Shown piece by piece: positions 1-64,000 of a stretch of 64,000 nt of DNA. The notes below the pieces were generated by a model. It was not told the DNA's origin. It ran no database searches and worked only from the letters and a program-made list of their open reading frames with translations. The position numbers and the translations under genes are program-made. The stretch's first letter is position 1, and every line of letters starts with the position of its first letter. This DNA comes from Candidatus Binatia bacterium (lineage in GTDB: Bacteria; Desulfobacterota; Binatia; UBA12015): assembly GCA_029243485.1 (NCBI GenBank), contig JAQWRY010000088.1, positions 363,212 through 427,211 of the forward strand, written 5' to 3'.

Positions 1-2501
1 ACGCGCAGAGCGGTCACGCCGAGATCGGCGCGGTCCTGGCGGGCCTTCGCGATCTCGTAGAAGACCTTGCCGCTGCAGAACGCGATCGTGCGGACCTCTT
101 TTTCCTCGAGTGTGACCGGGTCGGCGAGGAGCGGTTCGAAGCGTCCTTCGGTGAGATCCTGAAGCGCAGAGGTGGCCGGCTTGAAGCGCAGCAGGCTCTT
201 CGGCGACATGACCACGAGCGGCTTGCGGAACCCGCGGAGCATTTGGCGGCGCAGGAGGTGGAAGAGCTGGGCGGCGGTCGTCGGTTGCACGACCTGGAGG
301 TTGTCGTCGCCGCAGAGTTGTAGGAATCGCTCCAGACGCGCACTCGAATGCTCGGGGCCCTGACCTTCGTAGCCGTGCGGGAGGTAGAGTACGAGGCCGC
401 TCGCCCGCTGCCACTTCGATTCCCCCGCGGCGATGAACGAGTCGATCATGATCTGAGCGCCGTTTGCGAAGTCGCCGAACTGGGCTTCCCAGATGCACAG
501 AGTCTCCGGGGCAGCAGAGGAGAAGCCGTACTCGAAGCCGAGGGCTGCTTCTTCCGAGAGGGGGCTGTCGATGACCTCGAAGCGCGCCTGTGCTTCGCCT
601 TCTGCGGTGATCGCGTTGAGCGGCGTGTGCGGCACTCCCGTCTCCTGGTCGTAGACGACGGAGTGTCGGTGACTGAAGGTTCCGCGGCGGCTGTCCTGGC
701 CGGCCAAACGGATGGGCGTCCCTTGGCGCAGAAGCGCACCGAACGAGAGCATCTCGGCGCAGCCGAAGTCGATCCCCTTACCGCGGCCGATCATCTCGAT
801 TCGGTCGTGGTAGACCTTCGCGACCTTCGGGTGCGGGATGTGGCTCTCGGGCACTTCGCCCGCGCGTCGTGCGATGTCGGTCAGAAGTTCGGCGGAGACC
901 TTGGTCTCGGCTCCCCGATCGTCGCTGGCCGGGCCGAGGCCCTTCCACGCGTCGCCGAAGCTGAACACTTCCTGGCGGGGCCGGAACTCGCGCGCGTAGT
1001 CGAGGGCGAGGTCGAGAACCTCGCGGACCTCCCGGTGGATGGCCGCCAACTCGGCTCCGGTGAACGAGCCTTCGGCGATCAGTTGCTTCTCGTAGATGTC
1101 ACGCGTGCCGGGGTGTTTGGCGATACGCCCGTACATCACGGGCTGCGTGAAGGTGGGCTCGTCGGTCTCGTTGTGGCCGTGCTTTCGGTAGCAGGTGAGA
1201 TCGATCACGGCGTCACGCTTGAAGCGTTGCCGGAAACCGACCGCGAGCCTGATCGCGTGCACGGCCATCTCGGGGTCGTCGGCGTTTACGTGGAAGACCG
1301 GTGACTCGATGATGCGGGCGATGTCGGTGGTGTACCGGGTCGGCCGAGACGCCTCGGGCGACGTTGTGAATCCGACCTGGTTGTTGATCACGACGTGAAT
1401 CGTGCCGCCGGTGAAGTAGCCGGGCAGGTGGCTCAGGAGCAGCGTTTCGGGAACGACCCCCTGACCGATGAACGCGGCATCGCCGTGCGCGAGGACGGGC
1501 ATCACCCGGCGGCGGGCCTTGTCGCCGAGCAGGTTCTGCTTCGCGCGAACCTTTCCCTCCACTACGGGATTCACCGCTTCGAGGTGGCTCGGGTTCGGCG
1601 TGAGCGACACATGGACGACCTGGCCTTCGCGCGTGTGGTGATCGCGCGAGTACCCCTGGTGATACTTCACGTCGCCGTCGCCCTGGACCCAGTCCGGTAG
1701 GAGGCTGCCTTCGAACTCGGCGAGGATCATCTCGTACGGCTTGCGAACTACGTTCGCGAGCACGTTGAGTCGGCCGCGGTGGGCCATGCCGAGGACGACT
1801 TGCTCGACGTCCTGGTTGGCCCCCTCTTCGATGAGGGACTCCAGCATCGGGATGAGGGTGTCGCCGCCCTCGAGCGAGAACCGCTTCTGGCCGGGGAACT
1901 TCTTGTGAAGGAATTGCTCGAAGGTCTCCGCCTCGACCAGCTTCGTGAAGATCTGGAGCTTGTCTTCGCGCGTGAGATTCGGCCGGTTCCGCGTGGGCTC
2001 CATCCGGTCTTCGAGCCACCCGCGTTGCTCGGAATCACGGATGCCGGTGAACTCGACGCCCATCGTCCCGCAGTAGGTCTCCTTCAACGCGGTCACGAGG
2101 TCGCCGAGCGTCGCGGGAGGCTCGCCGTGCAGGCCGCCGGGCTCGCAGGGGCGACTCAGATCTTCTTCTCGCAGGGAGTACTGACCGAGGTCGAGCAGCG
2201 GGTGCCACTCGGGCGGATCGCTCAGGGGATCGACGTTCGCGAGGAGGTGTCCAAGGTCCCGGTAGCCATGGACGAGCCCGAAGGTTCGCGGCCTGGGCGT
2301 CGTGCCGCTGGAGAGAGGGGAGGTCGCCACGGTGGGCGCGTGGACGGGGTCTCCCCCGCCGGCCTCGTTGCGGCCCAACTCGAGGCCTTGGAAGAACGCA
2401 CGCCAGGTCGGATCCACGGATTCCGGGTCCTGTTGGTACTGCTCCTGGAGCTGGTCGATGAACTCCGCGTTGGCGCGATTCACGAAGTCTGGCGTTGACA
2501 A
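1..2501 (-). CDS. sucA: 2-oxoglutarate dehydrogenase E1 component (C-terminus beyond window)
   Basis: Thiamine-diphosphate E1 of the cytosolic 2-oxoglutarate dehydrogenase complex of the TCA cycle. About 833 codons are visible of a family length near 930; the frame stays open to base 1, so the end is cut by the window. Seen: N-terminal MSTPDFVNRANAEFI peptide that in this family helps bind E2, GMAHRGRLNVLANV near residue 240, and the thiamine-diphosphate motif HGDAAFIGQGVVPE near residue 338. I chose a TTG start at 2499-2501 because AGAGGAG lies 5 bases upstream and no ATG or GTG fits better. It is divergent from tamA. An E2 gene (sucB) would be expected downstream, outside the window. Confidence 0.95.
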   Translation of the reverse strand, partial: MSTPDFVNRANAEFIDQLQEQYQQDPESVDPTWRAFFQGLELGRNEAGGGDPVHAPTVATSPLSSGTTPRPRTFGLVHGYRDLGHLLANVDPLSDPPEWHPLLDLGQYSLREEDLSRPCEPGGLHGEPPATLGDLVTALKETYCGTMGVEFTGIRDSEQRGWLEDRMEPTRNRPNLTREDKLQIFTKLVEAETFEQFLHKKFPGQKRFSLEGGDTLIPMLESLIEEGANQDVEQVVLGMAHRGRLNVLANVVRKPYEMILAEFEGSLLPDWVQGDGDVKYHQGYSRDHHTREGQVVHVSLTPNPSHLEAVNPVVEGKVRAKQNLLGDKARRRVMPVLAHGDAAFIGQGVVPETLLLSHLPGYFTGGTIHVVINNQVGFTTSPEASRPTRYTTDIARIIESPVFHVNADDPEMAVHAIRLAVGFRQRFKRDAVIDLTCYRKHGHNETDEPTFTQPVMYGRIAKHPGTRDIYEKQLIAEGSFTGAELAAIHREVREVLDLALDYAREFRPRQEVFSFGDAWKGLGPASDDRGAETKVSAELLTDIARRAGEVPESHIPHPKVAKVYHDRIEMIGRGKGIDFGCAEMLSFGALLRQGTPIRLAGQDSRRGTFSHRHSVVYDQETGVPHTPLNAITAEGEAQARFEVIDSPLSEEAALGFEYGFSSAAPETLCIWEAQFGDFANGAQIMIDSFIAAGESKWQRASGLVLYLPHGYEGQGPEHSSARLERFLQLCGDDNLQVVQPTTAAQLFHLLRRQMLRGFRKPLVVMSPKSLLRFKPATSALQDLTEGRFEPLLADPVTLEEKEVRTIAFCSGKVFYEIAKARQDRADLGVTALR

Positions 2502-2630
2502 GTGTTCTCCTCTGCCGGCCGTTTGGCTCGGGTGGGACTGGTATCGAGAATCGTAACGGTTGGGTGCGGTGCAGACCAATCCATGACTCTCTTTTCTCGG
2601 CTCCCGGGCCGTGTTTGTTAAGGCCACTGA

Positions 2631-4568
2631 GTGTTTCGAGTCTGGGCAAGCCGAGCGGCAGTTCTGGTCGCGGGGGTGATGCTCCTGGCCACGGCCCAGC
2701 CACCGCTCTCGCTCGCGGAGGAGGCCGCGGGGGGCGAGTCGGCTCCTCGGACCGTCTCGCTCTCGGATTTCGATATCCGGGGTCCGTGGCGGCTGACTGG
2801 CGTCTCGATCGAGGGGCTGGGATGGTTCGAGGCCTGGACCATCGGATCCTCCCTACAGACCCAGGCGCGTCCCTGGTGGAGCTTCTGGAGCGACCACCCC
2901 GCGTTTGTTCCGGCGTACCTCTACGGGGACCTGGACATGATTCGTTCTCGGATGCAGGCCGAGGGCTACTACAGGGCCTTTGTGGAGGAGAAGATCGTCA
3001 TCGTGAAGCCGCCCGGAAGGCGGCCGTCCTTGGCGAAGGAGGGAACGCCCGGCGAGATCGAAGTGCGGATCGAGGTCGATCCCGGACTGCCGGTCGTTGT
3101 GTGCAGCCTCTACGTTGACCTCGAGACCGTCACGCTGCCCGCAGATTCAGCAGCGGAGATTGCCAAGAAATTTCCGCTCGAGGTCGGCCAGCCGTTCACA
3201 CGCGCCGGCTACCAGGCAGCTGCTCAGCGTTATGCCCAATATTTGGCAGACCACGGCTACCCGCAGGCCACCGTCGAACGACACGCCCGCGTGGACGTGC
3301 TAAGCCGCTGCGCCGAGGTGGCCTACGGACTCGCGGCGGGGCCGCACGCAGTCTTCGGAAAGACCACCCTCTCGGGACTCACCACGATCCCCGACGAGAT
3401 TGCGCTGCGGGAGGTCGCTTACGAGGCGGGCAAGCAGTACGACGAGAAGCGGATGCGGGAGACGCAGAGTCGTCTCCGCGGCACCCGACTCTTTTCCGTC
3501 GTCCGCGTCGAGAAGGGGAAGGTCACGGACGACGGCGAGGTGCCGGTCGGCATTGAACTCACTGAGGGCCCGCCGCACGAGATCCGTCTCGGCGTTGGCT
3601 ACGGAACCGACGATGGCGTCCGGGGGCTGGCGTCGTGGTGGAACTACAACTTCCTTGGTGGCAACCGACGACTTGGCTTCTCGACGAGGATCTCGCGGAT
3701 CAATCGGTGGGTCGAAGCCTCGTTCGTGCAGCCGCACTTCCCGCGCCGGCGCGACACTGCCTCGATCTCGTTCACGCTCGGTCAGCAAGACGAGTCGACG
3801 TATCTCGACAACAGCTTCGTTGCGACGCCGAAGGTGAGTTGGTGGATCAACAAGAATGCGACCGCGACGACCTACTACACGTTTAGGTACGACAGCCTCT
3901 CGGACGTGACCGACGAGACCGTTGCAGACCTGGGCCCCGCCGGTCAGTTCCAGAACTCCGGTTTCACCAGCACGATCGGCCTCGGCATGCGCTGGCTGGG
4001 CTTTAACGATCCGGCGAATCCTACCAGTGGCCTCGGCCTCGCACTCGCCGGCGAGCTGTCCGGGGGGCGGCTGGGCGCGGACTTCGACCTGTTCCGGCTG
4101 CTCGGCCAGGCCGCGTACTACCAGCCTCTGTGGGGGGACCTCGTGTTCGCAGTGACCCTGCGGGGGGGCTCGATCGTGCCGTATGACGAGACGCCTCAGG
4201 TGCCGTTATGGGCCCGGCTCTACGCCGGTGGGAACGCGTCGTTTCCTCTGCGCGGGTACGGCAGGCGGCGTGTCGGTCCGCTGTCGGGTTCGGACGATCC
4301 CCTGGGCGGCCGAACCGCGATCGTCACGACGACGGAACTTCTCTACCCGATCGGCGGGCCCGTCCTCGGCGTTCTGTTCTTCGACGCCGGTGACGTCGAG
4401 TTGTCCGCTTGGACGATCAAGCCGGAGAACGTACAGAAGGGCGTTGGCGCGGGGCTCCGGGCGGTCACGCCGGTCGGTCCCGTCGAGATCGACTTCGGAT
4501 TCGGACTGGATCACCCCGCGGGCGATTCGGTGTTTCAGGTGAACTTCACAATCGGGCCCCAGTTCTGA
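2631..4568 (+). CDS. tamA: TamA-like outer-membrane protein of the Omp85 superfamily
   Basis: 645 residues beginning with GTG, with a signal peptide (hydrophobic RAAVLVAGVMLLATA, cleavage near PPLSLA). Residues about 40-330 read as tandem POTRA-type periplasmic domains (for example FPLEVGQPFTRAGYQAAAQRY and ALREVAYEAGKQYDEKRMRE). From about 330 to the end is a D15/Omp85 beta-barrel with alternating aromatic strands and the late GGNASFPLRGYGRRRVGPL segment. The last strand ends in a C-terminal phenylalanine (FTIGPQF), typical of Bam-inserted barrels. tamB follows after 2 bases, which supports a TamA role in inserting outer-membrane proteins or moving lipid rather than BamA. An ATG further in (MLLATAQ) would spoil the signal peptide. 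Confidence 0.88.
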   Translation: MFRVWASRAAVLVAGVMLLATAQPPLSLAEEAAGGESAPRTVSLSDFDIRGPWRLTGVSIEGLGWFEAWTIGSSLQTQARPWWSFWSDHPAFVPAYLYGDLDMIRSRMQAEGYYRAFVEEKIVIVKPPGRRPSLAKEGTPGEIEVRIEVDPGLPVVVCSLYVDLETVTLPADSAAEIAKKFPLEVGQPFTRAGYQAAAQRYAQYLADHGYPQATVERHARVDVLSRCAEVAYGLAAGPHAVFGKTTLSGLTTIPDEIALREVAYEAGKQYDEKRMRETQSRLRGTRLFSVVRVEKGKVTDDGEVPVGIELTEGPPHEIRLGVGYGTDDGVRGLASWWNYNFLGGNRRLGFSTRISRINRWVEASFVQPHFPRRRDTASISFTLGQQDESTYLDNSFVATPKVSWWINKNATATTYYTFRYDSLSDVTDETVADLGPAGQFQNSGFTSTIGLGMRWLGFNDPANPTSGLGLALAGELSGGRLGADFDLFRLLGQAAYYQPLWGDLVFAVTLRGGSIVPYDETPQVPLWARLYAGGNASFPLRGYGRRRVGPLSGSDDPLGGRTAIVTTTELLYPIGGPVLGVLFFDAGDVELSAWTIKPENVQKGVGAGLRAVTPVGPVEIDFGFGLDHPAGDSVFQVNFTIGPQF

Positions 4569-4570
4569 TC

Positions 4571-7500
4571 ATGTCTGCGCGTCGCCTAATGAGCTGGTTG
4601 TTCGTCGCCGTCGTGACGGTCGTCGTCGCGGTCGGTCTGGCGATCGCGCTCGTGTTGATCGTTCTGCCGATGCCGGCCACCCGCGAGTGGGTTCGGGGGG
4701 AGTTGGAGACGGTGTTGTCGTCGGCTCTCGACGATGAGGTGAGGATCACCGCCGTGCCCTCGCTTTGGCCGACGTGGATCACGCTGCAGGGCGTTTCGAT
4801 CGGCGGCGACGACGCGGTCGTGCGCGCCGAATCACTGACGCTGGAACTCAGGATTCCGAGCCTTACGCCGCCGCGGCTCCGGGTGGACGTGGTGCTCGTT
4901 CAGCCGGATCTCGACCTCGTCCGCGAAGCCGACGGTCGGTGGAACGTCGAGAAATGGGCAGGCCCGGACGAGAGTCCGGAGCCCGCGGACGGGGGGCTCG
5001 GAATCCCGCGTTGGCTCGGGCGCGTCGGACTCGAGCTTCGCGACGGGCGAATCAGGCTCGCCGGGATGTCGCCGGAGCCGCTGCGTCTCTCGTCCCTCTC
5101 GGTCTCGGGACGCCTCTGGGTCGGAGTGGTGCGCGACTCGGTCGTCGAAGTCGACGCCCTGTCGGTCGCGCTTGGCGACGCCTCGCGCCTTGGACTCCAC
5201 GGAACGTACGAGCTCGAGGGCGAGCAGCGCTTGCATGCCGTCCTCAAGGTGGACCCCCTGGTGGGCGCCGACCTCGCGGGGCTGGTTCCGGAGCTTCGCG
5301 ACGATGCGAGAGTCGCAGGCACGGTGGAAGCAGAAGGAGCTGTGGATTATCCGAAGCTCGCGCTCGACCTTACGAGTGGCGACGCGCGGCTGGTCGGGCA
5401 CGGAGCGCTCGAGTCCGAGAACGGGGACCAGGCCATAACCGTTTCGTTCGACGCGACCGAGATCGATGTCGCCGCATTCGTACACGGCGCGCCCGCCGGG
5501 GAGGTGACGGCAAAAATGGATACGTCGGCGTCGCTGCGCGGCGATGAGGTCCAGCGGATCGAGGGTCAGCTCACGGTGACGAAGAGCCGCCTATTCGACG
5601 TGGAGGTGGAAAACCTCAGCGTCCACGCGACCACGACGGACGGCGATGTCGATTTGAAGGTCGATGCGGCGACTCCCGACAACGGGGTGCGCACGTCTCT
5701 GCGTGGTTCGGTGCAACTTGCGGCTCCGCACCGCGCGCGGGCATCGGGAGACGTCGAGTTAAACGACCCCGCCGCACTCTCGGAGGCTCTCGGGACCTAT
5801 CTGTCCGCAAGCAACCTGAAAGCGACGATCACAGCGGAGGTCGACGACCCGACGACCGACAGTCCGACGGGGATGCTCGACCTGAAGTTCGCGCCGGGCC
5901 GCCTACGTGGCGTGCCCGTGGATGGCGGTGAACTCAGCGCGAGGCTTCGGCCGGATCTGGTGAGTCTCGAGCGGCTCTGGATCGGCGCTGACCGTACGAA
6001 CCTCGAAGGCCATGCGTGGGCGCAGCTCCAAGGTCCGCCGGATCAGCGCGCGGTGGGCGGCGAGATCCGCGGCCCGCTCAGCCTCGCGCTCTTCACGAAT
6101 GCCTACGGCGTGGTCGAGACCGATCTCAAGTTTTGGGGACATCTCGAGGATCTCGGTCTCTCGGCTCTCGTCCAAACGAGCGGTCCGGTCGAGCTGCCGG
6201 GATTGGAAGGGACCTTCTCGTCGCGGATCGAGGCGACCGAACTTGGCGGAACCGGGGGGAAGGCCGATCTTGAGCTGACGGGCCTCTTCGCACCGGACGC
6301 GTCGGTGTCCCGGATCTTCGGTCGCGACGACAGGCAGACCACGGTGCGGGCCTCGTGGGCACGCGTGCCCACGGGCGACACCGCCGGACCGCCGCTTGAC
6401 CGCGTCGAGTTCGATGCCCGTATGGGCGATGCGGCCAAGAGTGGAGGGAGCTTCCAGGCGGTGGTGCAGCGGCGCGGCGACCAGGCGCACGTCGAGGTGC
6501 CGGGATTGGAGATCCGTCCGGTGGTCGGGCCGGCGTGGCGCCTGGTGTCCCCCGCCAAGGTTGACGTCACCGCCGACGGCGTCGCGGTGCAAGACGTGCG
6601 CGTGGAGGTCGGGGGCGGTCGAATCGAGGCACAGGGGCACGTCGCGGGAGAAGCCGGGCCGCGCAACGACCTCGCCGTTCGGGTGAACGACATCGACCTC
6701 GCGTTGCTCTGCGAGCTTCTCGTCGTGGGCGACGAGTGCTCGGGGAAGCTCGGGGCGAGTCTCGATGTCCAGGGCTCGGCGGCACGGCCGAACGTCATCT
6801 TCGATCTCGGGATCGACGAGCTCGCCGCTTCCGGGCAAGACTACGGAACGCTGCGGGCGAGTGCGCGCACGGAGGGCTCCGGGCTCGCGATCGCCGCACG
6901 TATCGAAGGGGGCGACGCCGGTACGCTCGATCTGAACGGCCAGCTTCCGCTCGAGGCGGGAGGGCGGGCCCCGGCGGTTTCGATGAATCAGCCCGCGCGC
7001 GTTCAGCTTCGGGCGACGGATCTTCAGATCGACGTTTTTCGCGCGCTGGCCGGTCGCGCCGTGCGCCGGCTGGACGGCCGAGCGACTGCGCAGGTGGATC
7101 TTCGCGGGCCGCTTGCGGATCCGCGGCTCGACGGGAGCCTTACGATCGAGGACCTCACGTTCAGCGCGGCGGCTATCGGTGCGACGCATCGCCACGGGCG
7201 CGTTCGTCTGTCGATCGACTCGAAGCGGTTCAAGCTCGAGGAACTCACACTCGATGAGGGTGCGATCACGGCGGGCGGCGAAGTCCGGTTGGCCGGGGGC
7301 TTCCCGACAGCGTTCGATCTCTGGCTCGCTCTGGACGGTGCCGAGGTCGTGAGTCGGTCCGAAGCTGACGCGACGGCGAGCGGGCGCGTCGCACTCACCG
7401 GACCCGTCGATGCCCCGCATCTTGAGGGCGACGTGACGATCGATCGCGCGACCATCCGTCCGACGATCGCGCCCGGAGGCGGGAAGCCCGAGCCCGATCC

Positions 7501-8398
7501 GAGCGTCGTAGTCGTCCGAAGGTACGGAAGCGAGCCGGCGTGGACGTCCGGTGTTCCCCCTTCGCTGGGGGGCGAGGCCGAGAGCCGGCCGGTGCGTTCT
7601 CCTTTGGCCGATCCTCGGGCGAAGGCGGGCATGCCAAACCTCTACGAAGATCTCACGATGATCGTCGCCGTTCGGCTGGGGGGTCCGGTCGTCGTGCGCC
7701 GCTACGATGCGAACATGCGGCTCTCGGGTGAGGTGTATCTCACGAAGAAACCAGACGACGAGTTGCGGATTTCCGGCGGCATCGGCGGCAGGCAGGGCTG
7801 GTACATCTTTCAGGGACGACGGTTCGAGATTCGCTCGGCGTACGTGACCTTCAGCGGCGAGACGCCGCTCGATCCCTATCTCGATGTCTCGGCCCAGTAC
7901 CGCACCGGTGACTATCTCGTCCGGATTCGCATTGCCGGAACCGCGAAGCACCCGAGCCTGGATCTCTCGAGCGATCCCGCTCTCGACCAGAGCGATATCT
8001 TGTCCGTCGTGCTGTTCGGCAAGCCGGCATCACAGCTGAGCGACTCCCAGGGGCAGGTTCTTCAGAGTCAGGCGTTCGCGCTTCTGGCCTCGTACGTGGC
8101 GCCGGCACTGCAGCGGTCCGTGCTCGACACCTTGGGCCTGACGAGCCTGACCTTCTCGATGCCGACCGGTGACACCGCCGGTACGATCGGGGTCGGGCGC
8201 TACATCGGCGAGGACCTATTCATCTCCGTCGCGCGTGATTTCGGTGGTCCGAGTGGGGGCACGAGTCGGCAGCTCCAGGGGCTCGTGGGTTCGTCGGTGA
8301 CGATCCAGTACTACCTGACGCCGTCGGTGACCCTGCAGGGCGCGTCGTCGACCGAGGGCGAGAGCAGTGTAGACGTGATCTGGCACCGGCGGTATTGA
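4571..8398 (+). CDS. tamB: TamB/AsmA-like translocation and assembly module protein
   Basis: 1275 residues. A single N-terminal membrane anchor (LFVAVVTVVVAVGLAIALVLIVL) is followed by a very long, repetitive beta-strand region with AsmA-like features (RVDVVLVQPDLDLVREADGRWNVEKW near residues 100-125) and a C-terminal TamB (DUF490) domain. That domain includes the PSLDLSSDPALDQSDILSVVLFG segment near residue 1135, a hallmark of the family, and ends with a strand. Family members bridge inner and outer membranes as a hydrophobic groove for lipid transport and work with TamA. The ATG lies 2 bases after the tamA stop, so the pair is an operon. The frame also stays open upstream inside tamA, but that extension is not credible. 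Confidence 0.9.
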   Translation: MSARRLMSWLFVAVVTVVVAVGLAIALVLIVLPMPATREWVRGELETVLSSALDDEVRITAVPSLWPTWITLQGVSIGGDDAVVRAESLTLELRIPSLTPPRLRVDVVLVQPDLDLVREADGRWNVEKWAGPDESPEPADGGLGIPRWLGRVGLELRDGRIRLAGMSPEPLRLSSLSVSGRLWVGVVRDSVVEVDALSVALGDASRLGLHGTYELEGEQRLHAVLKVDPLVGADLAGLVPELRDDARVAGTVEAEGAVDYPKLALDLTSGDARLVGHGALESENGDQAITVSFDATEIDVAAFVHGAPAGEVTAKMDTSASLRGDEVQRIEGQLTVTKSRLFDVEVENLSVHATTTDGDVDLKVDAATPDNGVRTSLRGSVQLAAPHRARASGDVELNDPAALSEALGTYLSASNLKATITAEVDDPTTDSPTGMLDLKFAPGRLRGVPVDGGELSARLRPDLVSLERLWIGADRTNLEGHAWAQLQGPPDQRAVGGEIRGPLSLALFTNAYGVVETDLKFWGHLEDLGLSALVQTSGPVELPGLEGTFSSRIEATELGGTGGKADLELTGLFAPDASVSRIFGRDDRQTTVRASWARVPTGDTAGPPLDRVEFDARMGDAAKSGGSFQAVVQRRGDQAHVEVPGLEIRPVVGPAWRLVSPAKVDVTADGVAVQDVRVEVGGGRIEAQGHVAGEAGPRNDLAVRVNDIDLALLCELLVVGDECSGKLGASLDVQGSAARPNVIFDLGIDELAASGQDYGTLRASARTEGSGLAIAARIEGGDAGTLDLNGQLPLEAGGRAPAVSMNQPARVQLRATDLQIDVFRALAGRAVRRLDGRATAQVDLRGPLADPRLDGSLTIEDLTFSAAAIGATHRHGRVRLSIDSKRFKLEELTLDEGAITAGGEVRLAGGFPTAFDLWLALDGAEVVSRSEADATASGRVALTGPVDAPHLEGDVTIDRATIRPTIAPGGGKPEPDPSVVVVRRYGSEPAWTSGVPPSLGGEAESRPVRSPLADPRAKAGMPNLYEDLTMIVAVRLGGPVVVRRYDANMRLSGEVYLTKKPDDELRISGGIGGRQGWYIFQGRRFEIRSAYVTFSGETPLDPYLDVSAQYRTGDYLVRIRIAGTAKHPSLDLSSDPALDQSDILSVVLFGKPASQLSDSQGQVLQSQAFALLASYVAPALQRSVLDTLGLTSLTFSMPTGDTAGTIGVGRYIGEDLFISVARDFGGPSGGTSRQLQGLVGSSVTIQYYLTPSVTLQGASSTEGESSVDVIWHRRY

Positions 8399-8404
8399 AG
8401 ACAC

Positions 8405-8839
8405 ATGAAGGGTCGCATCACTCAGGTCGATCATCTCGGAATCTACGTCACCGACATCGATGCCGCCGTGCGATTCTGGCGCGACGTCGTCGGTCTCGAA
8501 TGCACGGGTCCGGAGGACAATCCCGAACACGGCATCCGGTTGGCGCACGTTTGCGTGAACGGACTGGAGTTGGAGTTGATCGAGGCGCCCGTCGAGAAGA
8601 CGCAGCTTCGGCACATGCCCTACCAGGGGCCGGGGATCTACCACGTAGGTCTGCGCACCGACGACGTGCCGGCTGCGATGTCCCGCCTACAGGAGGCCGG
8701 GCTTCGCGCGCTCGACCCCGAGCCGCGAGAAGGCGAGGGCATGCGCGTTCAATTCGCGTCGCCCGACGGGCCGAGCCAAGGTGTGATGATCGAGGTCGTG
8801 GAGCGCCTGCGGCCCCCACCGGCGGACCGGAAAAGCTGA
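8405..8839 (+). CDS. VOC (glyoxalase/epimerase) family protein
   Basis: 144 residues with the paired beta-alpha-beta-beta-beta modules of the vicinal-oxygen-chelate fold. The first metal ligand motif is QVDHLGIYVTDIDAAVRFWRDVVGLE (His10), the middle ligand lies in GIYHVGLRTDDVPAAMSRLQEAG (His80), and the likely last ligand is Glu in GVMIEVVE. The pattern resembles methylmalonyl-CoA epimerase and other acyl-CoA-linked VOC enzymes; the exact substrate is not fixed by the sequence. It starts 6 bases after tamB and ends 1 base before the convergent MaoC gene. Acyl-CoA epimerisation would fit the fatty-acid genes elsewhere in the window. Confidence 0.75.
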   Translation: MKGRITQVDHLGIYVTDIDAAVRFWRDVVGLECTGPEDNPEHGIRLAHVCVNGLELELIEAPVEKTQLRHMPYQGPGIYHVGLRTDDVPAAMSRLQEAGLRALDPEPREGEGMRVQFASPDGPSQGVMIEVVERLRPPPADRKS

Positions 8840-8840
8840 G

Positions 8841-9260
8841 CTACTTCCCTTCGAGTGCGTCGCCGACGAGTACCGAATCGCCGTCCTGATTCGTGCAGGT
8901 CGTGCGACAGCGGAGGCGGCGCTGTTCGGGTAGGAGCTTCACGATCTCGGATGTCGCCGTGATCGTATCGCCGATGAACACGGGGCGCAGGAACCGGAGC
9001 GTCTGCTCGATCGAAATGGCGCCGGGCGTTCCCAGCAGGAGTCCGTTGGTCGTCGACAACAGACTCGCGGTCAGCATCCCATGGACGACCGGGCGCCCGT
9101 AGCGACTCTCGCGGGAGTAGTCGCCGTCGCGGTGGGCGGGATGCTCGTCTCCGCAGAGCGCGGCGAACTGCGCGACATCCTCGGCTGTGAACGTCTTCGT
9201 GAACGAGGCGCGGTCGCCGATTCGGAACGCCTCGAAGGGCTTGTCGTTGTAGGGGGTCAT
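8841..9260 (-). CDS. MaoC-like acyl-CoA hydratase
   Basis: 139 residues with a single hot-dog fold of the MaoC/R-specific enoyl-CoA hydratase type. Seen: RASFTKTFTAEDVAQFAALCGDEHPAHRD, with the catalytic Asp and His of the hydratase-2 pattern (D-x4-H), and YGRPVVHGMLTASLLSTTNGLLLG, the conserved GRPVVHG helix cap. Family members hydrate trans-2-enoyl-CoA to (R)-3-hydroxyacyl-CoA for beta-oxidation, polyhydroxyalkanoate or side-chain pathways. The ATG at 9258-9260 begins MTPYNDKPFEAFRIGD. The reading frame continues open upstream to 10379, but that part is antisense to two other genes and is not coding. Confidence 0.85.
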   Translation of the reverse strand: MTPYNDKPFEAFRIGDRASFTKTFTAEDVAQFAALCGDEHPAHRDGDYSRESRYGRPVVHGMLTASLLSTTNGLLLGTPGAISIEQTLRFLRPVFIGDTITATSEIVKLLPEQRRLRCRTTCTNQDGDSVLVGDALEGK

Positions 9261-9347
9261 CGTTCTGCGGCAGAGCGCGCTCCGCTCTGGGCGAGAAGGT
9301 AGCCGGGACCGGCTCGGGCGGTCAATCGGACGTGGGGGGCTCGCGCC

Positions 9348-10253
9348 ATGACATCGCTCGCGCGGCATGCGAGTACAGGCCCGAAGATGAGTCTCGTGGA
9401 CCTTACCCGTGCGCGGCTGCGCTATGATCTGCTCCTCGGCTGGGCCGGGCACGGGCGTGGCCTGGGGCGGACGTACGCGGCGGCGGTCGCGCGTGCAGAC
9501 CTTGCGCTCGATGCGGCCCGAACACGCGTCGCCGTCGAACGCATCCAGCGTTGGACGGGGATGTCGGCCGCCGCGGCACGGGGCACGTATTACAGCTCCC
9601 TCGTCTCCGAGGCCCGAGAGGAGGCGGACAGCGCCCTCTTCATGCGCGATCCCGGCGCCTTCGCGCGCTGGCTGCCCGACGCAACGGACGTGCCCCGCCC
9701 GGAGGGCCCGGTCCTGTATGCGACGCTGCACTTCGGACACCCGGTTCTGAGCTGTGTCTACCTCCGTCGCTGCGCGGGTATCGACGTGCGTCCGATCATT
9801 CGCGGGCTGGACGATGGCAATCCGATGGCGGATCCGAAGCGCGGGTGGGGACAACGGAAGGTGGGTTGGACGCGCGATCTTCTCGACGGGGCCGTCTTCG
9901 GCGTGGATGGTCTCGCGACCGTGCGCGCGCGTGAACACCTGCTGAACGGCGGCGCTGTGTTCGCTGCGTTGGACGTGCCCGGTGACGTCTCGGACCGCAG
10001 CAGCACCGTCGACGTCGGCGGAGAGCGGCTTCGGTTCTCGACGGGAGTCGTGTCGCTCGCGCAGATGACCCGGAGTACGATCGTTCCCGTCGTCGCCGTA
10101 AGTGGGACGGAGCAGATGGGCGTCCGCTTTGGCACCCCCGTGGTCTCCACGGACGGAGATCCCTTCCCGGAGGTCTTCGCCGAGCTCAGCCGGTTCATCC
10201 TCGAGGATCCGGGCGAATGGTGGCTCTGGCCCTTCGTGCACGGGGACGGGTGA
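9348..10253 (+). CDS. LpxL-like lysophospholipid acyltransferase-family protein, uncertain activity
   Basis: 301 residues without clear membrane segments. The layout resembles the LpxL/HtrB lipid-A acyltransferase family: a helical N-terminus, then GPVLYATLHFGHPVLSCVYLRR near residue 125, where LpxL proteins carry the H-x4-D/E catalytic box, then GGAVFAALDVPGD and a late TIVPVVAVSGTEQMGVRFG strand pair. The acidic partner of the catalytic His is not evident (HFGHPVLS), so it may be an inactive or divergent member. An alternative start is the ATG at 9387. It is divergent from the maoC gene across 87 bases and 77 bases upstream of a radical SAM gene. Confidence 0.5.
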   Translation: MTSLARHASTGPKMSLVDLTRARLRYDLLLGWAGHGRGLGRTYAAAVARADLALDAARTRVAVERIQRWTGMSAAAARGTYYSSLVSEAREEADSALFMRDPGAFARWLPDATDVPRPEGPVLYATLHFGHPVLSCVYLRRCAGIDVRPIIRGLDDGNPMADPKRGWGQRKVGWTRDLLDGAVFGVDGLATVRAREHLLNGGAVFAALDVPGDVSDRSSTVDVGGERLRFSTGVVSLAQMTRSTIVPVVAVSGTEQMGVRFGTPVVSTDGDPFPEVFAELSRFILEDPGEWWLWPFVHGDG

Positions 10254-10330
10254 GGCCGCGTGGAAGTCGGGCTGGTTCCCAGGTACCGTAGAGACGCGAG
10301 TGGGATCCTGTACCAAACAGCGGAGGCGGC

Positions 10331-11710
10331 ATGTCGGTTGAAGATCTGTACCCGGTCGACCGGGTGCGACACATGCCATTCTTCTACTATCCGACGGTCA
10401 ACACCGATACGGATGTGCTGACGGATGACACACGAGGGGCCTTCACTCGTGACCTGACCGTTCGCAACGAGGGCCGGAAGGCGATCCTCTACCTTCACGT
10501 GCCGTTCTGCCGCACGCACTGCTCCTTTTGCTTCTACAACATCAACGTCGTCCAGGAGGAAGACCCGGTGATGCGCGCGTACACCGACGCGCTACTCGCC
10601 GAGATGAAGTTCTACAGCAAGACTGCCTACGCGCAGGGGCTGTCGATCGAGCACGTATTCATCGGTGGCGGGACGCCCACGCGTCTCCCGGATGCGCAGC
10701 TTCGCCGGGTTCTCGAGGGCCTCCGCGAGCACTTCGATCTGAGCCGCGTCGTCGATTTTACGATAGAGATGAACCTCGAGACGATGAGCCCGTCGAATCT
10801 CGAACTCTGCCACGAGCTCGGCGTGAACCGCGTGAGCTTCGGCTGGCAGACCTCCGTCCCTCGACTGCGGAAGTTCCTCGCGCTCGTGCCGTCGGAAGAG
10901 ACCCTGGCGGATCGCCTGAGCCATCTCGAGCGGCTCGGCTACCCGCTGATCTGGGACATCATGTACGCGCTGCCCGGGCAGACCACCGAGGACTGGAACG
11001 TCGACCTGCAGCGATCGATCGAGCTCGGCGTTGCGTGCATCGACATCCACCGAACCGACCTCGTACCGCCGGCGCCTCTGTACCACCTGGTGCGGGAACG
11101 GAAGCTAGAAGTCCCGACGCAGGCCGAGGCGCTCGAGCAATATCTGCTCGCGTACCGCACGCTGATCGATGCCGGCTACGAGTTCAACACGTTCCAGCAG
11201 TTCAACCGGCCCGACGTGCCGAGCGCGGTGTCCCACTACGGACGCTACTACTATCGCTCGTCGCACGACCTGCTCGCACTCGGACCGGGCGCCATGGGCA
11301 TCGCGAACAACTGGGCCTACATGAACGAGCGCGACATCGCGCAGTACGCCGGGCTCGCGAAAGAAGGCGGGCCCTTCCTGTCGTGCGCGCACCACGTGAG
11401 CGACCCGACCTGGCAGGAGCGCGACTTCGTGCTCGGCATGGGCCAGCTCTGGTCGGTCCCGAAGGATCTCCTCCGAGGCCCGCTCACGCCTCAGCAGGAC
11501 GCGGCGCTCGACAAGTTGATCGGCCACGGCGCCGTCGTGGAGACCGAAGACGAGTACCGACTGGCGGATGACGCCATCGGGTATCACTTCTCGGTCGCCG
11601 GCGAATTTCAGACCAAACAGGAAGTGGGTCGGAACGTCGGCTACCTTCGCTCGATGCCGAGCGAGATCGTCTGGAATTCGTCCCGCAAGCGCAAGTCCGA
11701 GCGCGTTTAG
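10331..11710 (+). CDS. HemN/HemW-like radical SAM protein
   Basis: 459 residues with the radical-SAM cluster motif CRTHCSFCFYN (CX3CX2C, residues about 60-67), the glycine-rich SAM contact VFIGGGTPTRLPDAQL, and the HemN-type strand GVNRVSFGWQTSVPRLRKFLAL. The C-terminal part (YGRYYYRSSHDLLALGPGAMGI) matches the HemN_C region of the coproporphyrinogen III dehydrogenase-like family, which includes HemN, HemW and HutW/ChuW haem-degrading enzymes. Which reaction it performs cannot be told; an oxygen-independent haem-related role is the family expectation. The ATG is preceded by CGGAGGCGG. It converges on the sulfatase-like gene with 7 bases between. Confidence 0.85.
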   Translation: MSVEDLYPVDRVRHMPFFYYPTVNTDTDVLTDDTRGAFTRDLTVRNEGRKAILYLHVPFCRTHCSFCFYNINVVQEEDPVMRAYTDALLAEMKFYSKTAYAQGLSIEHVFIGGGTPTRLPDAQLRRVLEGLREHFDLSRVVDFTIEMNLETMSPSNLELCHELGVNRVSFGWQTSVPRLRKFLALVPSEETLADRLSHLERLGYPLIWDIMYALPGQTTEDWNVDLQRSIELGVACIDIHRTDLVPPAPLYHLVRERKLEVPTQAEALEQYLLAYRTLIDAGYEFNTFQQFNRPDVPSAVSHYGRYYYRSSHDLLALGPGAMGIANNWAYMNERDIAQYAGLAKEGGPFLSCAHHVSDPTWQERDFVLGMGQLWSVPKDLLRGPLTPQQDAALDKLIGHGAVVETEDEYRLADDAIGYHFSVAGEFQTKQEVGRNVGYLRSMPSEIVWNSSRKRKSERV

Positions 11711-11717
11711 CGACCCG

Positions 11718-13760
11718 CTAGTCGAGATATCCGAGAGCGCGGAGCTTGTCCTGCGTTCTCGTATCGACTTCGCGTTCCTGCGCGGTGCCGGGCTCGGCGG
11801 CGTCCATCGCGCGGTAGACGCCCAGTAGCTCGCGGCCTTGTGCGCGGAGCTCGGGGTCTTCGGCAAGGTTGTTCTGTTCGCCGGGGTCGGACCTGAGGTC
11901 GTAGATCTCGACCGGGTCTTCGAGGTTCTCTCGGCCGATCCACTTGTAGTCCTCGGTACGCGCCGAGAACAGGCGCCCGTCGGCGTGCTTCAGGGAAGGG
12001 CCCTCGGCGAAACGGACCGCGTTGCGCGGTGGTTCCCCGTGGAGCAGCGCCGGGGCGAGGCTCTCGCCGCCGAGGGCCTCGACCGGTGGAATCCGGACGA
12101 GATCGAGGAGGGTCGGCCCGAGGTCGACCAGGGAGACCTGTCCGTCCACGACGGCTCCGGCCGGGATCAGACCCGGGGCCCAGAAGACGAGGGGAACGCG
12201 GAGCACCTCGTCGTAGACGGTTCGCGAGTGGCCGACGCTGCCGTGCTCGCCGAATTCGTCGCCGTGATCGGCCGTGACGACTACGATCGTCTCGTTGGAA
12301 AGGCCGAGTCGGTCCAGAGTGTCGAACAGGCGTCGCAAGATGCGGTCGGTGTAGACGACTTCGCCCGCGTAGCGGTTGCGCATACGGGCCCAGCGCGGTT
12401 TCTCTCCGGGGAGGGGCTTTGCGTGGAAGACATCGTGCTCGGGCGGGGGCTCGTACGGGGTGTGGACCTGGTAGCTGTGGAGGAAGAGGAAGAACTTTTC
12501 GCCGCGGTGATGGCCGAGCCAACGAAGGCCGCGATCGAGCGTCTGCTCGATGTCCCCGCGCGCGTCCCACATGCTCAGGCCGCGGTTCTCGTAGTAGTCG
12601 TCGAAGCCACGTTCGAAGCCGGCTTCGGCGGCGAGCATGGCGTTCTCGGTGAAGGCGGCGGTCGCGTAGGAGTTCGCAGCGAAGATCTCGGCGAGCGTTG
12701 GCATCTTCGCCGGCAGGACGTGCTTTGCGTGCAGCACTTTGTGCTCGGCCGGATACGAGCTCGTGAAGAGACTCATGTGCGACGCGCTCGTGGAAGGGTA
12801 GGGCGCGAGGGCCTGCTGGAAGGACGCGCCCTCTCGCGCGCGGGCATCGAGTTCGGGCGTGAGCGGCTGTCCCTCGTAATCCCGGCCGACGAAATCTCCG
12901 CGCATCGTGTCCAGGGATACGAGGATCACGTTGCGCTGTCCGTTGCGGCCTCTCGACTGAAGAATCTGCGGATTGCCCCAGATGGGGACGCTCCAGTCGC
13001 CGACGGCAACTCCGGCTTCGGCCGGCTGGACTTCGGTTCGGAGCTCGAAGCGGACGTCCTGGCCGGAGAGGGCTGAGATGTCGACGCGTCGGTCGATCCA
13101 GCGCTCGCGTGTTTCTTCGGGGTGGACGACTGAGCGCAGAACTTCGCGGCTCCCGAAGTCACCGTTCGCGACGATCTGGAAGACGGTCGGGGCGGCGCCG
13201 ACGTCAGCGGCGACCGAATCGATCGCCAGCCCCACGTGCAGGGTGGAACCGGGGCCGATCGCGATCTCTTTGGTTCGGAAGTTCGGGGATTCGTCCGGGA
13301 TCGCCTGGCCGACGATGCGCACCCGAATCTGCTCGGTACGCTCGAGGTTCTCGGGGATCGGCAGCGTCAGGGTCACGCCCGGATGGTGCCCCTCGAGCAC
13401 GATGGGAGGCGTGCTCTTCCACCCCTCGACGTCGTTGCTCATAAGGCTCGGCTCGAGCACGACGCGCCCCCGCGAGAGCTCCGCCGGGAGACGCGCCTGG
13501 ACGTCGAGGGTCGTGCCTTCGGGGAAGGGCAGCGTCGAACTCAGCACATTGCGTCGCGTTGGACAGCCCAGAGCTGGTCGCGATTCGTCGGCGACGGCGC
13601 ACCGGGCGGGCGCGCCCGAGGGGGCTCCGCCTTCGAGCTGCTGGGTGAGGCGCACCACGGGCTGGAGCGCCACATCGTTCGAGCTACGGCAGGAGGCCGA
13701 GCAGGCGAGGAGCGTTGCGACGAGCGCGAGGAGCGGCTTGCGGGTGACGACGAATTGCAT
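11718..13760 (-). CDS. Sulfatase-fold (alkaline phosphatase superfamily) lipoprotein
   Basis: 680 residues with a lipoprotein-like signal (LLALVATLLACSASC). Residues 30-270 form a beta-rich region of unknown role. From 276 comes the sulfatase domain: NVILVSLDTMRGDF (metal Asp284), the nucleophile region YPSTSASHMSLFTSSYPAEH, and the metal-binding ETIVVVTADHGDEFGEHG with VGHSRTVYDE. The canonical formylglycine box C-x-P-x-R is absent; the aligned residue is Thr324, with Ala and His where Pro and Arg stand. This suggests a Thr-nucleophile phospho-transferase or hydrolase rather than a sulfate esterase, though that is inference. It is the most downstream gene of a minus-strand run of exported proteins. 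Confidence 0.85.
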   Translation of the reverse strand: MQFVVTRKPLLALVATLLACSASCRSSNDVALQPVVRLTQQLEGGAPSGAPARCAVADESRPALGCPTRRNVLSSTLPFPEGTTLDVQARLPAELSRGRVVLEPSLMSNDVEGWKSTPPIVLEGHHPGVTLTLPIPENLERTEQIRVRIVGQAIPDESPNFRTKEIAIGPGSTLHVGLAIDSVAADVGAAPTVFQIVANGDFGSREVLRSVVHPEETRERWIDRRVDISALSGQDVRFELRTEVQPAEAGVAVGDWSVPIWGNPQILQSRGRNGQRNVILVSLDTMRGDFVGRDYEGQPLTPELDARAREGASFQQALAPYPSTSASHMSLFTSSYPAEHKVLHAKHVLPAKMPTLAEIFAANSYATAAFTENAMLAAEAGFERGFDDYYENRGLSMWDARGDIEQTLDRGLRWLGHHRGEKFFLFLHSYQVHTPYEPPPEHDVFHAKPLPGEKPRWARMRNRYAGEVVYTDRILRRLFDTLDRLGLSNETIVVVTADHGDEFGEHGSVGHSRTVYDEVLRVPLVFWAPGLIPAGAVVDGQVSLVDLGPTLLDLVRIPPVEALGGESLAPALLHGEPPRNAVRFAEGPSLKHADGRLFSARTEDYKWIGRENLEDPVEIYDLRSDPGEQNNLAEDPELRAQGRELLGVYRAMDAAEPGTAQEREVDTRTQDKLRALGYLD

Positions 13761-13815
13761 GAAGTGCCGCGGCCGAGATTAGCCAGGGCGGTCGCGCCTG
13801 TCGAGGCGGCGGCGC

Positions 13816-16749
13816 CTACGGGAGGACGACTTCGATGATCGTGCGGTTGTCCGACACGATGCCGGTCGTCGGGTCGACGCTCCGGACGGTCGTGGTGCCG
13901 GGGGCGATGGCGATGACGCGGCCGGGCCGGTTCCCGAAGCTCTGGACGATCGCCACGGCGGGGTCATCGCTGATGAACTCGACGTAGCGCGTGACCGTCT
14001 TTTTGCCGTTGTCGTCGAAGTGACCGCGCGCGGTCACGCGACGATGCTTGCCGATCTCGATGACCCGACGGTCCGGCCGCATCGTGATGCTCGCGAGGAG
14101 CGAGCTGATCGTGATCTCGGTGCTGCCGGATTCGCCCGTGCCGAGGCTTGCCGTGAGCATGGCGGTGCCGATCTTCGAACCGCCCAGCGCGAGGCCTTCC
14201 TCGCCTTCGCGGTCGCTGATCCGGGCGATATCCTCGTCGGTCGACGTCCAGGTGACGTCCTTCGTGACAATGCCGTTACCGCCGTCGCTCAGTTCGGCGA
14301 TGACACGAAGCTTCCGCCCGGTGCTGCCGCGGATCGTCTTCGACTTGGGTACGACGCGGACGCTCGTCACCCCGCCGGCCACGGTGACGGTCGAGATCGC
14401 GACGTGGCCGCTCGCGGCGGTCGCGAAAATGAAGGTCTCGCCGTCGCTGAGGAACTGGACGAGCCCCTTTTCGTCGATGTCGTTGACCGTGGCTACCGCC
14501 TCGTTCGTGGAATTCCAGGAGACGGTGTTCGTGGCATCGCTGCGAGCACCTCCCGCGTAGTCGGCCGCGGCACGGAAGCGGCGCTCGCGCAGGGCCTTTC
14601 CGTCGAACGTTTCGGGCGAGATCTCGAGCCCGGTGATGTCGCCGGCGACCTCCACGATACTCGAGGCGAGGAAGCCGTCGCATTCGATCCGGATGGTCGT
14701 ACGCCCGCCGATTTCGATTCCGGTGACGAGCCCCTTGTCGGTGTCGTTGTTTACGGTGGCAATCGACTCGTCGTCGATGCTCCACTCGCAGCGGTCGCTG
14801 ATGACGCCCTTCGATTCGTCGGCGAACGTCGCTCGCGCTTTGTACTCGCCCGGAGTGCCAACCTGGACGACCCCGCCGTTCGCCTCGTCGACTTCGACGG
14901 AGACGACGTCGCCCTGAACCCGCAGGTTGCTGACCTCGGCGGAGGCGAGCCCACGGATCGGGTCGGTCGCGGTCAGGGTGGTGACGCCGCTGTCGACGCC
15001 GAGGACTTCGCCCTTCTCGAGCGGATCCTCTTCTTCTGGTGCGGGCGACCCGTTTCCGACCTCGGCGACCGTCGTGTCGAGGACGGCCCAGTCGACGACA
15101 TCGCGCAGATTACTCGTGAATTTGCCGGTCGAGAGCTCGCCCTCGGCCGTGGCTTTTCGCCGCTGGTCGCGGATGACCTTGAAGGTCGTGGGCTTCACCC
15201 GAATCGCGACGAGGGTTCCCTCGACCACGAGGGTCGCGGGCGGCGATGTGAGTTCGTCTTCTTCTCCCGGGTTCCGGATTGCGACGATGCTCGCGGTCCC
15301 GTCGGCGAGCGTGCTCAGGACGCCGTCTTCATCGATCGTAGCGATGCCGGCCGGCGCGATCTGCCAGGTGACGTTCCCCGAGATGTTGCTGCGGGTCCCG
15401 TCTGCCCGGCTGCCGTAAGCTCGCACGGGCAGCGTCATCAATCGGCCGAGCAGGATTTCCTCGGGTTCGACGGAGACATCGAGGACGGCGCCGCCGACGT
15501 TGACGACCACGGCGCCAGAGACCACCCCGGTGCTCGGTTCGGTCGCGAACAGGGCCGTTTCGCCGACGGTGATGCCCGTTACCTTCCCGCGGTCTTCGTT
15601 CGTGTTGCCGACGACGGCGACCGAGGGGTGGCTAGTGGACCACGTGACGACCTTGCGGAGATCCGGGGTGGAGAGGCCGCTGCTCAAGCGTCCGAAGACT
15701 CTGGCAGTGCGCTGATCGCCCACCGAGACACTGAAGGGGGCGGGCTCGACGTCGAGCGACACGAGGACGCCCGAGACGAGTACGACGATGTCCTCGGTCG
15801 TCGTGAGGGCGCGCTCTTCATCGGTCGCGCGGAGGGTCACGAAGCCATCTGCGAGTCCTTCGACGTCCCCCGCGTTGTCGCCGCCTTCGGTGATGTCGAT
15901 TACGCCGACAGGGCCGAAGATGTCGAACTTCACGTCTTTGGTGATGTTCGTGCGCGAGTCGTCGACGCGATAGGCGTAGACTTCGACCGCCGCGACCATC
16001 CCGGCGCCGAGCGTCGTCAAGTTGGGGACCAGGAACTCGACGTCGAAATCGATGTGCGTGATCTCGGCTTTGATCTTGGTGCTGCCGTCTTCGGCCGAGT
16101 TCTGCAGTCCACTCGGTGCGTGTGCGGCCGTGATGATGACCTCTTCGGTTGGTTGAAGTGGGTTCACGAGGCCGGTCAGGCTGACCATGGCGGCGGACCC
16201 GTTGCTGGAACTCCAGGTCACGTCCGGCGTGATGTCGGCCGAGCAGCCGTCTGCGTACTCGGCGCGCGCTTTGTACTGCTCGGGGATCCCGACGTCGAGA
16301 TTCTTGCTCGTGGGCCGCGTCGTGATCGCGACGATCGGCCCGGCGACGATCGTGAGGACGGTGTTGCCCTTCGTCCTGCTGCCGCCGAATTCGAGAGCGG
16401 CGCGGATCTCGACGTCCCCCGGGGCCCGCGCCTCGACGAGCCCGCGGCTACCGTGCTCCGCGCTGACCTTGGCCGTGGACGAGTCGCCGGTCGTCCATTC
16501 GGCGACGGCGGTGATGTCCTGCGTCGTGCCGTCGCTGAAGACGGCGGTGGCTAAGAACTGCCGAAATTCGCACGGCGCCATCGTTGGCAAGGCGGGCGTG
16601 ACGATCACCTCGTCCAGAACCGCGGCGGTTGCCGGCTCGGGAATGCTCAGGAGGAGGGGGAGGAACGAGAGGAGGCAGAGGAGCAGTGTGGCGCTGGGTC
16701 GACCGCGGGGGCCGGTCCCGCGCCTGAGGCTACGTAGTCCCAGGTGCAT
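13816..16749 (-). CDS. Ten-repeat Ig-like (BIG_2 type) secreted or surface protein
   Basis: 977 residues: a signal peptide (LLLCLLSFLPLLLSIPEPATA) followed by ten consecutive bacterial Ig-like repeats of about 90-95 residues to the C-terminus. Each repeat reads roughly V-x-V-x-P, an adenine-rich strand such as YKARAEYADG, then DVTWSSSN, VATV, GLVTGI, G-x-T-x-I-x-A. No cell-wall anchor, catalytic domain or sorting signal is visible. Ig-like arrays act as extracellular spacers or adhesins. An in-frame TTG lies at 16767, but ATG 16749 has AGGAA 5 bases upstream (GCAGGAATACATG) and gives a better signal peptide. Divergent repeats argue for old duplication. Confidence 0.85.
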   Translation of the reverse strand: MHLGLRSLRRGTGPRGRPSATLLLCLLSFLPLLLSIPEPATAAVLDEVIVTPALPTMAPCEFRQFLATAVFSDGTTQDITAVAEWTTGDSSTAKVSAEHGSRGLVEARAPGDVEIRAALEFGGSRTKGNTVLTIVAGPIVAITTRPTSKNLDVGIPEQYKARAEYADGCSADITPDVTWSSSNGSAAMVSLTGLVNPLQPTEEVIITAAHAPSGLQNSAEDGSTKIKAEITHIDFDVEFLVPNLTTLGAGMVAAVEVYAYRVDDSRTNITKDVKFDIFGPVGVIDITEGGDNAGDVEGLADGFVTLRATDEERALTTTEDIVVLVSGVLVSLDVEPAPFSVSVGDQRTARVFGRLSSGLSTPDLRKVVTWSTSHPSVAVVGNTNEDRGKVTGITVGETALFATEPSTGVVSGAVVVNVGGAVLDVSVEPEEILLGRLMTLPVRAYGSRADGTRSNISGNVTWQIAPAGIATIDEDGVLSTLADGTASIVAIRNPGEEDELTSPPATLVVEGTLVAIRVKPTTFKVIRDQRRKATAEGELSTGKFTSNLRDVVDWAVLDTTVAEVGNGSPAPEEEDPLEKGEVLGVDSGVTTLTATDPIRGLASAEVSNLRVQGDVVSVEVDEANGGVVQVGTPGEYKARATFADESKGVISDRCEWSIDDESIATVNNDTDKGLVTGIEIGGRTTIRIECDGFLASSIVEVAGDITGLEISPETFDGKALRERRFRAAADYAGGARSDATNTVSWNSTNEAVATVNDIDEKGLVQFLSDGETFIFATAASGHVAISTVTVAGGVTSVRVVPKSKTIRGSTGRKLRVIAELSDGGNGIVTKDVTWTSTDEDIARISDREGEEGLALGGSKIGTAMLTASLGTGESGSTEITISSLLASITMRPDRRVIEIGKHRRVTARGHFDDNGKKTVTRYVEFISDDPAVAIVQSFGNRPGRVIAIAPGTTTVRSVDPTTGIVSDNRTIIEVVLP

Positions 16750-16942
16750 GTATTCCTGCTTGCTCAACTCGAATCATCGCGAAAGTTCCGAATCGAGTGA
16801 TGTTGCAAGCGCAGTGCCACGTAGGGCACGAAACCACTGGGGGAGCGTGGCTCGAAACACCGACGAATTCGCGACGTCGGGCATTTTCGCAAGCTCCGGT
16901 CCTCCTAAAGGGTCGAAATGCGGGTGTATTTGAACGCCTGTC

Positions 16943-17860
16943 TCAGCCGGCGGTGCGCCAAGCGAAGCGAACGGCGAGCGGATCGTGGTCGCTCAAGGGG
17001 GTGCCATCGGGGCTCGTGAACTCATCTACCGCGAACTCCCACGAGAGCGCTTCGACCTCGACGCCGCCGCCGTTGCGGAAGGCCATCTTGTCGATACGGG
17101 CGGGCTCCGGGCAGTCGAGAGCTGCGCAGGCGTCGGTGAGTCCGGCGTCACGCAGGAGCCTCTCGTATTGGCTCTTGTCGGGCTCTTCGTCCGTATGGAG
17201 GTTGAAGTCGCCGCCAATGATCACGGCGCGGCCCGCTGAGAACGTCGTCAGGACGTCGAGCATCTGGGTGATGCCCTCACCGCGAATGCGCTCGTCGTTC
17301 GCAGAGCCGCCGGCTTCCATGTGGAGATTGTAGACGTCGATCTCGACACCGGGCGCGATCTGCGTGCGCGCGTAGCTGAATCCCTTGAACGCCAGGCAGT
17401 CGGCGGACGTGATGTCGCAGTCGTCCCACGCAACGCGCGTTACGGGGTCGAACGGGTACCGGGAGAAGCGACCCAGGCCGTCGGCGAGAAGCGCATCGGG
17501 GCGTCGCGGATCGGTGCCGAGCGGCGCCTCCGCCGGAATCGACAGGTACGGATGGTCGACTCGCGAGACCAATTCCTCGTGGTACGTCCGTGTCGGCGCG
17601 AACGGGTTCGGATCCGGCGTCTGCCAACTCTCCTGAACGAGGACGAGGTCGTACGCGTTCAGCTTCGGCCCGATGAGCGGCATGAATGTGGCCGGCATGG
17701 AGCCCGAGATCCCCTCGGGGAGACCCGCGACGTTGTACGCCAGAGCGGAGATCTCCCCGCTCGCGCCTGCCGTTGCGCCGGACTCGTTGGCCGAGTCCCC
17801 GCAGGCGCCGACAAGGGTCAGAGCAACGAGCGAGGCGAGGAATTGGCGGGTGTACGTCAT
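16943..17860 (-). CDS. Sphingomyelinase-like endonuclease/exonuclease/phosphatase-family lipoprotein
   Basis: 305 residues with a lipobox (LVALTLVGAC, Cys near residue 20), so probably an outer-membrane or periplasmic lipoprotein. The DNase I-like phosphodiesterase fold is shown by ISALAYNVAGLPEG, YDLVLVQESW (catalytic Glu), IDVYNLHMEAGG, AVIIGGDFNLHTDE and the final LSDHDPLAVRF, which carries the Asp-His pair. The order and spacing match neutral sphingomyelinase and phospholipase C-like members more than DNA-repair nucleases, so extracellular lipid phosphodiester cleavage is the best guess. A second in-frame ATG at 17872 is less attractive because it lengthens the signal. About 190 bases separate it from the Ig-like gene. 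Confidence 0.8.
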   Translation of the reverse strand: MTYTRQFLASLVALTLVGACGDSANESGATAGASGEISALAYNVAGLPEGISGSMPATFMPLIGPKLNAYDLVLVQESWQTPDPNPFAPTRTYHEELVSRVDHPYLSIPAEAPLGTDPRRPDALLADGLGRFSRYPFDPVTRVAWDDCDITSADCLAFKGFSYARTQIAPGVEIDVYNLHMEAGGSANDERIRGEGITQMLDVLTTFSAGRAVIIGGDFNLHTDEEPDKSQYERLLRDAGLTDACAALDCPEPARIDKMAFRNGGGVEVEALSWEFAVDEFTSPDGTPLSDHDPLAVRFAWRTAG

Positions 17861-17924
17861 GGCGGTAAGCATCCGCGCAGGCGGGCCCGGAACGCAAGCG
17901 CTCCAAGCCCGGCCGCGGGCGAAG

Positions 17925-18644
17925 CTAGTTCCGGGCGGCGCCCTCGAGAATCCAGTTGCGGACCCAGTCGATCTGCTGGTCGCTCAGCATTCCGCCGATC
18001 GGCATGAGCGAGCCGCTGCCCTCGCCGGTCAGCTTCGACAGGAGGTAGCTCGCGTTCGCGTCGAAGGGCTCGACGCGGTTCAGCATCACCATCTGCGTCG
18101 ACATCATGTCGACGATGTTGTCGTAGGCGGCCCCCGGGGAGAGATCGAGGCCGGCCGACGAGGTTATGGGGTCGTGGCAGCCGCCCATCGCGCAGCTCGC
18201 CGTGAAGGTCGGGTTGACGTTTCCGGTGAAGGTCGACTGCGTCCCGGGCGGCAGGACGAAGCTGGCCGGGAGTGGGATGTTCTGTCCGATATCAACCCAG
18301 GCGCTTGGCTCGCACGGGGCCGTGGTGCAGGCGTCTGCGCCGAGGCAGTCCAGGAAGTATTGGTTGTCCGACGGGTCGTCTGCGTAGTCGATGTTCACGA
18401 ACTCGCACCAGATGAAGGAGGGCGGGGCGCCATTGGTCTTGAACACGTTCCCGGTGAGAGTACCGGCGTCGAAGTTGTACGAGATGGCCCATTCTTCGGC
18501 CCCGACGGTCCGCTGGATCAGGTAGCTCCTGGAGTCCGGGGTGAGCTGAATCTGAGCCTCGGCCTTTGCGGCGATGCCGACCGTTGCGATCCCCGCGACG
18601 GCTATGGCAACTCGGATGAAGCGTTTTCGAAGGTTCTTCTTCAC
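17925..18644 (-). CDS. Exported cytochrome c-like protein with CX4CH motif
   Basis: 239 residues from a GTG start with AAGGAA about 8 bases upstream; this start gives a clean signal peptide (VKKNLRKRFIRVAIAVAGIATVGIAAKAEAQ). The frame is open to 18761, but the extra N-terminus hides the signal. The C-terminal half carries PTFTASCAMGGCHDP, a CX4CH motif where haem c would attach, then LDLSPGAAYDNIV, a potential Met ligand region, and SLMPIGG with LSDQQIDWVRNWILEGA, the closing helix usual in cytochrome c-like modules of Myxococcota and Planctomycetes. The N-terminal 120 residues are unrecognised. Whether CX4CH takes haem is not certain. Confidence 0.65.
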   Translation of the reverse strand: MKKNLRKRFIRVAIAVAGIATVGIAAKAEAQIQLTPDSRSYLIQRTVGAEEWAISYNFDAGTLTGNVFKTNGAPPSFIWCEFVNIDYADDPSDNQYFLDCLGADACTTAPCEPSAWVDIGQNIPLPASFVLPPGTQSTFTGNVNPTFTASCAMGGCHDPITSSAGLDLSPGAAYDNIVDMMSTQMVMLNRVEPFDANASYLLSKLTGEGSGSLMPIGGMLSDQQIDWVRNWILEGAARN

Positions 18645-18864
18645 TGGTCGCGTTCCTTTCTTCCTACCCCGGTAATTGGTCCTGTCTGCAGCGGGCGCCA
18701 ATACGCCTTCCTGCTCGATACTGCCTAATAGAAGCGAAAGGAGAAAGTTAACTTTGGACAAAGGGTCTACGCGGTCGATTTCGAAGGGTGAATAGGGGGC
18801 CGGGCGGACTCAAGGACCCCTCCGGATTGCGGGCCGACGCATCCGGTCGATAGAGTCGCAGGTG

Positions 18865-20028
18865 ATGGACCTCACCTTTGCCCCCGGCGCCGAGGAGTTT
18901 CGCGCGGATCTTCGGGCGTGGCTCGCCGAAAACGTCCCAGAGGGGTTCGGGACGGATGGCTTCGCGGATTTTCCCACGCTGGACGCGGAGTTCCAGTTCC
19001 TGCGCAGGTGGCAAGGTACTCTCTCGGAGGCGAAATGGGTGGGGGTGCACTGGCCTTCGGAGTACGGTGGTCGCGGGACCGGCCCCGAGGAGAACTACCT
19101 GCTCCAGGAGGAGATGGCCGCGGCGCGGGCCCCGGAGGTCATCAACCGGATCGGGGTGAACCTGGTCGGTCCGTCCCTCATGACCCACGGGACCGAGGAG
19201 CAGCGCCGGACATATCTCGCGCGGATCCTGTCCGCTGAGGACATCTGGTGTCAGCTCTTCTCGGAGCCCGGCGCCGGATCGGACCTCACGTCGCTCACGA
19301 CCCGCGCCGAGGTCGACGGCGACCACTTCGTCGTGACTGGCCAGAAGGTGTGGACGAGTTGGGCCCAGTACGCGGACTACGGGATCCTGCTCGCCCGGAC
19401 CGATCCCGACGGAAAGCGGGCCCGCGGAATCTCGTACATGGTCGTCGACATGCGAAGCCCGGGGGTCGAGGTGCGACCGCTGCGGCAGCTGACGGGCAGT
19501 TCTGAATTCAACGAGGTGTTTCTCGAAGGTGTGCGAGTCCCGAGGGCGAACCTGGTCGGCGAGTTGCACAAGGGTTGGTCGATCGCGCAGACGACTCTCG
19601 CGCACGAGCGCGGCACCTCCCCGCGGCAGCTCGTCATTCACCGGATGTTGCTGGACGACCTCGTGGGGATCGCGGATACGCTCGCCGCGGACGACCCGCG
19701 GCGCGCCGAAATCGCGCAGGCGGCGATCGAGGTGCAGATCGCGAAGCTGAACAACTGGCGCACGCTCACGCGGCGCGTCCGCGGCGAACCCCTCGGCCCG
19801 GAGAGCTCGTTCATCAAGTTGTACTGGAGTGAGATGAGTCAGCGGATGCACGACACCGTTATGAATGTGCTGGGCCCTGCGGGAATCCTCGACGGCGGTG
19901 CTCACGCAGTCGCGCGCGGACGCCTCCTGCGCTCCTACCTGTACTATCGCGCCGCATCGATCTTCGCCGGAACGAACGAAGTGCAACGGAACATCATCGC
20001 GCAGCGGGTGCTGGGTCTGCCGCGTTGA
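18865..20028 (+). CDS. Acyl-CoA dehydrogenase
   Basis: 387 residues of a FAD-dependent acyl-CoA dehydrogenase that introduces a 2,3 double bond into an acyl-CoA. Seen: N-terminal helical domain (FRADLRAWLAENVPEGF), the FAD/substrate motif QLFSEPGAGSDLTSLTTRAEVDGD, KVWTSWAQYADYGILLARTD, and the C-terminal YYRAASIFAGTNEVQRNIIAQRVLGLPR that is nearly invariant in the family. The subtype (short, long or steroid side chain) cannot be assigned. GTG at 18862 directly precedes the chosen ATG at 18865. Together with the CoA transferase that begins 9 bases after the stop it probably forms a degradation operon. Confidence 0.92.
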   Translation: MDLTFAPGAEEFRADLRAWLAENVPEGFGTDGFADFPTLDAEFQFLRRWQGTLSEAKWVGVHWPSEYGGRGTGPEENYLLQEEMAAARAPEVINRIGVNLVGPSLMTHGTEEQRRTYLARILSAEDIWCQLFSEPGAGSDLTSLTTRAEVDGDHFVVTGQKVWTSWAQYADYGILLARTDPDGKRARGISYMVVDMRSPGVEVRPLRQLTGSSEFNEVFLEGVRVPRANLVGELHKGWSIAQTTLAHERGTSPRQLVIHRMLLDDLVGIADTLAADDPRRAEIAQAAIEVQIAKLNNWRTLTRRVRGEPLGPESSFIKLYWSEMSQRMHDTVMNVLGPAGILDGGAHAVARGRLLRSYLYYRAASIFAGTNEVQRNIIAQRVLGLPR

Positions 20029-20037
20029 GGGGATACG

Positions 20038-21246
20038 ATGGCTGATTTGCCGCTCGAAGGTCTGCGCATCATCGACATCGGAACCCGCATCGGGGCGCCG
20101 TTCGCGGCGACTCTCCTGGCGGACTTCGGGGCCGAGGTCATCAAGGTCGAGCAGCCGGGGCGCGGCGACTTCATGCGGACGATCGGCCCGTTCGAGGACG
20201 ACTATTCGCTGTGGTGGGCGGTCGAGGGCCGGAACAAAAAGTCGGTCACGTGCGACCTCCGCAAGCCCGAAGGGCGGGAGCTACTGAAGAAGCTCGTCGT
20301 TCATGCCGACGCGATGGTGGAGAACTTCAAGCCCGGAACCCTCGAAAAGTGGGGCCTCGGCCCCGACGTGCTGGAGGAGGTGAACCCGGGTCTCGTTCTT
20401 TCGCGGGTGAGCGTTTACGGCCAGACCGGACCGTACGCGGCGCGGCCCGGACTCGATCGCAACGGGATCGCGATGGGCGGTTTGCTGCACATCACCGGCT
20501 ACAAGGATCGTCCGCCCGTCCGACCCGGGATCATCATCTCCGATTATCTAACGGGGCTCTTCAATGCGTTCTCTCTCATGATCGCGCTTTACCACCGGGA
20601 TGCGGGTGCGGGGCGCGGCGAGCGCCGCGGACAGGTCGTCGATCTCGCGTTGTACGCATCCGTCCTGCGTCTCATGGAGCACACGATCCCCGTGTACGAT
20701 CGACTGGGCGTCGTGCGTGGGCGCGAAGGGAACCGGCTCAAAAACTCCGCGCCGCTCGACAACTGGGAGACGAAGGATGGCGAGTACGTGAGTCTGATCG
20801 CCGCGGGCGACGGGTTGTTCCCGCGCCTCGCAAAGGCGATCGGTCGCGCAGACCTTCTCGACGACGAACGTTTCTCGACACTGAGTGCTCGGGTGGAGCA
20901 TTCGGACGAGATCAACCAGATCGTCGCGGACTGGTGTGCGGCCCGGATGGCGGACGAGATCGAAGCCGTCGCCCTAGAGAACGACGTGCCCTTTGCGCGC
21001 ACGATGAGCGTTGCGGACATCTGCGCCGACCCGCATGTCGCGGCGCGGGGGGACATCGAGACGGTCCAGGATCCGGTTCTGGGGGCGGTGCGGATGCAGG
21101 GCGTCTATCCCAGGTTTTCGCGGACTCCCGGCGAGATCCGAAGCGGCGCGCCTCGCCTCGGCGAGCACAACGAGGAGGTGTACTCCGGTCTTTTGGGGCT
21201 CTCGGGGGACGACCTTACGAACCTGTCGCGCGACGGTGTGATCTAG
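20038..21246 (+). CDS. Family III (CaiB/BaiF) CoA transferase
   Basis: 402 residues with the family-III layout: LEGLRIIDIGTRIGAPFAATLLADFGAEVIKVEQP at the N-terminus, NKKSVTCDLRKPEGRELLKKLV, VHADAMVENFKPGTLEKWGLG, and RVSVYGQTGPYAARPGLDRNGIAMGGL, the region that carries the catalytic Asp in this family. The C-terminus has RTPGEIRSGAPRLGEHNEEV, the usual closing motif. Members move CoA between organic acids (formyl, carnitine, benzylsuccinate, bile-acid or 2-methylacyl substrates); the substrate is not determined here. Pairing with an acyl-CoA dehydrogenase suggests activation of an acid ahead of beta-oxidation. Confidence 0.9.
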   Translation: MADLPLEGLRIIDIGTRIGAPFAATLLADFGAEVIKVEQPGRGDFMRTIGPFEDDYSLWWAVEGRNKKSVTCDLRKPEGRELLKKLVVHADAMVENFKPGTLEKWGLGPDVLEEVNPGLVLSRVSVYGQTGPYAARPGLDRNGIAMGGLLHITGYKDRPPVRPGIIISDYLTGLFNAFSLMIALYHRDAGAGRGERRGQVVDLALYASVLRLMEHTIPVYDRLGVVRGREGNRLKNSAPLDNWETKDGEYVSLIAAGDGLFPRLAKAIGRADLLDDERFSTLSARVEHSDEINQIVADWCAARMADEIEAVALENDVPFARTMSVADICADPHVAARGDIETVQDPVLGAVRMQGVYPRFSRTPGEIRSGAPRLGEHNEEVYSGLLGLSGDDLTNLSRDGVI

Positions 21247-21338
21247 AGCCGACGCCGCTGGTTCGGTCCGGAGCTCGTCGGCAACCTACTAGATCTCGTC
21301 TACCCCGGAACGCTCCGGGCGTGGTATCTCCCCCAGCG

Positions 21339-22325
21339 ATGCTTCGTTTCCCGATCGTTGCGGCCTTCGCGGTGTTGGCGAGCGTCGTCCCTTCCGCCTG
21401 GGCGGGTCCGACGGATCAGGAGTATCCGCTCGACGTGGATCTCGGTGACCGGATCGATCCGGTTCGGCCGGGCGACGACATCGTCTACGAGATCGAGGTC
21501 GAAAACTTCACGGAGAGCAACGCGGAGGGCGTCGTGGTCACCGATCATCTCCCCCCGGGGACGACGTTCGTCGTCGCGCACCGTGAGCCCGACTGGGCGG
21601 TGGTGCCCGCGATCAGCGACGGGGACGAGGTTCGTTTCGAGCTCGGTGACATCGCGCCGTGCGATCAGGCCGATACGCCGCGCTGCCGCGACCTGTGGGT
21701 CGTCCTGCGTGTCGATGCGGCTGTCGCGAACGGAACCCTGCTTTTGAACCGGGCAACGGTGGAGTCGAGCGATTCGACGCTTCCCATGAACGAAGCGACG
21801 ACGGTGACGATGGTGTCTTCCGCGGCAATCCGGTCGGTGAAGCTGAACGTGGGACGCCCCGGCCGCGATCGCGCCAAGGTGACGGCCGATCTCGCTCGCT
21901 CGGGTTTGCACACACCGCTCGATCCGCCGACCCCGACGGTGGACCTGACGCAGGGCCTTTCGATCCAGTTCGGTGTTCCCGGCGAGGTGCCGCTGTTCGA
22001 GTTGGACCTGCCGGCAGGGGAGATGGTGTGCTCAAACGCAGAGAATCCACTGCGCCGCGTGCGGTGCAAGCTGCGCGACAAGCGGCTGTGGAAGCCGCTG
22101 GGCCTGAAGAAGCTCGACGTCATTCTGCCGGGCTACCTCGCGGCGCAGCGCAACAACGCGCAGTTTCGCTTGAAGCTCGCGGGCCTCGACATCCCCTCCG
22201 ACACGGGTCCGGCATTCGAGATCGTTGTGGAGGCGGGCGGAGCGATCTACACCCATGAGGTGATTCTCGAACCGAACAAAAGCGGCCGCACGCTCAAGTA
22301 CTCGAAGGGGCAGGGAGACCTTTGA
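21339..22325 (+). CDS. Secreted DUF11-domain protein
   Basis: 328 residues with a signal peptide (LRFPIVAAFAVLASVVPSAWAG). Residues about 25-140 match the DUF11 repeat type found in bacterial surface proteins: PGDDIVYEIEVENFTESNAEGVVVTDHLPPGTTFV, then DEVRFELGDIAP and GTLLLNRATVES. The rest (140-328) is an unrecognised beta-rich domain with a Cys pair (MVCSNAENPLRRVRCKL). In-frame GTGs lie at 21318 and 21321, but ATG 21339 is adjacent to the signal peptide. The open frame extends far upstream over the CoA-transferase gene, which is coincidental. Confidence 0.7.
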   Translation: MLRFPIVAAFAVLASVVPSAWAGPTDQEYPLDVDLGDRIDPVRPGDDIVYEIEVENFTESNAEGVVVTDHLPPGTTFVVAHREPDWAVVPAISDGDEVRFELGDIAPCDQADTPRCRDLWVVLRVDAAVANGTLLLNRATVESSDSTLPMNEATTVTMVSSAAIRSVKLNVGRPGRDRAKVTADLARSGLHTPLDPPTPTVDLTQGLSIQFGVPGEVPLFELDLPAGEMVCSNAENPLRRVRCKLRDKRLWKPLGLKKLDVILPGYLAAQRNNAQFRLKLAGLDIPSDTGPAFEIVVEAGGAIYTHEVILEPNKSGRTLKYSKGQGDL

Positions 22326-22344
22326 CCCCGCGGGGGCGACGGCA

Positions 22345-23016
22345 GTGAACTCCAGGTTCCGGCTGGTCCTGTTTCTGCTGCTGGCCGTCGGTCTGCTCGT
22401 GGGAGGCCAGTGGCTTCGTGCCGCAGCCGGAATCGAGTTCTCCGCGGACTCCGTGCGGGCGTGGGTGGAACAGCAGGGCTGGATGGGCCCGCTGGTTTTC
22501 ATCGGTCTCGTCGCGGGTCGGCAGTTCATCGCGCTTCCCTCCGCCCTGCTTCTGTCCGCAGGTGGACTCGTGTTCGGTGGGGTCCTCGGAACCCTCTTCG
22601 GGTCGATTGGCCTCGTGGGGTCGGCGGTAACGACGTTTGGCCTCGCTCGCGGTCTCGGTGGCGAGAAGGCGAAGGCGCAGGTCGCCGCGCGCTTCCCGTT
22701 GCTCGGTCGGTACATCGAGTCGGCCGGGCCGCTGCTCGTGTTCCTTACGATCGCCTATCCAGCGGGTCCGATGACGGCGGTCTTCTGGGCCGCCGGATTC
22801 TCGTCGGTTCGGCTCGCGTCGTTTCTGGTCGCGGTGTCTCTCGGTAGCTTGATTCGGTCTGCGGCCTACTCATTCTTCGGCGCGGCGCTCACCGACGTCG
22901 GCTCGCCGGCGTTCTGGGTCGCCAGCGTGGGCCTCGTGCTTGCGCTCGTAGTGCCCATGGCGCACCCCGGGTTGCGTCGTCGGTTGTTCAGACCGGAAGC
23001 CCCACAGACCGCATGA
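22345..23016 (+). CDS. TVP38/TMEM64 family (DedA-like) membrane protein
   Basis: 223 residues, about five to six membrane segments, GTG start. Seen: FIGLVAGRQFIALPSALLLSAGGLVFGGVLGTLFGSIGLVGSAVTTFGLARGLGG, which is the reentrant G-x-V-F-G pattern of the SNARE-associated/VTT domain, and later LTIAYPAGPMTAVFWAAGFSSVRLASFLVAVSLGSLIR. Family members are inner-membrane proteins linked to lipid flipping and envelope homeostasis. It starts 19 bases after the DUF11 gene. Its 3' end overlaps the convergent MutS-like gene by 29 bases. Confidence 0.82.
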   Translation: MNSRFRLVLFLLLAVGLLVGGQWLRAAAGIEFSADSVRAWVEQQGWMGPLVFIGLVAGRQFIALPSALLLSAGGLVFGGVLGTLFGSIGLVGSAVTTFGLARGLGGEKAKAQVAARFPLLGRYIESAGPLLVFLTIAYPAGPMTAVFWAAGFSSVRLASFLVAVSLGSLIRSAAYSFFGAALTDVGSPAFWVASVGLVLALVVPMAHPGLRRRLFRPEAPQTA

Positions 23017-24778
23017 GTTCGATGGCGTTGCTACGGCGAACCACGCCGGGCCGCATCTGATAGTCGAACGTCATCCGACCGTCTTCGAGATGATCCTCGA
23101 AGTGGACGTTGCGGATCTTCCCGGCGTCGCCCGTGTCGATCTCTGCGAGCGCGAGGTCGTGGGTCGTCACGAGTCCGAGTGCGCCGTGCTCGAGCAGTCC
23201 CTTTACGATCGCGGCGGCGCCGATGCGTCGGTCATGCGAGTTGGTGCCTGCGAGCACCTCGTCGAGAAGGAACAGAAGAGGCGGGGCGCTCTGGGCCGTC
23301 GTCATGATGTCGCGCATCCGATCGATCTCCGCCTGAAACCGTGAGCGCCCGTCGAGGAGCGAATCCTGCGTTCGGATCGACGCGCCGATGCAGAGAGGCG
23401 AGAGGCGCAATCGTCGTGCGCGCACGGTCGCGCCGGCGAGGGCGAGAACCGCGTTCGTGCCGACCGCGCGCAGCATCGTGGTCTTCCCGGACATGTTCGA
23501 GCCGCTGATGATGACGGCGGGTGTCTCGCCACCGAAGGTGATGTCGTTCCGGACGCAGTCGGCGACGGGGAGCAGGGGATGGCCGAGAGCTTCTGCGTCG
23601 AAGCACGCCTCAGAGGTGTCGATCTCGGCGAACGCGTCTTCGGGATGCTCGTAAGCGTGGCTCGCCAGAGACGACAGCGCCTCGATTTCTCCGGCTGCGT
23701 CGAGCCATTCCGCGACCGCGGGCCCGAACTGCTGCCGCCAGCGATCGATCCAGAACGCGCCGTGAACGGGCCACAGCAGCACGATCGCGATGGGCATGAA
23801 CAGGAGGTTCCGCCCCGAGTCGTGGATCTCGAGCCGGCGACGAAGGCCGTGAATGGCTGCGCTGGCCGGTGTTCCGCCGGTCCTGAGCGCGAGTTGGAGT
23901 TCGGCTCCGCGCTTCGAACCCATCGGCTCGCGTTCGAGACGCAGGGCGAGCTCCGTGAGGAGGCTGAGGTCGCTCGCCGCCCGGTCGACGCCGCGCAGCG
24001 CCTCGGCGACCGTGCCGCGCACGAAGTAGAAGAAGCCCGCCTGGGCGAACACGGCGAGGAGGAGCGGCAGGCCCGTCGTCCGCCCGGTGCCGTAGAGAAG
24101 GAACGTCACGATCGTCAGGGTAGAGGCGATCGCGGCACCGATCGGGAGGCCGGCGGACTGCAGTGCCGGGGCTGCCTTCCCCCACGCGGCGAGCCGATCG
24201 GCGTCGACGGCCTTGCGGAGCTCTTCGCCGGCGAGCGCCAGATCTTCTCGAAGGTCGAGGCGTGGGCGCAGTTCTTCGACGGCCTCCTGGCGGGCGAGGA
24301 TCTCTTCGTGGACCGACGGGCTGACGAGCCACCCGGCGAGGCGACGTTCGCCGTGACGCGTTCGCGCGCGCGTCAGCAGCTGGAACAACGATCCTTCGCC
24401 GAACAGGTCGAGGTCGGCGGCGTACAGGTGCCCGTCGGGCACGAAGTCGTCGCCCTGCGCTCCCTGGCCGCGCCACTTTCCCGCAAGGCGTGCAAGGCCG
24501 GACTCGTACAGCGCGGCGGCGCGGCGCGCGCGATCCTGCTGCTTCTTCACGCTCTCGTGCCATACGACGAGTGCGACGAATGCGATCGCCGGGGCCCACA
24601 GCCACGTCGACGACAAGAGCCCCCGGTCGAGCGCCGCGTAGGCCATTGCCAGACCCACGACCGTCGTTCCGAGGCGGATCCGAGAGATCAGGCGGTGCCG
24701 CTCGTTGGCCGCGGCGAGCGTCGAGAGGCGTTCGTCACGACGATGTTCGTATTCCTGCTGCGGGTTCGAGGTCGCCAT
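22988..24778 (-). CDS. MutS-family ATPase with membrane segments
   Basis: 596 residues. The C-terminal third is a MutS domain V ATPase: VIISGSNMSGKTTMLRAVG (Walker A, near residue 425), RTQDSLLDGRSRFQAEIDRM, PLLFLLDEVLAGTNSHDRRIG (Walker B), and LVTTHDLALAEI. Upstream is a core-like helical region but no mismatch-recognition domain. Hydrophobic stretches near residues 35-75, 215-260 and 330-350 look like membrane spans, so it is not a classical repair MutS; members of this membrane MutS-like group are of unknown function. The ATG at 24776-24778 begins MATSNPQQEYEHRRDERL; an in-frame ATG at 24787 is less likely. Confidence 0.8.
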   Translation of the reverse strand: MATSNPQQEYEHRRDERLSTLAAANERHRLISRIRLGTTVVGLAMAYAALDRGLLSSTWLWAPAIAFVALVVWHESVKKQQDRARRAAALYESGLARLAGKWRGQGAQGDDFVPDGHLYAADLDLFGEGSLFQLLTRARTRHGERRLAGWLVSPSVHEEILARQEAVEELRPRLDLREDLALAGEELRKAVDADRLAAWGKAAPALQSAGLPIGAAIASTLTIVTFLLYGTGRTTGLPLLLAVFAQAGFFYFVRGTVAEALRGVDRAASDLSLLTELALRLEREPMGSKRGAELQLALRTGGTPASAAIHGLRRRLEIHDSGRNLLFMPIAIVLLWPVHGAFWIDRWRQQFGPAVAEWLDAAGEIEALSSLASHAYEHPEDAFAEIDTSEACFDAEALGHPLLPVADCVRNDITFGGETPAVIISGSNMSGKTTMLRAVGTNAVLALAGATVRARRLRLSPLCIGASIRTQDSLLDGRSRFQAEIDRMRDIMTTAQSAPPLLFLLDEVLAGTNSHDRRIGAAAIVKGLLEHGALGLVTTHDLALAEIDTGDAGKIRNVHFEDHLEDGRMTFDYQMRPGVVRRSNAIELMRSVGLPV

Positions 24779-24829
24779 CGAACGCACCGTATACGAATCG
24801 GGGAGGTAGAGCCCAGCGCACGGGGCCGC

Positions 24830-25261
24830 TCAGGGCTGCAGGGCGCCTTCCAGCGCCTGTAAGAGCCTGGCCCCCTGCTCGGGGGAGATCGAGTCGCTCG
24901 GCGCGAGGAAGACGTCGAAATACAGCATGAGCGAAACGTTCTCGTCGTCGACCTTGCGCAGGGTCTCGCCGAGCGCGTCGCGGGTCGCCTCGACGAGACG
25001 CGCTGCTGCATCGCCGCGTCCACATTGGACGCGAGCGACGGACGCGTTGCTCGCCGCGGCCACGACCAGGAAGAAGATGACCGCCCGCGCGGCGGCCTCG
25101 GCGTCGCCCAGGTCCGACACTTCGAGGACAGGCGTCTCCAACTGAGTCTGCGTGAAGCCGCCGATGTGGAGCTCCGCGCTCGCGCGCTCGCGCATCCATG
25201 CAGGCGCGCGCTCGGCGAGCGCACGGACGGCAGCGGTCCAGCAGGGCGGTTCGTCGATCAC
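24830..25261 (-). CDS. Uncharacterised protein coupled to the 2-oxoacid oxidoreductase genes
   Basis: 143 residues from a GTG start whose GTGA overlaps the korB stop, so translation is probably coupled. Content: an N-terminal helix (WTAAVRALAERAPAWMRERASAEL), a short strand TQTQLETPVLEVSDLGDAEAAARAVIFFLVVAAASNASV, then a helical region with VARVQCGRG and a C-terminal helix EQGARLLQALEGAL. I do not recognise a family. Position as the last gene of the oxidoreductase operon suggests an accessory role in that enzyme, by context only. Confidence 0.6.
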   Translation of the reverse strand: MIDEPPCWTAAVRALAERAPAWMRERASAELHIGGFTQTQLETPVLEVSDLGDAEAAARAVIFFLVVAAASNASVARVQCGRGDAAARLVEATRDALGETLRKVDDENVSLMLYFDVFLAPSDSISPEQGARLLQALEGALQP

Positions 25262-26013
25262 AGGCCTTCGGGGCGCTTCAGCTCGCCGACCGGGAACACG
25301 GGCAGGAGATTCTCTTCCTGGAAGCGTGGACCGTCGGCCGTGGGGACGAACCAGCCAGTCGGGCACATGGTCACGATCTCGACGAGCGAGAAGCCGAGGC
25401 CCTGTCGTTGGGTCTCGAGCGCCGCGCGGAGCAGCTTTTTCGTTTTTTTTACGCCGACGGGCGTGTGCACGGTGCCGCGTGCCACGTAGGCAACGCCCTC
25501 GAAGTCCTTCAGCATCTCCGGGAGGCGAATCGGGTGACCGTGGACGGCCGGGTCCCGGCCGCCGAGCGTGCTCTTCGTCTTCTGCCCCAAGACGGATGTG
25601 GCGGTCATGTGCCCGCCCGTTTCCCCGAACGCGGCGTTGTTCAGACAGATCGCCGTGATCTTCTCGCCCCGCGCGGCGGCGTGGATCACTTCCTGGATCC
25701 CCTCGGTCACCATGTCGCCGTCGCCCTGGAGCGTGAACACGAGTCGGTCGGGCAGAACGCGCTTGATACCGGTCGCCTGTGCGGGCGCCCGGCCGTGCAT
25801 CGCCTGCTGACAGTCGACCTCCATCAATGCTGCGAACGCCGTGTAGCAACCGATGCCGAGGACACAGACGGCGTTCTCGCGCTCCTGCATCTCCTCGATG
25901 TTCTCCATGAGGACGCGGATGGCGCTGGGCTCGCCGCAGCCGGGGCAGAGCGAGTGGGTGTTCGTGCCGAGGAGAGGGGAGCGGGTGAAGACTTTCTGCA
26001 TTTCGGTGGCCAT
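25258..26013 (-). CDS. korB: 2-oxoacid:ferredoxin oxidoreductase, beta subunit
   Basis: 251 residues; the thiamine-diphosphate-binding subunit. Seen: SLCPGCGEPSAIRVLMENI (the CPGCGE motif of the KorB/VorA class), VCVLGIGCYTAF, MHGRAPAQATGIK, and the Mg-thiamine-diphosphate motif LQGDGDMVTEGIQEVIHAAARGEKITAICLNNAAFGETGGHMTATS. The four-subunit enzyme oxidatively decarboxylates a 2-oxoacid to acyl-CoA and reduces ferredoxin. 2-Oxoglutarate is the likeliest substrate, but branched-chain 2-oxoacids (VOR) cannot be excluded. The start ATG has AAGGAG upstream. Confidence 0.88.
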   Translation of the reverse strand: MATEMQKVFTRSPLLGTNTHSLCPGCGEPSAIRVLMENIEEMQERENAVCVLGIGCYTAFAALMEVDCQQAMHGRAPAQATGIKRVLPDRLVFTLQGDGDMVTEGIQEVIHAAARGEKITAICLNNAAFGETGGHMTATSVLGQKTKSTLGGRDPAVHGHPIRLPEMLKDFEGVAYVARGTVHTPVGVKKTKKLLRAALETQRQGLGFSLVEIVTMCPTGWFVPTADGPRFQEENLLPVFPVGELKRPEGL

Positions 26014-26027
26014 CGTTGCTCCTTGCC

Positions 26028-27146
26028 TCAGGCGGCGCTGCGCGCGGCGTAGACTTCGCGCAGGCGTTCCAGAATGTGGATTGCGTCGATCTCAGGGCCG
26101 ACGCCGAAACCCGAGCTGTCCATCGAGATGCCACCGATGAAGTGGACCGGTGCCCGGCCTTCCACGGCGAGCCGGACATCCTGCACCATCTGCCCGGCGT
26201 TGTTCTCGAAGACGGCGATCGGCAGGCCGTGCTCGGCGACGTTGCGGAAGGTGTCGTAAGGAAAGGGGACGAGCGAGTAGGGGCGGACGAAGCCGATCTT
26301 CATGCCTTCGTCGCGGGCGAGCTTCGCGGCGTAGCGCGCGAACCTCGCCGGAACCCCAAACGCGCTCACGACGAGTTCGGCGTCGTCGAGCCACTCGGTC
26401 TCGACCCGGACTTCTTCGGCGGCGATCTGTTCGTGCCGCGTAACGGCGATGCGCATCGGTGCGGTTACGTCCGTGCGGGTCTGGCCATTCGGGAGGGTGG
26501 AGCCGTCGGGGGCTTCTCTGATGCGCATGCCGAGCGAGGTGAGAAGTCGCGGGGCTCGGCCGCGTGCGCCGTCGGTCGCCCAGTCCTTCTCGGGCAGTGG
26601 CCCGAGAGCATCTTCGGGGGGCTCGAAGGTCACGGTCTCCGACGTGTGACTCAGGATGAAGTCACCGAAGATCATCACGGGGTGGCGCCATTTCTCAGCG
26701 AGGTAGAACGCGCGGTAGGCGGACTCGACGGCCTCTTGGCCGGTGGACGGTGCGAGAACGATCGCCCGATTCGAGCCGTGCCCGCCGCCGCGGGTGCACA
26801 TGTTGTAGTCGCCCTGGCCGCGACCCATGTTGATGATCACGGCCGGGATCCGCCCGAGGACCATCTCGGAAAGGCTCTCTTGCATGAGGCTCATGCCGTT
26901 GGTCGTCGAGGCGATCATCGACCGAACGCCGGCGCCGGTCGCGCCCCAAACCATGTTGATGCCTTCGAGCTCGGACTCGACGTTCACGCACACGCCGTCG
27001 ACCTCGGGCATCCTCTTGGCCATGTACTCGAGGACCTCAGTGGACGGGGTCATCGGGTAGCCGCAATAGAACCGGCAACCGGCCCGCACGGCCGCTTCGG
27101 CGATTGCGTGTCCCCCTTCGAGAAACGCGCGCTTGGAATCGCTCAT
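26028..27146 (-). CDS. korA: 2-oxoacid:ferredoxin oxidoreductase, alpha subunit
   Basis: 372 residues; pyrophosphate-binding half of the enzyme fused to its transketolase C-terminal domain. Seen: FLEGGHAIAEAAVRAGCRFYCGYPMTPSTEVLEYMAKRMP, then VESELEGINMVWGATGAGVRSMIASTTNGMSLMQE, and PAVIINMGRGQGDYNMCTRGGGHGSNRAIVLAPSTGQE, all typical of KorA/VorB. The C-terminal domain reads ELVVSAFGVPARFARYAAKLARDEGMKIGFVRP. GAGGAGG precedes the ATG by about 7 bases. ATGA overlap with the ferredoxin gene upstream and 14 bases to korB. Confidence 0.9.
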   Translation of the reverse strand: MSDSKRAFLEGGHAIAEAAVRAGCRFYCGYPMTPSTEVLEYMAKRMPEVDGVCVNVESELEGINMVWGATGAGVRSMIASTTNGMSLMQESLSEMVLGRIPAVIINMGRGQGDYNMCTRGGGHGSNRAIVLAPSTGQEAVESAYRAFYLAEKWRHPVMIFGDFILSHTSETVTFEPPEDALGPLPEKDWATDGARGRAPRLLTSLGMRIREAPDGSTLPNGQTRTDVTAPMRIAVTRHEQIAAEEVRVETEWLDDAELVVSAFGVPARFARYAAKLARDEGMKIGFVRPYSLVPFPYDTFRNVAEHGLPIAVFENNAGQMVQDVRLAVEGRAPVHFIGGISMDSSGFGVGPEIDAIHILERLREVYAARSAA

Positions 27147-27385
27147 GCGGAAACCTCCTCTTGGGTGCCAGGACGTCCACGGTAGACCTCGAAGCAGTAG
27201 TCCGGGCAGATCTCGGCGCAGAGTTCGCAGCCGGTACACCCATCCTGCAGCTCCGGATAGCGGAACCCGATCTGGTTCACGGTCTTCGACATCACGAGAA
27301 CCTTGGGCGGGCACACCGGGATGCAAAGCTCGCAGCCTTTGCAGACATCGGTCAGAATGCGGACGGAGCCGACGGACTTGGCCAT
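27143..27385 (-). CDS. korD: Ferredoxin-like delta subunit of 2-oxoacid:ferredoxin oxidoreductase
   Basis: 80 residues carrying two 4Fe-4S motifs: CKGCELCIPVCPP near residue 15 and CTGCELCAEICPD near residue 50. This small subunit passes electrons from the thiamine-diphosphate site to external ferredoxin. The start ATG overlaps the gamma-subunit stop (TGATG), and its stop overlaps the alpha-subunit start (ATGA), so the subunits are translationally coupled. A longer open frame upstream is not needed; MAKSVGSVRILTDVCKGCELC is a normal family N-terminus. Confidence 0.9.
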   Translation of the reverse strand: MAKSVGSVRILTDVCKGCELCIPVCPPKVLVMSKTVNQIGFRYPELQDGCTGCELCAEICPDYCFEVYRGRPGTQEEVSA

Positions 27386-27957
27386 CAGTTTATCCAGGCC
27401 GGGTATCTGTCGGCGAGAGCCTGGGCGGCTTCGGCGCCCGCGGTCAGGCATCCGGCGTTGGTCGGAATTGTGTGGTGGCGGTACGGGGGCAAGAGCCCGG
27501 GCAGCGACTCGACCAGAGTGTCCACGGCGACGAGGCCGGTGAGTGTCGCAAACGCGCCAAGCGCGACCAGGCTCTGTCCCTGTGGGTTGTTCCGCTCGGC
27601 GGCGATGCCGGCGGCGTCGACACCGAACCACTCGCAGTCGGGCCGGCTCGGCGGCTCCGCGATGATGGATTGATTGTAGAGGATTGCGCTGCCGGGCCGG
27701 AGCTTGGCCTCGATCATCCCGAGTGCGGTCGGGTGCATCGCGATGGCCGCCCAGGCATGGGGTACCACCGGTGGCGCTTCCACCGGTCCGTCCGCGACCA
27801 CGACGGTGCACTCACTCGAGCCGCCGCGCATCGTCCCGGAGAACATGCTGAATTGCATCACCTCGCGTCCGGCCATCATTCCGGCCTGCGCGAGCATCTT
27901 GGCCGCGAGCTGAACGCCCTGGCCCCCGATCCCGGTCAGAAGAATCTCTCGATCCAT
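27385..27957 (-). CDS. korC: 2-oxoacid:ferredoxin oxidoreductase, gamma subunit
   Basis: 190 residues beginning MDREILLTGIGGQGVQLAAKMLAQAGMMAGREVMQFSMFSGTMRGG, the GxGGQG motif and following helix that define the gamma (catalytic-gamma domain) subunit. The later RGGSSECTVVV segment is equally typical. First gene of a gamma-delta-alpha-beta operon on the minus strand. The start ATG has a modest purine run (CGAGAA). The 222-base gap to the divergent ATP-grasp gene should hold its promoter, but I cannot point to a convincing -35/-10 pair. Confidence 0.88.
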   Translation of the reverse strand: MDREILLTGIGGQGVQLAAKMLAQAGMMAGREVMQFSMFSGTMRGGSSECTVVVADGPVEAPPVVPHAWAAIAMHPTALGMIEAKLRPGSAILYNQSIIAEPPSRPDCEWFGVDAAGIAAERNNPQGQSLVALGAFATLTGLVAVDTLVESLPGLLPPYRHHTIPTNAGCLTAGAEAAQALADRYPAWIN

Positions 27958-28179
27958 TTCTCGATTACCCGTCCTCGGCGGGGTGGAGCGTCCGCCGAAC
28001 GTCTCGACGCACCGCTTCGCGCCGTCAGACCTGCTTGCACAGGCTCTGCGACCCTCGTATACCGGATTTCCACAACGTCGAGCAGTGCGTGCAGTGTGCC
28101 CTCGGGCACATTTAGGACGCTTTCCGGCTCGGCTCACTCCCATTTCCAGTCTACTGCCTCCCCGAGAAGAAACGTCCGA

Positions 28180-29136
28180 ATGAGTCAGGATTCGCTCCCT
28201 ACCGTATTGCTGCCCGGCGGCGGCGGCGACGCGGCGATCGGTGCCATGCGATCGCTTCGGCGCGCAGGCTTCGAAGGTCGCATCGTTTCGACCGACGCCA
28301 ACCCACTGTCGACTGGTCTCTTCCTGGCGGACGCACAGCATGTACTGCCGCCGATCTCCGACAGCACCTTCTTCGAGCGCGCGCTCGAAGTGATCGAGAA
28401 GGAGAAGATCGACGTGATCTTCCCCACCTCGGGCTTCGACACGCTGATCTACAGCCAGAAGAAGAAGGAACTGCAGGAGCGTGGCGTCGTCGTCGCGATG
28501 AGCGATTGGCCGGCCGTGGAGTCGTGCGTCGACAAGTGGGCGTTTTACGAGAAGACCCGCGATCGCTTCCCGATGCCGAACACGACCATGAAACCGGCCG
28601 AGCAGACCGAGTTCCCGTGTTTCGTGAAGCCAGTGCGGGGCAAGGGCGCCCGAGGCATCGCGATGTGCAAGGACGCAGACGAGCTCGCCTACCAGGTCTC
28701 GCAGCGCGATGATCTCATCATCTCGGACTACCTGCCGGGAGAGGAGTACACGATCGATTGCCTGTCCGACCTGAACGGCAAGCCGCTCGTGGCGGTTCCG
28801 CGTGAGCGCATCGCCGTCAAAGAGGGAATCTGTGTCAAAGGTCGCGTCGTTCGCGACCCGGAGATGGAGAAGGCCTGTTCCGATCTGGCGGCTTTCTTGG
28901 GCCTCCAGGGGCCGTCGTGCATTCAGATGAAGCGCGCCGCCGATGGGAAGATGCGCTTCCTCGAGGTCAATCCCCGCATGGGTGGTGCGACGATCTTCGC
29001 GACGCTCGCCGGGGTGAACATCGCCTGGCTGCTGCTCGAACTAGCGCAGGGGCGCGAGGTCGAGATCAAGCCGTTCCGCGAGATCACCATACTGCGCCAC
29101 TACGAAGAGGTGGTCGTGGAAGAGAAAACGAAATGA
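28180..29136 (+). CDS. ATP-grasp family protein, CarB-like
   Basis: 318 residues. An N-terminal Rossmann-like part (TVLLPGGGGDAAIGAMRSLRRAGFEGRIVSTDANP) precedes an ATP-grasp domain: FPCFVKPVRGKGARGIAMCKDADEL, DDLIISDYLPGEEYTIDCLSDLNGKPLVAVPRER, and MRFLEVNPRMGGATIFATLAGVNIAWLLLELAQG, which holds the metal-binding E-x-N-P-R. Stand-alone CarB-like ATP-grasp proteins ligate carboxylates to amines in cell-surface sugar or peptide metabolism. The PIG-L deacetylase gene starts 10 bases downstream, hinting at joint modification of an N-acetyl sugar or similar metabolite; substrate unknown. Confidence 0.8.
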   Translation: MSQDSLPTVLLPGGGGDAAIGAMRSLRRAGFEGRIVSTDANPLSTGLFLADAQHVLPPISDSTFFERALEVIEKEKIDVIFPTSGFDTLIYSQKKKELQERGVVVAMSDWPAVESCVDKWAFYEKTRDRFPMPNTTMKPAEQTEFPCFVKPVRGKGARGIAMCKDADELAYQVSQRDDLIISDYLPGEEYTIDCLSDLNGKPLVAVPRERIAVKEGICVKGRVVRDPEMEKACSDLAAFLGLQGPSCIQMKRAADGKMRFLEVNPRMGGATIFATLAGVNIAWLLLELAQGREVEIKPFREITILRHYEEVVVEEKTK

Positions 29137-29146
29137 GGAGTCTGAG

Positions 29147-29773
29147 ATGAACGTGCTGGTTTTTGGAGCGCATCCCGACGATCTCGAGATCGGAATGGGC
29201 GGAACCATCGCCAAACACGTCGAAGCGGGCGACGAAGTCGTCATGGTCGTCGGGACGGTTCCTTCCCAGGCCGCGCGGCGCAAGGAAGAGGCGCGCAAGG
29301 GGGCGAAAGTCCTGGGCGGCAATCTGCGCTTTCTCGAAGTCGAGTCGGACGAATTCGAGTATAACCGCCGTCTGGTGGGCCAGATCGATCGGCTTCTGAA
29401 GGAGATCGACCCGGAGCTGATCTACACCCACTGGGATCAGGATTCGCACCAGGACCACAACAATCTGTCGCGGGGCGTCATGTCCGCTACGCGCAAGAAT
29501 CGCTGTTCGGTGCTGATGTACGAGCAGACGATCCCCGGCGGGATCGTACCAGGTGGCTTCAAAGCGCAGTCGTTCGTCGACGTTTCGGCGCACATCGATC
29601 GCAAGATCGAGAGCATCCAGGCCCACGAGTCTCAGCACGAGATCAACGGTGATCTCTGGCTCCAGGGCGTGCGTGGCCGCGCGAGCTACCGAGGCTTCCA
29701 GATCAACGTCGCCTACGCCGAGGCTTTCGAGATCATCAAAGAGATCGAAACGAACTTCCGGTATCGATCGTAG
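29147..29773 (+). CDS. PIG-L/LmbE family deacetylase
   Basis: 208 residues. MNVLVFGAHPDDLEIGMGGTIAKHVEAGDEV holds the zinc-binding AHPDDLE motif with Asp general base; YTHWDQDSHQDHNNLSRGVMSATR supplies the distal H-x-D-H zinc ligand. Members remove acetyl groups from N-acetylglucosamine-type or mycothiol/bacillithiol precursors. AGGAG lies 8 bases before the ATG. It is the second gene of a pair with the CarB-like ATP-grasp protein. A C-terminal region EAFEIIKEIETNFRYRS is family-typical. Confidence 0.9.
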   Translation: MNVLVFGAHPDDLEIGMGGTIAKHVEAGDEVVMVVGTVPSQAARRKEEARKGAKVLGGNLRFLEVESDEFEYNRRLVGQIDRLLKEIDPELIYTHWDQDSHQDHNNLSRGVMSATRKNRCSVLMYEQTIPGGIVPGGFKAQSFVDVSAHIDRKIESIQAHESQHEINGDLWLQGVRGRASYRGFQINVAYAEAFEIIKEIETNFRYRS

Positions 29774-29827
29774 AGAGAGACCCACGAGTTCGCTTGTCGC
29801 AGCTTGGGCCGTCAGTAGAATGTGTCG

Positions 29828-30559
29828 ATGGGCACCATGGACACGCGGCCGGCTGTCGATCTCCCGCTCAGGGGGCAGGTCCGCTCGGCGCGCAAGCTCC
29901 AGGCGGGGCTTCGCCGCCTGGGCTGGCCCGACGACTGCATCGAAGAGCTGCTCGACTCCGCCCGCTCCTTGCGCTTCGAGCGCGGCCGCGTCCTCTACCG
30001 GGACGGAAGCAGCGCGACCGATCTCTACTGGATGCTCGAAGGCGTGGCGAAGCTGTCGGTGCCGGGGGCCCTCGGGAAGAGGGTCCTGGTCGCGCTCGCG
30101 AAGCCGGGTGCGCTGCTCGGCAGCCATCTCGTGGTCGGTGGAAAGCGGCTCGACGAGGCGGCGGCCTTGACGCCGTTGCATGCCGCTGCGATTCCGAACG
30201 CGAGGTTTCGCGAGATCACGGCGGGCCTGCCGGTTCCGGTCCTGCAAGAGATGACCCGCGTCACGCTCGACTATCTCGCCAAGACCTTCGCGCGGACCGT
30301 GAAGCTCCTCACACTCGACTTGCGGGGAAAGCTCGCGCTCGGACTGCTCGACGTCGCAGACGGGTTCGGCGTGATCGACGCGGACGGTCGGCTCTTGAAG
30401 ATCCGGCTTACGCACGAGGAACTCGCCGACCTGACCGGGGTTTCGCGAGCGCGCGTCACGAAAGCATTGCGTGAATTCGCGGAGCAGGGCCTCGTCGTGC
30501 GCCGCGGCCGCGACCTCGTGATCCGTGCGCCGGAGCTGCGCGAGGTGTGTGACCTATGA
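29828..30559 (+). CDS. Crp/Fnr family transcription regulator
   Basis: 243 residues. Residues 30-150 form a cyclic-nucleotide-binding-like jelly roll (LRFERGRVLYRDGSSATDLYWMLEGVAKLSV and KRVLVALAKPGALLGSHLV). A long dimer helix (EMTRVTLDYLAKTFARTVKLLTLDLRGKLALGLLDVAD) and a winged helix (IRLTHEELADLTGVSRARVTKALREFAEQGLVVRRGRDLVI) follow. The recognition helix TGVSRARVTKALREF matches the HTH_Crp type. No Fnr-type cysteine ligands are seen, so oxygen sensing by FeS is unlikely. Its stop overlaps the next start (ATGA). GTG 29822 is an alternative start. Confidence 0.85.
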   Translation: MGTMDTRPAVDLPLRGQVRSARKLQAGLRRLGWPDDCIEELLDSARSLRFERGRVLYRDGSSATDLYWMLEGVAKLSVPGALGKRVLVALAKPGALLGSHLVVGGKRLDEAAALTPLHAAAIPNARFREITAGLPVPVLQEMTRVTLDYLAKTFARTVKLLTLDLRGKLALGLLDVADGFGVIDADGRLLKIRLTHEELADLTGVSRARVTKALREFAEQGLVVRRGRDLVIRAPELREVCDL

Positions 30560-32892
30560 CTCGCCCGTTCCTCGTCGCGCTCGCCTTCGGCGTCTTGCTC
30601 GGCTCGTGTGCGCCGAAGCCGATGTACGTTCGCCCGTCCTCGGAGAGCGGCGTTGCCGCGACCGTCGACCCGTCGCGGGTGCATGCGGTTCTCATCAACG
30701 GAGGCGCGGGCAAGAGGATCAACTACCAGTCGCACGTGATTCACCTACGCCAGGTGCTCGAGATCCTCGAGTCGAGCGGCGTCCCGGCCGGCCAGGTCGC
30801 GGTCTTCGCGAGCGACGGATCGAATCCCGACCCGGACCTGGCAACGCGAGAACTCCGCGCCGAAGGCGACGACGGCTGGTTGCTCGACGGAACTCTGCTC
30901 GAGAGCCCGATCGGGCGACCGATGGAGTTCGTGAGTACGGAGATCGACGGCGTGTCGCTGCGCCCGGCGACCAAGGCTTCGCTCGCCGAGTGGTTCGCGT
31001 CCGAGGGCGAGGCGCTCGAGCCGGGGGATGTCGTCTTCTTGTACGTGACCGACCACGGCACGCCCGGCAGCGAAGAGGCGGGTCCGCGGGCAAATGCGAT
31101 TTCGCTTTGGGGCAAGCGCGAGAACCTCAACGTCGACGAGCTCGCCGATCTGATCGAAGGCCTGCCCACGGGCGTCCAGGTCGTCACGCTGATGTCGCAG
31201 TGCTTCTCCGGTGGGTTCGCGCAGCTTGCGTACGGCACGGGGGAGGCAACGCCCAACGGTCGCGTCTGTGGTTACTTCTCGACCACCGCCGATCGAGAAG
31301 CCTACGGTTGCTACGCGGAGAACCGCGGCGACCAGAACGTCGGCCACTCGATCCGCTTTCTGGAGGGTCTGGAGGGCAACGGCCGGATGGCCGATGCGCA
31401 CTTGTTCGCGGTCGTGAACGATCACACCCCGGATGTGCCTCTTCGCACCTCCGACGAGTACGTGCGCGAGCTCCTCGAGCACGCGGCCTGGGACGCAGAT
31501 CAGGACCCGGTCGAGTACGCCGATGCGCTCGTCGTCGAGGCGTGGGCTGATCCGGGGAGATACCAGCGGCAGATTCGGCTGGTCGATCGCATCGGCCGCA
31601 GCTTCGGATTCGCGAGCCCGCGGAGTCTTGCCGAAGTCGATGAGCGACTGGATCAGCTGCCCAAGGTTTCGGATCGTCTCGCGAAGCATACGGAAGCGTG
31701 GGTGGCCGCGCTCCGCGACCTCTCGCGCGCGAATGTGACGCGTTTTCTCGAGGACAACCCGGACTGGAAGGAACGTCTGGCCGTCGACGAGCTCACTGGG
31801 CTCGAGGCGCAAGACGCCCGCGCTCTCGGCAGTGACCTAGTCGCTGAGCTCGGGCCCGCGACGCGGCGGGACCGCGCGACGTACCGCCGGTTGCACGGGC
31901 TCCGAGAGCGGGCCGACACGGCGAGCGGAGCCTCCTATCGCATGGACGTTCGCGAGGCGGCGCTGCTTCGCATGCAAACGGTGCTGATCGACGTCGCAGG
32001 GGAGGTGTACCTGCAGGCACGTGCGAGCCGCTCCGAGAGAGAGGCCTTCGAGGCGCTGCGCGCTTGCGAGGATCTCGCCTTGCCGCTCGCCGAAGCGGAG
32101 CCGCTGAGCGATCGCGAGCCGTTTCCCCCGTACAGCGAAGATCTAGAAGTTGCGCGCACGGTTCTTCCCGCGTGGATGGGAATCCAGTTCAAGCAGGCCG
32201 TCCCCGCCCTTCGGAAGGAACACGATCTCACGGACGGGGCCGTGACCGTTCAGAAGGTCTACCCGGATTCCCCGGCCGAGGCGGCCGGGATCGAGCCTGG
32301 CGATGTGATCCTCGGACCGCCCGGCCGCCACTTTGCCGAGCCGCGCCAGATCCGCGAATGGACCATGCTCTCGAAGGTCGACGTGCCCCGGCGGCTCGAC
32401 ATCCTGCGTGGGGACGACCGGATTCAGAGGACGTTGGTTCCCGGTGCCCATCCCGGGAGCTTCCCGGAGCTGCCGGCGCCGCCCGGAGCGGGTGATCCTG
32501 CGCCGCCGCTACGGTTGTCGGCCTATCGTGCCGATGCTCCGACCTCCTTGTCGGGTAACGGGCCTCATCTTCTCTTTTTCTGGGCGACCTGGTGCGTACC
32601 GTGCAAGGCGGCCGTCCCGGAGGTCCTGGCCTACAGCGAGGCCACCGGTGTACCCATTATCGCCATCACGGATGAGACGGAGGCACAGCTCGATCCGTTT
32701 TTTGAACAGTACGAAGAGCCGTTCCCGGAGGCGGTCGCGATGGATCAGAATCGCGCGACTTCCCTGGCGTACGGCGTCAGCGGCACGCCGACCTTCGTGC
32801 TCGTCGGAGAGGACGGAATCGTCCGTAGTGCTTCGACGGGATACAACCGAAAGAAGGGTCTGGCGATCGGTGGTTGGAAGTGGAGGGGCTGA
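30556..32892 (+). CDS. Legumain-like (C13) peptidase-PDZ-thioredoxin fusion lipoprotein
   Basis: 778 residues. Lipobox LAFGVLLGSC at the start. Residues about 35-330 form a caspase-like peptidase: VHAVLINGGAGKRINYQSHV, then DVVFLYVTDHGTPG with His167 and VVTLMSQCFSGGFA with Cys216, the dyad spacing of peptidase clan CD (closest to the C13 T-D-H-G pattern). A helical middle (330-535) leads to a PDZ domain near 540-625 (VTVQKVYPDSPAEAAGIEPGDVILG). Residues 640-770 are TlpA-like thioredoxin with FWATWCVPCK (Cys680, Cys683) and VSGTPTFVLV. Likely an envelope-attached, redox-linked peptidase. I know no standard family with this order. Confidence 0.75.
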   Translation: MTRPFLVALAFGVLLGSCAPKPMYVRPSSESGVAATVDPSRVHAVLINGGAGKRINYQSHVIHLRQVLEILESSGVPAGQVAVFASDGSNPDPDLATRELRAEGDDGWLLDGTLLESPIGRPMEFVSTEIDGVSLRPATKASLAEWFASEGEALEPGDVVFLYVTDHGTPGSEEAGPRANAISLWGKRENLNVDELADLIEGLPTGVQVVTLMSQCFSGGFAQLAYGTGEATPNGRVCGYFSTTADREAYGCYAENRGDQNVGHSIRFLEGLEGNGRMADAHLFAVVNDHTPDVPLRTSDEYVRELLEHAAWDADQDPVEYADALVVEAWADPGRYQRQIRLVDRIGRSFGFASPRSLAEVDERLDQLPKVSDRLAKHTEAWVAALRDLSRANVTRFLEDNPDWKERLAVDELTGLEAQDARALGSDLVAELGPATRRDRATYRRLHGLRERADTASGASYRMDVREAALLRMQTVLIDVAGEVYLQARASRSEREAFEALRACEDLALPLAEAEPLSDREPFPPYSEDLEVARTVLPAWMGIQFKQAVPALRKEHDLTDGAVTVQKVYPDSPAEAAGIEPGDVILGPPGRHFAEPRQIREWTMLSKVDVPRRLDILRGDDRIQRTLVPGAHPGSFPELPAPPGAGDPAPPLRLSAYRADAPTSLSGNGPHLLFFWATWCVPCKAAVPEVLAYSEATGVPIIAITDETEAQLDPFFEQYEEPFPEAVAMDQNRATSLAYGVSGTPTFVLVGEDGIVRSASTGYNRKKGLAIGGWKWRG

Positions 32893-32913
32893 ACCCCTAT
32901 TACCCTTTGGGCG

Positions 32914-32930
32914 GGGTGGGTTACCCACCC
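32914..32930. terminator. Hairpin between lipoprotein and beta-helix genes
   Basis: Perfect 7-bp stem GGGTGGG / CCCACCC around a TTA loop, 22 bases after the preceding stop. There is no T-run after it, so it is at most a weak intrinsic terminator or an mRNA-end hairpin. Confidence 0.35.
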
Positions 32931-32973
32931 TGTAGTCCGGCTCGGGCCGCAATAGCAACGCAACGGAGGCTCA

Positions 32974-34389
32974 ATGCTTCGTCGAAGTAATCTCTTACTC
33001 ACGGCTCTCGCGTTGTTCGCGAGCGCGCTCACCGCGTCGGCGGGAACCTACAAAGTCAATACGACGGCGGACTCGCCGAGCGTGAGCCCGGGCGACGGGA
33101 AATGCGTGTCGAAGGCGGGTGGCTGTTCGCTGCGGGCCGCGGTGCAGGAGGCCAACGCCTCGGACGTCGGCTCGACGATCTCGGTCCCGTCGGGGACCTA
33201 CACACTGTCGATTGCCCCCGACGGCGAGAACTATGCACGTTCCGGAAGTCTGTACCTCGCCGGTGAGATCACCATCACCGGGCAGGACTTCCTCGACACG
33301 ATCATCGACGGCGGCGGGGTGGACCGCGTTTTCCAGATCGACAAAAGCTCCACGATCAACATCTCCGGCGTCACGATTCGCAACGGCGCCGCGAAGGGCG
33401 GCGACGGCGGCGGGATTCTCAACCGCGGAAGCCTGACGATGAGCGAATCCATCGTCACCGGGAACAAGGCCACGGCCGACCCGGGCCAGTCGAATGGCCG
33501 TGGGGGCGGACTTCACAACGAGGCGTCGGCGACGCTTAGGACGGTGACGTTCGACGGCAACCAGGCCGATGGCCGCGGTGGGGCGATCTACAACGCGACC
33601 ACGGGCGTCCTTGAGATGACGAACGGCCGCGTCACGTCGAATGCGTCCCTTACCGACGACGGGGGCGGCATCCTCAATGCAGGGAAGCTCACCCTGGCGA
33701 TCCTGCCGGTGCGAGAGAACCGAGGCTCAAACGGCGGTGGCATCGACAACGTCGAGGGCACGCTGTCCCTGTTCGACGTTCTCGTGGCCGACAATACCGC
33801 AGGGTCCAACGGCGGCGGGTTGCGAAACTCGGGTGCGGCAACGCTGACCAACGTGACGGTCGGGGCGAACCAGGCCGGCGTCTCCGGTGGTGGGATCGAC
33901 AACCGGGAGAAGGGAAAGCTCGTATTGAACAACGTGACCATTGCGCGCAATACCGCTGCCACGCAGTCCAAGGGAACCGGCGGTGGCATCGAGAACGCGA
34001 AGGGCGCGAGCGTTTCGGTCGGGAACAGCATTCTTGCCGCTAACAAGGTCGGCGCTGCGAAGTCGGATTGCGAAGGAGTGCTCGGGTCCCAGGGCTACAA
34101 CCTGGTCGGCACCCAGGCCGGCTGCATCCTGTCGGGCAACGCGACGGGCGACCTGCTCGACGTCGCGCCGGCGTTGGCCAGGCTCGCTACGAACGATGGT
34201 CCGACGCCGACCTATGCGTTCGGGGCGGATAGTCCCGCCGTCGACGCTGGGAACCCGGCGAAGCCCACCGGGAGTGACGGGTCTTGCGCCGAAGCGGATC
34301 AACGGGGCGTGGAGCGACCGCAGGCGGGGAGGCCAGGCGCTCCCGCACGGTGTGATATCGGAGCTTTCGAGCTGAAGCCCGGCACCTAG
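32974..34389 (+). CDS. CSLREA-domain beta-helix surface protein
   Basis: 471 residues. After a signal peptide (LLLTALALFASALTASAG) comes YKVNTTADSPSVSPGDGKCVSKAGGCSLRAAVQEANAS, the CSLREA signature. Then short repeated turns GGGIxN or GGG(L/I)xNxG (for example GGGILNRGSL, GGGLHNEAS, GGGIDNVEG, GGGLRNSG) form a right-handed parallel beta-helix to residue about 380. The C-terminus (VDAGNPAKPTGSDGSCAEADQRGVERP) is the usual polymorphic outer-membrane protein-like closing motif with DIGAFEL. Such proteins are exported and may be surface-displayed; no enzyme site is seen. AACGGAGG lies before the ATG. Confidence 0.85.
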   Translation: MLRRSNLLLTALALFASALTASAGTYKVNTTADSPSVSPGDGKCVSKAGGCSLRAAVQEANASDVGSTISVPSGTYTLSIAPDGENYARSGSLYLAGEITITGQDFLDTIIDGGGVDRVFQIDKSSTINISGVTIRNGAAKGGDGGGILNRGSLTMSESIVTGNKATADPGQSNGRGGGLHNEASATLRTVTFDGNQADGRGGAIYNATTGVLEMTNGRVTSNASLTDDGGGILNAGKLTLAILPVRENRGSNGGGIDNVEGTLSLFDVLVADNTAGSNGGGLRNSGAATLTNVTVGANQAGVSGGGIDNREKGKLVLNNVTIARNTAATQSKGTGGGIENAKGASVSVGNSILAANKVGAAKSDCEGVLGSQGYNLVGTQAGCILSGNATGDLLDVAPALARLATNDGPTPTYAFGADSPAVDAGNPAKPTGSDGSCAEADQRGVERPQAGRPGAPARCDIGAFELKPGT

Positions 34390-34404
34390 CCGGTTGCGAT
34401 TCTC

Positions 34405-35868
34405 ATGAGTGTATCGTCCGACGATCTGGGCCGAGGTCGAACCGTCCTCGTGCTGACGTACCGGTGGCCGCCTCAGGGCGGCGGCGGTGTGCAGCGCACG
34501 CTCAAGCTGGTGAAGTATCTGTCGCAACTCGGGTGGCGCCCTGTCGTCCACACGGTGTCGAACCCGTACTCGCGGCTGTGGGACCCGACCCTCCAGGCCG
34601 AAGTACCGCCGGAGGCGACGGTGTATCGCACGCCGACTCTCGAATACGAGAGCCTTCGAGCGGCCGCCGGCAAAGTCGCCTCCTCGGCGATACGCGCGGT
34701 ACGCGGCAAGCCGACGAAGGCGAAGTCGGCGGCGACTTCGTCCGCGGTGCCCAAGGCGTCGCCGAGCGGCGGGACGGAAGGGGTCCGGGAAGGGCGACGT
34801 CGACGCGGCGTCGCCGGGCGGGCCGAGGACTGGATCTGGTCGCGGCTCCTGATTCCGGATCCACAGATCGTCTGGACGGCCGCGGCGTTCGCGTCGGGGC
34901 TGTTCATCGCCAATCGCGAGAAGCCCGACGTTCTGTACTCGAGCTCGCCTCCAAACTCGCTGAACGTGTTGGCACTGGCACTTGCGAAACGGCTGAGGCT
35001 GCCTTGGATCGCGGATTTTCGTGACCCGTGGACCGACGGGCTCAGGCGCCGTCAGTGGTATCCTGACCATCCGGCGCGTCAGCGTCGCGAGGAGAAGTGG
35101 GAGCGCTCGGTCTTCGAGTACGCGAACCACGTGTTGGTCACGACGGACCCGGCCCGCGAGACGTTCGTCTCGAAGTATCCGTGGTGTCCGCCCGAGCGGG
35201 TGAGCGTTCTCACCAATGGTTTCGACTCGGCGGACTTCGAGCACGCCGGCAGCGGCAAGCGGCTTCTCGAGCCGGGGCTGCTTCATCTGAGTCTGTCGGG
35301 CAACGTCGAGACCATGTTCGACCTCGTGCCCTTCCTGCATGCGGTGAGAAAGTTGCTCGATTCCGATCCGGAGGCCCGCAAGATCCTGCGGATCAACTTC
35401 CTCGGCACGAAGCGACAGCCGCATTACGACTCGGCGATCGAGGAGTACGGGATCGCCGACGTCGTCCGCTTCCACGCGTACATGCCGCACGAGCGGGTAG
35501 TTCAGCTCGTGGCGGAGAGTGACGCGCTCATGCTCTGCCAGATCCCGGCGAAAGAGTCCGGCGGCGTGAAGCTTCCCGGAAAGATGTTCGAGTACCTCTA
35601 TACCCGCAAGCCGATCCTGGCGCTCACGATCCCAGGCGTCACGACGTCGATCCTCGATAGTGCTGGCGTCGGGCGTGTCGTGAACCCGAATGACGTCGCC
35701 GGAATCCGTGCCGAGTTGGCGCAGTTCGTCTACGAGTTCCGGCACGGTGGAATTCCGGCTCGCGCGAACGAAGAGGTGATTCAGACGTTCGACCGCCGGG
35801 CCCAGGCCGCCGAGGTGTCGCATCTCCTCGACAGCGCTATCGTCGAAGGGCGCCGAGGCCGCGGCTAG
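34405..35868 (+). CDS. GT-B glycosyltransferase family 4-like protein
   Basis: 487 residues. N-terminal domain: TVLVLTYRWPPQGGGGVQRTLKLVKYLSQLGWRPVVHTVSNP, the loop typical of GT4 donor/acceptor domains. C-terminal half: LSLSGNVETMFDLVPFLHAVRKLL, VRFHAYMPHERVVQLVAESDALMLCQIPAKESGGVKLPGKMFEYLYTRKPILALT, equivalent to the E-x7-E nucleotide-sugar site. A basic, low-complexity insertion (KPTKAKSAATSSAVPKASPSGGTEG) sits near residue 110-130. Sugar and acceptor unknown; probably cell-surface polysaccharide or glycolipid. Confidence 0.8.
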   Translation: MSVSSDDLGRGRTVLVLTYRWPPQGGGGVQRTLKLVKYLSQLGWRPVVHTVSNPYSRLWDPTLQAEVPPEATVYRTPTLEYESLRAAAGKVASSAIRAVRGKPTKAKSAATSSAVPKASPSGGTEGVREGRRRRGVAGRAEDWIWSRLLIPDPQIVWTAAAFASGLFIANREKPDVLYSSSPPNSLNVLALALAKRLRLPWIADFRDPWTDGLRRRQWYPDHPARQRREEKWERSVFEYANHVLVTTDPARETFVSKYPWCPPERVSVLTNGFDSADFEHAGSGKRLLEPGLLHLSLSGNVETMFDLVPFLHAVRKLLDSDPEARKILRINFLGTKRQPHYDSAIEEYGIADVVRFHAYMPHERVVQLVAESDALMLCQIPAKESGGVKLPGKMFEYLYTRKPILALTIPGVTTSILDSAGVGRVVNPNDVAGIRAELAQFVYEFRHGGIPARANEEVIQTFDRRAQAAEVSHLLDSAIVEGRRGRG

Positions 35869-35954
35869 GAGCCAAGATGGGTCGCGGTGATCCTGCTGTC
35901 GCCGACATCGGGCCCTACCCGAACCATTTGGGGTCGGGCTCATAGGTCGATCGC

Positions 35955-36656
35955 TCAGCCCGGCGGTGGTGCCTCGGGCACGGGAAGAGCCATAGGTGTG
36001 GGCGACCAGAACGCCGGGTCGATGATGAAGTCGCGCACCCCGAAGGCGACGAACTGCACGCCGATGCAGATCAGAAGAAAGCCCATGATCCGCGCAACGG
36101 CATCGATTCCGTTCTGGCCGAGGAAGTCGACCAGCGTCCCGGCCGCGCGCAGGACGAGCCAACACACGATCGCCGTGAGCACGATCCCGAGCCCGACGAC
36201 GATGTATTCGATCGGGCGCTCGATCTCGGCGGCGATGCCGAGGATCACGGCGATCGAGCCGGGGCCGGCGAGGCTCGGCATTGCGAGCGGGGTGAACGCG
36301 ACGTCGTGCTTCAGCGTCGCCTCACTGCGTCCCTCTTCGGTGAGGGTGTCGTCTTGCGGGAAGAGCATCCGGAACCCGATGAAGCTCACGACGAGCCCGC
36401 CGGCGATCCGGACCCCGGAGACGGAGATCCCGAAGAAGCGCATGATGAGGGCGCCGGCGACGAGGAAGATCAAGAGAATGGCCGCCATGTATAAGCCGGC
36501 GCGGAAGGCCTGCTGGTTTCGCTCGTCGGCCGAGAGTCCCGGCGTGATCGCGAGGAAGAGCGCCGAGGTGCTGAACGGGTTCGCGATCGGCAGCAGCGAT
36601 GCGACCGTGACACCGGCGTAGTAGAGCACGGCGCCGGTTCCGACGGAGAGTTCCAT
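35955..36656 (-). CDS. MarC family (UPF0056) inner-membrane protein
   Basis: 233 residues with six predicted membrane spans. Seen: VASLLPIANPFSTSALFLAITPGLSADERNQQAFRAGLYMAAILLIFLVAGALIMRFFGISVSGVRIAGGLVVSFIGFRML and later AFTPLAMPSLAGPGSIAVILGIAAE, the two repeated NP-F-S / GPG-S motifs of the MarC fold. Function in bacteria is unknown despite the name. The C-terminus ends in a proline-rich tail (SPTPMALPVPEAPPPG). It lies 18 bases downstream of the metallo-hydrolase gene and could share its transcript. Confidence 0.85.
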   Translation of the reverse strand: MELSVGTGAVLYYAGVTVASLLPIANPFSTSALFLAITPGLSADERNQQAFRAGLYMAAILLIFLVAGALIMRFFGISVSGVRIAGGLVVSFIGFRMLFPQDDTLTEEGRSEATLKHDVAFTPLAMPSLAGPGSIAVILGIAAEIERPIEYIVVGLGIVLTAIVCWLVLRAAGTLVDFLGQNGIDAVARIMGFLLICIGVQFVAFGVRDFIIDPAFWSPTPMALPVPEAPPPG

Positions 36657-36674
36657 GGCGGGCGGAGGCGGGGT

Positions 36675-37412
36675 CTAGCCGACCGTCTTTTTGACGCCGT
36701 CGTCGGCGAGGGTGAGATCGATCTCGGAGCTGCGCTTGCGGACTTCACTGCCGAGATGGATGAGCATCAGGTCCTTGCACTCCAGTCGCTGTAGATTCTG
36801 CTCTAGTTCGACATAACGCACGTGTCGCGGCACCTCGCTGTCGAAGGCGGAGCACTCGCAGAGGAAGAGGTCCGCACCGCTGGACTGCTTGATCAGGTCG
36901 TCCGTCCAGGGCGTGTCGCCCGAGTAGACGATGGACGTTCCGCCGGCGGAGACGCGATGGCCGAGTGAGAGTTCCTTCTCCTGATGCGGGACGTGGAAGC
37001 TCTCGATCCTGGTGTCGGCGACCTCGTACGCGGACGTGTCCCGCATCTCGGTGAAGCGGACCGGAAAAGGGAGCGTCTCGCCACGGCGCTCGGAGTAGAG
37101 CGTTTGATACAGCGTATAGACGCGCTCTTCGAGTCCCGGCGGTCCGATGATCTCGAGGGGGCGCTGGCGGCGAGAGTCGTAGGTGTAGTCGAGGAGCATG
37201 AACGGGATCCCCGCGAAGTGGTCGCCATGAAGGTGGCTGATCGTGATCGCGTCGATCTCGCTCGGGCAGCGCCCGAGGGCCTTGAGGGCGATCAGGACGC
37301 TCGGTCCGGCGTCGAGGAGGAGCGTCGTGTGGCTGGTTTCGACCAGATAGCCCGCGTTGTGTCGGCCGAGTGATCCGAACGCGTCGCCGGTCCCGAGGCA
37401 GGTGAGGTCCAT
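36675..37412 (-). CDS. Metallo-beta-lactamase fold hydrolase, RNase Z-like
   Basis: 245 residues starting MDLTCLGTGDAFGSLGRHNAGYLVET. ITISHLHGDHFAGIPF gives the H-x-H-x-D-H zinc site; IVYSGDTPWTDDLIKQSSGADLFLCECSAF gives the later Asp ligand; LMLIHLGSEV the final His. The order and small size match the RNase Z/ElaC-like subgroup, but the tRNA exosite arm is not obvious, so tRNA 3' processing is not established. In-frame extension to 37436 adds MWFNPTVA and is less likely. It is divergent from the metalloprotease gene. Confidence 0.82.
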   Translation of the reverse strand: MDLTCLGTGDAFGSLGRHNAGYLVETSHTTLLLDAGPSVLIALKALGRCPSEIDAITISHLHGDHFAGIPFMLLDYTYDSRRQRPLEIIGPPGLEERVYTLYQTLYSERRGETLPFPVRFTEMRDTSAYEVADTRIESFHVPHQEKELSLGHRVSAGGTSIVYSGDTPWTDDLIKQSSGADLFLCECSAFDSEVPRHVRYVELEQNLQRLECKDLMLIHLGSEVRKRSSEIDLTLADDGVKKTVG

Positions 37413-37691
37413 GGCCACAGTCGGATTGAACCACATTTCATGAACCAGCAGAAGCGCGGGCGCCCTTCTGGATTTGCGTGGGCATGTGGCCTCGTGGGGG
37501 GTCGTGCAACGGAACCCGCAAGGCAGACGCGAGTCTTGCGCGGTAACGTTGCTCGGCGACCGTCAATGTTTCGGCGAGGCGTTACGAGACTACCCCTAAC
37601 TCACTATCGGGTATTGGGGGTCCATCTTCGTTTTTTCCCGTAGGCATTGGATGTGCCACCCTTGGCACCCCTGTTGCTGTGGTGTCTGTCC

Positions 37692-39527
37692 ATGCGACCG
37701 AGACACGGGGAATGGGGCTTTGGACTCGCCGTCGCCATCACTCTCGTTGTCGCCGCGCCTGCGGCTGCAACGAGTTGGATCGTACCTGATCCTGAGTCGA
37801 TGGCCGATTCGGCGGACGCGGTTGTGTTGGCGACCGTGGAACAGATTCGTAGCGTTGCGGAGTATGACGGTTCATCGATTACGACCGAGGTGACGCTGCA
37901 CGTACAAGAGGGGTACAAGGGTGCGGTCGCGGGCGAACGGCTCGTGCTCCACGAGGTCGGTGGTCGCGTGGGCCTCGACACGCAGTGGGCGTTCGGCTCG
38001 CCCGAGTATCATGTCGGTGAAACGGTTGTCGCCTATGTGGAGCGCTCGCGGCGCGGGCGCCTTCGCACGCAGCATATGGCCATCGGGAAGCTCGATACCG
38101 AGATCCTCGAGGATGGCCGTGTCGCTCTCACGCGCATCCGTCGAGGCGGCACTCGCACCCGCGAGACGCTCTCGTCGTTCGAGCGCGGCCTCGCTACCAA
38201 GCGGCGGACGCGCGGTGCCGTCCGCCTCGCTGGCCGCTTGCAGCCGAACACGCCGCAGCTCGAAGGTATCTCGCAGGCGCAGGCGGACTTTCGACTGATG
38301 GAGCCGGGCTCGCGTTGGTTCGATCTCCCGGTTGCGATCTGGGGTGATCTCGCGGGGGATAAATCGCTTGGCAAGCAGGCGGGGAAACGCATCGTTCAGG
38401 AAGGTGCGGAGGCGTGGAACAACCAGCCGGGCTCCGAGTTCGAGATTCAATACCAGGGCAGCAAGAAGGGCCCGGGATTCGTCTGCAACCCTGGCTACAT
38501 GACCGTGAGCTTCGATGACCCGAAGGACCAAGTGGGCAATCCATCGGGGTGCGGCGGTGGTGCACTCGCCGTCGGCGGATTCTGTGCGACGGCCAGCCCG
38601 AAGAGCGGCTCTCCGTATCGCGAGATCACGAGTGGCGCGGTGGTCTTCAACGACGGCTGGAATGACTGCTGGTTCTGGAACGAGACGAACCTGAAGGAGA
38701 TCGTCACACACGAGGTCGGCCATGCGATCGGCTTCGCGCACTCGTGGGACGCCCACCTCGGAACGACGAACGACCCGTTCGTCCTCGACGCGACCATGTA
38801 CTGGATGGCCCACTTCGACGGGCGAGGTGGCGGCTTGAGCGACTACGACAAGGGTGCGCTCGCGCTCTTGTACGACGATGGCGGTGCCTCTACGCTGCCG
38901 CCGGTCCCGACGCCGGTCCCGACGCCTGTCCCGACGCCTGTCCCGACGCCCGCGCCGAACATTGGGAGTGATCTCGACGGAGATGGCATAGACAACGCGC
39001 AGGACAATTGCCCGGATCTCCCGAACTCGCTGCAGGGCGATGCCGACGCCGATGGTGTCGGCGACATATGCGATGCCTGCGATGCTTCGGCCGACCTGGA
39101 TGAGGTCTGTTCGTCGCTCGTCGGGAGTGCGCGGATCGTGGTGAACGCCAAGGGTCGGGTGAACGCGCTGGTGCGGGTCACCTTCCCGCCGTGGATCGCG
39201 AAGCTCGGCAAGAATGTCGACGTCGACCTAGATCTCGTATCCGAGAACGGCAGCTACGGCGTCTCCCTCACCGGGAGTGACTTCCGGGTGAACCGTGGCA
39301 AGACGACTGCGAAGCTTCAGACGAAGAACCTGTCCGCAACCGTCCGGAAGTACGGAGACGGGATGACCCGGGTCACGCTGCGAGTGAAGGACGACTCTCT
39401 AGCCGATCTCGTCGGGGAAGATCTGATGGTTCGGGTCGCGGTGCCGGGGCAGAGTGCCTTCGGTCAGATGTCGTGTTCCACGAGGAGCCCGGACAAGCGC
39501 CACGTGACGAACTGCAAGGTCCGGTAG
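37692..39527 (+). CDS. Secreted matrixin-like metalloprotease with thrombospondin type 3 repeats
   Basis: 611 residues; signal peptide (FGLAVAITLVVAAPAAATSW). The zinc motif THEVGHAIGFAHSWD (His340, Glu341, His344, His350) is HExxHxxGxxH of the metzincins, with DATMYWMAH as a possible Met-turn. N-terminal residues 30-230 are an extra domain often seen in hypothetical exported proteins. After the catalytic domain lie a TPVPTPVPTP linker encoded by a 12-bp tandem repeat, then DLDGDGIDNAQDNCPDLPNSLQGDADADGVGDICD, a calcium-binding thrombospondin type 3 repeat, and a beta-rich C-terminus. A longer TTG-initiated version (37647) is less credible because the signal peptide begins at 37692. Confidence 0.82.
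   Translation: MRPRHGEWGFGLAVAITLVVAAPAAATSWIVPDPESMADSADAVVLATVEQIRSVAEYDGSSITTEVTLHVQEGYKGAVAGERLVLHEVGGRVGLDTQWAFGSPEYHVGETVVAYVERSRRGRLRTQHMAIGKLDTEILEDGRVALTRIRRGGTRTRETLSSFERGLATKRRTRGAVRLAGRLQPNTPQLEGISQAQADFRLMEPGSRWFDLPVAIWGDLAGDKSLGKQAGKRIVQEGAEAWNNQPGSEFEIQYQGSKKGPGFVCNPGYMTVSFDDPKDQVGNPSGCGGGALAVGGFCATASPKSGSPYREITSGAVVFNDGWNDCWFWNETNLKEIVTHEVGHAIGFAHSWDAHLGTTNDPFVLDATMYWMAHFDGRGGGLSDYDKGALALLYDDGGASTLPPVPTPVPTPVPTPVPTPAPNIGSDLDGDGIDNAQDNCPDLPNSLQGDADADGVGDICDACDASADLDEVCSSLVGSARIVVNAKGRVNALVRVTFPPWIAKLGKNVDVDLDLVSENGSYGVSLTGSDFRVNRGKTTAKLQTKNLSATVRKYGDGMTRVTLRVKDDSLADLVGEDLMVRVAVPGQSAFGQMSCSTRSPDKRHVTNCKVR
38904..38951 (+). repeat. Four 12-bp tandem repeats in the metalloprotease gene
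   Basis: Unit GTCCCGACGCC(G/T/C) repeated four times in phase, encoding the Val-Pro-Thr-Pro linker before the thrombospondin repeats. A multiple of three, so copy-number change would shift length but not frame. Confidence 0.9.
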
Positions 39528-39534
39528 GTTTCCT

Positions 39535-40059
39535 CTAACCGCCTGCGGGGGACGGGGCGGCGTCCCCGTCTCCCCCGGCCGCATCGGCGGTCGCTTCCAC
39601 GGCAGCCGGTGTAGGTGTCGCAGCCGCTGCGAGTGTCTGGGTCGCGGCGGGCTCGGTGGGAGCTGGTTCGGTGGTCGCCCCTGCGGCGGTCTCGGGGTCG
39701 GGCGGGGTCGCTTCAGCCGCGACGGATGCTGCGGTCTTCGCGACGTCCTTCACCGCCGACGCCTCCTTCACGACCGGCGCGGCGAGGAGAGTCGCCGCTT
39801 GGGAGCCGAGATCACCGAAGCGGGTCGCCAGTGCGACGAAGCGGGACTCGAGTTTGACGAGGATCTGGTTCGAGTCGCGGAGCTGTCCGCGGAGCCATTC
39901 GCGCTCTTGGTCGGCCTGCTTGAGAGAGGTCTCCAACTCGCGCACGCGTGGGCTCGTGACGACCAGGTAGTCGCCGCCCCCGGCGCTGATTAGAAACACG
40001 GCGGTCCCGCCGATTCCGAGGATCAATCCCAGCAGCAGCCCCATGATGAACTTCGTCAT
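39535..40059 (-). CDS. Membrane-anchored coiled-coil protein with Ala/Pro/Thr tail
   Basis: 174 residues. One N-terminal membrane span (FIMGLLLGLILGIGGTAVFLIS), a heptad-like helix (VRELETSLKQADQEREWLRGQLRDSNQILVKLESRF), then a low-complexity A/T/P/E tail (PDPETAAGATTEPAPTEPAATQ) to the end. No catalytic or family motif is recognised. It overlaps the GNAT-like gene by 4 bases (ATGA), so the two are cotranslated. Position inside the operon is the only functional clue. Confidence 0.7.
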   Translation of the reverse strand: MTKFIMGLLLGLILGIGGTAVFLISAGGGDYLVVTSPRVRELETSLKQADQEREWLRGQLRDSNQILVKLESRFVALATRFGDLGSQAATLLAAPVVKEASAVKDVAKTAASVAAEATPPDPETAAGATTEPAPTEPAATQTLAAAATPTPAAVEATADAAGGDGDAAPSPAGG

Positions 40060-40517
40060 CCTTCGTCCTCCTCTAACCTGAGCGGCCGGCCTAGCTGTTC
40101 GGGGCCGGCTTCGAATCCGTGTTCGCGGAGCGCGCTGCGAACCTCTTCTGCCGCGATGCCGCTGTCGATTCCAACGCAGCCACGGCGCTTGGCTCTCGTG
40201 ACCGCGCAGTCCACCAGCAAGCCGAGATCCTCTCGGCTCGCCTCGTCGCCGGGGCGCAGCGCCACCATCGCATCGATCGTTGCCAGCAGTCCACCGTGGG
40301 CGAGGCTGCGGCGGTAGTGCACGGCCACGACGCCACAGAGCGCACCCTCCCGATCGACCACATAGACGTCGGCGGTGAGGGTCTTGAGAAGTCGCCGGAG
40401 CGCTCTTACCCGCCCGGCCGCGGGACCGCCGGCATGCTGGATGAGCGTCGGAATGTCCTCTCGCCGGGCCCGGCGGACCCGGGTTGCCGTCGCCTTTGCT
40501 GAACGTTTTTCACCCAT
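40056..40517 (-). CDS. GNAT-like acetyltransferase family protein
   Basis: 153 residues. The segment TRVRRARREDIPTLIQHAGG, DVYVVDREGALCGVVAVHYRRSL, ATIDAMVALRPG and LGLLVDCAVTRAKRRGCVGIDSG follows the GNAT strand-helix order, with a weak acetyl-CoA loop rather than the full Q/RxxGxG/A. The end (EEVRSALREHGFEAGPEQLGRPLRL) is typical. Substrate unknown. First gene of the pair with the coiled-coil protein; divergent from rlmD across 74 bases. Confidence 0.6.
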   Translation of the reverse strand: MGEKRSAKATATRVRRARREDIPTLIQHAGGPAAGRVRALRRLLKTLTADVYVVDREGALCGVVAVHYRRSLAHGGLLATIDAMVALRPGDEASREDLGLLVDCAVTRAKRRGCVGIDSGIAAEEVRSALREHGFEAGPEQLGRPLRLEEDEG

Positions 40518-40591
40518 GACTGCGGCACGGTCGTTAGCACAGCCGGGCGGCCGCTGAAAAAGCCGCGCCGAATGCCTACGATCGAGGAGGG

Positions 40592-41947
40592 ATGGCGTCG
40601 CGGAGGAAGGAACGAGCCCGGCAACCCTCGGGCGAGGAATTGGAGCTCGAGGTGGAGCGGCTCGTGAACGGTCCAGGTGCGATGGGACACGCGCCGGACG
40701 GACGGGTCGTGTTCCTCTCTGAGGGCCTGCCGGGCGAGCGCGTTCGGGCGCAGGTACAAAGCGGCAAGAGCAACTACCTCCGAGCGCGGGTCGTGCGCGT
40801 CCTGGGGGAAGCCGCGGCCGACCGGCGGGCGCCGCCGTGTCCGGTCGTCACCCTTTGCGGGGGCTGTCCGTGGCAGGAGTTGGAGTACGAGGCGCAGGTG
40901 GTGGCAAAACAGGACGTCGTGCTGCGTGAAATCGAGCGCGCGTGTCGCACGCGGCCCGAAGAGGTCCACGACCCGATCGTGGGTTCGCAGTGGCGCGCTC
41001 GCCACCGGATCCGACTCGCTGTGGGGCGCGCCGGCGGTGGCGCGCCGATCGTCGGTTACCGGGGCCGCGGAAAACACGAGATCGTGCCGATCGAGGATTG
41101 CCCGATCGCCCGGGAAGAGCTCTCTGCGGCACTGCCCCTGGCGCGCGGCCTCGCCGAGCGGGAGAAGACGGTTCGAGAGATCGAGCTGTCGGTGGACGAC
41201 CGTGGTGTCGTGCGCTTGCGCGGTGTCTGCTCGCCGGGAAAACCACCCGAGGCCGAGCGCCTCTTCGGGGAACTCACGGACCTCGCCCGGAGAAGTGAGC
41301 CGCCGTGCCCTGCGCCCGCGGGGATCGCGTTCGAGCCGGCGGAGTCCTCGGCGCGTTGGCGTACCGAAGCGGGAGACGTGCTTCAGCGCATCGTCGTCGC
41401 CTCGGACATGGAGATCGGCGTTCCGCTGGGTGTGTTCACCCAGGTCAATGCGGATCTGAACGCGCGGTTGGTCGCTGCGGTCGTCGGTGAGGTCGCGGGT
41501 GCGGGCGGGCGAAACGTCGTTGACCTCTACTGCGGCGCCGGCAATTTCAGTCTGCCTCTCGCGCGCGCGGGCGTGAACGTTTTCGGAATCGATGCGGACG
41601 ATCGAGCGATCGCCGCGGCGCGCGCTTCAGCCGCGAAGCTCGGTCTCGATGATCGCGCGCGGTTCGACACGAGGGTCGCAGATGACCTGGCTCTTGCGGG
41701 GATCGAGAGCCCTCCGGACGTCGTCGTTCTCGATCCCCCGCGGACCGGCGCGGCTCCGGTCTTGTCGGCGGTTCTCGCGGCGCGTCCGTCCGTCCTCGTG
41801 TACGTGTCGTGCGACGTCGCGACGTTCGCCCGGGATGCGCGACGGTTTTTGGCAGAGGGCTGGAGCTTCTCGTCCTTACGGCTCATCGACCTCACGCCGC
41901 AGACGTATCGTGCCGAAGTGCTAGGTGTATTCAGGTTGACTTGGTAA
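40592..41947 (+). CDS. rlmD: 23S rRNA (uracil-C5)-methyltransferase, RlmD-like
   Basis: 451 residues. Residues 18-70 form a TRAM-like RNA-binding domain (LELEVERLVNGPGAMGHAPDGRVVFLSEGLPGERVRAQV). The 4Fe-4S ligands are in PCPVVTLCGGCPWQELEYE. SAM binding: GRNVVDLYCGAGNFSLPLARAG. Catalysis: VVLDPPRTGA and the nucleophile Cys in VLVYVSCDVATFARD, all as in RumA/RlmD. It methylates a uridine to m5U in 23S rRNA; RlmC or TrmA-like specificity cannot be excluded without a target. The start ATG follows GGAGGG. Confidence 0.9.
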   Translation: MASRRKERARQPSGEELELEVERLVNGPGAMGHAPDGRVVFLSEGLPGERVRAQVQSGKSNYLRARVVRVLGEAAADRRAPPCPVVTLCGGCPWQELEYEAQVVAKQDVVLREIERACRTRPEEVHDPIVGSQWRARHRIRLAVGRAGGGAPIVGYRGRGKHEIVPIEDCPIAREELSAALPLARGLAEREKTVREIELSVDDRGVVRLRGVCSPGKPPEAERLFGELTDLARRSEPPCPAPAGIAFEPAESSARWRTEAGDVLQRIVVASDMEIGVPLGVFTQVNADLNARLVAAVVGEVAGAGGRNVVDLYCGAGNFSLPLARAGVNVFGIDADDRAIAAARASAAKLGLDDRARFDTRVADDLALAGIESPPDVVVLDPPRTGAAPVLSAVLAARPSVLVYVSCDVATFARDARRFLAEGWSFSSLRLIDLTPQTYRAEVLGVFRLTW

Positions 41948-42004
41948 CGCGGCGGTCCCTATCGTGCGTAGCAGGGTGGCAGCGGAACCGTTCGGCGAGA
42001 ACTC

Positions 42005-42253
42005 ATGGCAAAACAAGAAAAATCCACGGCTCGCCCGAAGATCACGATCATCCCGGGGCGGGGTGTCGCGCAGACGATCAACTACCTGCTCGAAGATCGT
42101 GACGATCTCGAGTGGTTGGTCGCGGTGGGGCGCAACAAGAACGGCGAGATCTTCTTCTACGACACCGGTGGCGACATCGTGGAAGACCTCGGTACTCTCG
42201 ACTATCTGAAGCAGCGGATCATCCGCGCGCACTTCGGCGACGAGCCGGAATAG
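42005..42253 (+). CDS. Small conserved-looking protein of unknown function
   Basis: 82 residues from an ATG with GAGAA upstream. Basic start (MAKQEKSTARPK) then ITIIPGRGVAQTINYLLEDRDDLEWLVAVGRNKNGEIFFYDTGGDIVEDLGTLDYLKQRIIRAHFGDEPE, which looks like a compact beta-alpha unit. No family recognised. It lies between rlmD and the ABA4-like gene in the same direction, 57 bases after rlmD. Confidence 0.6.
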   Translation: MAKQEKSTARPKITIIPGRGVAQTINYLLEDRDDLEWLVAVGRNKNGEIFFYDTGGDIVEDLGTLDYLKQRIIRAHFGDEPE

Positions 42254-42318
42254 CCGTTCGCGAATTTGGTCTGGCCCGCCGCTCACGGTCGGCCCCGAAA
42301 TCCGCTACACGTCGGCAC

Positions 42319-42756
42319 ATGACTGCCGACACGCTCTTCACGATCTGCAACAATGGGGTCCTCCCCGCCTGGCTTTTGCTCGTGTTTGCTCCGGGGTGGG
42401 AGTGGACCCAGCGGATCGTTCACGGGATCTGGATCCCGCTCTTGCTTGGCGGGGTGTACACGGGCATCGCCCTGATGGGGCCTGGGGCGCCCGAGGGTTC
42501 CGGCTTCGGAAGTCTGCCCGAGGTCATGCGTCTCTTCACCTCGCCCGAGGGCGCACTCGCCGGCTGGGTGCACTACCTGGTCTTCGATCTGTTCGTAGGC
42601 GCCTGGGAAGTGCGCGATGCGCGGCGGCGCGAAATCTCGCACCTATGGGTCGCGCCGTGTTTGGTGCTGACCCTGATGCTGGGGCCGGCTGGTTTGGTCG
42701 CGTATCTCTTGCTCCGGTTTGTGCGGACGGGCGCAACAGACCTCGTCGAAGCGTAA
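42319..42756 (+). CDS. ABA4-like (DUF4281) membrane protein
   Basis: 145 residues with four hydrophobic spans. Pattern: TICNNGVLPAWLLLVFAPGWEWTQRIVHGIWIPLLLGGVYTGIALMG, then LFTSPEGALAGWVHYLVFDLFVGAWEVRDARRREISHLWVAPCLVLTLMLGPAGLVAYLLLRF. The W-x-H-Y-L-x-F-D-L-F-V-G-x-W and LGPAGLLxYL motifs match the ABA4-like family named after a plant protein needed for neoxanthin synthesis. Bacterial members are uncharacterised; a pigment or lipid link is only suggested by the plant homologue. Confidence 0.78.
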   Translation: MTADTLFTICNNGVLPAWLLLVFAPGWEWTQRIVHGIWIPLLLGGVYTGIALMGPGAPEGSGFGSLPEVMRLFTSPEGALAGWVHYLVFDLFVGAWEVRDARRREISHLWVAPCLVLTLMLGPAGLVAYLLLRFVRTGATDLVEA

Positions 42757-42778
42757 CCGGCGGGTTCGCTCGGTTGTG

Positions 42779-43189
42779 CTAGGACGTGGTTCCCGAGCGC
42801 CACTCGGGTGTCAGAGCGAAGACCTCGCCGTCGCGTTCGACGAGTGGGACACGGTGTAGGAGCTTGCCGCAGGGTGGTCCGGCGACGCACTCTCCGGTGT
42901 TGGGGAGGTACCAGGCGCCGTGCGTTGGGCACATGAGATAGTTGCCGTCTTCGGTGAAGAACTGGTTCTCGACCCAGTCGAGCGTCATGGCGACGTGGCG
43001 GCACTCGTTCACGTAGGCGTTCAGGTCCCCGTCATGTCGTACAACGAAACACTCGACCTGCCGGTCGCCGTCGGGCACGCGGAACTTCTGCGATTTGCCG
43101 TCCTCGATCTCGTCGGCTCGGCACACGCGGGTGCCCTTCGGGGCGGGGTCGGCCGGTGTCGTCACCCCGGGCACGATAGCTGCGAGCAC
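42779..43189 (-). CDS. Rieske [2Fe-2S] domain protein
   Basis: 136 residues. ECRHVAMTLDWVENQFFTEDGNYLMCPTHGAWYLPNTGECVAGPPCGKL supplies C-x-H ... C-x2-H ligands, the second half followed by Y and the GxC-x-G-P loop. Resembles stand-alone ferredoxin-like Rieske proteins that feed electrons to oxygenases; no catalytic oxygenase domain is attached. An extra cysteine pair (GECVAGPPCG) sits after the second ligand pair. It converges on the ABA4-like gene and is divergent from the UGSC module, 160 bases away. Confidence 0.85.
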   Translation of the reverse strand: MLAAIVPGVTTPADPAPKGTRVCRADEIEDGKSQKFRVPDGDRQVECFVVRHDGDLNAYVNECRHVAMTLDWVENQFFTEDGNYLMCPTHGAWYLPNTGECVAGPPCGKLLHRVPLVERDGEVFALTPEWRSGTTS

Positions 43190-43349
43190 GGGGGGCCGCC
43201 AAGCGGGCCTTCGGGTGACCCGTTGCGTGCATCGTGGTGGTCGGTCTACTCAAGAAGAATGGTCTGTTCCTGTCTTTCGGTTGCCGCCTTTCTCCGGTGT
43301 TTGGCGGGGAACGCGTTTGGGCGGCCCAGCCCAGAGGGGGTGAGCCTCG

Positions 43350-44405
43350 ATGTCGACGTTTGCTGACGACGAAGCCGGCCCGGAGAGGATCGATCTCGAG
43401 GACGAGTCGCCCGAAGCACTGCAGGCTCTGTTCGACGAGCGCGGCTGGGGCGACGGTCTTCCACTGGTCGCTCCGACCGAGGCACGTGTCGCTGCGATGC
43501 TCGGCGGGCGTGACCCCGACGAAGAGGTTGCGGTTCTGCCGCCCCGGTTCGGTCGAGCGACGCGACAGGCGCTTGCCGTGAACGCGGTCCTCGCGGGTTG
43601 CTCGCCGGAGCTGTTTCCGGTTGTGACGACGGCCATCCGGGCGCTGTCCGGACCCGACGTGAACCTGCAGGGGGTGCAGGCGACGACGCACCCCGTAGCG
43701 CCACTCGTCATCGTGCACGGCGAGGCGGTCGCGGACCTGGCCTTTAACGCGGGCCTTGGTACGTTGGGTCCCGGGACGCGCGCGAACGCGACCGTGGGAC
43801 GCGCGATCCGGCTGGCGCTGTTGCACGTCGGCGGCGGGTACCCCGGGCGAGGAGACCAATCCACCCAGGGGCAGCCGGCCAAGTACTCGTACTGCATCGC
43901 CGAGAACGCACCGGAGAGCCCGTGGGAGGCCTATCATCGCTGGTCCGGTGTGGATGCGGCGAGTGCCGTGACCGTCCACTGCGGCGCCGGTCCGCACAAC
44001 TTCCATGACATGGAGAGCGAGAGCGCGGCCCGGATTCTGGAAAAGGGTGCATCGGCGTTTACTTCGCTTGGGAGCAACAACGCGTGCATCAGCGAAGGGG
44101 AGTGCTTCGTCGTGCTGTGCCCCGAGCATGCGGCGACGATTGCGCGGGAAGGGTGGACCCGGCGGGACGTGCAGAGCTTCCTGTTCGAGAGGGCGCGTTT
44201 ACCCGTGGGCGTCTTCCGACGCGCGTTCGACCAACGGCGCTGGCGACCCTGGATGCAGGAAACACTCGATGCCGATCGGCTCCTGCCGATGACGGACCAT
44301 CCAGACAATTTTCGTGTGCTCGTCGCCGGTGGAGCGGGTAAGCACTCCTGTGTGATTCCGAGTTGGGGCGTGACAAAGAGCCGTACGCTTGCGCTGGACG
44401 ATTGA
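43350..44405 (+). CDS. Uncharacterised protein preceding the UGSC selenoprotein
   Basis: 351 residues. Near the N-terminus: ALFDERGWGDGLPLVAPTEARVAAMLGGRDPDEEVAVLPPRFGRATRQALAVNAVLAGCSPELFPVV, then GPGTRANATVGRAIRLALLHVGGGYPGRGDQSTQGQPAKYSYCIAENAPESPW and TSLGSNNACISEGECFVVLCPEHAATIAREGW. I recognise the overall pattern (W-x-D-G-L-P-x-x-x-P-T) as recurring beside UGSC-type proteins, but not its activity. Cysteines in SYCIAE, TVHCGAG, ACISEGEC and VLCPEH might form a redox or metal centre. The stop is 9 bases before the selenoprotein start; GAGGGGG lies before the ATG. Confidence 0.7.
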   Translation: MSTFADDEAGPERIDLEDESPEALQALFDERGWGDGLPLVAPTEARVAAMLGGRDPDEEVAVLPPRFGRATRQALAVNAVLAGCSPELFPVVTTAIRALSGPDVNLQGVQATTHPVAPLVIVHGEAVADLAFNAGLGTLGPGTRANATVGRAIRLALLHVGGGYPGRGDQSTQGQPAKYSYCIAENAPESPWEAYHRWSGVDAASAVTVHCGAGPHNFHDMESESAARILEKGASAFTSLGSNNACISEGECFVVLCPEHAATIAREGWTRRDVQSFLFERARLPVGVFRRAFDQRRWRPWMQETLDADRLLPMTDHPDNFRVLVAGGAGKHSCVIPSWGVTKSRTLALDD

Positions 44406-44414
44406 GAGGTGAGC

Positions 44415-44939
44415 ATGTCGATCTGGATCCATTCTCCCGAAGGAAACGTGGGCGCGCGGCCGATGCGGCTCTCTCCTCGCGTGGACGTTCTCGCGGGTCG
44501 TCGAATCGGGTTGCTAGACAATCGCAAACCCAACGCCGGCGCTCTGCTGGAGCATGTGGGTGCGCGACTCGCCCAGCGCACCGGCGCGACCGTTTCGTTG
44601 GCGCTGCAGAAGAGCAATGCGGCCGTGCGGTGTGAGGCCGATCTTCTCGACAAGCTGCGCGCGGAAGCCGACGTGATCATCACCGGGAGCGGTGATTGAG
44701 GCTCCTGCACGTCGTGGAGTGTCCACGACCAAGTACAGATGGAACGCCGCGGGGTCCCCGCGGTGCTGCTCGCGACCGAGCCTTTCGTCCCGTTGGCGCT
44801 CCAGCAGAGTGAGTCGTACGGTCTGCGGGGCGCGCGCCTCGCCGTGATCGGGCATCCGCTGGGTGCGATCTCTCCCGCGGAAGTCGAGGCCCGGGCGGAC
44901 GCCGTGATCGACGACGTGCTGCGGTTGCTGGTTGGGTAG
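44415..44939 (+). CDS. UGSC family selenoprotein (TGA at 44697-44699 read as Sec)
   Basis: 174 residues if the in-frame TGA is selenocysteine 95. The frame before it (MSIWIHSPEGNVGARPMRLSPRVDVLAGRRIGLLDNRKPNAG ... ADVIITGSGD) and after it (GSCTSWSVHDQVQMERRGVPAVLLATEPFVPLALQ ... DDVLRLLVG) is the same phase and forms one fold-like protein; together they give D-U-G-S-C-T-S-W-S-V-H-D. This is the motif after which the UGSC (seleno)protein family is named. U95 and C98 would make a redox pair. A hairpin placed like a bacterial SECIS lies just after the TGA. GTG 44409 is an alternative start. Function in the family is unknown. Confidence 0.88.
44711..44729 (+). promoter_or_regulatory. Candidate bacterial SECIS hairpin
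   Basis: Perfect 8-bp stem GTCGTGGA / TCCACGAC closing a GTG loop, within the coding region. The loop begins 19 bases after the TGA, inside the 16-37 base range reported for bacterial SECIS elements, and its first base is G as that model demands. A short extra CTG/CAG pairing below the stem is possible. It would recruit SelB at the UGA. Confidence 0.72.
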
Positions 44940-44943
44940 CCCC

Positions 44944-45282
44944 TCAGTCGAACGAGCGGTCGAAGAAGGCGCGGGCCTCCGCGGAGAGTCGCGCGCGGAT
45001 TTCTTCGTTGCGGAACAGTTCGGGTGGGGCGGGCTGGCCGAAGTCGGGGCGGGGGCCGAACCCGTAGATGATTTCGAAGGTGGGCCTCGCCGGCGCGCGT
45101 CGATAGGTGACGCGGTGAATCATCCAGGCATGGAAGAGGCAGGCGTCGCCAGGTTCCAGTTCGAGCCGATCGTCGGTTTGCTCGATTCGTCTCCTCTCGA
45201 GCACTTGGTCAGAGGCTCATCGGAGCTTCCTGCATTCCTCCTCCGGGAGGAAGCTGCGGATCACGATCCGTCCCGTGTCGGT
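44944..45282 (-). pseudogene. Decayed phytanoyl-CoA dioxygenase-like (PhyH) gene
   Basis: Two same-frame fragments of a Fe(II)/2-oxoglutarate dioxygenase. The distal part (from GTG 45204) reads LERRRIEQTDDRLELEPGDACLFHAWMIHRVTYRRAPARPTFEIIYGFG, where the His and Arg after E-P-G-D match the PhyH C-terminal half. Just upstream the frame reads DTGRIVIRSFLPEEECRKLR, a typical PhyH N-terminus, with stops at both ends. About 130 residues that would carry the H-x-D iron ligands are missing. So the gene has lost its middle and start. The palindromic element at 45305 abuts the N-terminal remnant. Confidence 0.7.
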
Positions 45283-45304
45283 TCAGTCGCTCACGACGCG
45301 CTGA

Positions 45305-45423
45305 GGGAGACGTTCCTTAATCTCGCCCGATTCTTTAATTGGCGGGCTCTCGACGGTTCTCGGTCCCGAATTCCGGCATTCTCGTGATGACTAAAGAAAA
45401 CCCGGAGATTAAAGAACGTCCCC
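45305..45423. mobile_element. Palindromic MITE/REP-like element
   Basis: Imperfect inverted repeat: the left end GGAGACGTTCCTTAATCTC is matched by the right end GAGATTAAAGAACGTCCCC read in reverse complement, with further matching over TTCTTTA. About 119 bases, no ORF of its own. The outer GGGGACGTT...TTA(A/G)TCTC signature is shared with the perfect palindrome at 63598. Such elements are usually moved in trans by a REP-associated Y1 transposase, none of which is in the window. Confidence 0.65.
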
Positions 45424-46077
45424 GGTGACGCCGCCGCAGGCGCGGAGGGCGGTGGTGACTTCGTCGTGGCGGGTGGTGCGGCGCTCGCGTTTTTCGTCGG
45501 TGTCGCAGATGCGGTCGAGGACTCCGGTGCCCCAGGTGACATGTTGGCGGAGCTTGCGGGTCGCGTGGTCGAGGAGTTCGATCGTGGGGGCGTCGCAGAT
45601 CTGGTCGGTCTCGCGCATCGTGACCTCGTAGACGTCGATCAGGTGCGGCATGAGAACGCAGAAGAGACCCGTCAGTTTTTCGACCGTGCGGTCCGGGGAT
45701 TCGGGGTTCGCGATCTCCTGGATCAGGTCGGCGTACCCTTGGTTTGCTGCTTGCGACGCGGTGGCCATATTTCGGCCGGCGCGCAACTCGGGCAGGCGCT
45801 TGCCGAGTTCGTCGGCGGCCTGGGCACTCTCCCAGATGACCTTGCCGAGCCCCGTCTTCACCGGAAGCTCAGGAATCGTGGCGAGCCAGCCGCCCATCAT
45901 CATCGTCATCCACTCGTGCGTGTAACGGAAGTTGCGGACGCGCTTGGCCGTCGACTCTACGTCGTAGCGGCCGTGCAGTTCACGGAGATCCTCGGGGATG
46001 TCGAAGGCGGAGTAGGGAGCGAAGGTGGTTCGCTCGTCCATCCCGATCCCCGGGTACATGCGTTGTTCTTCACTCAT
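45409..46077 (-). CDS. Helical, probably ferritin-like operon partner, C-terminus altered by element
   Basis: 222 residues. The N-terminus reads MSEEQRMYPGIGMDERTTFAPYSAFDIPEDLRELHG, followed by helices YTHEWMTMMMGGWLATIPELPVKTGLGKVIWESAQAADELGKRLPEL and TVEKLTGLFCVLMPHLIDVYEVTMRETDQ. I do not recognise a named family, but the helix-rich content and coupling to a ferritin-like protein suggest a related fold or partner. The last residues (GDVL and the TAA stop) are encoded inside the palindromic element, so the original C-terminus may be lost. ATGA overlap with the upstream gene. Confidence 0.65.
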   Translation of the reverse strand: MSEEQRMYPGIGMDERTTFAPYSAFDIPEDLRELHGRYDVESTAKRVRNFRYTHEWMTMMMGGWLATIPELPVKTGLGKVIWESAQAADELGKRLPELRAGRNMATASQAANQGYADLIQEIANPESPDRTVEKLTGLFCVLMPHLIDVYEVTMRETDQICDAPTIELLDHATRKLRQHVTWGTGVLDRICDTDEKRERRTTRHDEVTTALRACGGVTGDVL

Positions 46078-47036
46078 GCCGAAGCTCCGTCGTTGGCGCG
46101 GGTGGCGAGCTTGGCCTTGTGACGCTCGCGCAGGATCTTGGATGCGGCTTTGATCGTTTCGCGGGACGGCCCGCCGGCCGAGAGCGTCGACAACTCGGAC
46201 AGCTCGTCTTCGGTGAAGCCGGCTTCCCTGCGAACCTCCGTGGCGATTGGGATGGCGGCGTCTTCGCGGTCGGAGCGAGAGCCTCCGAAGCTGAACTGCT
46301 TGTCGACCTGGCGACGGAAGTCCTGGGCGCGCTCGTAGCGCTCCGGATCGCCCTTGGTGAATTCTCGCACCCACTCGCTGCCGAAGCGTACGTGGGTGAG
46401 CTCGTCGGCGAGGACGTAGTCGATCGCCTGCTTCATCTTCTCGTCACCGATTTCCTCCGCAAACCGGATCATGTCGCGAAAGACGTCGCACGCGAGGCCT
46501 TCGAGACCGCGGTTCACGCCCGCGACCCGCATCGCGGGATCGTCGGAGCACGCACACTCGAATAGGAACGTGCTCTCTGGGTACATGCCCGGCGTCGCAC
46601 CGACGTGGTCGAGAAGCTTCTCGAAGATCTGCACGTGCCGCGCCTCGTCCCAACACTGGCGCGCCATGTTCATCTTGAATTCCCAGGGAGCGTCGGGGAA
46701 ATCCCAGAGCGAGCGCCCGGCGCCCTCGAGCGCTTGCAGCTCGCCAGCGAAGATGCCGTGCATCCGCATCATGAGCCGAATGTTGACGGCCTTGTCGGTC
46801 CCCTTGAGCGGATCGTTTAGCGCGACCAGCGCGAACGAAGGTCCGTGTTCATCGTACAGGGGCTCTGCGGACGTGCCGCGTATTGCCTTCTCGATCATCG
46901 GGTCGAACGCCTCGAAGACCTCGACGACCTTGTCGACCTCGTCGGGCAGCTCCGACATGACGGTCGAAAGAGTGTTGTCCTGTCGGACGAACCGCGAATC
47001 GCGGGCGAGCTCTTGGTGATGAATGAACCGCTTCAT
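46074..47036 (-). CDS. Ferritin-like (DUF455-type) di-iron domain protein
   Basis: 320 residues. Two E-x2-H-type pairs are seen: KMNMARQCWDEARHVQIFEKLLDHVG (Glu and His of helix 2) and AIDYVLADELTHVRFGSEWVREFTKG (Glu and His of helix 4), with Glu in AGELQALEGAGR of helix 1, as in the ferritin-like DUF455/MiaE-like group. A di-iron oxidase or hydroxylase role is possible. The C-terminal 80 residues are basic and helical. GGGAGAG precedes the ATG. First gene of a two-gene operon. Confidence 0.78.
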   Translation of the reverse strand: MKRFIHHQELARDSRFVRQDNTLSTVMSELPDEVDKVVEVFEAFDPMIEKAIRGTSAEPLYDEHGPSFALVALNDPLKGTDKAVNIRLMMRMHGIFAGELQALEGAGRSLWDFPDAPWEFKMNMARQCWDEARHVQIFEKLLDHVGATPGMYPESTFLFECACSDDPAMRVAGVNRGLEGLACDVFRDMIRFAEEIGDEKMKQAIDYVLADELTHVRFGSEWVREFTKGDPERYERAQDFRRQVDKQFSFGGSRSDREDAAIPIATEVRREAGFTEDELSELSTLSAGGPSRETIKAASKILRERHKAKLATRANDGASA

Positions 47037-47153
47037 GAATCTCTCCCTCAGATGGGTGTTGTCCAGGGAGCGTATCGCGTCGGCCTACCCGGTCAAACCG
47101 CTAATCCTCGGGCGGTCGTTTAAGGCCCCGATCGGTCGATTTCGGGGCTGAGC

Positions 47154-47504
47154 CTATTTCGCGAGGGTCTTGAGGTACGCCGCGATGTCGGTCCGATCCG
47201 CGGCGGAGAGGCTCTCGCCGCCGCCCGGGGGCATGCCCAGCGGGTAGTCCTTCGTGGGCGGGTGCCCGGTGGCGATGAACTTGGCGATTGCCCCGACGCT
47301 CCCGGTTTTCACGAGCGGCGCCTCTGTCAGGTTCATCCCCATGCCGGTCATGCCTTCGCCGTCCGAGCGGTGGCACTGAACGCAGATCCCGTCGAACTTC
47401 TTCTTGCCGTTGGCGACATCCGGAGCGGCGCCCGCGGGCGCCGCGGCGAAGACCAGGGCGGCCGCGAGGACGCCGGCGAAGCACGGAGACGATGGGTGGG
47501 CCAT
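47154..47504 (-). CDS. Small periplasmic c-type cytochrome
   Basis: 116 residues: signal peptide (FAGVLAAALVFAAAPAGAAP), then NGKKKFDGICVQCHRSDGEGMTGMGMNLTEAP with the haem c motif CVQCH, and YPLGMPPGGGESLSAADRTDIAAYLKTLAK whose Met is the likely sixth ligand. A class-I mono-haem cytochrome of the cytochrome c oxidase donor type (SdcC/CccA-like size). Separate transcription unit, 80 bases from the divergent WS/DGAT gene. Confidence 0.9.
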   Translation of the reverse strand: MAHPSSPCFAGVLAAALVFAAAPAGAAPDVANGKKKFDGICVQCHRSDGEGMTGMGMNLTEAPLVKTGSVGAIAKFIATGHPPTKDYPLGMPPGGGESLSAADRTDIAAYLKTLAK

Positions 47505-47584
47505 ACTTACAGTTTTGCCCGTGTTGAAGGATTGTCAAGGGGCAGCGTGGCGAGGGTTCGGGGCATCGGGTACACCATACATCC

Positions 47585-49069
47585 ATGGCACGTAGCTTTT
47601 ATGAGCGGCTCACTGCGCTCGACAGTTCTTTCCTGCTGCTCGAGAAGCACAACTCCCCGCTGCACGTCGCATCGACGCTGACGATCGAGGCGGAGCCCCT
47701 GCGAACGGAAGGGGGGGGGATCGACGCCGAGCGGATCAAGAAGCACATGGCGAGCGAGCTGCACCGCATTCCGCGGTACCGCCAGAAGCTGCGCTGGATC
47801 CCGCTCACGTCACGTCCGGTTTGGGTGGACGACGATCGGTTCAACATCGACTACCACGTCCGGCACACGAGCCTCCCGCGGCCCGGCAGCGACGAGCAGC
47901 TGAAGCGCCTTTCGGCGCGCATCATGGAACAGCCGCTCGATCCGTCTCGTCCGCTCTGGGAGACGTGGATCGTCGAAGGTCTCGACGGTGACCGGTTCGC
48001 CCTGATCTCGAAGGTGCACCATTGCATGATCGATGGCGTGTCGGGCGTCGATCTCCTGAAGATCCTGCTCTCGCCCACACCGGAAGTGCACGAGCTGGAC
48101 CGGCCGCGCTTCCTCGCTCGTCGCGCGCCGTCCCCGTTTGAACTGTGGCGCGATGAGATGCTGCGTCGTGCGTTCCTTCCGCTCCAACTCGTGAACGGAG
48201 TCCGCGCCCTCGTCTCCGAGGCGGAAGAGGCTCGCAGGGAGACGTTCTCGCGACTGCGGTCCGCAGCCGACATGCTGGGGTCGACGCTCTCGCTCGCTCC
48301 GGAGACGCCGCTCAATCAACCCGTGAGCCCGCACCGTCGTTTCGACTGGCTCACGATGGAGTTGGAGGAGGTCAAACAGATCCGGCGCGCCTTCGGGTGC
48401 AGTATCAACGATGTCGTCCTCGCCGTCGTGACGGGCGCGATGCAGCGCTTTCTCGAGCGGCGGAACCTGAACCCGGCGGCGGTCGACTTCAAGGTGATGT
48501 CCCCGGTGAGTGTGCGCTCGGAAGATCAGCAGGGTGCGCTCGGGAACCAGGTTTCGGCCTGGATCCTCGAGCTTCCCATCGGGGAGGTGGACCCGCGCGA
48601 GCAGATACGCCTGATCTCCGCCCGCACGAACGAGCTGAAGGAGAAGCGCAGCGCGGTAGGCGCGACGGTTCTCACCGATGCGGCGGAGTGGGGCTCGTCG
48701 ACGTTGCTCGCGCTGGGCGCGCGCAACGTGTCGCGGTTCCTCCCGTTCAACCTCGTGGTCACAAACGTCCCGGGCCCGCAGTTCCCGATGTATATGCTCG
48801 GCGCGAAGCTCCAGCGGACGTATCCCCTGGTTCCCCTCGTCGACAACATGGGCCTCGGGCTCGCGCAGATGAGCTACGACGGGAAGCTCTGTTGGGGCTT
48901 CAACGCCGACTACGACCTCCTGCCGGATCTCCCGGCCATCGTTCGGGCCACGCAAGAGGCGTTCGACGAACTAAAGGCGCTGGCGGCCAGCGGGTATCAG
49001 CTCTCACCGGAGTCGCCGGCGGAAGACGGCGCGATGCCGCTCCAGGCCGTCTCGAAGATCAGCAGCTGA
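47585..49069 (+). CDS. Wax ester synthase/diacylglycerol acyltransferase (WS/DGAT)
   Basis: 494 residues. VHHCMIDGVSGVDLL contains the catalytic HHxxxDG (residues 145-151). Also seen: LTALDSSFLLLEKHNSPLHVASTLTIEAEPL at the N-terminus, LNQPVSPHRRFDWLTMELEEVKQIRRAFGCSINDVVLAVVTGAM, and FNLVVTNVPGPQFPMYMLGAKL, standard for the family. It esterifies acyl-CoA to a fatty alcohol or diacylglycerol for storage lipid. The P450 gene starts 22 bases downstream and shares its transcript. A second WS/DGAT is at 51269-52735 on the other strand. Confidence 0.93.
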   Translation: MARSFYERLTALDSSFLLLEKHNSPLHVASTLTIEAEPLRTEGGGIDAERIKKHMASELHRIPRYRQKLRWIPLTSRPVWVDDDRFNIDYHVRHTSLPRPGSDEQLKRLSARIMEQPLDPSRPLWETWIVEGLDGDRFALISKVHHCMIDGVSGVDLLKILLSPTPEVHELDRPRFLARRAPSPFELWRDEMLRRAFLPLQLVNGVRALVSEAEEARRETFSRLRSAADMLGSTLSLAPETPLNQPVSPHRRFDWLTMELEEVKQIRRAFGCSINDVVLAVVTGAMQRFLERRNLNPAAVDFKVMSPVSVRSEDQQGALGNQVSAWILELPIGEVDPREQIRLISARTNELKEKRSAVGATVLTDAAEWGSSTLLALGARNVSRFLPFNLVVTNVPGPQFPMYMLGAKLQRTYPLVPLVDNMGLGLAQMSYDGKLCWGFNADYDLLPDLPAIVRATQEAFDELKALAASGYQLSPESPAEDGAMPLQAVSKISS

Positions 49070-49091
49070 CGTCGCGCCGAGAGAAACGGGA

Positions 49092-50378
49092 ATGAATGCG
49101 CTCGAGGTCCTCCAGGCTTTGATCCGGCGCGAGTGGCCGGTCCGGCTCCTTTCCCCACTGATCGGTAAGTACAACCCCTTCCATCCGGACTTCCGGCGCG
49201 ATCCGTATCCGAGCTACCGGCGACTTCGGGAGACCGCGCCGATCTACAAGAGCCCGCCGCTCCAATCCTTGATCTTGAGCCGGTACCAGGACGTCGCGCC
49301 GCTCCTTCAGGATCCACGCTTCGGCGTCGATCGCACGAAAGCACGCATCGAGGAGAAGCTCGGAATGTTCGACGCGCTCCCGTCGGGCCTTGGGGAAGCC
49401 GTCACGACGTCGCTCTTGATGACCGACGCACCGGATCACACGCGATTGCGCAGGCTCGTGAGTCGAGCGTTCACGCCGCGCGTGATTCAGCGTCTCGGGG
49501 ATCGCGTCGGCGACCTCGTCGGCGAGTTGCTCGACGAGATGGCACACAAGCCCGATCCCGACCTGATTCGGGATCTCGCGGACCCGCTTCCGTTGCTCGT
49601 CATCGCGGAGATGCTGGGCGTGCCCGTCGCGGATCGCGCGCAGCTCAAGACCTGGTCGAATTCCGCTGTGGGCATTCTCGATCCGCTGCAGGCCGAGGGC
49701 GGCATCCGCAACATTGCCGAGGCGTTCGACGGCTTGTCCGCGCACCTCGACCGAGTGTTCGCCGATCGGCGTGCGACACCGCGTGAAGATCTCGTGAGCG
49801 CACTCGTTGCGGTGGAAGAGCAGGGCGACGTTCTCAGCGAGGTCGAGCTCAAGTCTCTGTGTCTGCTCATTCTCGTCGCGGGCAACGAGACCACGACAAA
49901 CCTGATCGGCAACGGGATGCTCGCCCTCCTGCACCACCCAGACGAACGGCGCCGTCTTCAGGACGACCCGTCGCTGGCGCGTACCGCGATCGAGGAGATG
50001 CTGCGCTACGACAGCCCGATACAGATGACCGATCGCGTGGCCCTGGAGCCTCTCGAACTCGGTGGAAAGCGTGTCCGGAAGGGCGATGTGGTCGGGGTGA
50101 TCCTCGCGTCGGCCAATCGCGACCCCGAGCAGTTCTCGGATCCCGACCGCCTGGATATCGGCCGAAAGGACAACCAGCACCTAGCCTTCGGCCACGGCGT
50201 TCACTTCTGCCTCGGCGCGCAGCTCGCGCGCCTCGAAGGTCAGACCGCGATCACGAGGCTCTTGGAGCGGTTCCCCGACCTCGACGGCGAGCGCAACCCG
50301 ACTTCCTGGAAGCGGTCGCTGGTGCTGCGCGGCCTCACGTCCCTGCGCCTGGATCTCCGGGCCACCGCCGTCGGCTGA
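49092..50378 (+). CDS. Cytochrome P450
   Basis: 428 residues. Haem loop AFGHGVHFCLGAQLARLEG with Cys373; I-helix LILVAGNETTTNLIGNGM; K-helix EEMLRYDSPIQMTDR (E-x-x-R). N-terminal NPFHPDFRRDPYPSYRRLRETAPIYKS is typical of bacterial class I P450s, so a separate ferredoxin and reductase are expected, but none is adjacent. The substrate is unknown; cotranscription with WS/DGAT suggests an alkane, fatty acid or terpenoid. Length is normal for CYP families. Confidence 0.93.
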   Translation: MNALEVLQALIRREWPVRLLSPLIGKYNPFHPDFRRDPYPSYRRLRETAPIYKSPPLQSLILSRYQDVAPLLQDPRFGVDRTKARIEEKLGMFDALPSGLGEAVTTSLLMTDAPDHTRLRRLVSRAFTPRVIQRLGDRVGDLVGELLDEMAHKPDPDLIRDLADPLPLLVIAEMLGVPVADRAQLKTWSNSAVGILDPLQAEGGIRNIAEAFDGLSAHLDRVFADRRATPREDLVSALVAVEEQGDVLSEVELKSLCLLILVAGNETTTNLIGNGMLALLHHPDERRRLQDDPSLARTAIEEMLRYDSPIQMTDRVALEPLELGGKRVRKGDVVGVILASANRDPEQFSDPDRLDIGRKDNQHLAFGHGVHFCLGAQLARLEGQTAITRLLERFPDLDGERNPTSWKRSLVLRGLTSLRLDLRATAVG

Positions 50379-50379
50379 G

Positions 50380-50405
50380 GCGCCCGCCGGCCGTCCGGCG
50401 GGCGC
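50380..50405. terminator. Hairpin after the WS/DGAT-P450 operon
   Basis: Perfect 11-bp G+C-rich stem around a 4-base loop (CCGT), 1 base after the P450 stop. Short T-run CATTTTTCT follows about 17 bases later, so termination may be partly intrinsic. Confidence 0.6.
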
Positions 50406-50442
50406 GCGCTCACCCGGACCCCATTTTTCTCGTCGGATAGGG

Positions 50443-50479
50443 TTGACTACTTTGTATCACGGATGTATCACAAAGTAGT
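50443..50479 (+). promoter_or_regulatory. Palindromic operator overlapping a putative promoter
   Basis: Inverted repeat ACTACTTTGT (50446-50455) and ACAAAGTAGT (50470-50479) around a 14-base spacer. TTGACT at 50443-50448 could be a -35 box, with the second half in the -10 region. It lies 28 bases before the ATG chosen for the ribbon-helix-helix gene, so autoregulation is likely. An ATG inside the repeat (50463) is probably not the start. Confidence 0.55.
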
Positions 50480-50507
50480 ACGAAGTGAGACAGGGAGCCC
50501 GAAGCCC

Positions 50508-50945
50508 ATGGCAGACGAGCAAGACAAGAAAGAAAAGAAGGAGAAGGTCCTGCACGCGCGGATCCCGGAATCCCTCGATGAGGAGATTCGGGAGCACGCG
50601 GCCCAGCTGGGCCTGTCCGTGTCGAACCTGGTGCGGAACGTTCTTGGGAACGCGGTCGGCCTCGTCGACGAGATCATCGCCGACACCGCCGGCGTGGCGC
50701 GCAGCGCCACCGGTGGGAAGGCCGCCCCACAGCCGAATGCGGCATCGGCCGCTGCTGCCCAGGCGGAGCCGCGACGGGTTCTCGGCTGGCAGGAAGCGAT
50801 TTTGAATATGAATGCGGTCTGTGACCGCTGCAACACCATCCTCGAGAAGGGATCGCGTGGTGCGATCGCCATCGTCGAGGGGGTAGGGCCGAGACCCATG
50901 AGGTGTGTCGGCTGCATCGAGGAGAAGAGCAATGAAAACGACTGA
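50508..50945 (+). CDS. Ribbon-helix-helix regulator with C-terminal CxxC zinc motif
   Basis: 145 residues. KVLHARIPESLDEEIREHAAQLGLSVSNLVRNVLGNAVGLVDEII is an RHH/CopG-type DNA-binding arrangement; VCDRCNTILEKGSRGAIAIVEGVGPRPMRCVGCIEE gives two CxxC pairs for zinc. The middle is Ala/Gly/Gln linker. ATG 50508 has a modest GGGAG upstream; the in-frame ATG 50463 would overlap the palindrome. The helical protein gene starts 14 bases before this stop. Context with storage-lipid genes makes a PhaR-like granule regulator possible but unproven. Confidence 0.7.
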   Translation: MADEQDKKEKKEKVLHARIPESLDEEIREHAAQLGLSVSNLVRNVLGNAVGLVDEIIADTAGVARSATGGKAAPQPNAASAAAAQAEPRRVLGWQEAILNMNAVCDRCNTILEKGSRGAIAIVEGVGPRPMRCVGCIEEKSNEND

Positions 50946-51228
50946 ACAAGATTACGAGCGGGATTCTTTGGGAGACTTCATTGGTGACGTCGTCGATTCG
51001 GCGACCGCCCTGGCCGAGCGCGCCACCGAGTCGGCCGCGGAACTCGCTGGGCAGGCCGTGCGCGACGCACGTCGCGTCGCCCACTCCTTCGAAGCGCTGT
51101 TGGACGCGGCTGCTCGCGAGGGTGTCGAGCTCGCGCGGGATACGATCGACGCAGTCCGTGACGCAGCGGAGCGGGCCGACGGTAGCGTTCCGCGTGACGA
51201 CGACGAGCGCCCCGAAACCGTCGTCTGA
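50932..51228 (+). CDS. Small amphipathic helical protein, phasin-like
   Basis: 98 residues, almost entirely a long Ala/Glu/Asp/Arg amphipathic helix (GDVVDSATALAERATESAAELAGQAVRDARRVAHSFEALLDAAAREGVELARDTIDAVRDAAERA), like phasins and other lipid-granule coat proteins. No family call beyond that. GGAGAAG precedes the ATG. Overlaps the RHH gene end by 14 bases, so it is in the same operon and may be its target. Confidence 0.6.
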   Translation: MKTTEQDYERDSLGDFIGDVVDSATALAERATESAAELAGQAVRDARRVAHSFEALLDAAAREGVELARDTIDAVRDAAERADGSVPRDDDERPETVV

Positions 51229-51268
51229 GCGAGCGACCGCACCGTGCGTCTGAAACGATGGTGGTGCG

Positions 51269-52735
51269 CTAGGCGTCGCGGCGGGTGGCCGGCCGCGACG
51301 TCTTTTTCACTCCGGCCTCTTTGCGGTTCGCGGAAAAACGCGAGACAGGACGCAGCAGAGCACCGAGGCGCTTGATCTCGCGCCGGTGCTTCCGGGTTCG
51401 CTTCTCCGCTCGGCGGAGCGCGGCGAACGCCTGCTCCAGGTCACCTGCGAGTTCGTCGCCGTGCGGCACCACGTTGGGATCGAGGTGAGCGCAGATCGAC
51501 AGGCAGCCGTCGTGCGTGAGAATTGCGAACTCGACCCCCATCCCGTGGAACAACGGGACGACGCCGTGCAGTGCGAGGACTCGGCTGCCGGCGAGGGTGC
51601 GCGCATTCTTCGGCCCTGGCACGTTGGTGCACACGGTGTTCACAATCGGGGTCGGAGGCATGAGCATGGGGAGAGCGGCTTCCACGACCGGTGGGAGCGC
51701 TCCCATCATGCGTAGACCATAGGCGGTGGCCCGAGGCTGCCCGCGTGCGTGGAGTGCCCTCATCTCCGTCGAGATGCGGTCCAGTCGCTCTAAAGGATCG
51801 GCCACGTCCACTGGCAGGCGCGGGAACATGGCGGAGATCGCGTTCCCGAGACTCGGGTCGTTGCCGCCCCCGCGCAGGCTTACTGGAACGATGGTGCGGA
51901 GGGACTTCCGCGTCGACGTGCGGTGGTGGCGCCAGAGGTAACGGCGCAGCGCTCCGGAGATGACCGACAGGGCCAGGTCGTTGACGGTGGTGCCCGTCTC
52001 GCTACAGACCGGGCCGTATTCCTCACGGTCGAATGTGGCCCAGGTCGCGCGTCGGCGGCTCGTGAGGGGAGCGTTCAGGGTCGTTGGGGGGGCGGGGTCT
52101 TCGTGGAGGAGGGAGACGACCGTCGATGTCAGTTCGGCGATGTCGCGCATGTGATTCCAGACCGGGGCGCCGTTTTCGGTGCCACCAAATGGATTTCCCC
52201 AGGCCTGCTTGTCCTCGGAGGCGCCACGCCTCGATGTGCCCTTCCGGGGTCGGCGTGCGCGAACCGGAGCGGCGGCGTCGGTGAGGAGGTCGAGGACGCG
52301 CATCCCGCTCATGCCATCGAGCATGCAATGGTGGGCCCGGAAGATGACGGCCGCTCGGCCGTCGGGGCCGCCCGCGATCGAGACGATTTCCCAGAGCGGT
52401 CGGTCGGCCCGCAGAGGCGCCGAGAGCACGGCCTCCGAGGCATCGCCGAAGCCGTCCGCCGGCCACTCCGTCGAGCGGAAGTGCCGGATCAACGAGAAGT
52501 CGGGATCGTCCTCCCAAGCCGGGCGCTCGATGTCGAGCGGAATCCGGACGGGCCGTTGTCGGAACCGGGGCAGCGCCCGCACGAGATCCTCCAGGCGCTC
52601 GAGGAGCAGCACCGGCTCGATCAGTCCTTCGAGTTCCGCGATGCAGCCCACGACGAGCGGTTGCTCCGGCCGCTCGAAGAACAAGAAGGCGGCGTCCAGC
52701 GCCGAAAGCGGCTCTGCGGGTGTGGTTTGATCCAT
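51269..52735 (-). CDS. WS/DGAT acyltransferase (second copy)
   Basis: 488 residues. FRAHHCMLDGMSGMRVLDLL carries HHxxxDG at 135-141. PLSALDAAFLFFERPEQPLVVGCIAELEG, LNAPLTSRRRATWATFDREEYG, GTTVNDLALSVISGALRRYL and IVNTVCTNVPGPKNARTLAGSRVLALHG are all standard for the family. The C-terminus extends as a very basic tail (RRAEKRTRKHRREIKRLGALLRPVSRFSANRKEAGVKKTSRPATRRDA). Probably a separate isozyme with different acyl or alcohol preference from the 47585 gene. On the opposite strand to the RHH operon. Confidence 0.92.
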   Translation of the reverse strand: MDQTTPAEPLSALDAAFLFFERPEQPLVVGCIAELEGLIEPVLLLERLEDLVRALPRFRQRPVRIPLDIERPAWEDDPDFSLIRHFRSTEWPADGFGDASEAVLSAPLRADRPLWEIVSIAGGPDGRAAVIFRAHHCMLDGMSGMRVLDLLTDAAAPVRARRPRKGTSRRGASEDKQAWGNPFGGTENGAPVWNHMRDIAELTSTVVSLLHEDPAPPTTLNAPLTSRRRATWATFDREEYGPVCSETGTTVNDLALSVISGALRRYLWRHHRTSTRKSLRTIVPVSLRGGGNDPSLGNAISAMFPRLPVDVADPLERLDRISTEMRALHARGQPRATAYGLRMMGALPPVVEAALPMLMPPTPIVNTVCTNVPGPKNARTLAGSRVLALHGVVPLFHGMGVEFAILTHDGCLSICAHLDPNVVPHGDELAGDLEQAFAALRRAEKRTRKHRREIKRLGALLRPVSRFSANRKEAGVKKTSRPATRRDA

Positions 52736-52885
52736 GTCGATGTAGTGGGGTCCGGGCAGAGCGGTCGGGAACGAAGGGAAGGGGGCAGATTCCTGTTCAG
52801 CGGTCGGATGTCAAGGTTGACGAGCGGGTTTGAGTCGCTTGAGTGGTCGCGTGACCTGGCGTCGAGTGCAGGGTAGGCTCGTCTC

Positions 52886-53656
52886 GTGGCGGATGGAGCG
52901 ACAGATCTTCTCGCGCGAGCAGTCGAACTGGTCCGGGGAAGCAAGAAGGTCGTTGCGCTGACCGGCGCGGGTCTATCCACCGAGTCGGGCATCCCCGACT
53001 TCCGCAGCCCCGGTGGTGTCTGGGAGAAGTACAAGCCTGTCGAGTACGCCGACTTCCAGAGGTCCGAGGAGGCGCGCCGCGCACACTGGCAGTACAAGGC
53101 CGCGACGATCCCTCCGATGCTCGCGGCACGGCCGAACCCCGCGCATGATGCCCTCCGTCGGCTCGAAGAGGCGGGCCGTCTACTCGCTGTGATCACGCAG
53201 AACATCGACGGTCTGCACCAGGCGGCCGGGAGTCGGCAGGTGCTCGAACTGCACGGCACCAACCGGCACACGGTCTGCCTCCAATGCGGGGCCGAGGAGT
53301 CGATCCAAACGGTCCTCGCACGCCTCGAGGCGGGCGAGGACGTCCCGAAATGCAAAGCGTGCGGAGGGGCCCTCAAGCCCGCGACGGTTTCCTTCGGCCA
53401 GATGTTGCCGCCGGATGTCCTTCGTCAGGCGATGGAGCACACCCGCCGCGCGGACTGTCTGCTGGCGCTCGGAACCTCGCTGCAGGTGCAGCCGGCTGCG
53501 TCCCTCGTCGACGTGGCGAAGGAACATGGCGCGAAGGTTGTCGTGGTCACCCGATCCAGCACGCCGTACGACTCGATCGCGGACGCCAAGCTCGATCACC
53601 CGCTGGGGACCTGCCTCCCCGCGATCGTCGCCGGCGTTCTCGACGGCGCACCTTAG
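52886..53656 (+). CDS. cobB: Sir2-family NAD-dependent protein deacylase
   Basis: 256 residues. KVVALTGAGLSTESGIPDFRSPGGVWEKY (NAD loop), VITQNIDGLHQAAG, the catalytic His in LELHGTNRHTVCLQCG and zinc pairs CLQC ... CKAC, then GTSLQVQPAASLVDVAKEHGAKVVVV. Removes acyl groups from lysines, often of acyl-CoA synthetases, with NAD. The Y/R motif of desuccinylases (Y-x-x-R) is absent after the FRSPGG loop, so deacetylase activity is favoured. It reads away from the divergent WS/DGAT. Confidence 0.9.
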   Translation: MADGATDLLARAVELVRGSKKVVALTGAGLSTESGIPDFRSPGGVWEKYKPVEYADFQRSEEARRAHWQYKAATIPPMLAARPNPAHDALRRLEEAGRLLAVITQNIDGLHQAAGSRQVLELHGTNRHTVCLQCGAEESIQTVLARLEAGEDVPKCKACGGALKPATVSFGQMLPPDVLRQAMEHTRRADCLLALGTSLQVQPAASLVDVAKEHGAKVVVVTRSSTPYDSIADAKLDHPLGTCLPAIVAGVLDGAP

Positions 53657-53688
53657 CCAAGAGGAGGGCAGGGGCGGCCAAGGCCGGC

Positions 53689-54099
53689 TCAGCGAGGGGT
53701 GTTGGCCAAGATGACCGTCCACGGCAGTACGGCGAACAGCGTGTACGTGACTGCCAGGGACAGAAGTCCGGGCTCCACGAACCGGTGCTCGCGTCGCTGG
53801 TAGACCAGGATCAGGAGGCCCATGGCGACGATCTTCACCACGGCGATCCCATAGATCGGTCCCACCGACGACATCGCCGTAGCGACCAGCGGGTTTCCCT
53901 CGGGGAAACCCCGGCTCGTCCCCGCAAGCGTGACCCAGCCGTCCAGAAATTGGAGACTCAGGTTCGCGAGTAGGAGCGCCTGCAGCCGGGAGAGTGGAGT
54001 GAGGAGTGTTGCCACGAGAGCGGAGTTTGCAACGCTGGGACCAACCGTACCCGCGGGAAATCGAGCTTTTTGAGCGGTTCCGGTCTGGCGAATCTGCAC
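53689..54099 (-). CDS. Small DUF5658-like membrane protein
   Basis: 136 residues with three likely spans: LQALLLANLSLQFLDGWVTLAG, YGIAVVKIVAMGLLILVYQ and LLSLAVTYTLFAVLPWTVILANT. The LQFLDGWVT motif after the first span resembles the D-x-x-T in the DUF5658 group. No function known. Start is not certain: ATG 54099 has a soluble leader, and a GTG (VANSALVATLLTPL) further in is equally likely. Confidence 0.6.
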   Translation of the reverse strand: MQIRQTGTAQKARFPAGTVGPSVANSALVATLLTPLSRLQALLLANLSLQFLDGWVTLAGTSRGFPEGNPLVATAMSSVGPIYGIAVVKIVAMGLLILVYQRREHRFVEPGLLSLAVTYTLFAVLPWTVILANTPR

Positions 54100-54252
54100 G
54101 ATCGGGCCGGCGACTCGCGGAGGTGAACGATCGCCGCCCCTGATCGGGAGTTCGCTGTGTGGTCGGGGCGTCGCACTCGTCCGTCCCGACGGGAGGGGCT
54201 TTTCAACCGCCTGCTAGGGCGACGGACGCCAGGCTTGCTATGGTGGGGGTAG

Positions 54253-55395
54253 GTGAGCGGGGTGGAGGATAAGGAGCGTCGGTTGCGGATCGCCGTGTTC
54301 GGCACCCGCGGGATCCCGGCCTCCTACGGGGGCTTCGAGACCTTCGCGGAGCAGTTGGGGTCGCGATTGGTCGAGCGCGGCCATTCGGTCACGGTTTTCG
54401 GCCGCTCGGGCAGCGTAGACCCGGCTCTGCACGGGCACTTCCACCGCGGAGTACGGCTCGTCGTCTTGCCGGCACCGCGGTCGAAACATCTCGAGACCGT
54501 CCTGCACACCGTCCGCGCGGCCTGGTGGGCTCGCGGGGAGAGGTTCGATCTCGCCGTCGTCTGCAACAGCGCGAACTTTCCGGCGCTGCCGCTGCTGCGG
54601 AAGACCGGAACCCCCACGGTCCTGGCCATCGACGGAATTGAGAGCACCCGTCGCAAGTGGGGCGTCGCCGGGCGATCCTTCTATCGGTTGGCGTCCTGGC
54701 TCGGTCCGCGCCTTGCAGACACGCTGATCGCCGACTGTCGCGTGATCGAGAACCACTACCGCGCTCGCGGTGCCGGTAGCGTTGAGATGATCCCCTACGG
54801 GGCCGAGCCGCCGCAGGCGACGGGGCGCGAAACCCTGGACCGCCTGGGCGTCGTTTCGGGCCAGTACGTGCTGTACGTGAGCCGACTCGAGCCCGAGAAC
54901 AACGCGGACGTCGTCATTAGCGCGTTCCGTGCCTCCGAGGTTCCGGGGCACCTCGTCATCGTGGGCGATGCCCCGTACGCAGACTCGTACAAGACTCGGC
55001 TTTCGGAGTTGGCCGGAGGTGACGGCCGGGTTCGGTTCGCCGGATTCCTGTTCGGCGAAGGGTATGACGAACTTCGAGCGAACGCCGGGGCCTACGTCCA
55101 GGCGACCGAAGTCGGCGGGACCCACCCCGCGCTCCTCGAGGCGATGGCGGCGGGGCTTCCCATCGTAGCCAACGACATCCCCGAGCATCGTGAAGTTCTC
55201 GCCGATGCCGGTTGGTACTATCGAAAGAACTCCGTTCCTGACCTGGCCGAGCGACTTCGCGAGGTCCTGCTCGGAGACCAGGACGTTCGTGCGAGTCGGG
55301 CTGCGGCGGCGTTCGATCGCGTCCGAGCGGAGTACGACTGGGACCGCGTCGCGCGATCGTACGAGCGGCTCGCCGAGCGACTCGCCAAAGCGTGA
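54253..55395 (+). CDS. GT4-type glycosyltransferase (DUF1972/rhamnosyltransferase-like)
   Basis: 380 residues from a GTG start. RRLRIAVFGTRGIPASYGGFETFAEQLGSRLVERGHSVTVFGRSGS is the DUF1972/GT4 N-terminal motif with G-I-P-A-x-Y-G-G-F-E. C-terminal half YVLYVSRLEPENNADVVISAFRASE, VRFAGFLFGEGYDELRANAGAYVQATEVGGTHPALLEAMAAGLPIVANDIPEHREVL carries the E-x7-E sugar-nucleotide site. Precedes the polyprenyl glycosylphosphotransferase by 37 bases; probably adds the second sugar of an exopolysaccharide or O-antigen unit. Confidence 0.87.
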   Translation: MSGVEDKERRLRIAVFGTRGIPASYGGFETFAEQLGSRLVERGHSVTVFGRSGSVDPALHGHFHRGVRLVVLPAPRSKHLETVLHTVRAAWWARGERFDLAVVCNSANFPALPLLRKTGTPTVLAIDGIESTRRKWGVAGRSFYRLASWLGPRLADTLIADCRVIENHYRARGAGSVEMIPYGAEPPQATGRETLDRLGVVSGQYVLYVSRLEPENNADVVISAFRASEVPGHLVIVGDAPYADSYKTRLSELAGGDGRVRFAGFLFGEGYDELRANAGAYVQATEVGGTHPALLEAMAAGLPIVANDIPEHREVLADAGWYYRKNSVPDLAERLREVLLGDQDVRASRAAAAFDRVRAEYDWDRVARSYERLAERLAKA

Positions 55396-55432
55396 TTGCT
55401 TCGGTGAGGGGACTGGGGTAACGGGCGGAGCG

Positions 55433-56950
55433 ATGGCCGTGGTCGCTAAAGGGCCCGATGGGGCAGAGGCGGGGTCGGCCCTCGGGAGCGGTCGAAGCGC
55501 CGAATCCGTCCGAGGGCGCGCTGCTGGGCGCGCGGTCGCTCGCGGAGGTCCCGTTGCGTACTTCCGGCAGCTCGCGTTGCTCGCCGATGGTCTCGTTCTC
55601 GCCCTTGCGTTCCCCCTCGCTTACCTCGTGAAGACGCGCATGCTGCCGGCGGATCTCACGCCACTCTACGCGCCCGAGGTCTACATTGCGCCCGCCGCCC
55701 TCGTCGCGATGGTGACGCTGTTCGCCCTAGAGCGCCGCGGCGCACATACTGCCGCCGAGACGCTCTCTCTCGGCGCCATCACCGGGACGGTCGTTTTGTC
55801 TGTTGGCATGGCGCTCGTCTTCGGCGCGACGGTTCTCTACACGTTCAAGCTCTCTTACGTGAGTCGATTGTTTCTCGCGATCTACGGTGCAACGAGCACG
55901 ATCCTCCTGATTGGCGTCCACCTCAGCTTGCGGCCGCTGATCGTCCGCGCGCGCGAGTCGGGGGAGGCCGCACCGCGGGTTCTCTTCGTCGGCGAGGCCG
56001 ATGATGTCGCGCACTTGTCGGCGGTGCTTGACGGGGAGTCGCCGTTCGGGATCGCCGTCGTGGATCGTCTCTCCGTAGCCGCGCTGCAGAGGGCGACGGT
56101 TTCTCGGGAGTCGGGGACAGAGTTCCCCGCTCTCGACGAGTTGCTCGCCCGCGAGGCGATCGATGAGGTCGCGGTTGCCACGCCAGATCTGCGGGCCGCC
56201 GACATCTCGCGTCTTGTCGCCGCGTGTGATCGCGAGGGCGTGCATCTCCACGTGTCGGTGGAAGCGCTCGGGGCCGGCCTCGAGCGCGCCCGCTTGGAGC
56301 ACCTGGCCGACGTGCCGCTCCTGTCGATCAACCCGCAGGTGCACTCGGCCTGGGCACGGGCGGTGAAGCGTGCGCTCGACTTTGCGGTCGCCCCGATCCT
56401 GTTGGTCTTGTCGGCTCCGCTGTGGGTATTGATCGCGGCTGCGGTGAGCCTCGACTCGGACGGGCCGGTTTTCTTCCGGCAGGAGCGGATCGGCCTCAAC
56501 AAGCGCCGGTTCGGCATGCTGAAGTTTCGTACGATGGCGGCGGACGCCGAGGGCCAGCGTGGGACGATGAGCGGCCTCAACGAGGCCGACGGGCCTATCT
56601 TCAAAGTGCGTCGCGATCCCCGCGTCACACGGGTCGGTAGTTTCCTGCGCAGGTTCGATCTCGACGAGCTCCCGCAGCTGCTGAACGTGCTCGCCGGACA
56701 CATGACGCTGATCGGGCCCCGTCCGATGATCCCTGAGGAGATCGTCGACTTCGCGTCGTGGCAGCGGAAGCGGTTCTCGATGCATCCGGGGATCACCGGT
56801 CTCTGGCAGGTGAGTCACGCCCTGGGAGACCCGTTCCTGAGCGGCCTCCAGGCGGACCTGGACTACATCGATCGGTGGTCGTTGAAGTTGGACCTGACGA
56901 TCCTCCTGCGCACCTTCCTCGCGGTGTTGCGCAATCGAGACGCACATTGA
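55433..56950 (+). CDS. Polyprenyl glycosylphosphotransferase (WbaP/WcaJ-like)
   Basis: 505 residues. Four to five N-terminal membrane spans (LALLADGLVLALAFPLAYLVKTRML and on), a middle Rossmann-like domain (RVLFVGEADDVAHLSAVLDGESPFGIAVVDR), then a C-terminal bacterial sugar transferase domain: ARAVKRALDFAVAPILLVLSAPLWVLIAAAVSLDSDGPVFFRQERIGLNKRRFGMLKFRTM, RRFDLDELPQLLNVLAGHMTLIGPRPMIPEE, HPGITGLWQVS. It transfers a sugar-1-phosphate to undecaprenyl phosphate, starting repeat-unit synthesis. ATG with GGAG 4 bases upstream. TTGA overlap with the aminotransferase. Confidence 0.92.
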   Translation: MAVVAKGPDGAEAGSALGSGRSAESVRGRAAGRAVARGGPVAYFRQLALLADGLVLALAFPLAYLVKTRMLPADLTPLYAPEVYIAPAALVAMVTLFALERRGAHTAAETLSLGAITGTVVLSVGMALVFGATVLYTFKLSYVSRLFLAIYGATSTILLIGVHLSLRPLIVRARESGEAAPRVLFVGEADDVAHLSAVLDGESPFGIAVVDRLSVAALQRATVSRESGTEFPALDELLAREAIDEVAVATPDLRAADISRLVAACDREGVHLHVSVEALGAGLERARLEHLADVPLLSINPQVHSAWARAVKRALDFAVAPILLVLSAPLWVLIAAAVSLDSDGPVFFRQERIGLNKRRFGMLKFRTMAADAEGQRGTMSGLNEADGPIFKVRRDPRVTRVGSFLRRFDLDELPQLLNVLAGHMTLIGPRPMIPEEIVDFASWQRKRFSMHPGITGLWQVSHALGDPFLSGLQADLDYIDRWSLKLDLTILLRTFLAVLRNRDAH

Positions 56951-58077
56951 GCCCGAACGAGACGACGCGCGTTCCGTTCCTGGACCTGCGCCGTGAGTAT
57001 GCGTCGATCGCAGGCGAGCTCGAGGCGGCGGTCCTCGAGGTCCTGCGGTCCCAGGCGTATATCCTGGGTCCGGCGGCGGCGCGCTTCGAGGAGGAGGTCG
57101 CCGAGTTCCTCGGCGTCGAGCACGCGATCGGTGTTTCGTCGGGTTCGGACGCGGTCTTGCTCGCGCTTGCGGCGCTAGACGTCGGTCCTGGGGACCAGGT
57201 CGTGACGACACCGTTCACGTTCTTCGCGACGGTGTCGGCGATCGTGCGCCTGGGCGCGCAACCTGTCTTCGCAGACATCTCGAGGGCGGACTACCTGCTC
57301 GATCCCGCCGAGGTTGCGAAGGTCGTCACGGATCGCACCCGGGCGATCATGCCGGTGCAGCTCTATGGGCAATGCGTCGATCCCGATGCGTTCGACGCCA
57401 TCGGTCGCGAGCACAGAATCCCGATCATCGAAGATGCCGCGCAGGCGATTGGCGCGCGTCGTGGGAAGTTCGGCGCCGGCGCGTTCGGCGACTTTGGCTG
57501 TTTCAGCTTTTATCCGACCAAGAACCTCGCCGCGGTCGGCGAGGCGGGCCTCGTTACGACGGGGGACGATCGTCTCGCAAGTCGGGTGCGACGGCTGCGC
57601 GACCACGGCTCGGAGAAGCGATACGAACATTTGGAGGTCGGGTGGAACGCGCGCCTCGACGGCGTTCAGGCCGCGGCGCTTTCAGTGAAGCTCCGCCACC
57701 TGAAGGACTGGAACCAGGCTCGCGCGGCGCATGCCGCCAGGTACGGGGAACTCCTGTGCGACGCGGGCCTCGGGGAGACGCTCGGTCTACCGATCGTCGC
57801 TCCGGATGCGACTCATGTCTTTCATCAGTACGTGCTCCGCGCACCGCGCCGCGACGAGCTCCGCGCCCACCTCGCCGAGCACGGGATCGGCAGCGGGGTG
57901 TACTATCCCGAGCCGCTTCACGTGCAGCCCAGCTTCGAATCCCTCGGGTATGGCCCGGGAGATTTTCCTGAAGCCGAGCGCGCGGCGGCGGAGGTCCTGG
58001 CCCTGCCGATCTTCCCGCAGCTTCGTGCCCAAGAGCAGGACCGCGTCGTGAGCGCGATCATCGCCTTCTACGCTTGA
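56947..58077 (+). CDS. DegT/DnrJ/EryC1/StrS sugar aminotransferase
   Basis: 376 residues with a TTG start overlapping the preceding stop (TTGA). VPFLDLRREYASIAGELEAAVLEVLRSQAYILGPAAARFEEEVAEFLG, HAIGVSSGSDAVLLALAALDVGPGDQVVTTPFTFFATVSAI, IIEDAAQAIGARRGKFGAGAFGDFGCFSFYPTKNLAAVGEAGLV (PLP Lys in PTKNL) and the end VYYPEPLHVQPSF. It transaminates a nucleotide ketosugar, for example to UDP-amino sugars used by the adjacent transferases. Resembles the WbpE/Per group; the exact sugar is undetermined. Confidence 0.9.
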   Translation: MSPNETTRVPFLDLRREYASIAGELEAAVLEVLRSQAYILGPAAARFEEEVAEFLGVEHAIGVSSGSDAVLLALAALDVGPGDQVVTTPFTFFATVSAIVRLGAQPVFADISRADYLLDPAEVAKVVTDRTRAIMPVQLYGQCVDPDAFDAIGREHRIPIIEDAAQAIGARRGKFGAGAFGDFGCFSFYPTKNLAAVGEAGLVTTGDDRLASRVRRLRDHGSEKRYEHLEVGWNARLDGVQAAALSVKLRHLKDWNQARAAHAARYGELLCDAGLGETLGLPIVAPDATHVFHQYVLRAPRRDELRAHLAEHGIGSGVYYPEPLHVQPSFESLGYGPGDFPEAERAAAEVLALPIFPQLRAQEQDRVVSAIIAFYA

Positions 58078-58090
58078 ACGCCTCCGCGGC

Positions 58091-58534
58091 CTACAGAGGC
58101 TCGATGAAGCGGTCGCGGAGCGCGGGAGTGGGGATGAGGCACTCCTTGTCGCGTCCGAACCAGCGGTCGCGATTCCGGGCGACATAGCGGTAGGCCACGT
58201 CCAGGACCCTGGAGATCCCGGGGATCTGCGCCAGCGGCGCGATCAGCGCCCAGCCACGCCCGAGGCGGCCGAGGACCCTTAGAATCGCCGTGCTGCGGCT
58301 GCTGACGCGGTTCCCTCGGTCGGGCTCGATGAAGACGACTGCTCCACCGAGGCCGACATCGCGCGCCTCCGCAGGCAGCCACTCCTCGGCGAGCGCACCC
58401 TGGAGGTGAGCGAACCGCAGTACTCCCACGGGGTCGCGTTCGGCCAGGAAGGCGACGGCGTGATTGCAGAGCAAGCACTCGCCATCGATGAACACGACTG
58501 GGCCCGGGAGAGGAGTTTTCGGATCGGGCACCAT
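58091..58534 (-). CDS. DCC family thiol-disulfide protein (DUF393)
   Basis: 147 residues. VVFIDGECLLCNHAVAFLAERDPVGVLRFAHLQG gives the D-x-x-C-x-x-C-N motif for which the family is named. Then a helix-rich body with RSTAILRVLGRLGRGW and DVAYRYVARNRDRWFGRDKECLIP. A predicted redox role is by motif only; E. coli YuxK-like members are uncharacterised. Converges on the aminotransferase 13 bases away. Confidence 0.85.
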   Translation of the reverse strand: MVPDPKTPLPGPVVFIDGECLLCNHAVAFLAERDPVGVLRFAHLQGALAEEWLPAEARDVGLGGAVVFIEPDRGNRVSSRSTAILRVLGRLGRGWALIAPLAQIPGISRVLDVAYRYVARNRDRWFGRDKECLIPTPALRDRFIEPL

Positions 58535-58984
58535 GGCCTCCGCCTATCGTAGCATGTGGCTTCGAGTCGGGCGGGGGGGGGGCACTGGTGGATCACGAAG
58601 ACGCGGTGGGGAGGTGGAAGTGACTGAGGGATCGAGAGGCAGAGGACATCAGGGTACGGAAAATATGTGGGCGGAGGAGGTCGGTTTGCTCGGGTGCGTG
58701 AGCCAGGATCTAGGTTCCGGTAGATCCCCCAGTCAGCCAGGTAGAACTGCAAGCTCGGTGCCAGAAAAACCCTTGAAAAACATTAGGTTCGCATCGGGCA
58801 AAACTGCAAGAGAGGCTCCAGGCCGTGCGAAATTACGGTTTTGTGGGTATAGTTCGCCGGATCCATTGTACTCCACCAATGCACTGAACCGATTCTCTGC
58901 GGCGCCTCGCTGGGCCGTCGCGACGCGATAGCGCACGGCGTCATGTGCTTTAGTTTCGTGGACAGGCCCTGATTTCCCGGTTAG
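58535..58984. other. Long gap without a convincing gene
   Basis: 450 bases between the DCC gene and pgpA. Frames open here have no coding signature. AT content is higher near 58760-58880 (several A and T runs), consistent with a promoter for the pgpA-cinA unit, but no clear -35/-10 is seen. Confidence 0.4.
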
Positions 58985-59446
58985 AAGCCGCCGATCGGCC
59001 ACTCCCGCTTCATTCGTTTTGTCGCCTCCGGCTTCGGTCTGGGTTTTGCCCCATTTGCGCCGGGTACGTTCGGGTCGCTGCTGGGCATCCCTCTTTACCT
59101 TGCGATTTTGCAAGTGACCGACGCGGTCGTCCCGACGCTCGTCCTGGTCGCGGTCGCAATCGGGATCGCCTGCTGGATCGCCGGCCAGGCGGAGCAGGTT
59201 CTCCCGGAGCACGACAGCGGCGAGATCGTGATCGATGAGATCGTCGGGATGTTGGTGGCTCTCCTGTGGATTCCTCCAACGTTTCCGAATCTGATCCTCG
59301 CATTCGCCCTGTTCCGAGTCTTCGACATCGTAAAGATCTGGCCCGCGGGAGAGATCGACCGTCGGATGCCGGGGGGGGCGGGCGTCGTCCTGGACGACGT
59401 CGTGAGCGGGATCTATGCGAACCTCCTCATGCGACTCTTCATCTGA
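58985..59446 (+). CDS. pgpA: Phosphatidylglycerophosphatase A, start codon unresolved
   Basis: The open frame begins after a TAG at 58982 and reads KPPIGHSRFIRFVASGFGLGFAPFAPGTFGSLLGIPL, the normal PgpA N-terminus, with VIDEIVGMLVALLWIPPT and FALFRVFDIVKIWPAGEIDRRMPGGAGVVLDDVVSGIYANLL further on, which holds the conserved acidic residues. It dephosphorylates phosphatidylglycerol phosphate. No ATG, GTG or TTG occurs in the 41 codons before the core: TTG 59108 would lose essential motifs. ATT 59012 or a frame error are possible. Length about 145-150 residues is slightly short. Confidence 0.75.
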   Translation, partial: KPPIGHSRFIRFVASGFGLGFAPFAPGTFGSLLGIPLYLAILQVTDAVVPTLVLVAVAIGIACWIAGQAEQVLPEHDSGEIVIDEIVGMLVALLWIPPTFPNLILAFALFRVFDIVKIWPAGEIDRRMPGGAGVVLDDVVSGIYANLLMRLFI

Positions 59447-59464
59447 CCTGGGAGTGAGATCTAA

Positions 59465-60757
59465 ATGGCCCTGCGCGTAGCAATCCTGTCCACCGGCGAA
59501 GAGCTCACCACGGGCAAAATCGCCGACACCAATGCACAGTGGCTCGCCGATCGGTGCTTCGGCCTGGGGATCGACGTCGCTGCGGTGCTGGTCGTGGGAG
59601 ACGACCGCGAGAGGATCACCTGGGCCTGGGAGCGGGCCTTCGAGGCGGCGGACTTGGTCGTCTGTACCGGCGGCCTCGGCCCGACGACGGACGACCTCAC
59701 GACGCAAACGGTCGCCGCAATGCTGGGGGAGCCCCTGCGCTTCGATGAGGCCTCGGCCGAGAAGGTCCGCCAACTCTTCGCGGCGATGAATCGCGAGATG
59801 CCCGAGAGCAATCTGCGCCAGGCGCTGTTTCCCGAGAGTGCGACGATCCTGGAGAACCCCCTCGGCACGGCCCCCGGCTATCGCGTGACCTGTGAGCGCA
59901 GCGTCGGCGGGGCGCCGGTGATGCGTCACCTCGTGGTGATGCCCGGTGTTCCCCGCGAGATGAAGCCCATGTTCGACGAACGGGTCCTGCCGTGGCTCAC
60001 GGCGCTTCCGGGCGTCGGGGCGGCCCCGGTGACGCGCGTTTTTCAGACCTTCGGCATGAGCGAGTCGGCCCTCGGGGAGCGGGTGAGCGAGCTCGCGGGA
60101 ATCGGCGAAGTGCGCGTGAGTTATCGCGCGAGCTTTCCGAAGATCGCCGTGAAGCTCATCCTTCCTGGAGACGTGGCCGGCGCCGAGCAGCGGATCGAGG
60201 GGCTCGCCTGCCGGGTGCGCGAGGCACTCGGCCCGGTCGTGTACGCCGAGGGCGAAGCGACGATGGAAGAAGAAGTCGGTCGGGTGCTTCTCGAGAAGAA
60301 AGCGACGGTCGCCGTTGCGGAGTCGTGCACCGGAGGGCTCATCGGCCATCGGCTCACCGACGTGCCGGGCTGCTCCGCGTACTTCCTCGCCGATTTCGTC
60401 ACCTACTCCAACGAGGCGAAGGCCTCGGTCCTCGGCGTCTTGCCGCAGACTCTGGAGGCGCATGGTGCCGTCAGCGAGGAGGCCGTGCGGGAGATGGCGG
60501 CCGGTGCGCGACGGCGGTCGGGAGCCGACGTCGCGATCGCGACGAGCGGCATCGCGGGACCGGGTGGAGGCACAGAGGAGCGGCCGGTCGGCACGGTGTG
60601 TTTCGGCCTCGACGCGGACGGCGTCCAGCTCGGGCACCGCCTGCAGTTGTGGGGCAATCGGGATTGGATCAAGACCCTCACCTCGCAGATCGCGCTCGAC
60701 TGGATCCGGCGTTGGGCCCTGGGCCTTCCGGTGCTGGAATCCGGCTTTCGATCGTGA
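59465..60757 (+). CDS. cinA: CinA family protein (competence/damage-inducible, NMN amidohydrolase)
   Basis: 430 residues. N-terminal molybdopterin-binding-like domain (RVAILSTGEELTTGKIADTNAQWLADRCFGLGIDVAAVLVVGDD, LVVCTGGLGPTTDDLTTQTVAAML). C-terminal CinA domain from about 265 with VAVAESCTGGLIGHRLTDVPGCSAYFLADFVTYSNEAKASVLGV, EMAAGARRRSGADVAIATSGIAGPGGGTEERPVGTV, the nicotinamide-nucleotide amidase motif. ATG 18 bases after pgpA. Directly before recA, as in many proteobacteria and Gram-positives, so perhaps DNA-damage related. Confidence 0.92.
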   Translation: MALRVAILSTGEELTTGKIADTNAQWLADRCFGLGIDVAAVLVVGDDRERITWAWERAFEAADLVVCTGGLGPTTDDLTTQTVAAMLGEPLRFDEASAEKVRQLFAAMNREMPESNLRQALFPESATILENPLGTAPGYRVTCERSVGGAPVMRHLVVMPGVPREMKPMFDERVLPWLTALPGVGAAPVTRVFQTFGMSESALGERVSELAGIGEVRVSYRASFPKIAVKLILPGDVAGAEQRIEGLACRVREALGPVVYAEGEATMEEEVGRVLLEKKATVAVAESCTGGLIGHRLTDVPGCSAYFLADFVTYSNEAKASVLGVLPQTLEAHGAVSEEAVREMAAGARRRSGADVAIATSGIAGPGGGTEERPVGTVCFGLDADGVQLGHRLQLWGNRDWIKTLTSQIALDWIRRWALGLPVLESGFRS

Positions 60758-60987
60758 TACGAACAAAAAGCGAAGATGGTTCAGAGGCATTGATTTTGTC
60801 GCCCCCGGCGATGCAATCGAGATCGAAAGCCGCCATAAAGTCGGTTGGGATCTACCGGAGGGGTATTGGGGATGTTCCCTCCCCCAGGTTCGAGCCCGAT
60901 CGAGAAGCGGAAGGCCGTTAAGAGACACTGGCTGTCCGGCACTGCCGCTAAGGTTCAGGCAGATTCAGGGCAGGTTGAGGAAGGACG

Positions 60988-62166
60988 ATGGGGCGCGACA
61001 TGGCAAAACGGAAGTCGGAAGGGCCGATGGCCCAGGTGGTACAGGCAGACGCGAGCAATCGGGATCGTGCCGTCGAGCTGGCGATGAGCCAGATTGAGAA
61101 GCAATTCGGCAAGGGCGCTATCATGAAGCTTGGGGCCGACGCGGTCCCGAACGACGTGGCGGCCGTGTCGACGGGCTCGCTCTCGCTCGACATCGCTCTC
61201 GGCGTCGGTGGGGTGCCCCGTGGCCGTGTCATCGAGATCTACGGCCCGGAGTCGTCCGGTAAGACAACCTTGTCTCTGCAGATCATCGCCGAGGCCCAGA
61301 AAGAGGGCGGCGCGAGCGCCTTCATCGATGCCGAGCACGCGCTCGACACGGTTTACGCTCGGAAGCTCGGTGTGAAGCTCGAAGATCTTCTGATCTCCCA
61401 GCCGGACAACGGTGAGCAGGCGCTCGAGATCGCCGAGACGCTCGTTCGCTCTGGTGCCCTCGATGTCCTGGTTGTGGACTCCGTGGCGGCGCTAGTGCCT
61501 CGCGCCGAGCTCGAGGGTGACATGGGCGATCCGCAGATGGGCCTGCAGGCGCGGCTCATGTCGCAAGCGCTGCGAAAGCTCACCGCCACGATCGCGCGCT
61601 CGCGCACCATCGTGATCTTCATCAACCAGATCCGCATGAAGATCGGCGTCATGTTCGGCAACCCGGAAACAACGACGGGTGGCAACGCTCTCAAGTTCTA
61701 CTCGTCGGTCCGCATGGACATCCGCCGGATCGGTGCGATCAAGCAGGGCGACGAGGTCGTGGGCAACCGCACCAAGGTGAAGGTCGTAAAGAACAAGGTG
61801 GCACCGCCGTTCCGCGATGCTGAGTTCGACATCCTCTACGGACAGGGCATTTCCCGTGAGGGGGAGATCCTCGACCTCGGTGCCGACGACGGCCTCGTCG
61901 AGAAGTCGGGCTCCTGGTACTCGTACGCCGACGAGCGGATCGGGCAGGGGCGTGAGAACGCCAAGGAGTTCCTGCGGGAGAACCCCGACATCGCGGCGAC
62001 GATCGAAGCGGCGATTCGCGAGAAACGCGGGGTGCCCGGCGGCGCAGGGTCGGCTAGCGCAGTGCCCGCTAGCGCAGATGCTGAAGCGGATGCCGACGAG
62101 CCGCTCGAACTCTCCGACGAAGCGGAGCCTGCCGTCCAGGCGGCAGCTGCGGGGCAAAAAGACTAG
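60988..62166 (+). CDS. recA: Recombinase RecA
   Basis: 392 residues. Walker [10 protein letters not shown] (residues 86-94), [24 protein letters not shown] (L1 region), [28 protein letters not shown] (L2), [34 protein letters not shown]. The C-terminus is a longer Ala/Glu/Asp acid tail ([20 protein letters not shown]), typical of this protein. I chose ATG 60988 because GAGGAAGGACG lies just upstream; the second ATG (61000, MAKRKSEG) also is plausible. No clear SOS box in the 230-base upstream gap. Confidence 0.97.
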
Positions 62167-62363
62167 CAAACCGCTCGATTCCGACGTCCCGGCCGGTGCG
62201 TTCGCGCTCCGGTCGGGTTCGTCGGGGCCCGACCGCCATTGCGCAGAAGCGTGCAATCCGTGCCGTCGGCTCATGGCCCCAGTTTGACCGTCCGATGATC
62301 CCTGAGTGAGCCGTCGCGGAGGTTAATCCGCGGCCCGAGGTTCGCGCTCGAGAGGGGGTCAGC

Positions 62364-63590
62364 ATGTTGATGATCGACGAAATCCTGCGGCACGCGTTGG
62401 ACCGCGAGGCCTCGGATATCCACCTGAAGCTCGGTGCGCCGCCGTACCTGCGGCGGTTCGGCCGTCTCGGGCCCGAGGAGCAGTTCCCGCCGCTCGGCGA
62501 ACTGGATCTGCAGGACATCGTGAAGCAACTTGCGGACGAGCCACAGCGGGCTCGCCTGGCTGCCGAGCGGCAGGTCGATCTGGGCTACGGCACCGACGAA
62601 CTCGGTCGTTTCCGTGTGAACATCTATCACCAGCGCGGTGAGATGCGGATCGCAATGCGTGCGATCCCGAGGTCGGTGAAGGCTCTGAAGGAGCTTCAGC
62701 TCCCCGAGATCGTTGGGAAGATGGCCGAGGAGTCGCGTGGACTGATCCTCGTCACGGGGACGACCGGCTCCGGAAAGTCGACCTCGCTGGCATCGATGAT
62801 CGACCAAATGAACCAGCGCGATGCGATGCACATCGTGACCGTCGAGGATCCGATCGAGTACACGCACCGCGACAAGCTCTCCATCATCAGCCAACGTGAG
62901 GTCGGCGTCGACGTGCCCAGTTTCGCGGCGGGCTTGAAGGGGGCGCTCCGTCAGGATCCCGACGTGATCCTCGTCGGTGAGATGCGTGATCTGGAGACGA
63001 TTGAGACCGCGATCATGTCGGCCGAGACGGGTCACCTCGTCATGAGCACGCTCCACACGCTCGACGCGGCGGAGACCGTGACTCGTGTGATCCAGGCGTT
63101 TCCGGACCACCAGCGAGAGCAGATTCGGATCGTGTTGTCGTCCGTCCTGAAGGGGATCATCAGTCAGCGTCTCGTCCCGCGCGCTGACGGCAAGGGACTC
63201 GTTCCCGCCGTCGAGATAATGGTGAACACGGCGCTCGTGCGCGACATCATCAAGGACCCCGAGCGCAGCCCGCGCGAGCTCACCGATGCCATTGCCAAGG
63301 GCAACGTCTCGTATGGCACCCAGACGTTCGATCAGTCGCTCATGAATCTCTACCGCCGCGACCTGATCACGTACGATGAAGCCCTCTCGCAGGCGACGAA
63401 CCCGGACGATTTCGCCCTCCAGGTGCGTGGCATCAGCTCCACCTCGGACGCCCGCTGGGACAACTTCGACTCCGACGAAAACTCCGACGATGCCCTCGCC
63501 CCCACCTCCGGCGGCGCCGCCGCGGTCCCGTTGCTTGGCGCCCGAAAGCCGCCCGCCGCCCCCCCAGCCGCCCTGGTAAAGAGGTTCTAG
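62364..63590 (+). CDS. pilT: Type IV pilus retraction ATPase PilT
   Basis: 408 residues. N-terminal PAS-like domain starting ILRHALDREASDIHLKLGAPPYLRRFGRLG, then Walker A GTTGSGKST (132-140), the Asp box VEDPIEYTH, Walker B PDVILVGEMRD near residue 200, and the His box STLHTLDAAETVTRVIQAFP. AIRAMP-type C-terminal motif is seen as KGNVSYGTQTFDQSLMNLY. It drives pilus retraction; no other pil gene is present in the window. The C-terminal tail is Ala/Pro/Gly/Asp-rich and differs from shorter PilT proteins. Confidence 0.95.
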   Translation: MLMIDEILRHALDREASDIHLKLGAPPYLRRFGRLGPEEQFPPLGELDLQDIVKQLADEPQRARLAAERQVDLGYGTDELGRFRVNIYHQRGEMRIAMRAIPRSVKALKELQLPEIVGKMAEESRGLILVTGTTGSGKSTSLASMIDQMNQRDAMHIVTVEDPIEYTHRDKLSIISQREVGVDVPSFAAGLKGALRQDPDVILVGEMRDLETIETAIMSAETGHLVMSTLHTLDAAETVTRVIQAFPDHQREQIRIVLSSVLKGIISQRLVPRADGKGLVPAVEIMVNTALVRDIIKDPERSPRELTDAIAKGNVSYGTQTFDQSLMNLYRRDLITYDEALSQATNPDDFALQVRGISSTSDARWDNFDSDENSDDALAPTSGGAAAVPLLGARKPPAAPPAALVKRF

Positions 63591-63597
63591 AAGCGGA

Positions 63598-63710
63598 GGG
63601 GACGTTGGTTAGTCTCGGGATTTTTGTTTAGTCGCGGTTACCGAGGGCGTCGGGTCGGACCGAACCTGCATCGCGACTAAACAAAAATCCCGAGACTAAC
63701 CAACGTCCCC
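63598..63710. mobile_element. Perfect 39-bp inverted repeat element
   Basis: Left arm 63598-63636 and right arm 63672-63710 are exact reverse complements (39 of 39) around a 35-base spacer. Ends begin GGGGACGTTGGTTAGTCTCG. Starting 8 bases after pilT it may also terminate that transcript. The outer signature matches the element at 45305, so it looks like a second member of one MITE/REP-like family. Confidence 0.75.
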
Positions 63711-63827
63711 AACCTGGTCTGCCTCGGAGACTTCTGATTCGACGAGGAGAACGTTCCAGGCGAACCAGCCGAGGGCGAGGGAGATGGCGACGGCGGCGAG
63801 GAGCTTGCGGTGGTGTCTTATGTTCAC
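63696..63827 (-). CDS. Possible 43-residue membrane peptide
   Basis: From GTG 63827: NIRHHRKLLAAVAISLALGWFAWNVLLVES then SEVSEADQVGDVG, with a stop that lies in the palindromic element. One plausible membrane span and a basic leader. No clear ribosome site, and codon use is not distinctive, so it may be chance; possibly a fragment of a gene cut by the element. Confidence 0.3.
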   Translation of the reverse strand: MNIRHHRKLLAAVAISLALGWFAWNVLLVESEVSEADQVGDVG

Positions 63828-63902
63828 GGACTCGGTCTAGGGCGTTGACGCGGTTGACACAAGCGTTGTCGGGATCTCGATCGGATCTGATACTTCTGAG
63901 GC

Positions 63903-64000
63903 GTGGGGTGGAAGAAGCCGCGGGAAGGGCCGGCGGTCGGTACGATTGGGGACCGAGAGACGCAGGAGAAGCGCGCCTTTGCGAGTTCGGTGCGCTCGCT
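63903..64000 (+). CDS. Possible start of a gene running off the window
   Basis: GTG 63903 opens GWKKPREGPAVGTIGDRETQEKRAFASSVR to the last base with a charged composition and no stop. Too short to name. Low support, as there is only a weak TGAGG before the start. Confidence 0.25.
   Translation, partial: MGWKKPREGPAVGTIGDRETQEKRAFASSVRS

Follow-up and report, generated by a model that had tools for sequence, protein, structure and literature searches.

A gene of the UGSC selenoprotein family, interrupted by an in-frame TGA, occupies positions 44415–44939 on the forward strand of the window, by which we mean the whole stretch of 64,000 nucleotides analysed. It follows a gene for a 351-residue protein that accompanies almost all of the UGSC genes examined. 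The best overall explanation of the pair would be a thioredoxin-fed selenoreductase made of two parts, to which we assign a probability of about 0.65. UGSC has long been known, and the window gene is a new member of a catalogued family; the family ranks with the most abundant selenoproteins of aquatic metagenomes, the GOS set of 2008 containing 255 of its sequences (PMC2398784), and a 2026 review places it among selenoproteins with largely uncharacterised functions (PMC13188914). The present analysis adds three elements to an earlier sequence-only reading of this DNA, namely the partner gene, a SECIS-like hairpin and the relation to GrdB and PrdB. The kinship with GrdB and PrdB, together with a named partner, turns UGSC from a "redox protein" into part of a probable two-protein enzyme that can be tested.

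The frame runs from the ATG at 44415 to the TAG at 44937–44939 and comprises 174 codons before the stop, with a single in-frame TGA at codon 95 (44697–44699) where the sequence reads ITGSGD-U-GSCTSWSVHDQV. A Shine-Dalgarno-like GAGAGG (44404–44409, forward strand) lies 5 nt 5' of the ATG and overlaps the stop codon of the partner gene. The read-through protein matches the Pfam model UGSC (PF24696) with 167.2 bits against a cut-off of 25 over residues 6–173, and the NCBIfam model UGSC_fam (NF041046) with 139.3 bits against a cut-off of 125 over residues 28–172. Because these two matches cover the read-through protein, the family match spans the TGA and is not a matter of chance. The sequence-only reading had described a frame that crosses the TGA as a well-formed protein of the UGSC family and is hidden by two separate ORF calls, and all of this holds: there is one 174-residue frame, both models score above their cut-offs, and a standard ORF list splits the gene into a 96-residue ORF (from GTG 44409; 94 residues from ATG 44415) and a 66-residue ORF (44739–44939). 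The protein carries the [U/C]-G-S-C motif of the family, in which the first residue is Sec or Cys, and Cys counterparts exist; the protein itself shows no difference from the family, whereas the near-obligate partner is absent from the family description as excerpted. The UGSC protein of L039, from the same genus, is 84% identical to that of the window. The dN/dS ratio between the two genes is 0.12 5' of the TGA and 0.10 3' of it, and 28 of the 42 differences beyond the TGA are in third codon positions. Judged by the profile matches and by dN/dS, 44415–44939 is one gene and belongs to the established UGSC family. Because TGA read as Sec would put the partner and UGSC genes of the window into one frame, a read-through fusion of the two was considered; it was rejected because the TGA of the partner at 44403 is followed by the Shine-Dalgarno-like site and the ATG, and because the spacing varies in relatives. 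Two scans of viral contigs, one with UGSC and one with the partner, found no relative.

The partner gene spans 43350–44405 on the forward strand. Its 351-residue product belongs to no Pfam or NCBIfam family, seven members searched at E up to 10 having given chance-level matches, and it was recognized by linkage and co-occurrence. Among the 14 genomes of the same family, 12 contain the partner, with 20 matches for 18 UGSC genes; the two unpaired matches (G002, contig C108, and G007) are part-length. In the wider collection, from which 23 loci had been dropped beforehand as duplicates or as partner-centred, the partner is in the flank and on the same strand for 54 of 57 UGSC domains, upstream in 28 and downstream in 26, and 11 of the downstream partners share one open frame with UGSC if TGA is Sec. 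Most of the gaps between the two genes are shorter than 200 nt, and two measure 814 and 1265 nt. For the other three domains, the partner is ~1.8 kb away (two) or 95 kb away on the same contig (one). In the phylum set of 395 genomes, UGSC was found in 38, the partner in 38 and both in 37, that is, in 37 of the 39 genomes with either (Fisher p 1e-49), with a partner profile derived from the neighbours of UGSC and a limited number of candidates scored per genome in either search. Of the two discordant genomes, one has a UGSC match that is marginal at 25 bits, and the other has a partner match within a 133-residue frame.

Plasmids show the same association. The partner is present at 12 of 12 fetched UGSC loci (from 13 matches), including five of haloarchaea, all Cys. 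The converse search with the partner gave 24 records, and a UGSC-type domain was beside it or in the same protein in 22 of the 23 fetched; 11 of the 24 had first seemed to lack UGSC, but 10 of these proved to have a UGSC-type domain. In Haladaptatus (L179), there is a partner with no UGSC within 4 kb. Four other haloarchaeal loci (L107, L109, L183 and L184) have a single UGSC gene flanked by a partner gene on each side. By linkage and co-occurrence the partner is a near-obligate companion of UGSC, and the two very probably form one enzyme. A UGSC/Unknown_1 fusion, one of several fusions found, was reported in the 2008 GOS paper (PMC2398784), and its Unknown_1 domain is probably the partner described here. 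The likeness lies in a domain fused to UGSC; the difference is that the partner accompanies nearly every UGSC gene examined here, whether separate or fused. The statements on UGSC in PMC2398784, PMC13188914, PMC9312934 and PMC1088965, as excerpted, contain neither a mention of a near-obligate partner nor a link between UGSC and GrdB or PrdB.

Cys84 of the partner (codon 43599–43601, forward strand; motif NAVLAGC) occurs in 29 of 31 aligned partners and is a candidate redox or substrate-site residue. It is missing in L037 and L075, and in several plasmid partners NAVLAGC was not detected. A sequence search of the partner against solved structures gave nothing credible (best E 0.7). The model of the partner has a mean pLDDT of 78.1; its best Foldseek E is 0.15, to a cyclic amide hydrolase of the Toblerone fold, and its best VIA Z is 4.4. 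We claim no fold for it, since the rows for class I fumarase and the Toblerone fold, at Z 3.2–4.3, are at background level.

The relation of UGSC to the reductases emerged from profile comparison. In hhalign, the profile of 30 UGSC sequences matched that of 14 proteins of the GrdB/PrdB type at 96.0% with an E of 3.9e-9, placing Sec on Sec and Cys on Cys. The comparison with GrdB alone gave 95.8% and that with PrdB-like proteins alone 92.8%, against controls of 0.8% for UGSC with one thioredoxin, 4.7% for UGSC with GrdE and 0.2% for the partner with GrdB/PrdB. The elements aligned with GrdB (PF07355/TIGR01917) are strand-U-G-[ST]-C-T, E-x-x-G-[IV]-P-x-V and the HPLG region. PrdB (TIGR04483) and the PrdB-like proteins have U-x-x-C at the same place, with weaker similarity. 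According to the 2026 review, GrdB is the substrate-binding subunit of glycine reductase, thioredoxin is involved in the reduction, and PrdB is a homologue of GrdB (PMC13188914). Family models detect the kinship faintly: TIGR01917 matches the UGSC protein weakly in the same region (E 0.0018), TIGR04483 gives the window protein 14.8 bits against a cut-off of 300, and PF07355 (GRDB) has no match to it, PF24696 being the only model reported at E up to 0.1. None of the PF07355 matches listed contains the Sec TGA, and in 18 of these loci the Sec codon lies further downstream; the sequences behind the PF07355 model may have been cut short at the Sec codon. A PrdB-like PF07355 gene is also present in the source genome (contig C4, 4043–4396).

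On the profile alignment, UGSC is homologous to the Sec domain of GrdB and PrdB, with the U-x-x-C motifs superimposed. The differences from these systems are nonetheless considerable. GrdB is much longer, and the partner of UGSC is not of the GrdE pyruvoyl type that belongs to the glycine reductase complex. The partner was tried both as a homologue of GrdB/PrdB and as a homologue of GrdE, the pyruvoyl subunit, and was rejected as the former at 0.2% in the control above and as the latter at 0.15% against the GrdE profile. As it is unrelated to GrdE, catalysis cannot simply copy that of glycine reductase.

In the mechanism that we propose, UGSC and the 351-residue partner would be the two halves of one reductase: UGSC would contribute the selenol, its Sec lying where the third strand ends, and the partner would probably hold the substrate. 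The selenol of UGSC would attack an activated bond of the substrate bound by the partner, Sec95 and Cys98 (codon 44706–44708, forward strand), the putative resolving partner in U-x-x-C, would then close to a selenenylsulfide, and thioredoxin with thioredoxin reductase would reopen it. Sec95 and Cys98 are likely to be a redox pair. The substrate would probably be a small organic acid or a derivative, which is the weakest step of the proposal. A selenol recycled by thioredoxin is suggested by the U-x-x-C end that UGSC shares with GrdB and PrdB and by the trxB and trxA genes in some clusters, and a GrdB/PrdB-like chemistry fed by thioredoxin is, on the sequence comparisons, the somewhat favoured form of catalysis. 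The chances are about even that UGSC and its partner constitute a separate class of thioredoxin-fed selenoenzymes, in which a selenol domain of the GrdB/PrdB type works with an unrelated substrate holder in place of the pyruvoyl subunit, and which would occur in bacteria and, in the Cys form, in haloarchaea, act on several organic-acid substrates and extend to organisms without Stickland fermentation.

The gene neighbourhoods bear on both the electron supply and the substrate. The order is trxB-trxA-partner-UGSC in Arthrobacter and partner-UGSC-trxB in Roseovarius, and the TrxB and TrxA of the former and the TrxB of the latter score above their NCBIfam cut-offs. In Variovorax SRS16, an annotated trxB precedes the partner by three to four genes, while Haloterrigena and Variovorax boronicumulans have TrxR-like proteins nearby that score below the cut-off. 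Thus an annotated trxB is near UGSC and partner in 3 of 17 annotated plasmid neighbourhoods, or 5 of 17 with the two sub-cut-off TrxR-like proteins. No thioredoxin gene was among the neighbours scanned for the three UGSC copies of the source genome. The neighbours of these copies are unlike each other, with heme synthesis genes near one and acyl-CoA dehydrogenases beside another; elsewhere CoA transferases, isocitrate lyase/PEP mutase, amidohydrolases and TRAP/TTT uptake genes occur near UGSC. The neighbours often suggest use of organic acids. Since they differ widely, no single substrate is indicated, and the idea of one operon function common to all UGSC neighbourhoods was rejected because the neighbours vary too much.

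The same mixture of neighbours, from heme synthesis and acyl-CoA dehydrogenases to CoA transferases, isocitrate lyase/PEP mutase and amidohydrolases, would fit a pair that is not a reductase at all. UGSC and its partner might instead serve as a selenol or thiol carrier, in metal handling, or in chemistry of the lyase or dehydratase type, with Sec at most a nucleophile and thioredoxin needed only for repair. The fold of UGSC, which also resembles cobalamin-binding domains, is compatible with such a role, as are two fused UGSC-partner proteins, from Vibrio europaeus (L180:3377–5062) and Sporomusa termitida (L182:3320–5044). These two have weak UGSC matches of 28–29 bits, neither Sec nor Cys at position 95 nor Cys at 98, and aconitase X and DUF126 genes nearby; they are perhaps a non-redox branch of the UGSC family. 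As they are without the redox residues, not every UGSC/partner protein can use the proposed chemistry. However, the homology of UGSC to the reductases GrdB and PrdB and the presence of trxB and trxA near some clusters speak against a non-reductive function for the pair as a whole, which we regard as unlikely.

A different view of the fold has been expressed in the literature, where a 2008 paper gives UGSC a "likely Trx-like fold" (PMC2398784) and the 2026 review places it among proteins with a Trx-like fold (PMC13188914). Together with the U-x-x-C motif, these statements would favour a general thiol oxidoreductase or antioxidant of the thioredoxin fold, for which the neighbouring gene is just a frequent companion. 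A sequence search of UGSC against solved structures gave nothing credible (best E 0.5). An AlphaFold2 model was made of the L047 fusion (20 rows, mean pLDDT 78.8). The UGSC part of the model has the order E-H-E-H-E-H-E-H-E-H, a five-stranded doubly wound arrangement in which Sec (model residue 102) directly follows the third strand. Among solved structures, those ranked nearest are doubly wound domains of the flavodoxin-like and B12-binding types, with Z up to 11, and the comparison fixes the general fold type of the model and no particular family. No thioredoxin is among the fold rows listed for UGSC, an absence that is compatible with a thioredoxin fold. The profile result (0.8% with one thioredoxin) and the predicted strand-helix order nevertheless argue against a Trx-like fold, and the near-obligate partner stands against a companion that is only frequent. 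A general thioredoxin-fold oxidoreductase is thus improbable.

The two-part selenoreductase requires that codon 95 be read as selenocysteine, and the source genome is equipped for this. The sequence-only reading had expected the Sec machinery elsewhere in the genome, and a search of the assembly (6.55 Mb, 97.5% complete) for selA, selB, selD and tRNA-Sec found all four, on contigs other than C88, which holds the window. A tRNA-SeC(tca), named so by ARAGORN too, is at C86:250416 with 75.6 bits; on the same contig SelA (545 bits, cut-off 268) adjoins SelB (349 bits, cut-off 242), and SelD (285 bits, cut-off 125) is on C47. SelD (C47:88313–89227) sits in a 766-residue open frame. Within the window, ARAGORN found no tRNA gene, and no Rfam family reached its gathering score. 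The genome has three UGSC genes, two of them outside the window, each with exactly one TGA.

The relatives continue across the TGA, and their Cys forms fit at position 95, as the sequence-only reading had anticipated. An alignment of 30 rows, chosen from 58 UGSC stretches, has Sec or Cys at position 95 in every row and Cys at 98 in 30 of 30; the Cys homologues L024, L025, L036, L037 and L076 align at position 95. One of the 58 stretches, the second copy in L070, has no U-x-x-C motif. Among the 86 UGSC matches listed for the 395 genomes, 78 have one TGA, seven have no stop and one has several, with at most eight candidates scored per genome and the place of the TGA read in a subset of the loci. 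In the 14 genomes of the same family, 14 of the 18 UGSC genes have one TGA and four have Cys and no TGA. The TGA genes are confined to nine genomes, all with a tRNA-Sec match of 65–76 bits, and the Cys genes to G012 and G013, whose best matches are 48 and 47 bits. The Rfam cut-off of 47 bits is passed by 13 of the 14 genomes, and the split at 60 bits is our own reading. It is backed by ARAGORN, which names the 50- and 44-bit matches of the source genome tRNA-Leu and tRNA-Ser, and the 48-bit match of G012 tRNA-Ser. In G005 and G006, UGSC is absent and no tRNA-Sec match exceeds 48 bits. G007 (63% complete) has tRNA-Sec and the part-length partner match, with UGSC absent, and G011 (87% complete) combines a TGA gene with tRNA-Sec, with no SelB above the cut-off. 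The four Cys copies, in two relatives seemingly without Sec decoding, amount to a Sec-to-Cys experiment done by nature; the Cys forms of haloarchaea could be produced without Sec machinery.

A SECIS-like hairpin, GUCGUGG-AGUGU-CCACGAC, lies at 44711–44729 on the forward strand, its first base separated from the UGA by 11 nt. It was assessed in 50 TGA and four Cys sequences, obtained from the 58 stretches by dropping the motif-less one and merging identical 60-mers. In the TGA genes, the stem of seven pairs with a 5-nt loop is paired in 312 of 350 cells and has at most one mismatch in 43 of 50. Changes on both sides of a pair occur in 39 cells, compared with 14.5 ± 2.4 after shuffling and no more than 15 in slid versions; for two of the five measures, namely how many pairs and how many types there are, 34 of 500 shuffles did as well. 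The closing pair, which joins codon 101 to the third base of codon 103, is G-C in 25 of the 50 TGA genes, C-G in 22 and broken in three. At codon 101, Trp TGG goes with C in 25 of 27 and Cys TGC with G in 18 of 18 (Fisher p 1e-10, uncorrected for kinship). In all four distinct Cys sequences, this pair is broken. Of the 50 TGA genes, 33 have AGUGU as the loop; five with CUGGU in the loop fit a stem 5 nt further on, and the fit of L065 and L075 to the first stem is poor. Immediately after the TGA, L039 and the window are identical over 36 of 36 nt, against a dS of 0.7 over the whole downstream part. Folded alone, the window hairpin has z values of -0.5 to -2.5 depending on the stretch and is not clearly unusual. 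On the comparative evidence, a putative SECIS-type hairpin directly follows the UGA.

The exchange of TGA for Cys and the alignment point to selenocysteine at codon 95, which SelB and tRNA-Sec of the host almost certainly insert. A TGA that is a genuine stop, or a sequencing error, in a gene in decay, with two ORFs that are separate, as in the standard ORF list, or dead, is scarcely credible: 78 of the 86 listed matches and 14 of the 18 genes in the family have exactly one in-frame TGA, the downstream dN/dS is 0.10, the hairpin shows compensatory changes, and the Sec machinery is complete.

Several further features were observed around the pair and in the relatives. G012 and G013 have SelB-like proteins that score below the cut-off (215 and 205 bits), and by eye no SelA was among the ORFs listed beside that of G013. 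At loci L099 (G012) and L100 (G013), the diverged SelB-like protein is found with UGSC genes that are all Cys and a tRNA-Sec that is not convincing; these SelB-like proteins are possibly a relic of lost Sec decoding. In the window, a divergent Rieske [2Fe-2S] gene (42779–43189) adjoins the partner gene, and a Rieske gene is also part of the UGSC cluster of Natrinema zhouii (L104:11664–12026). Between UGSC and the next gene, positions 44940–45408 contain a C-terminal fragment resembling PhyH, named from sequence with no database match, and an imperfect 21-nt inverted repeat (45331–45351/45396–45416) lies 3' of UGSC before the next gene as well. Because the corresponding gap in L039 is only ~105 bp, 44940–45408 may be an insertion in the source lineage.
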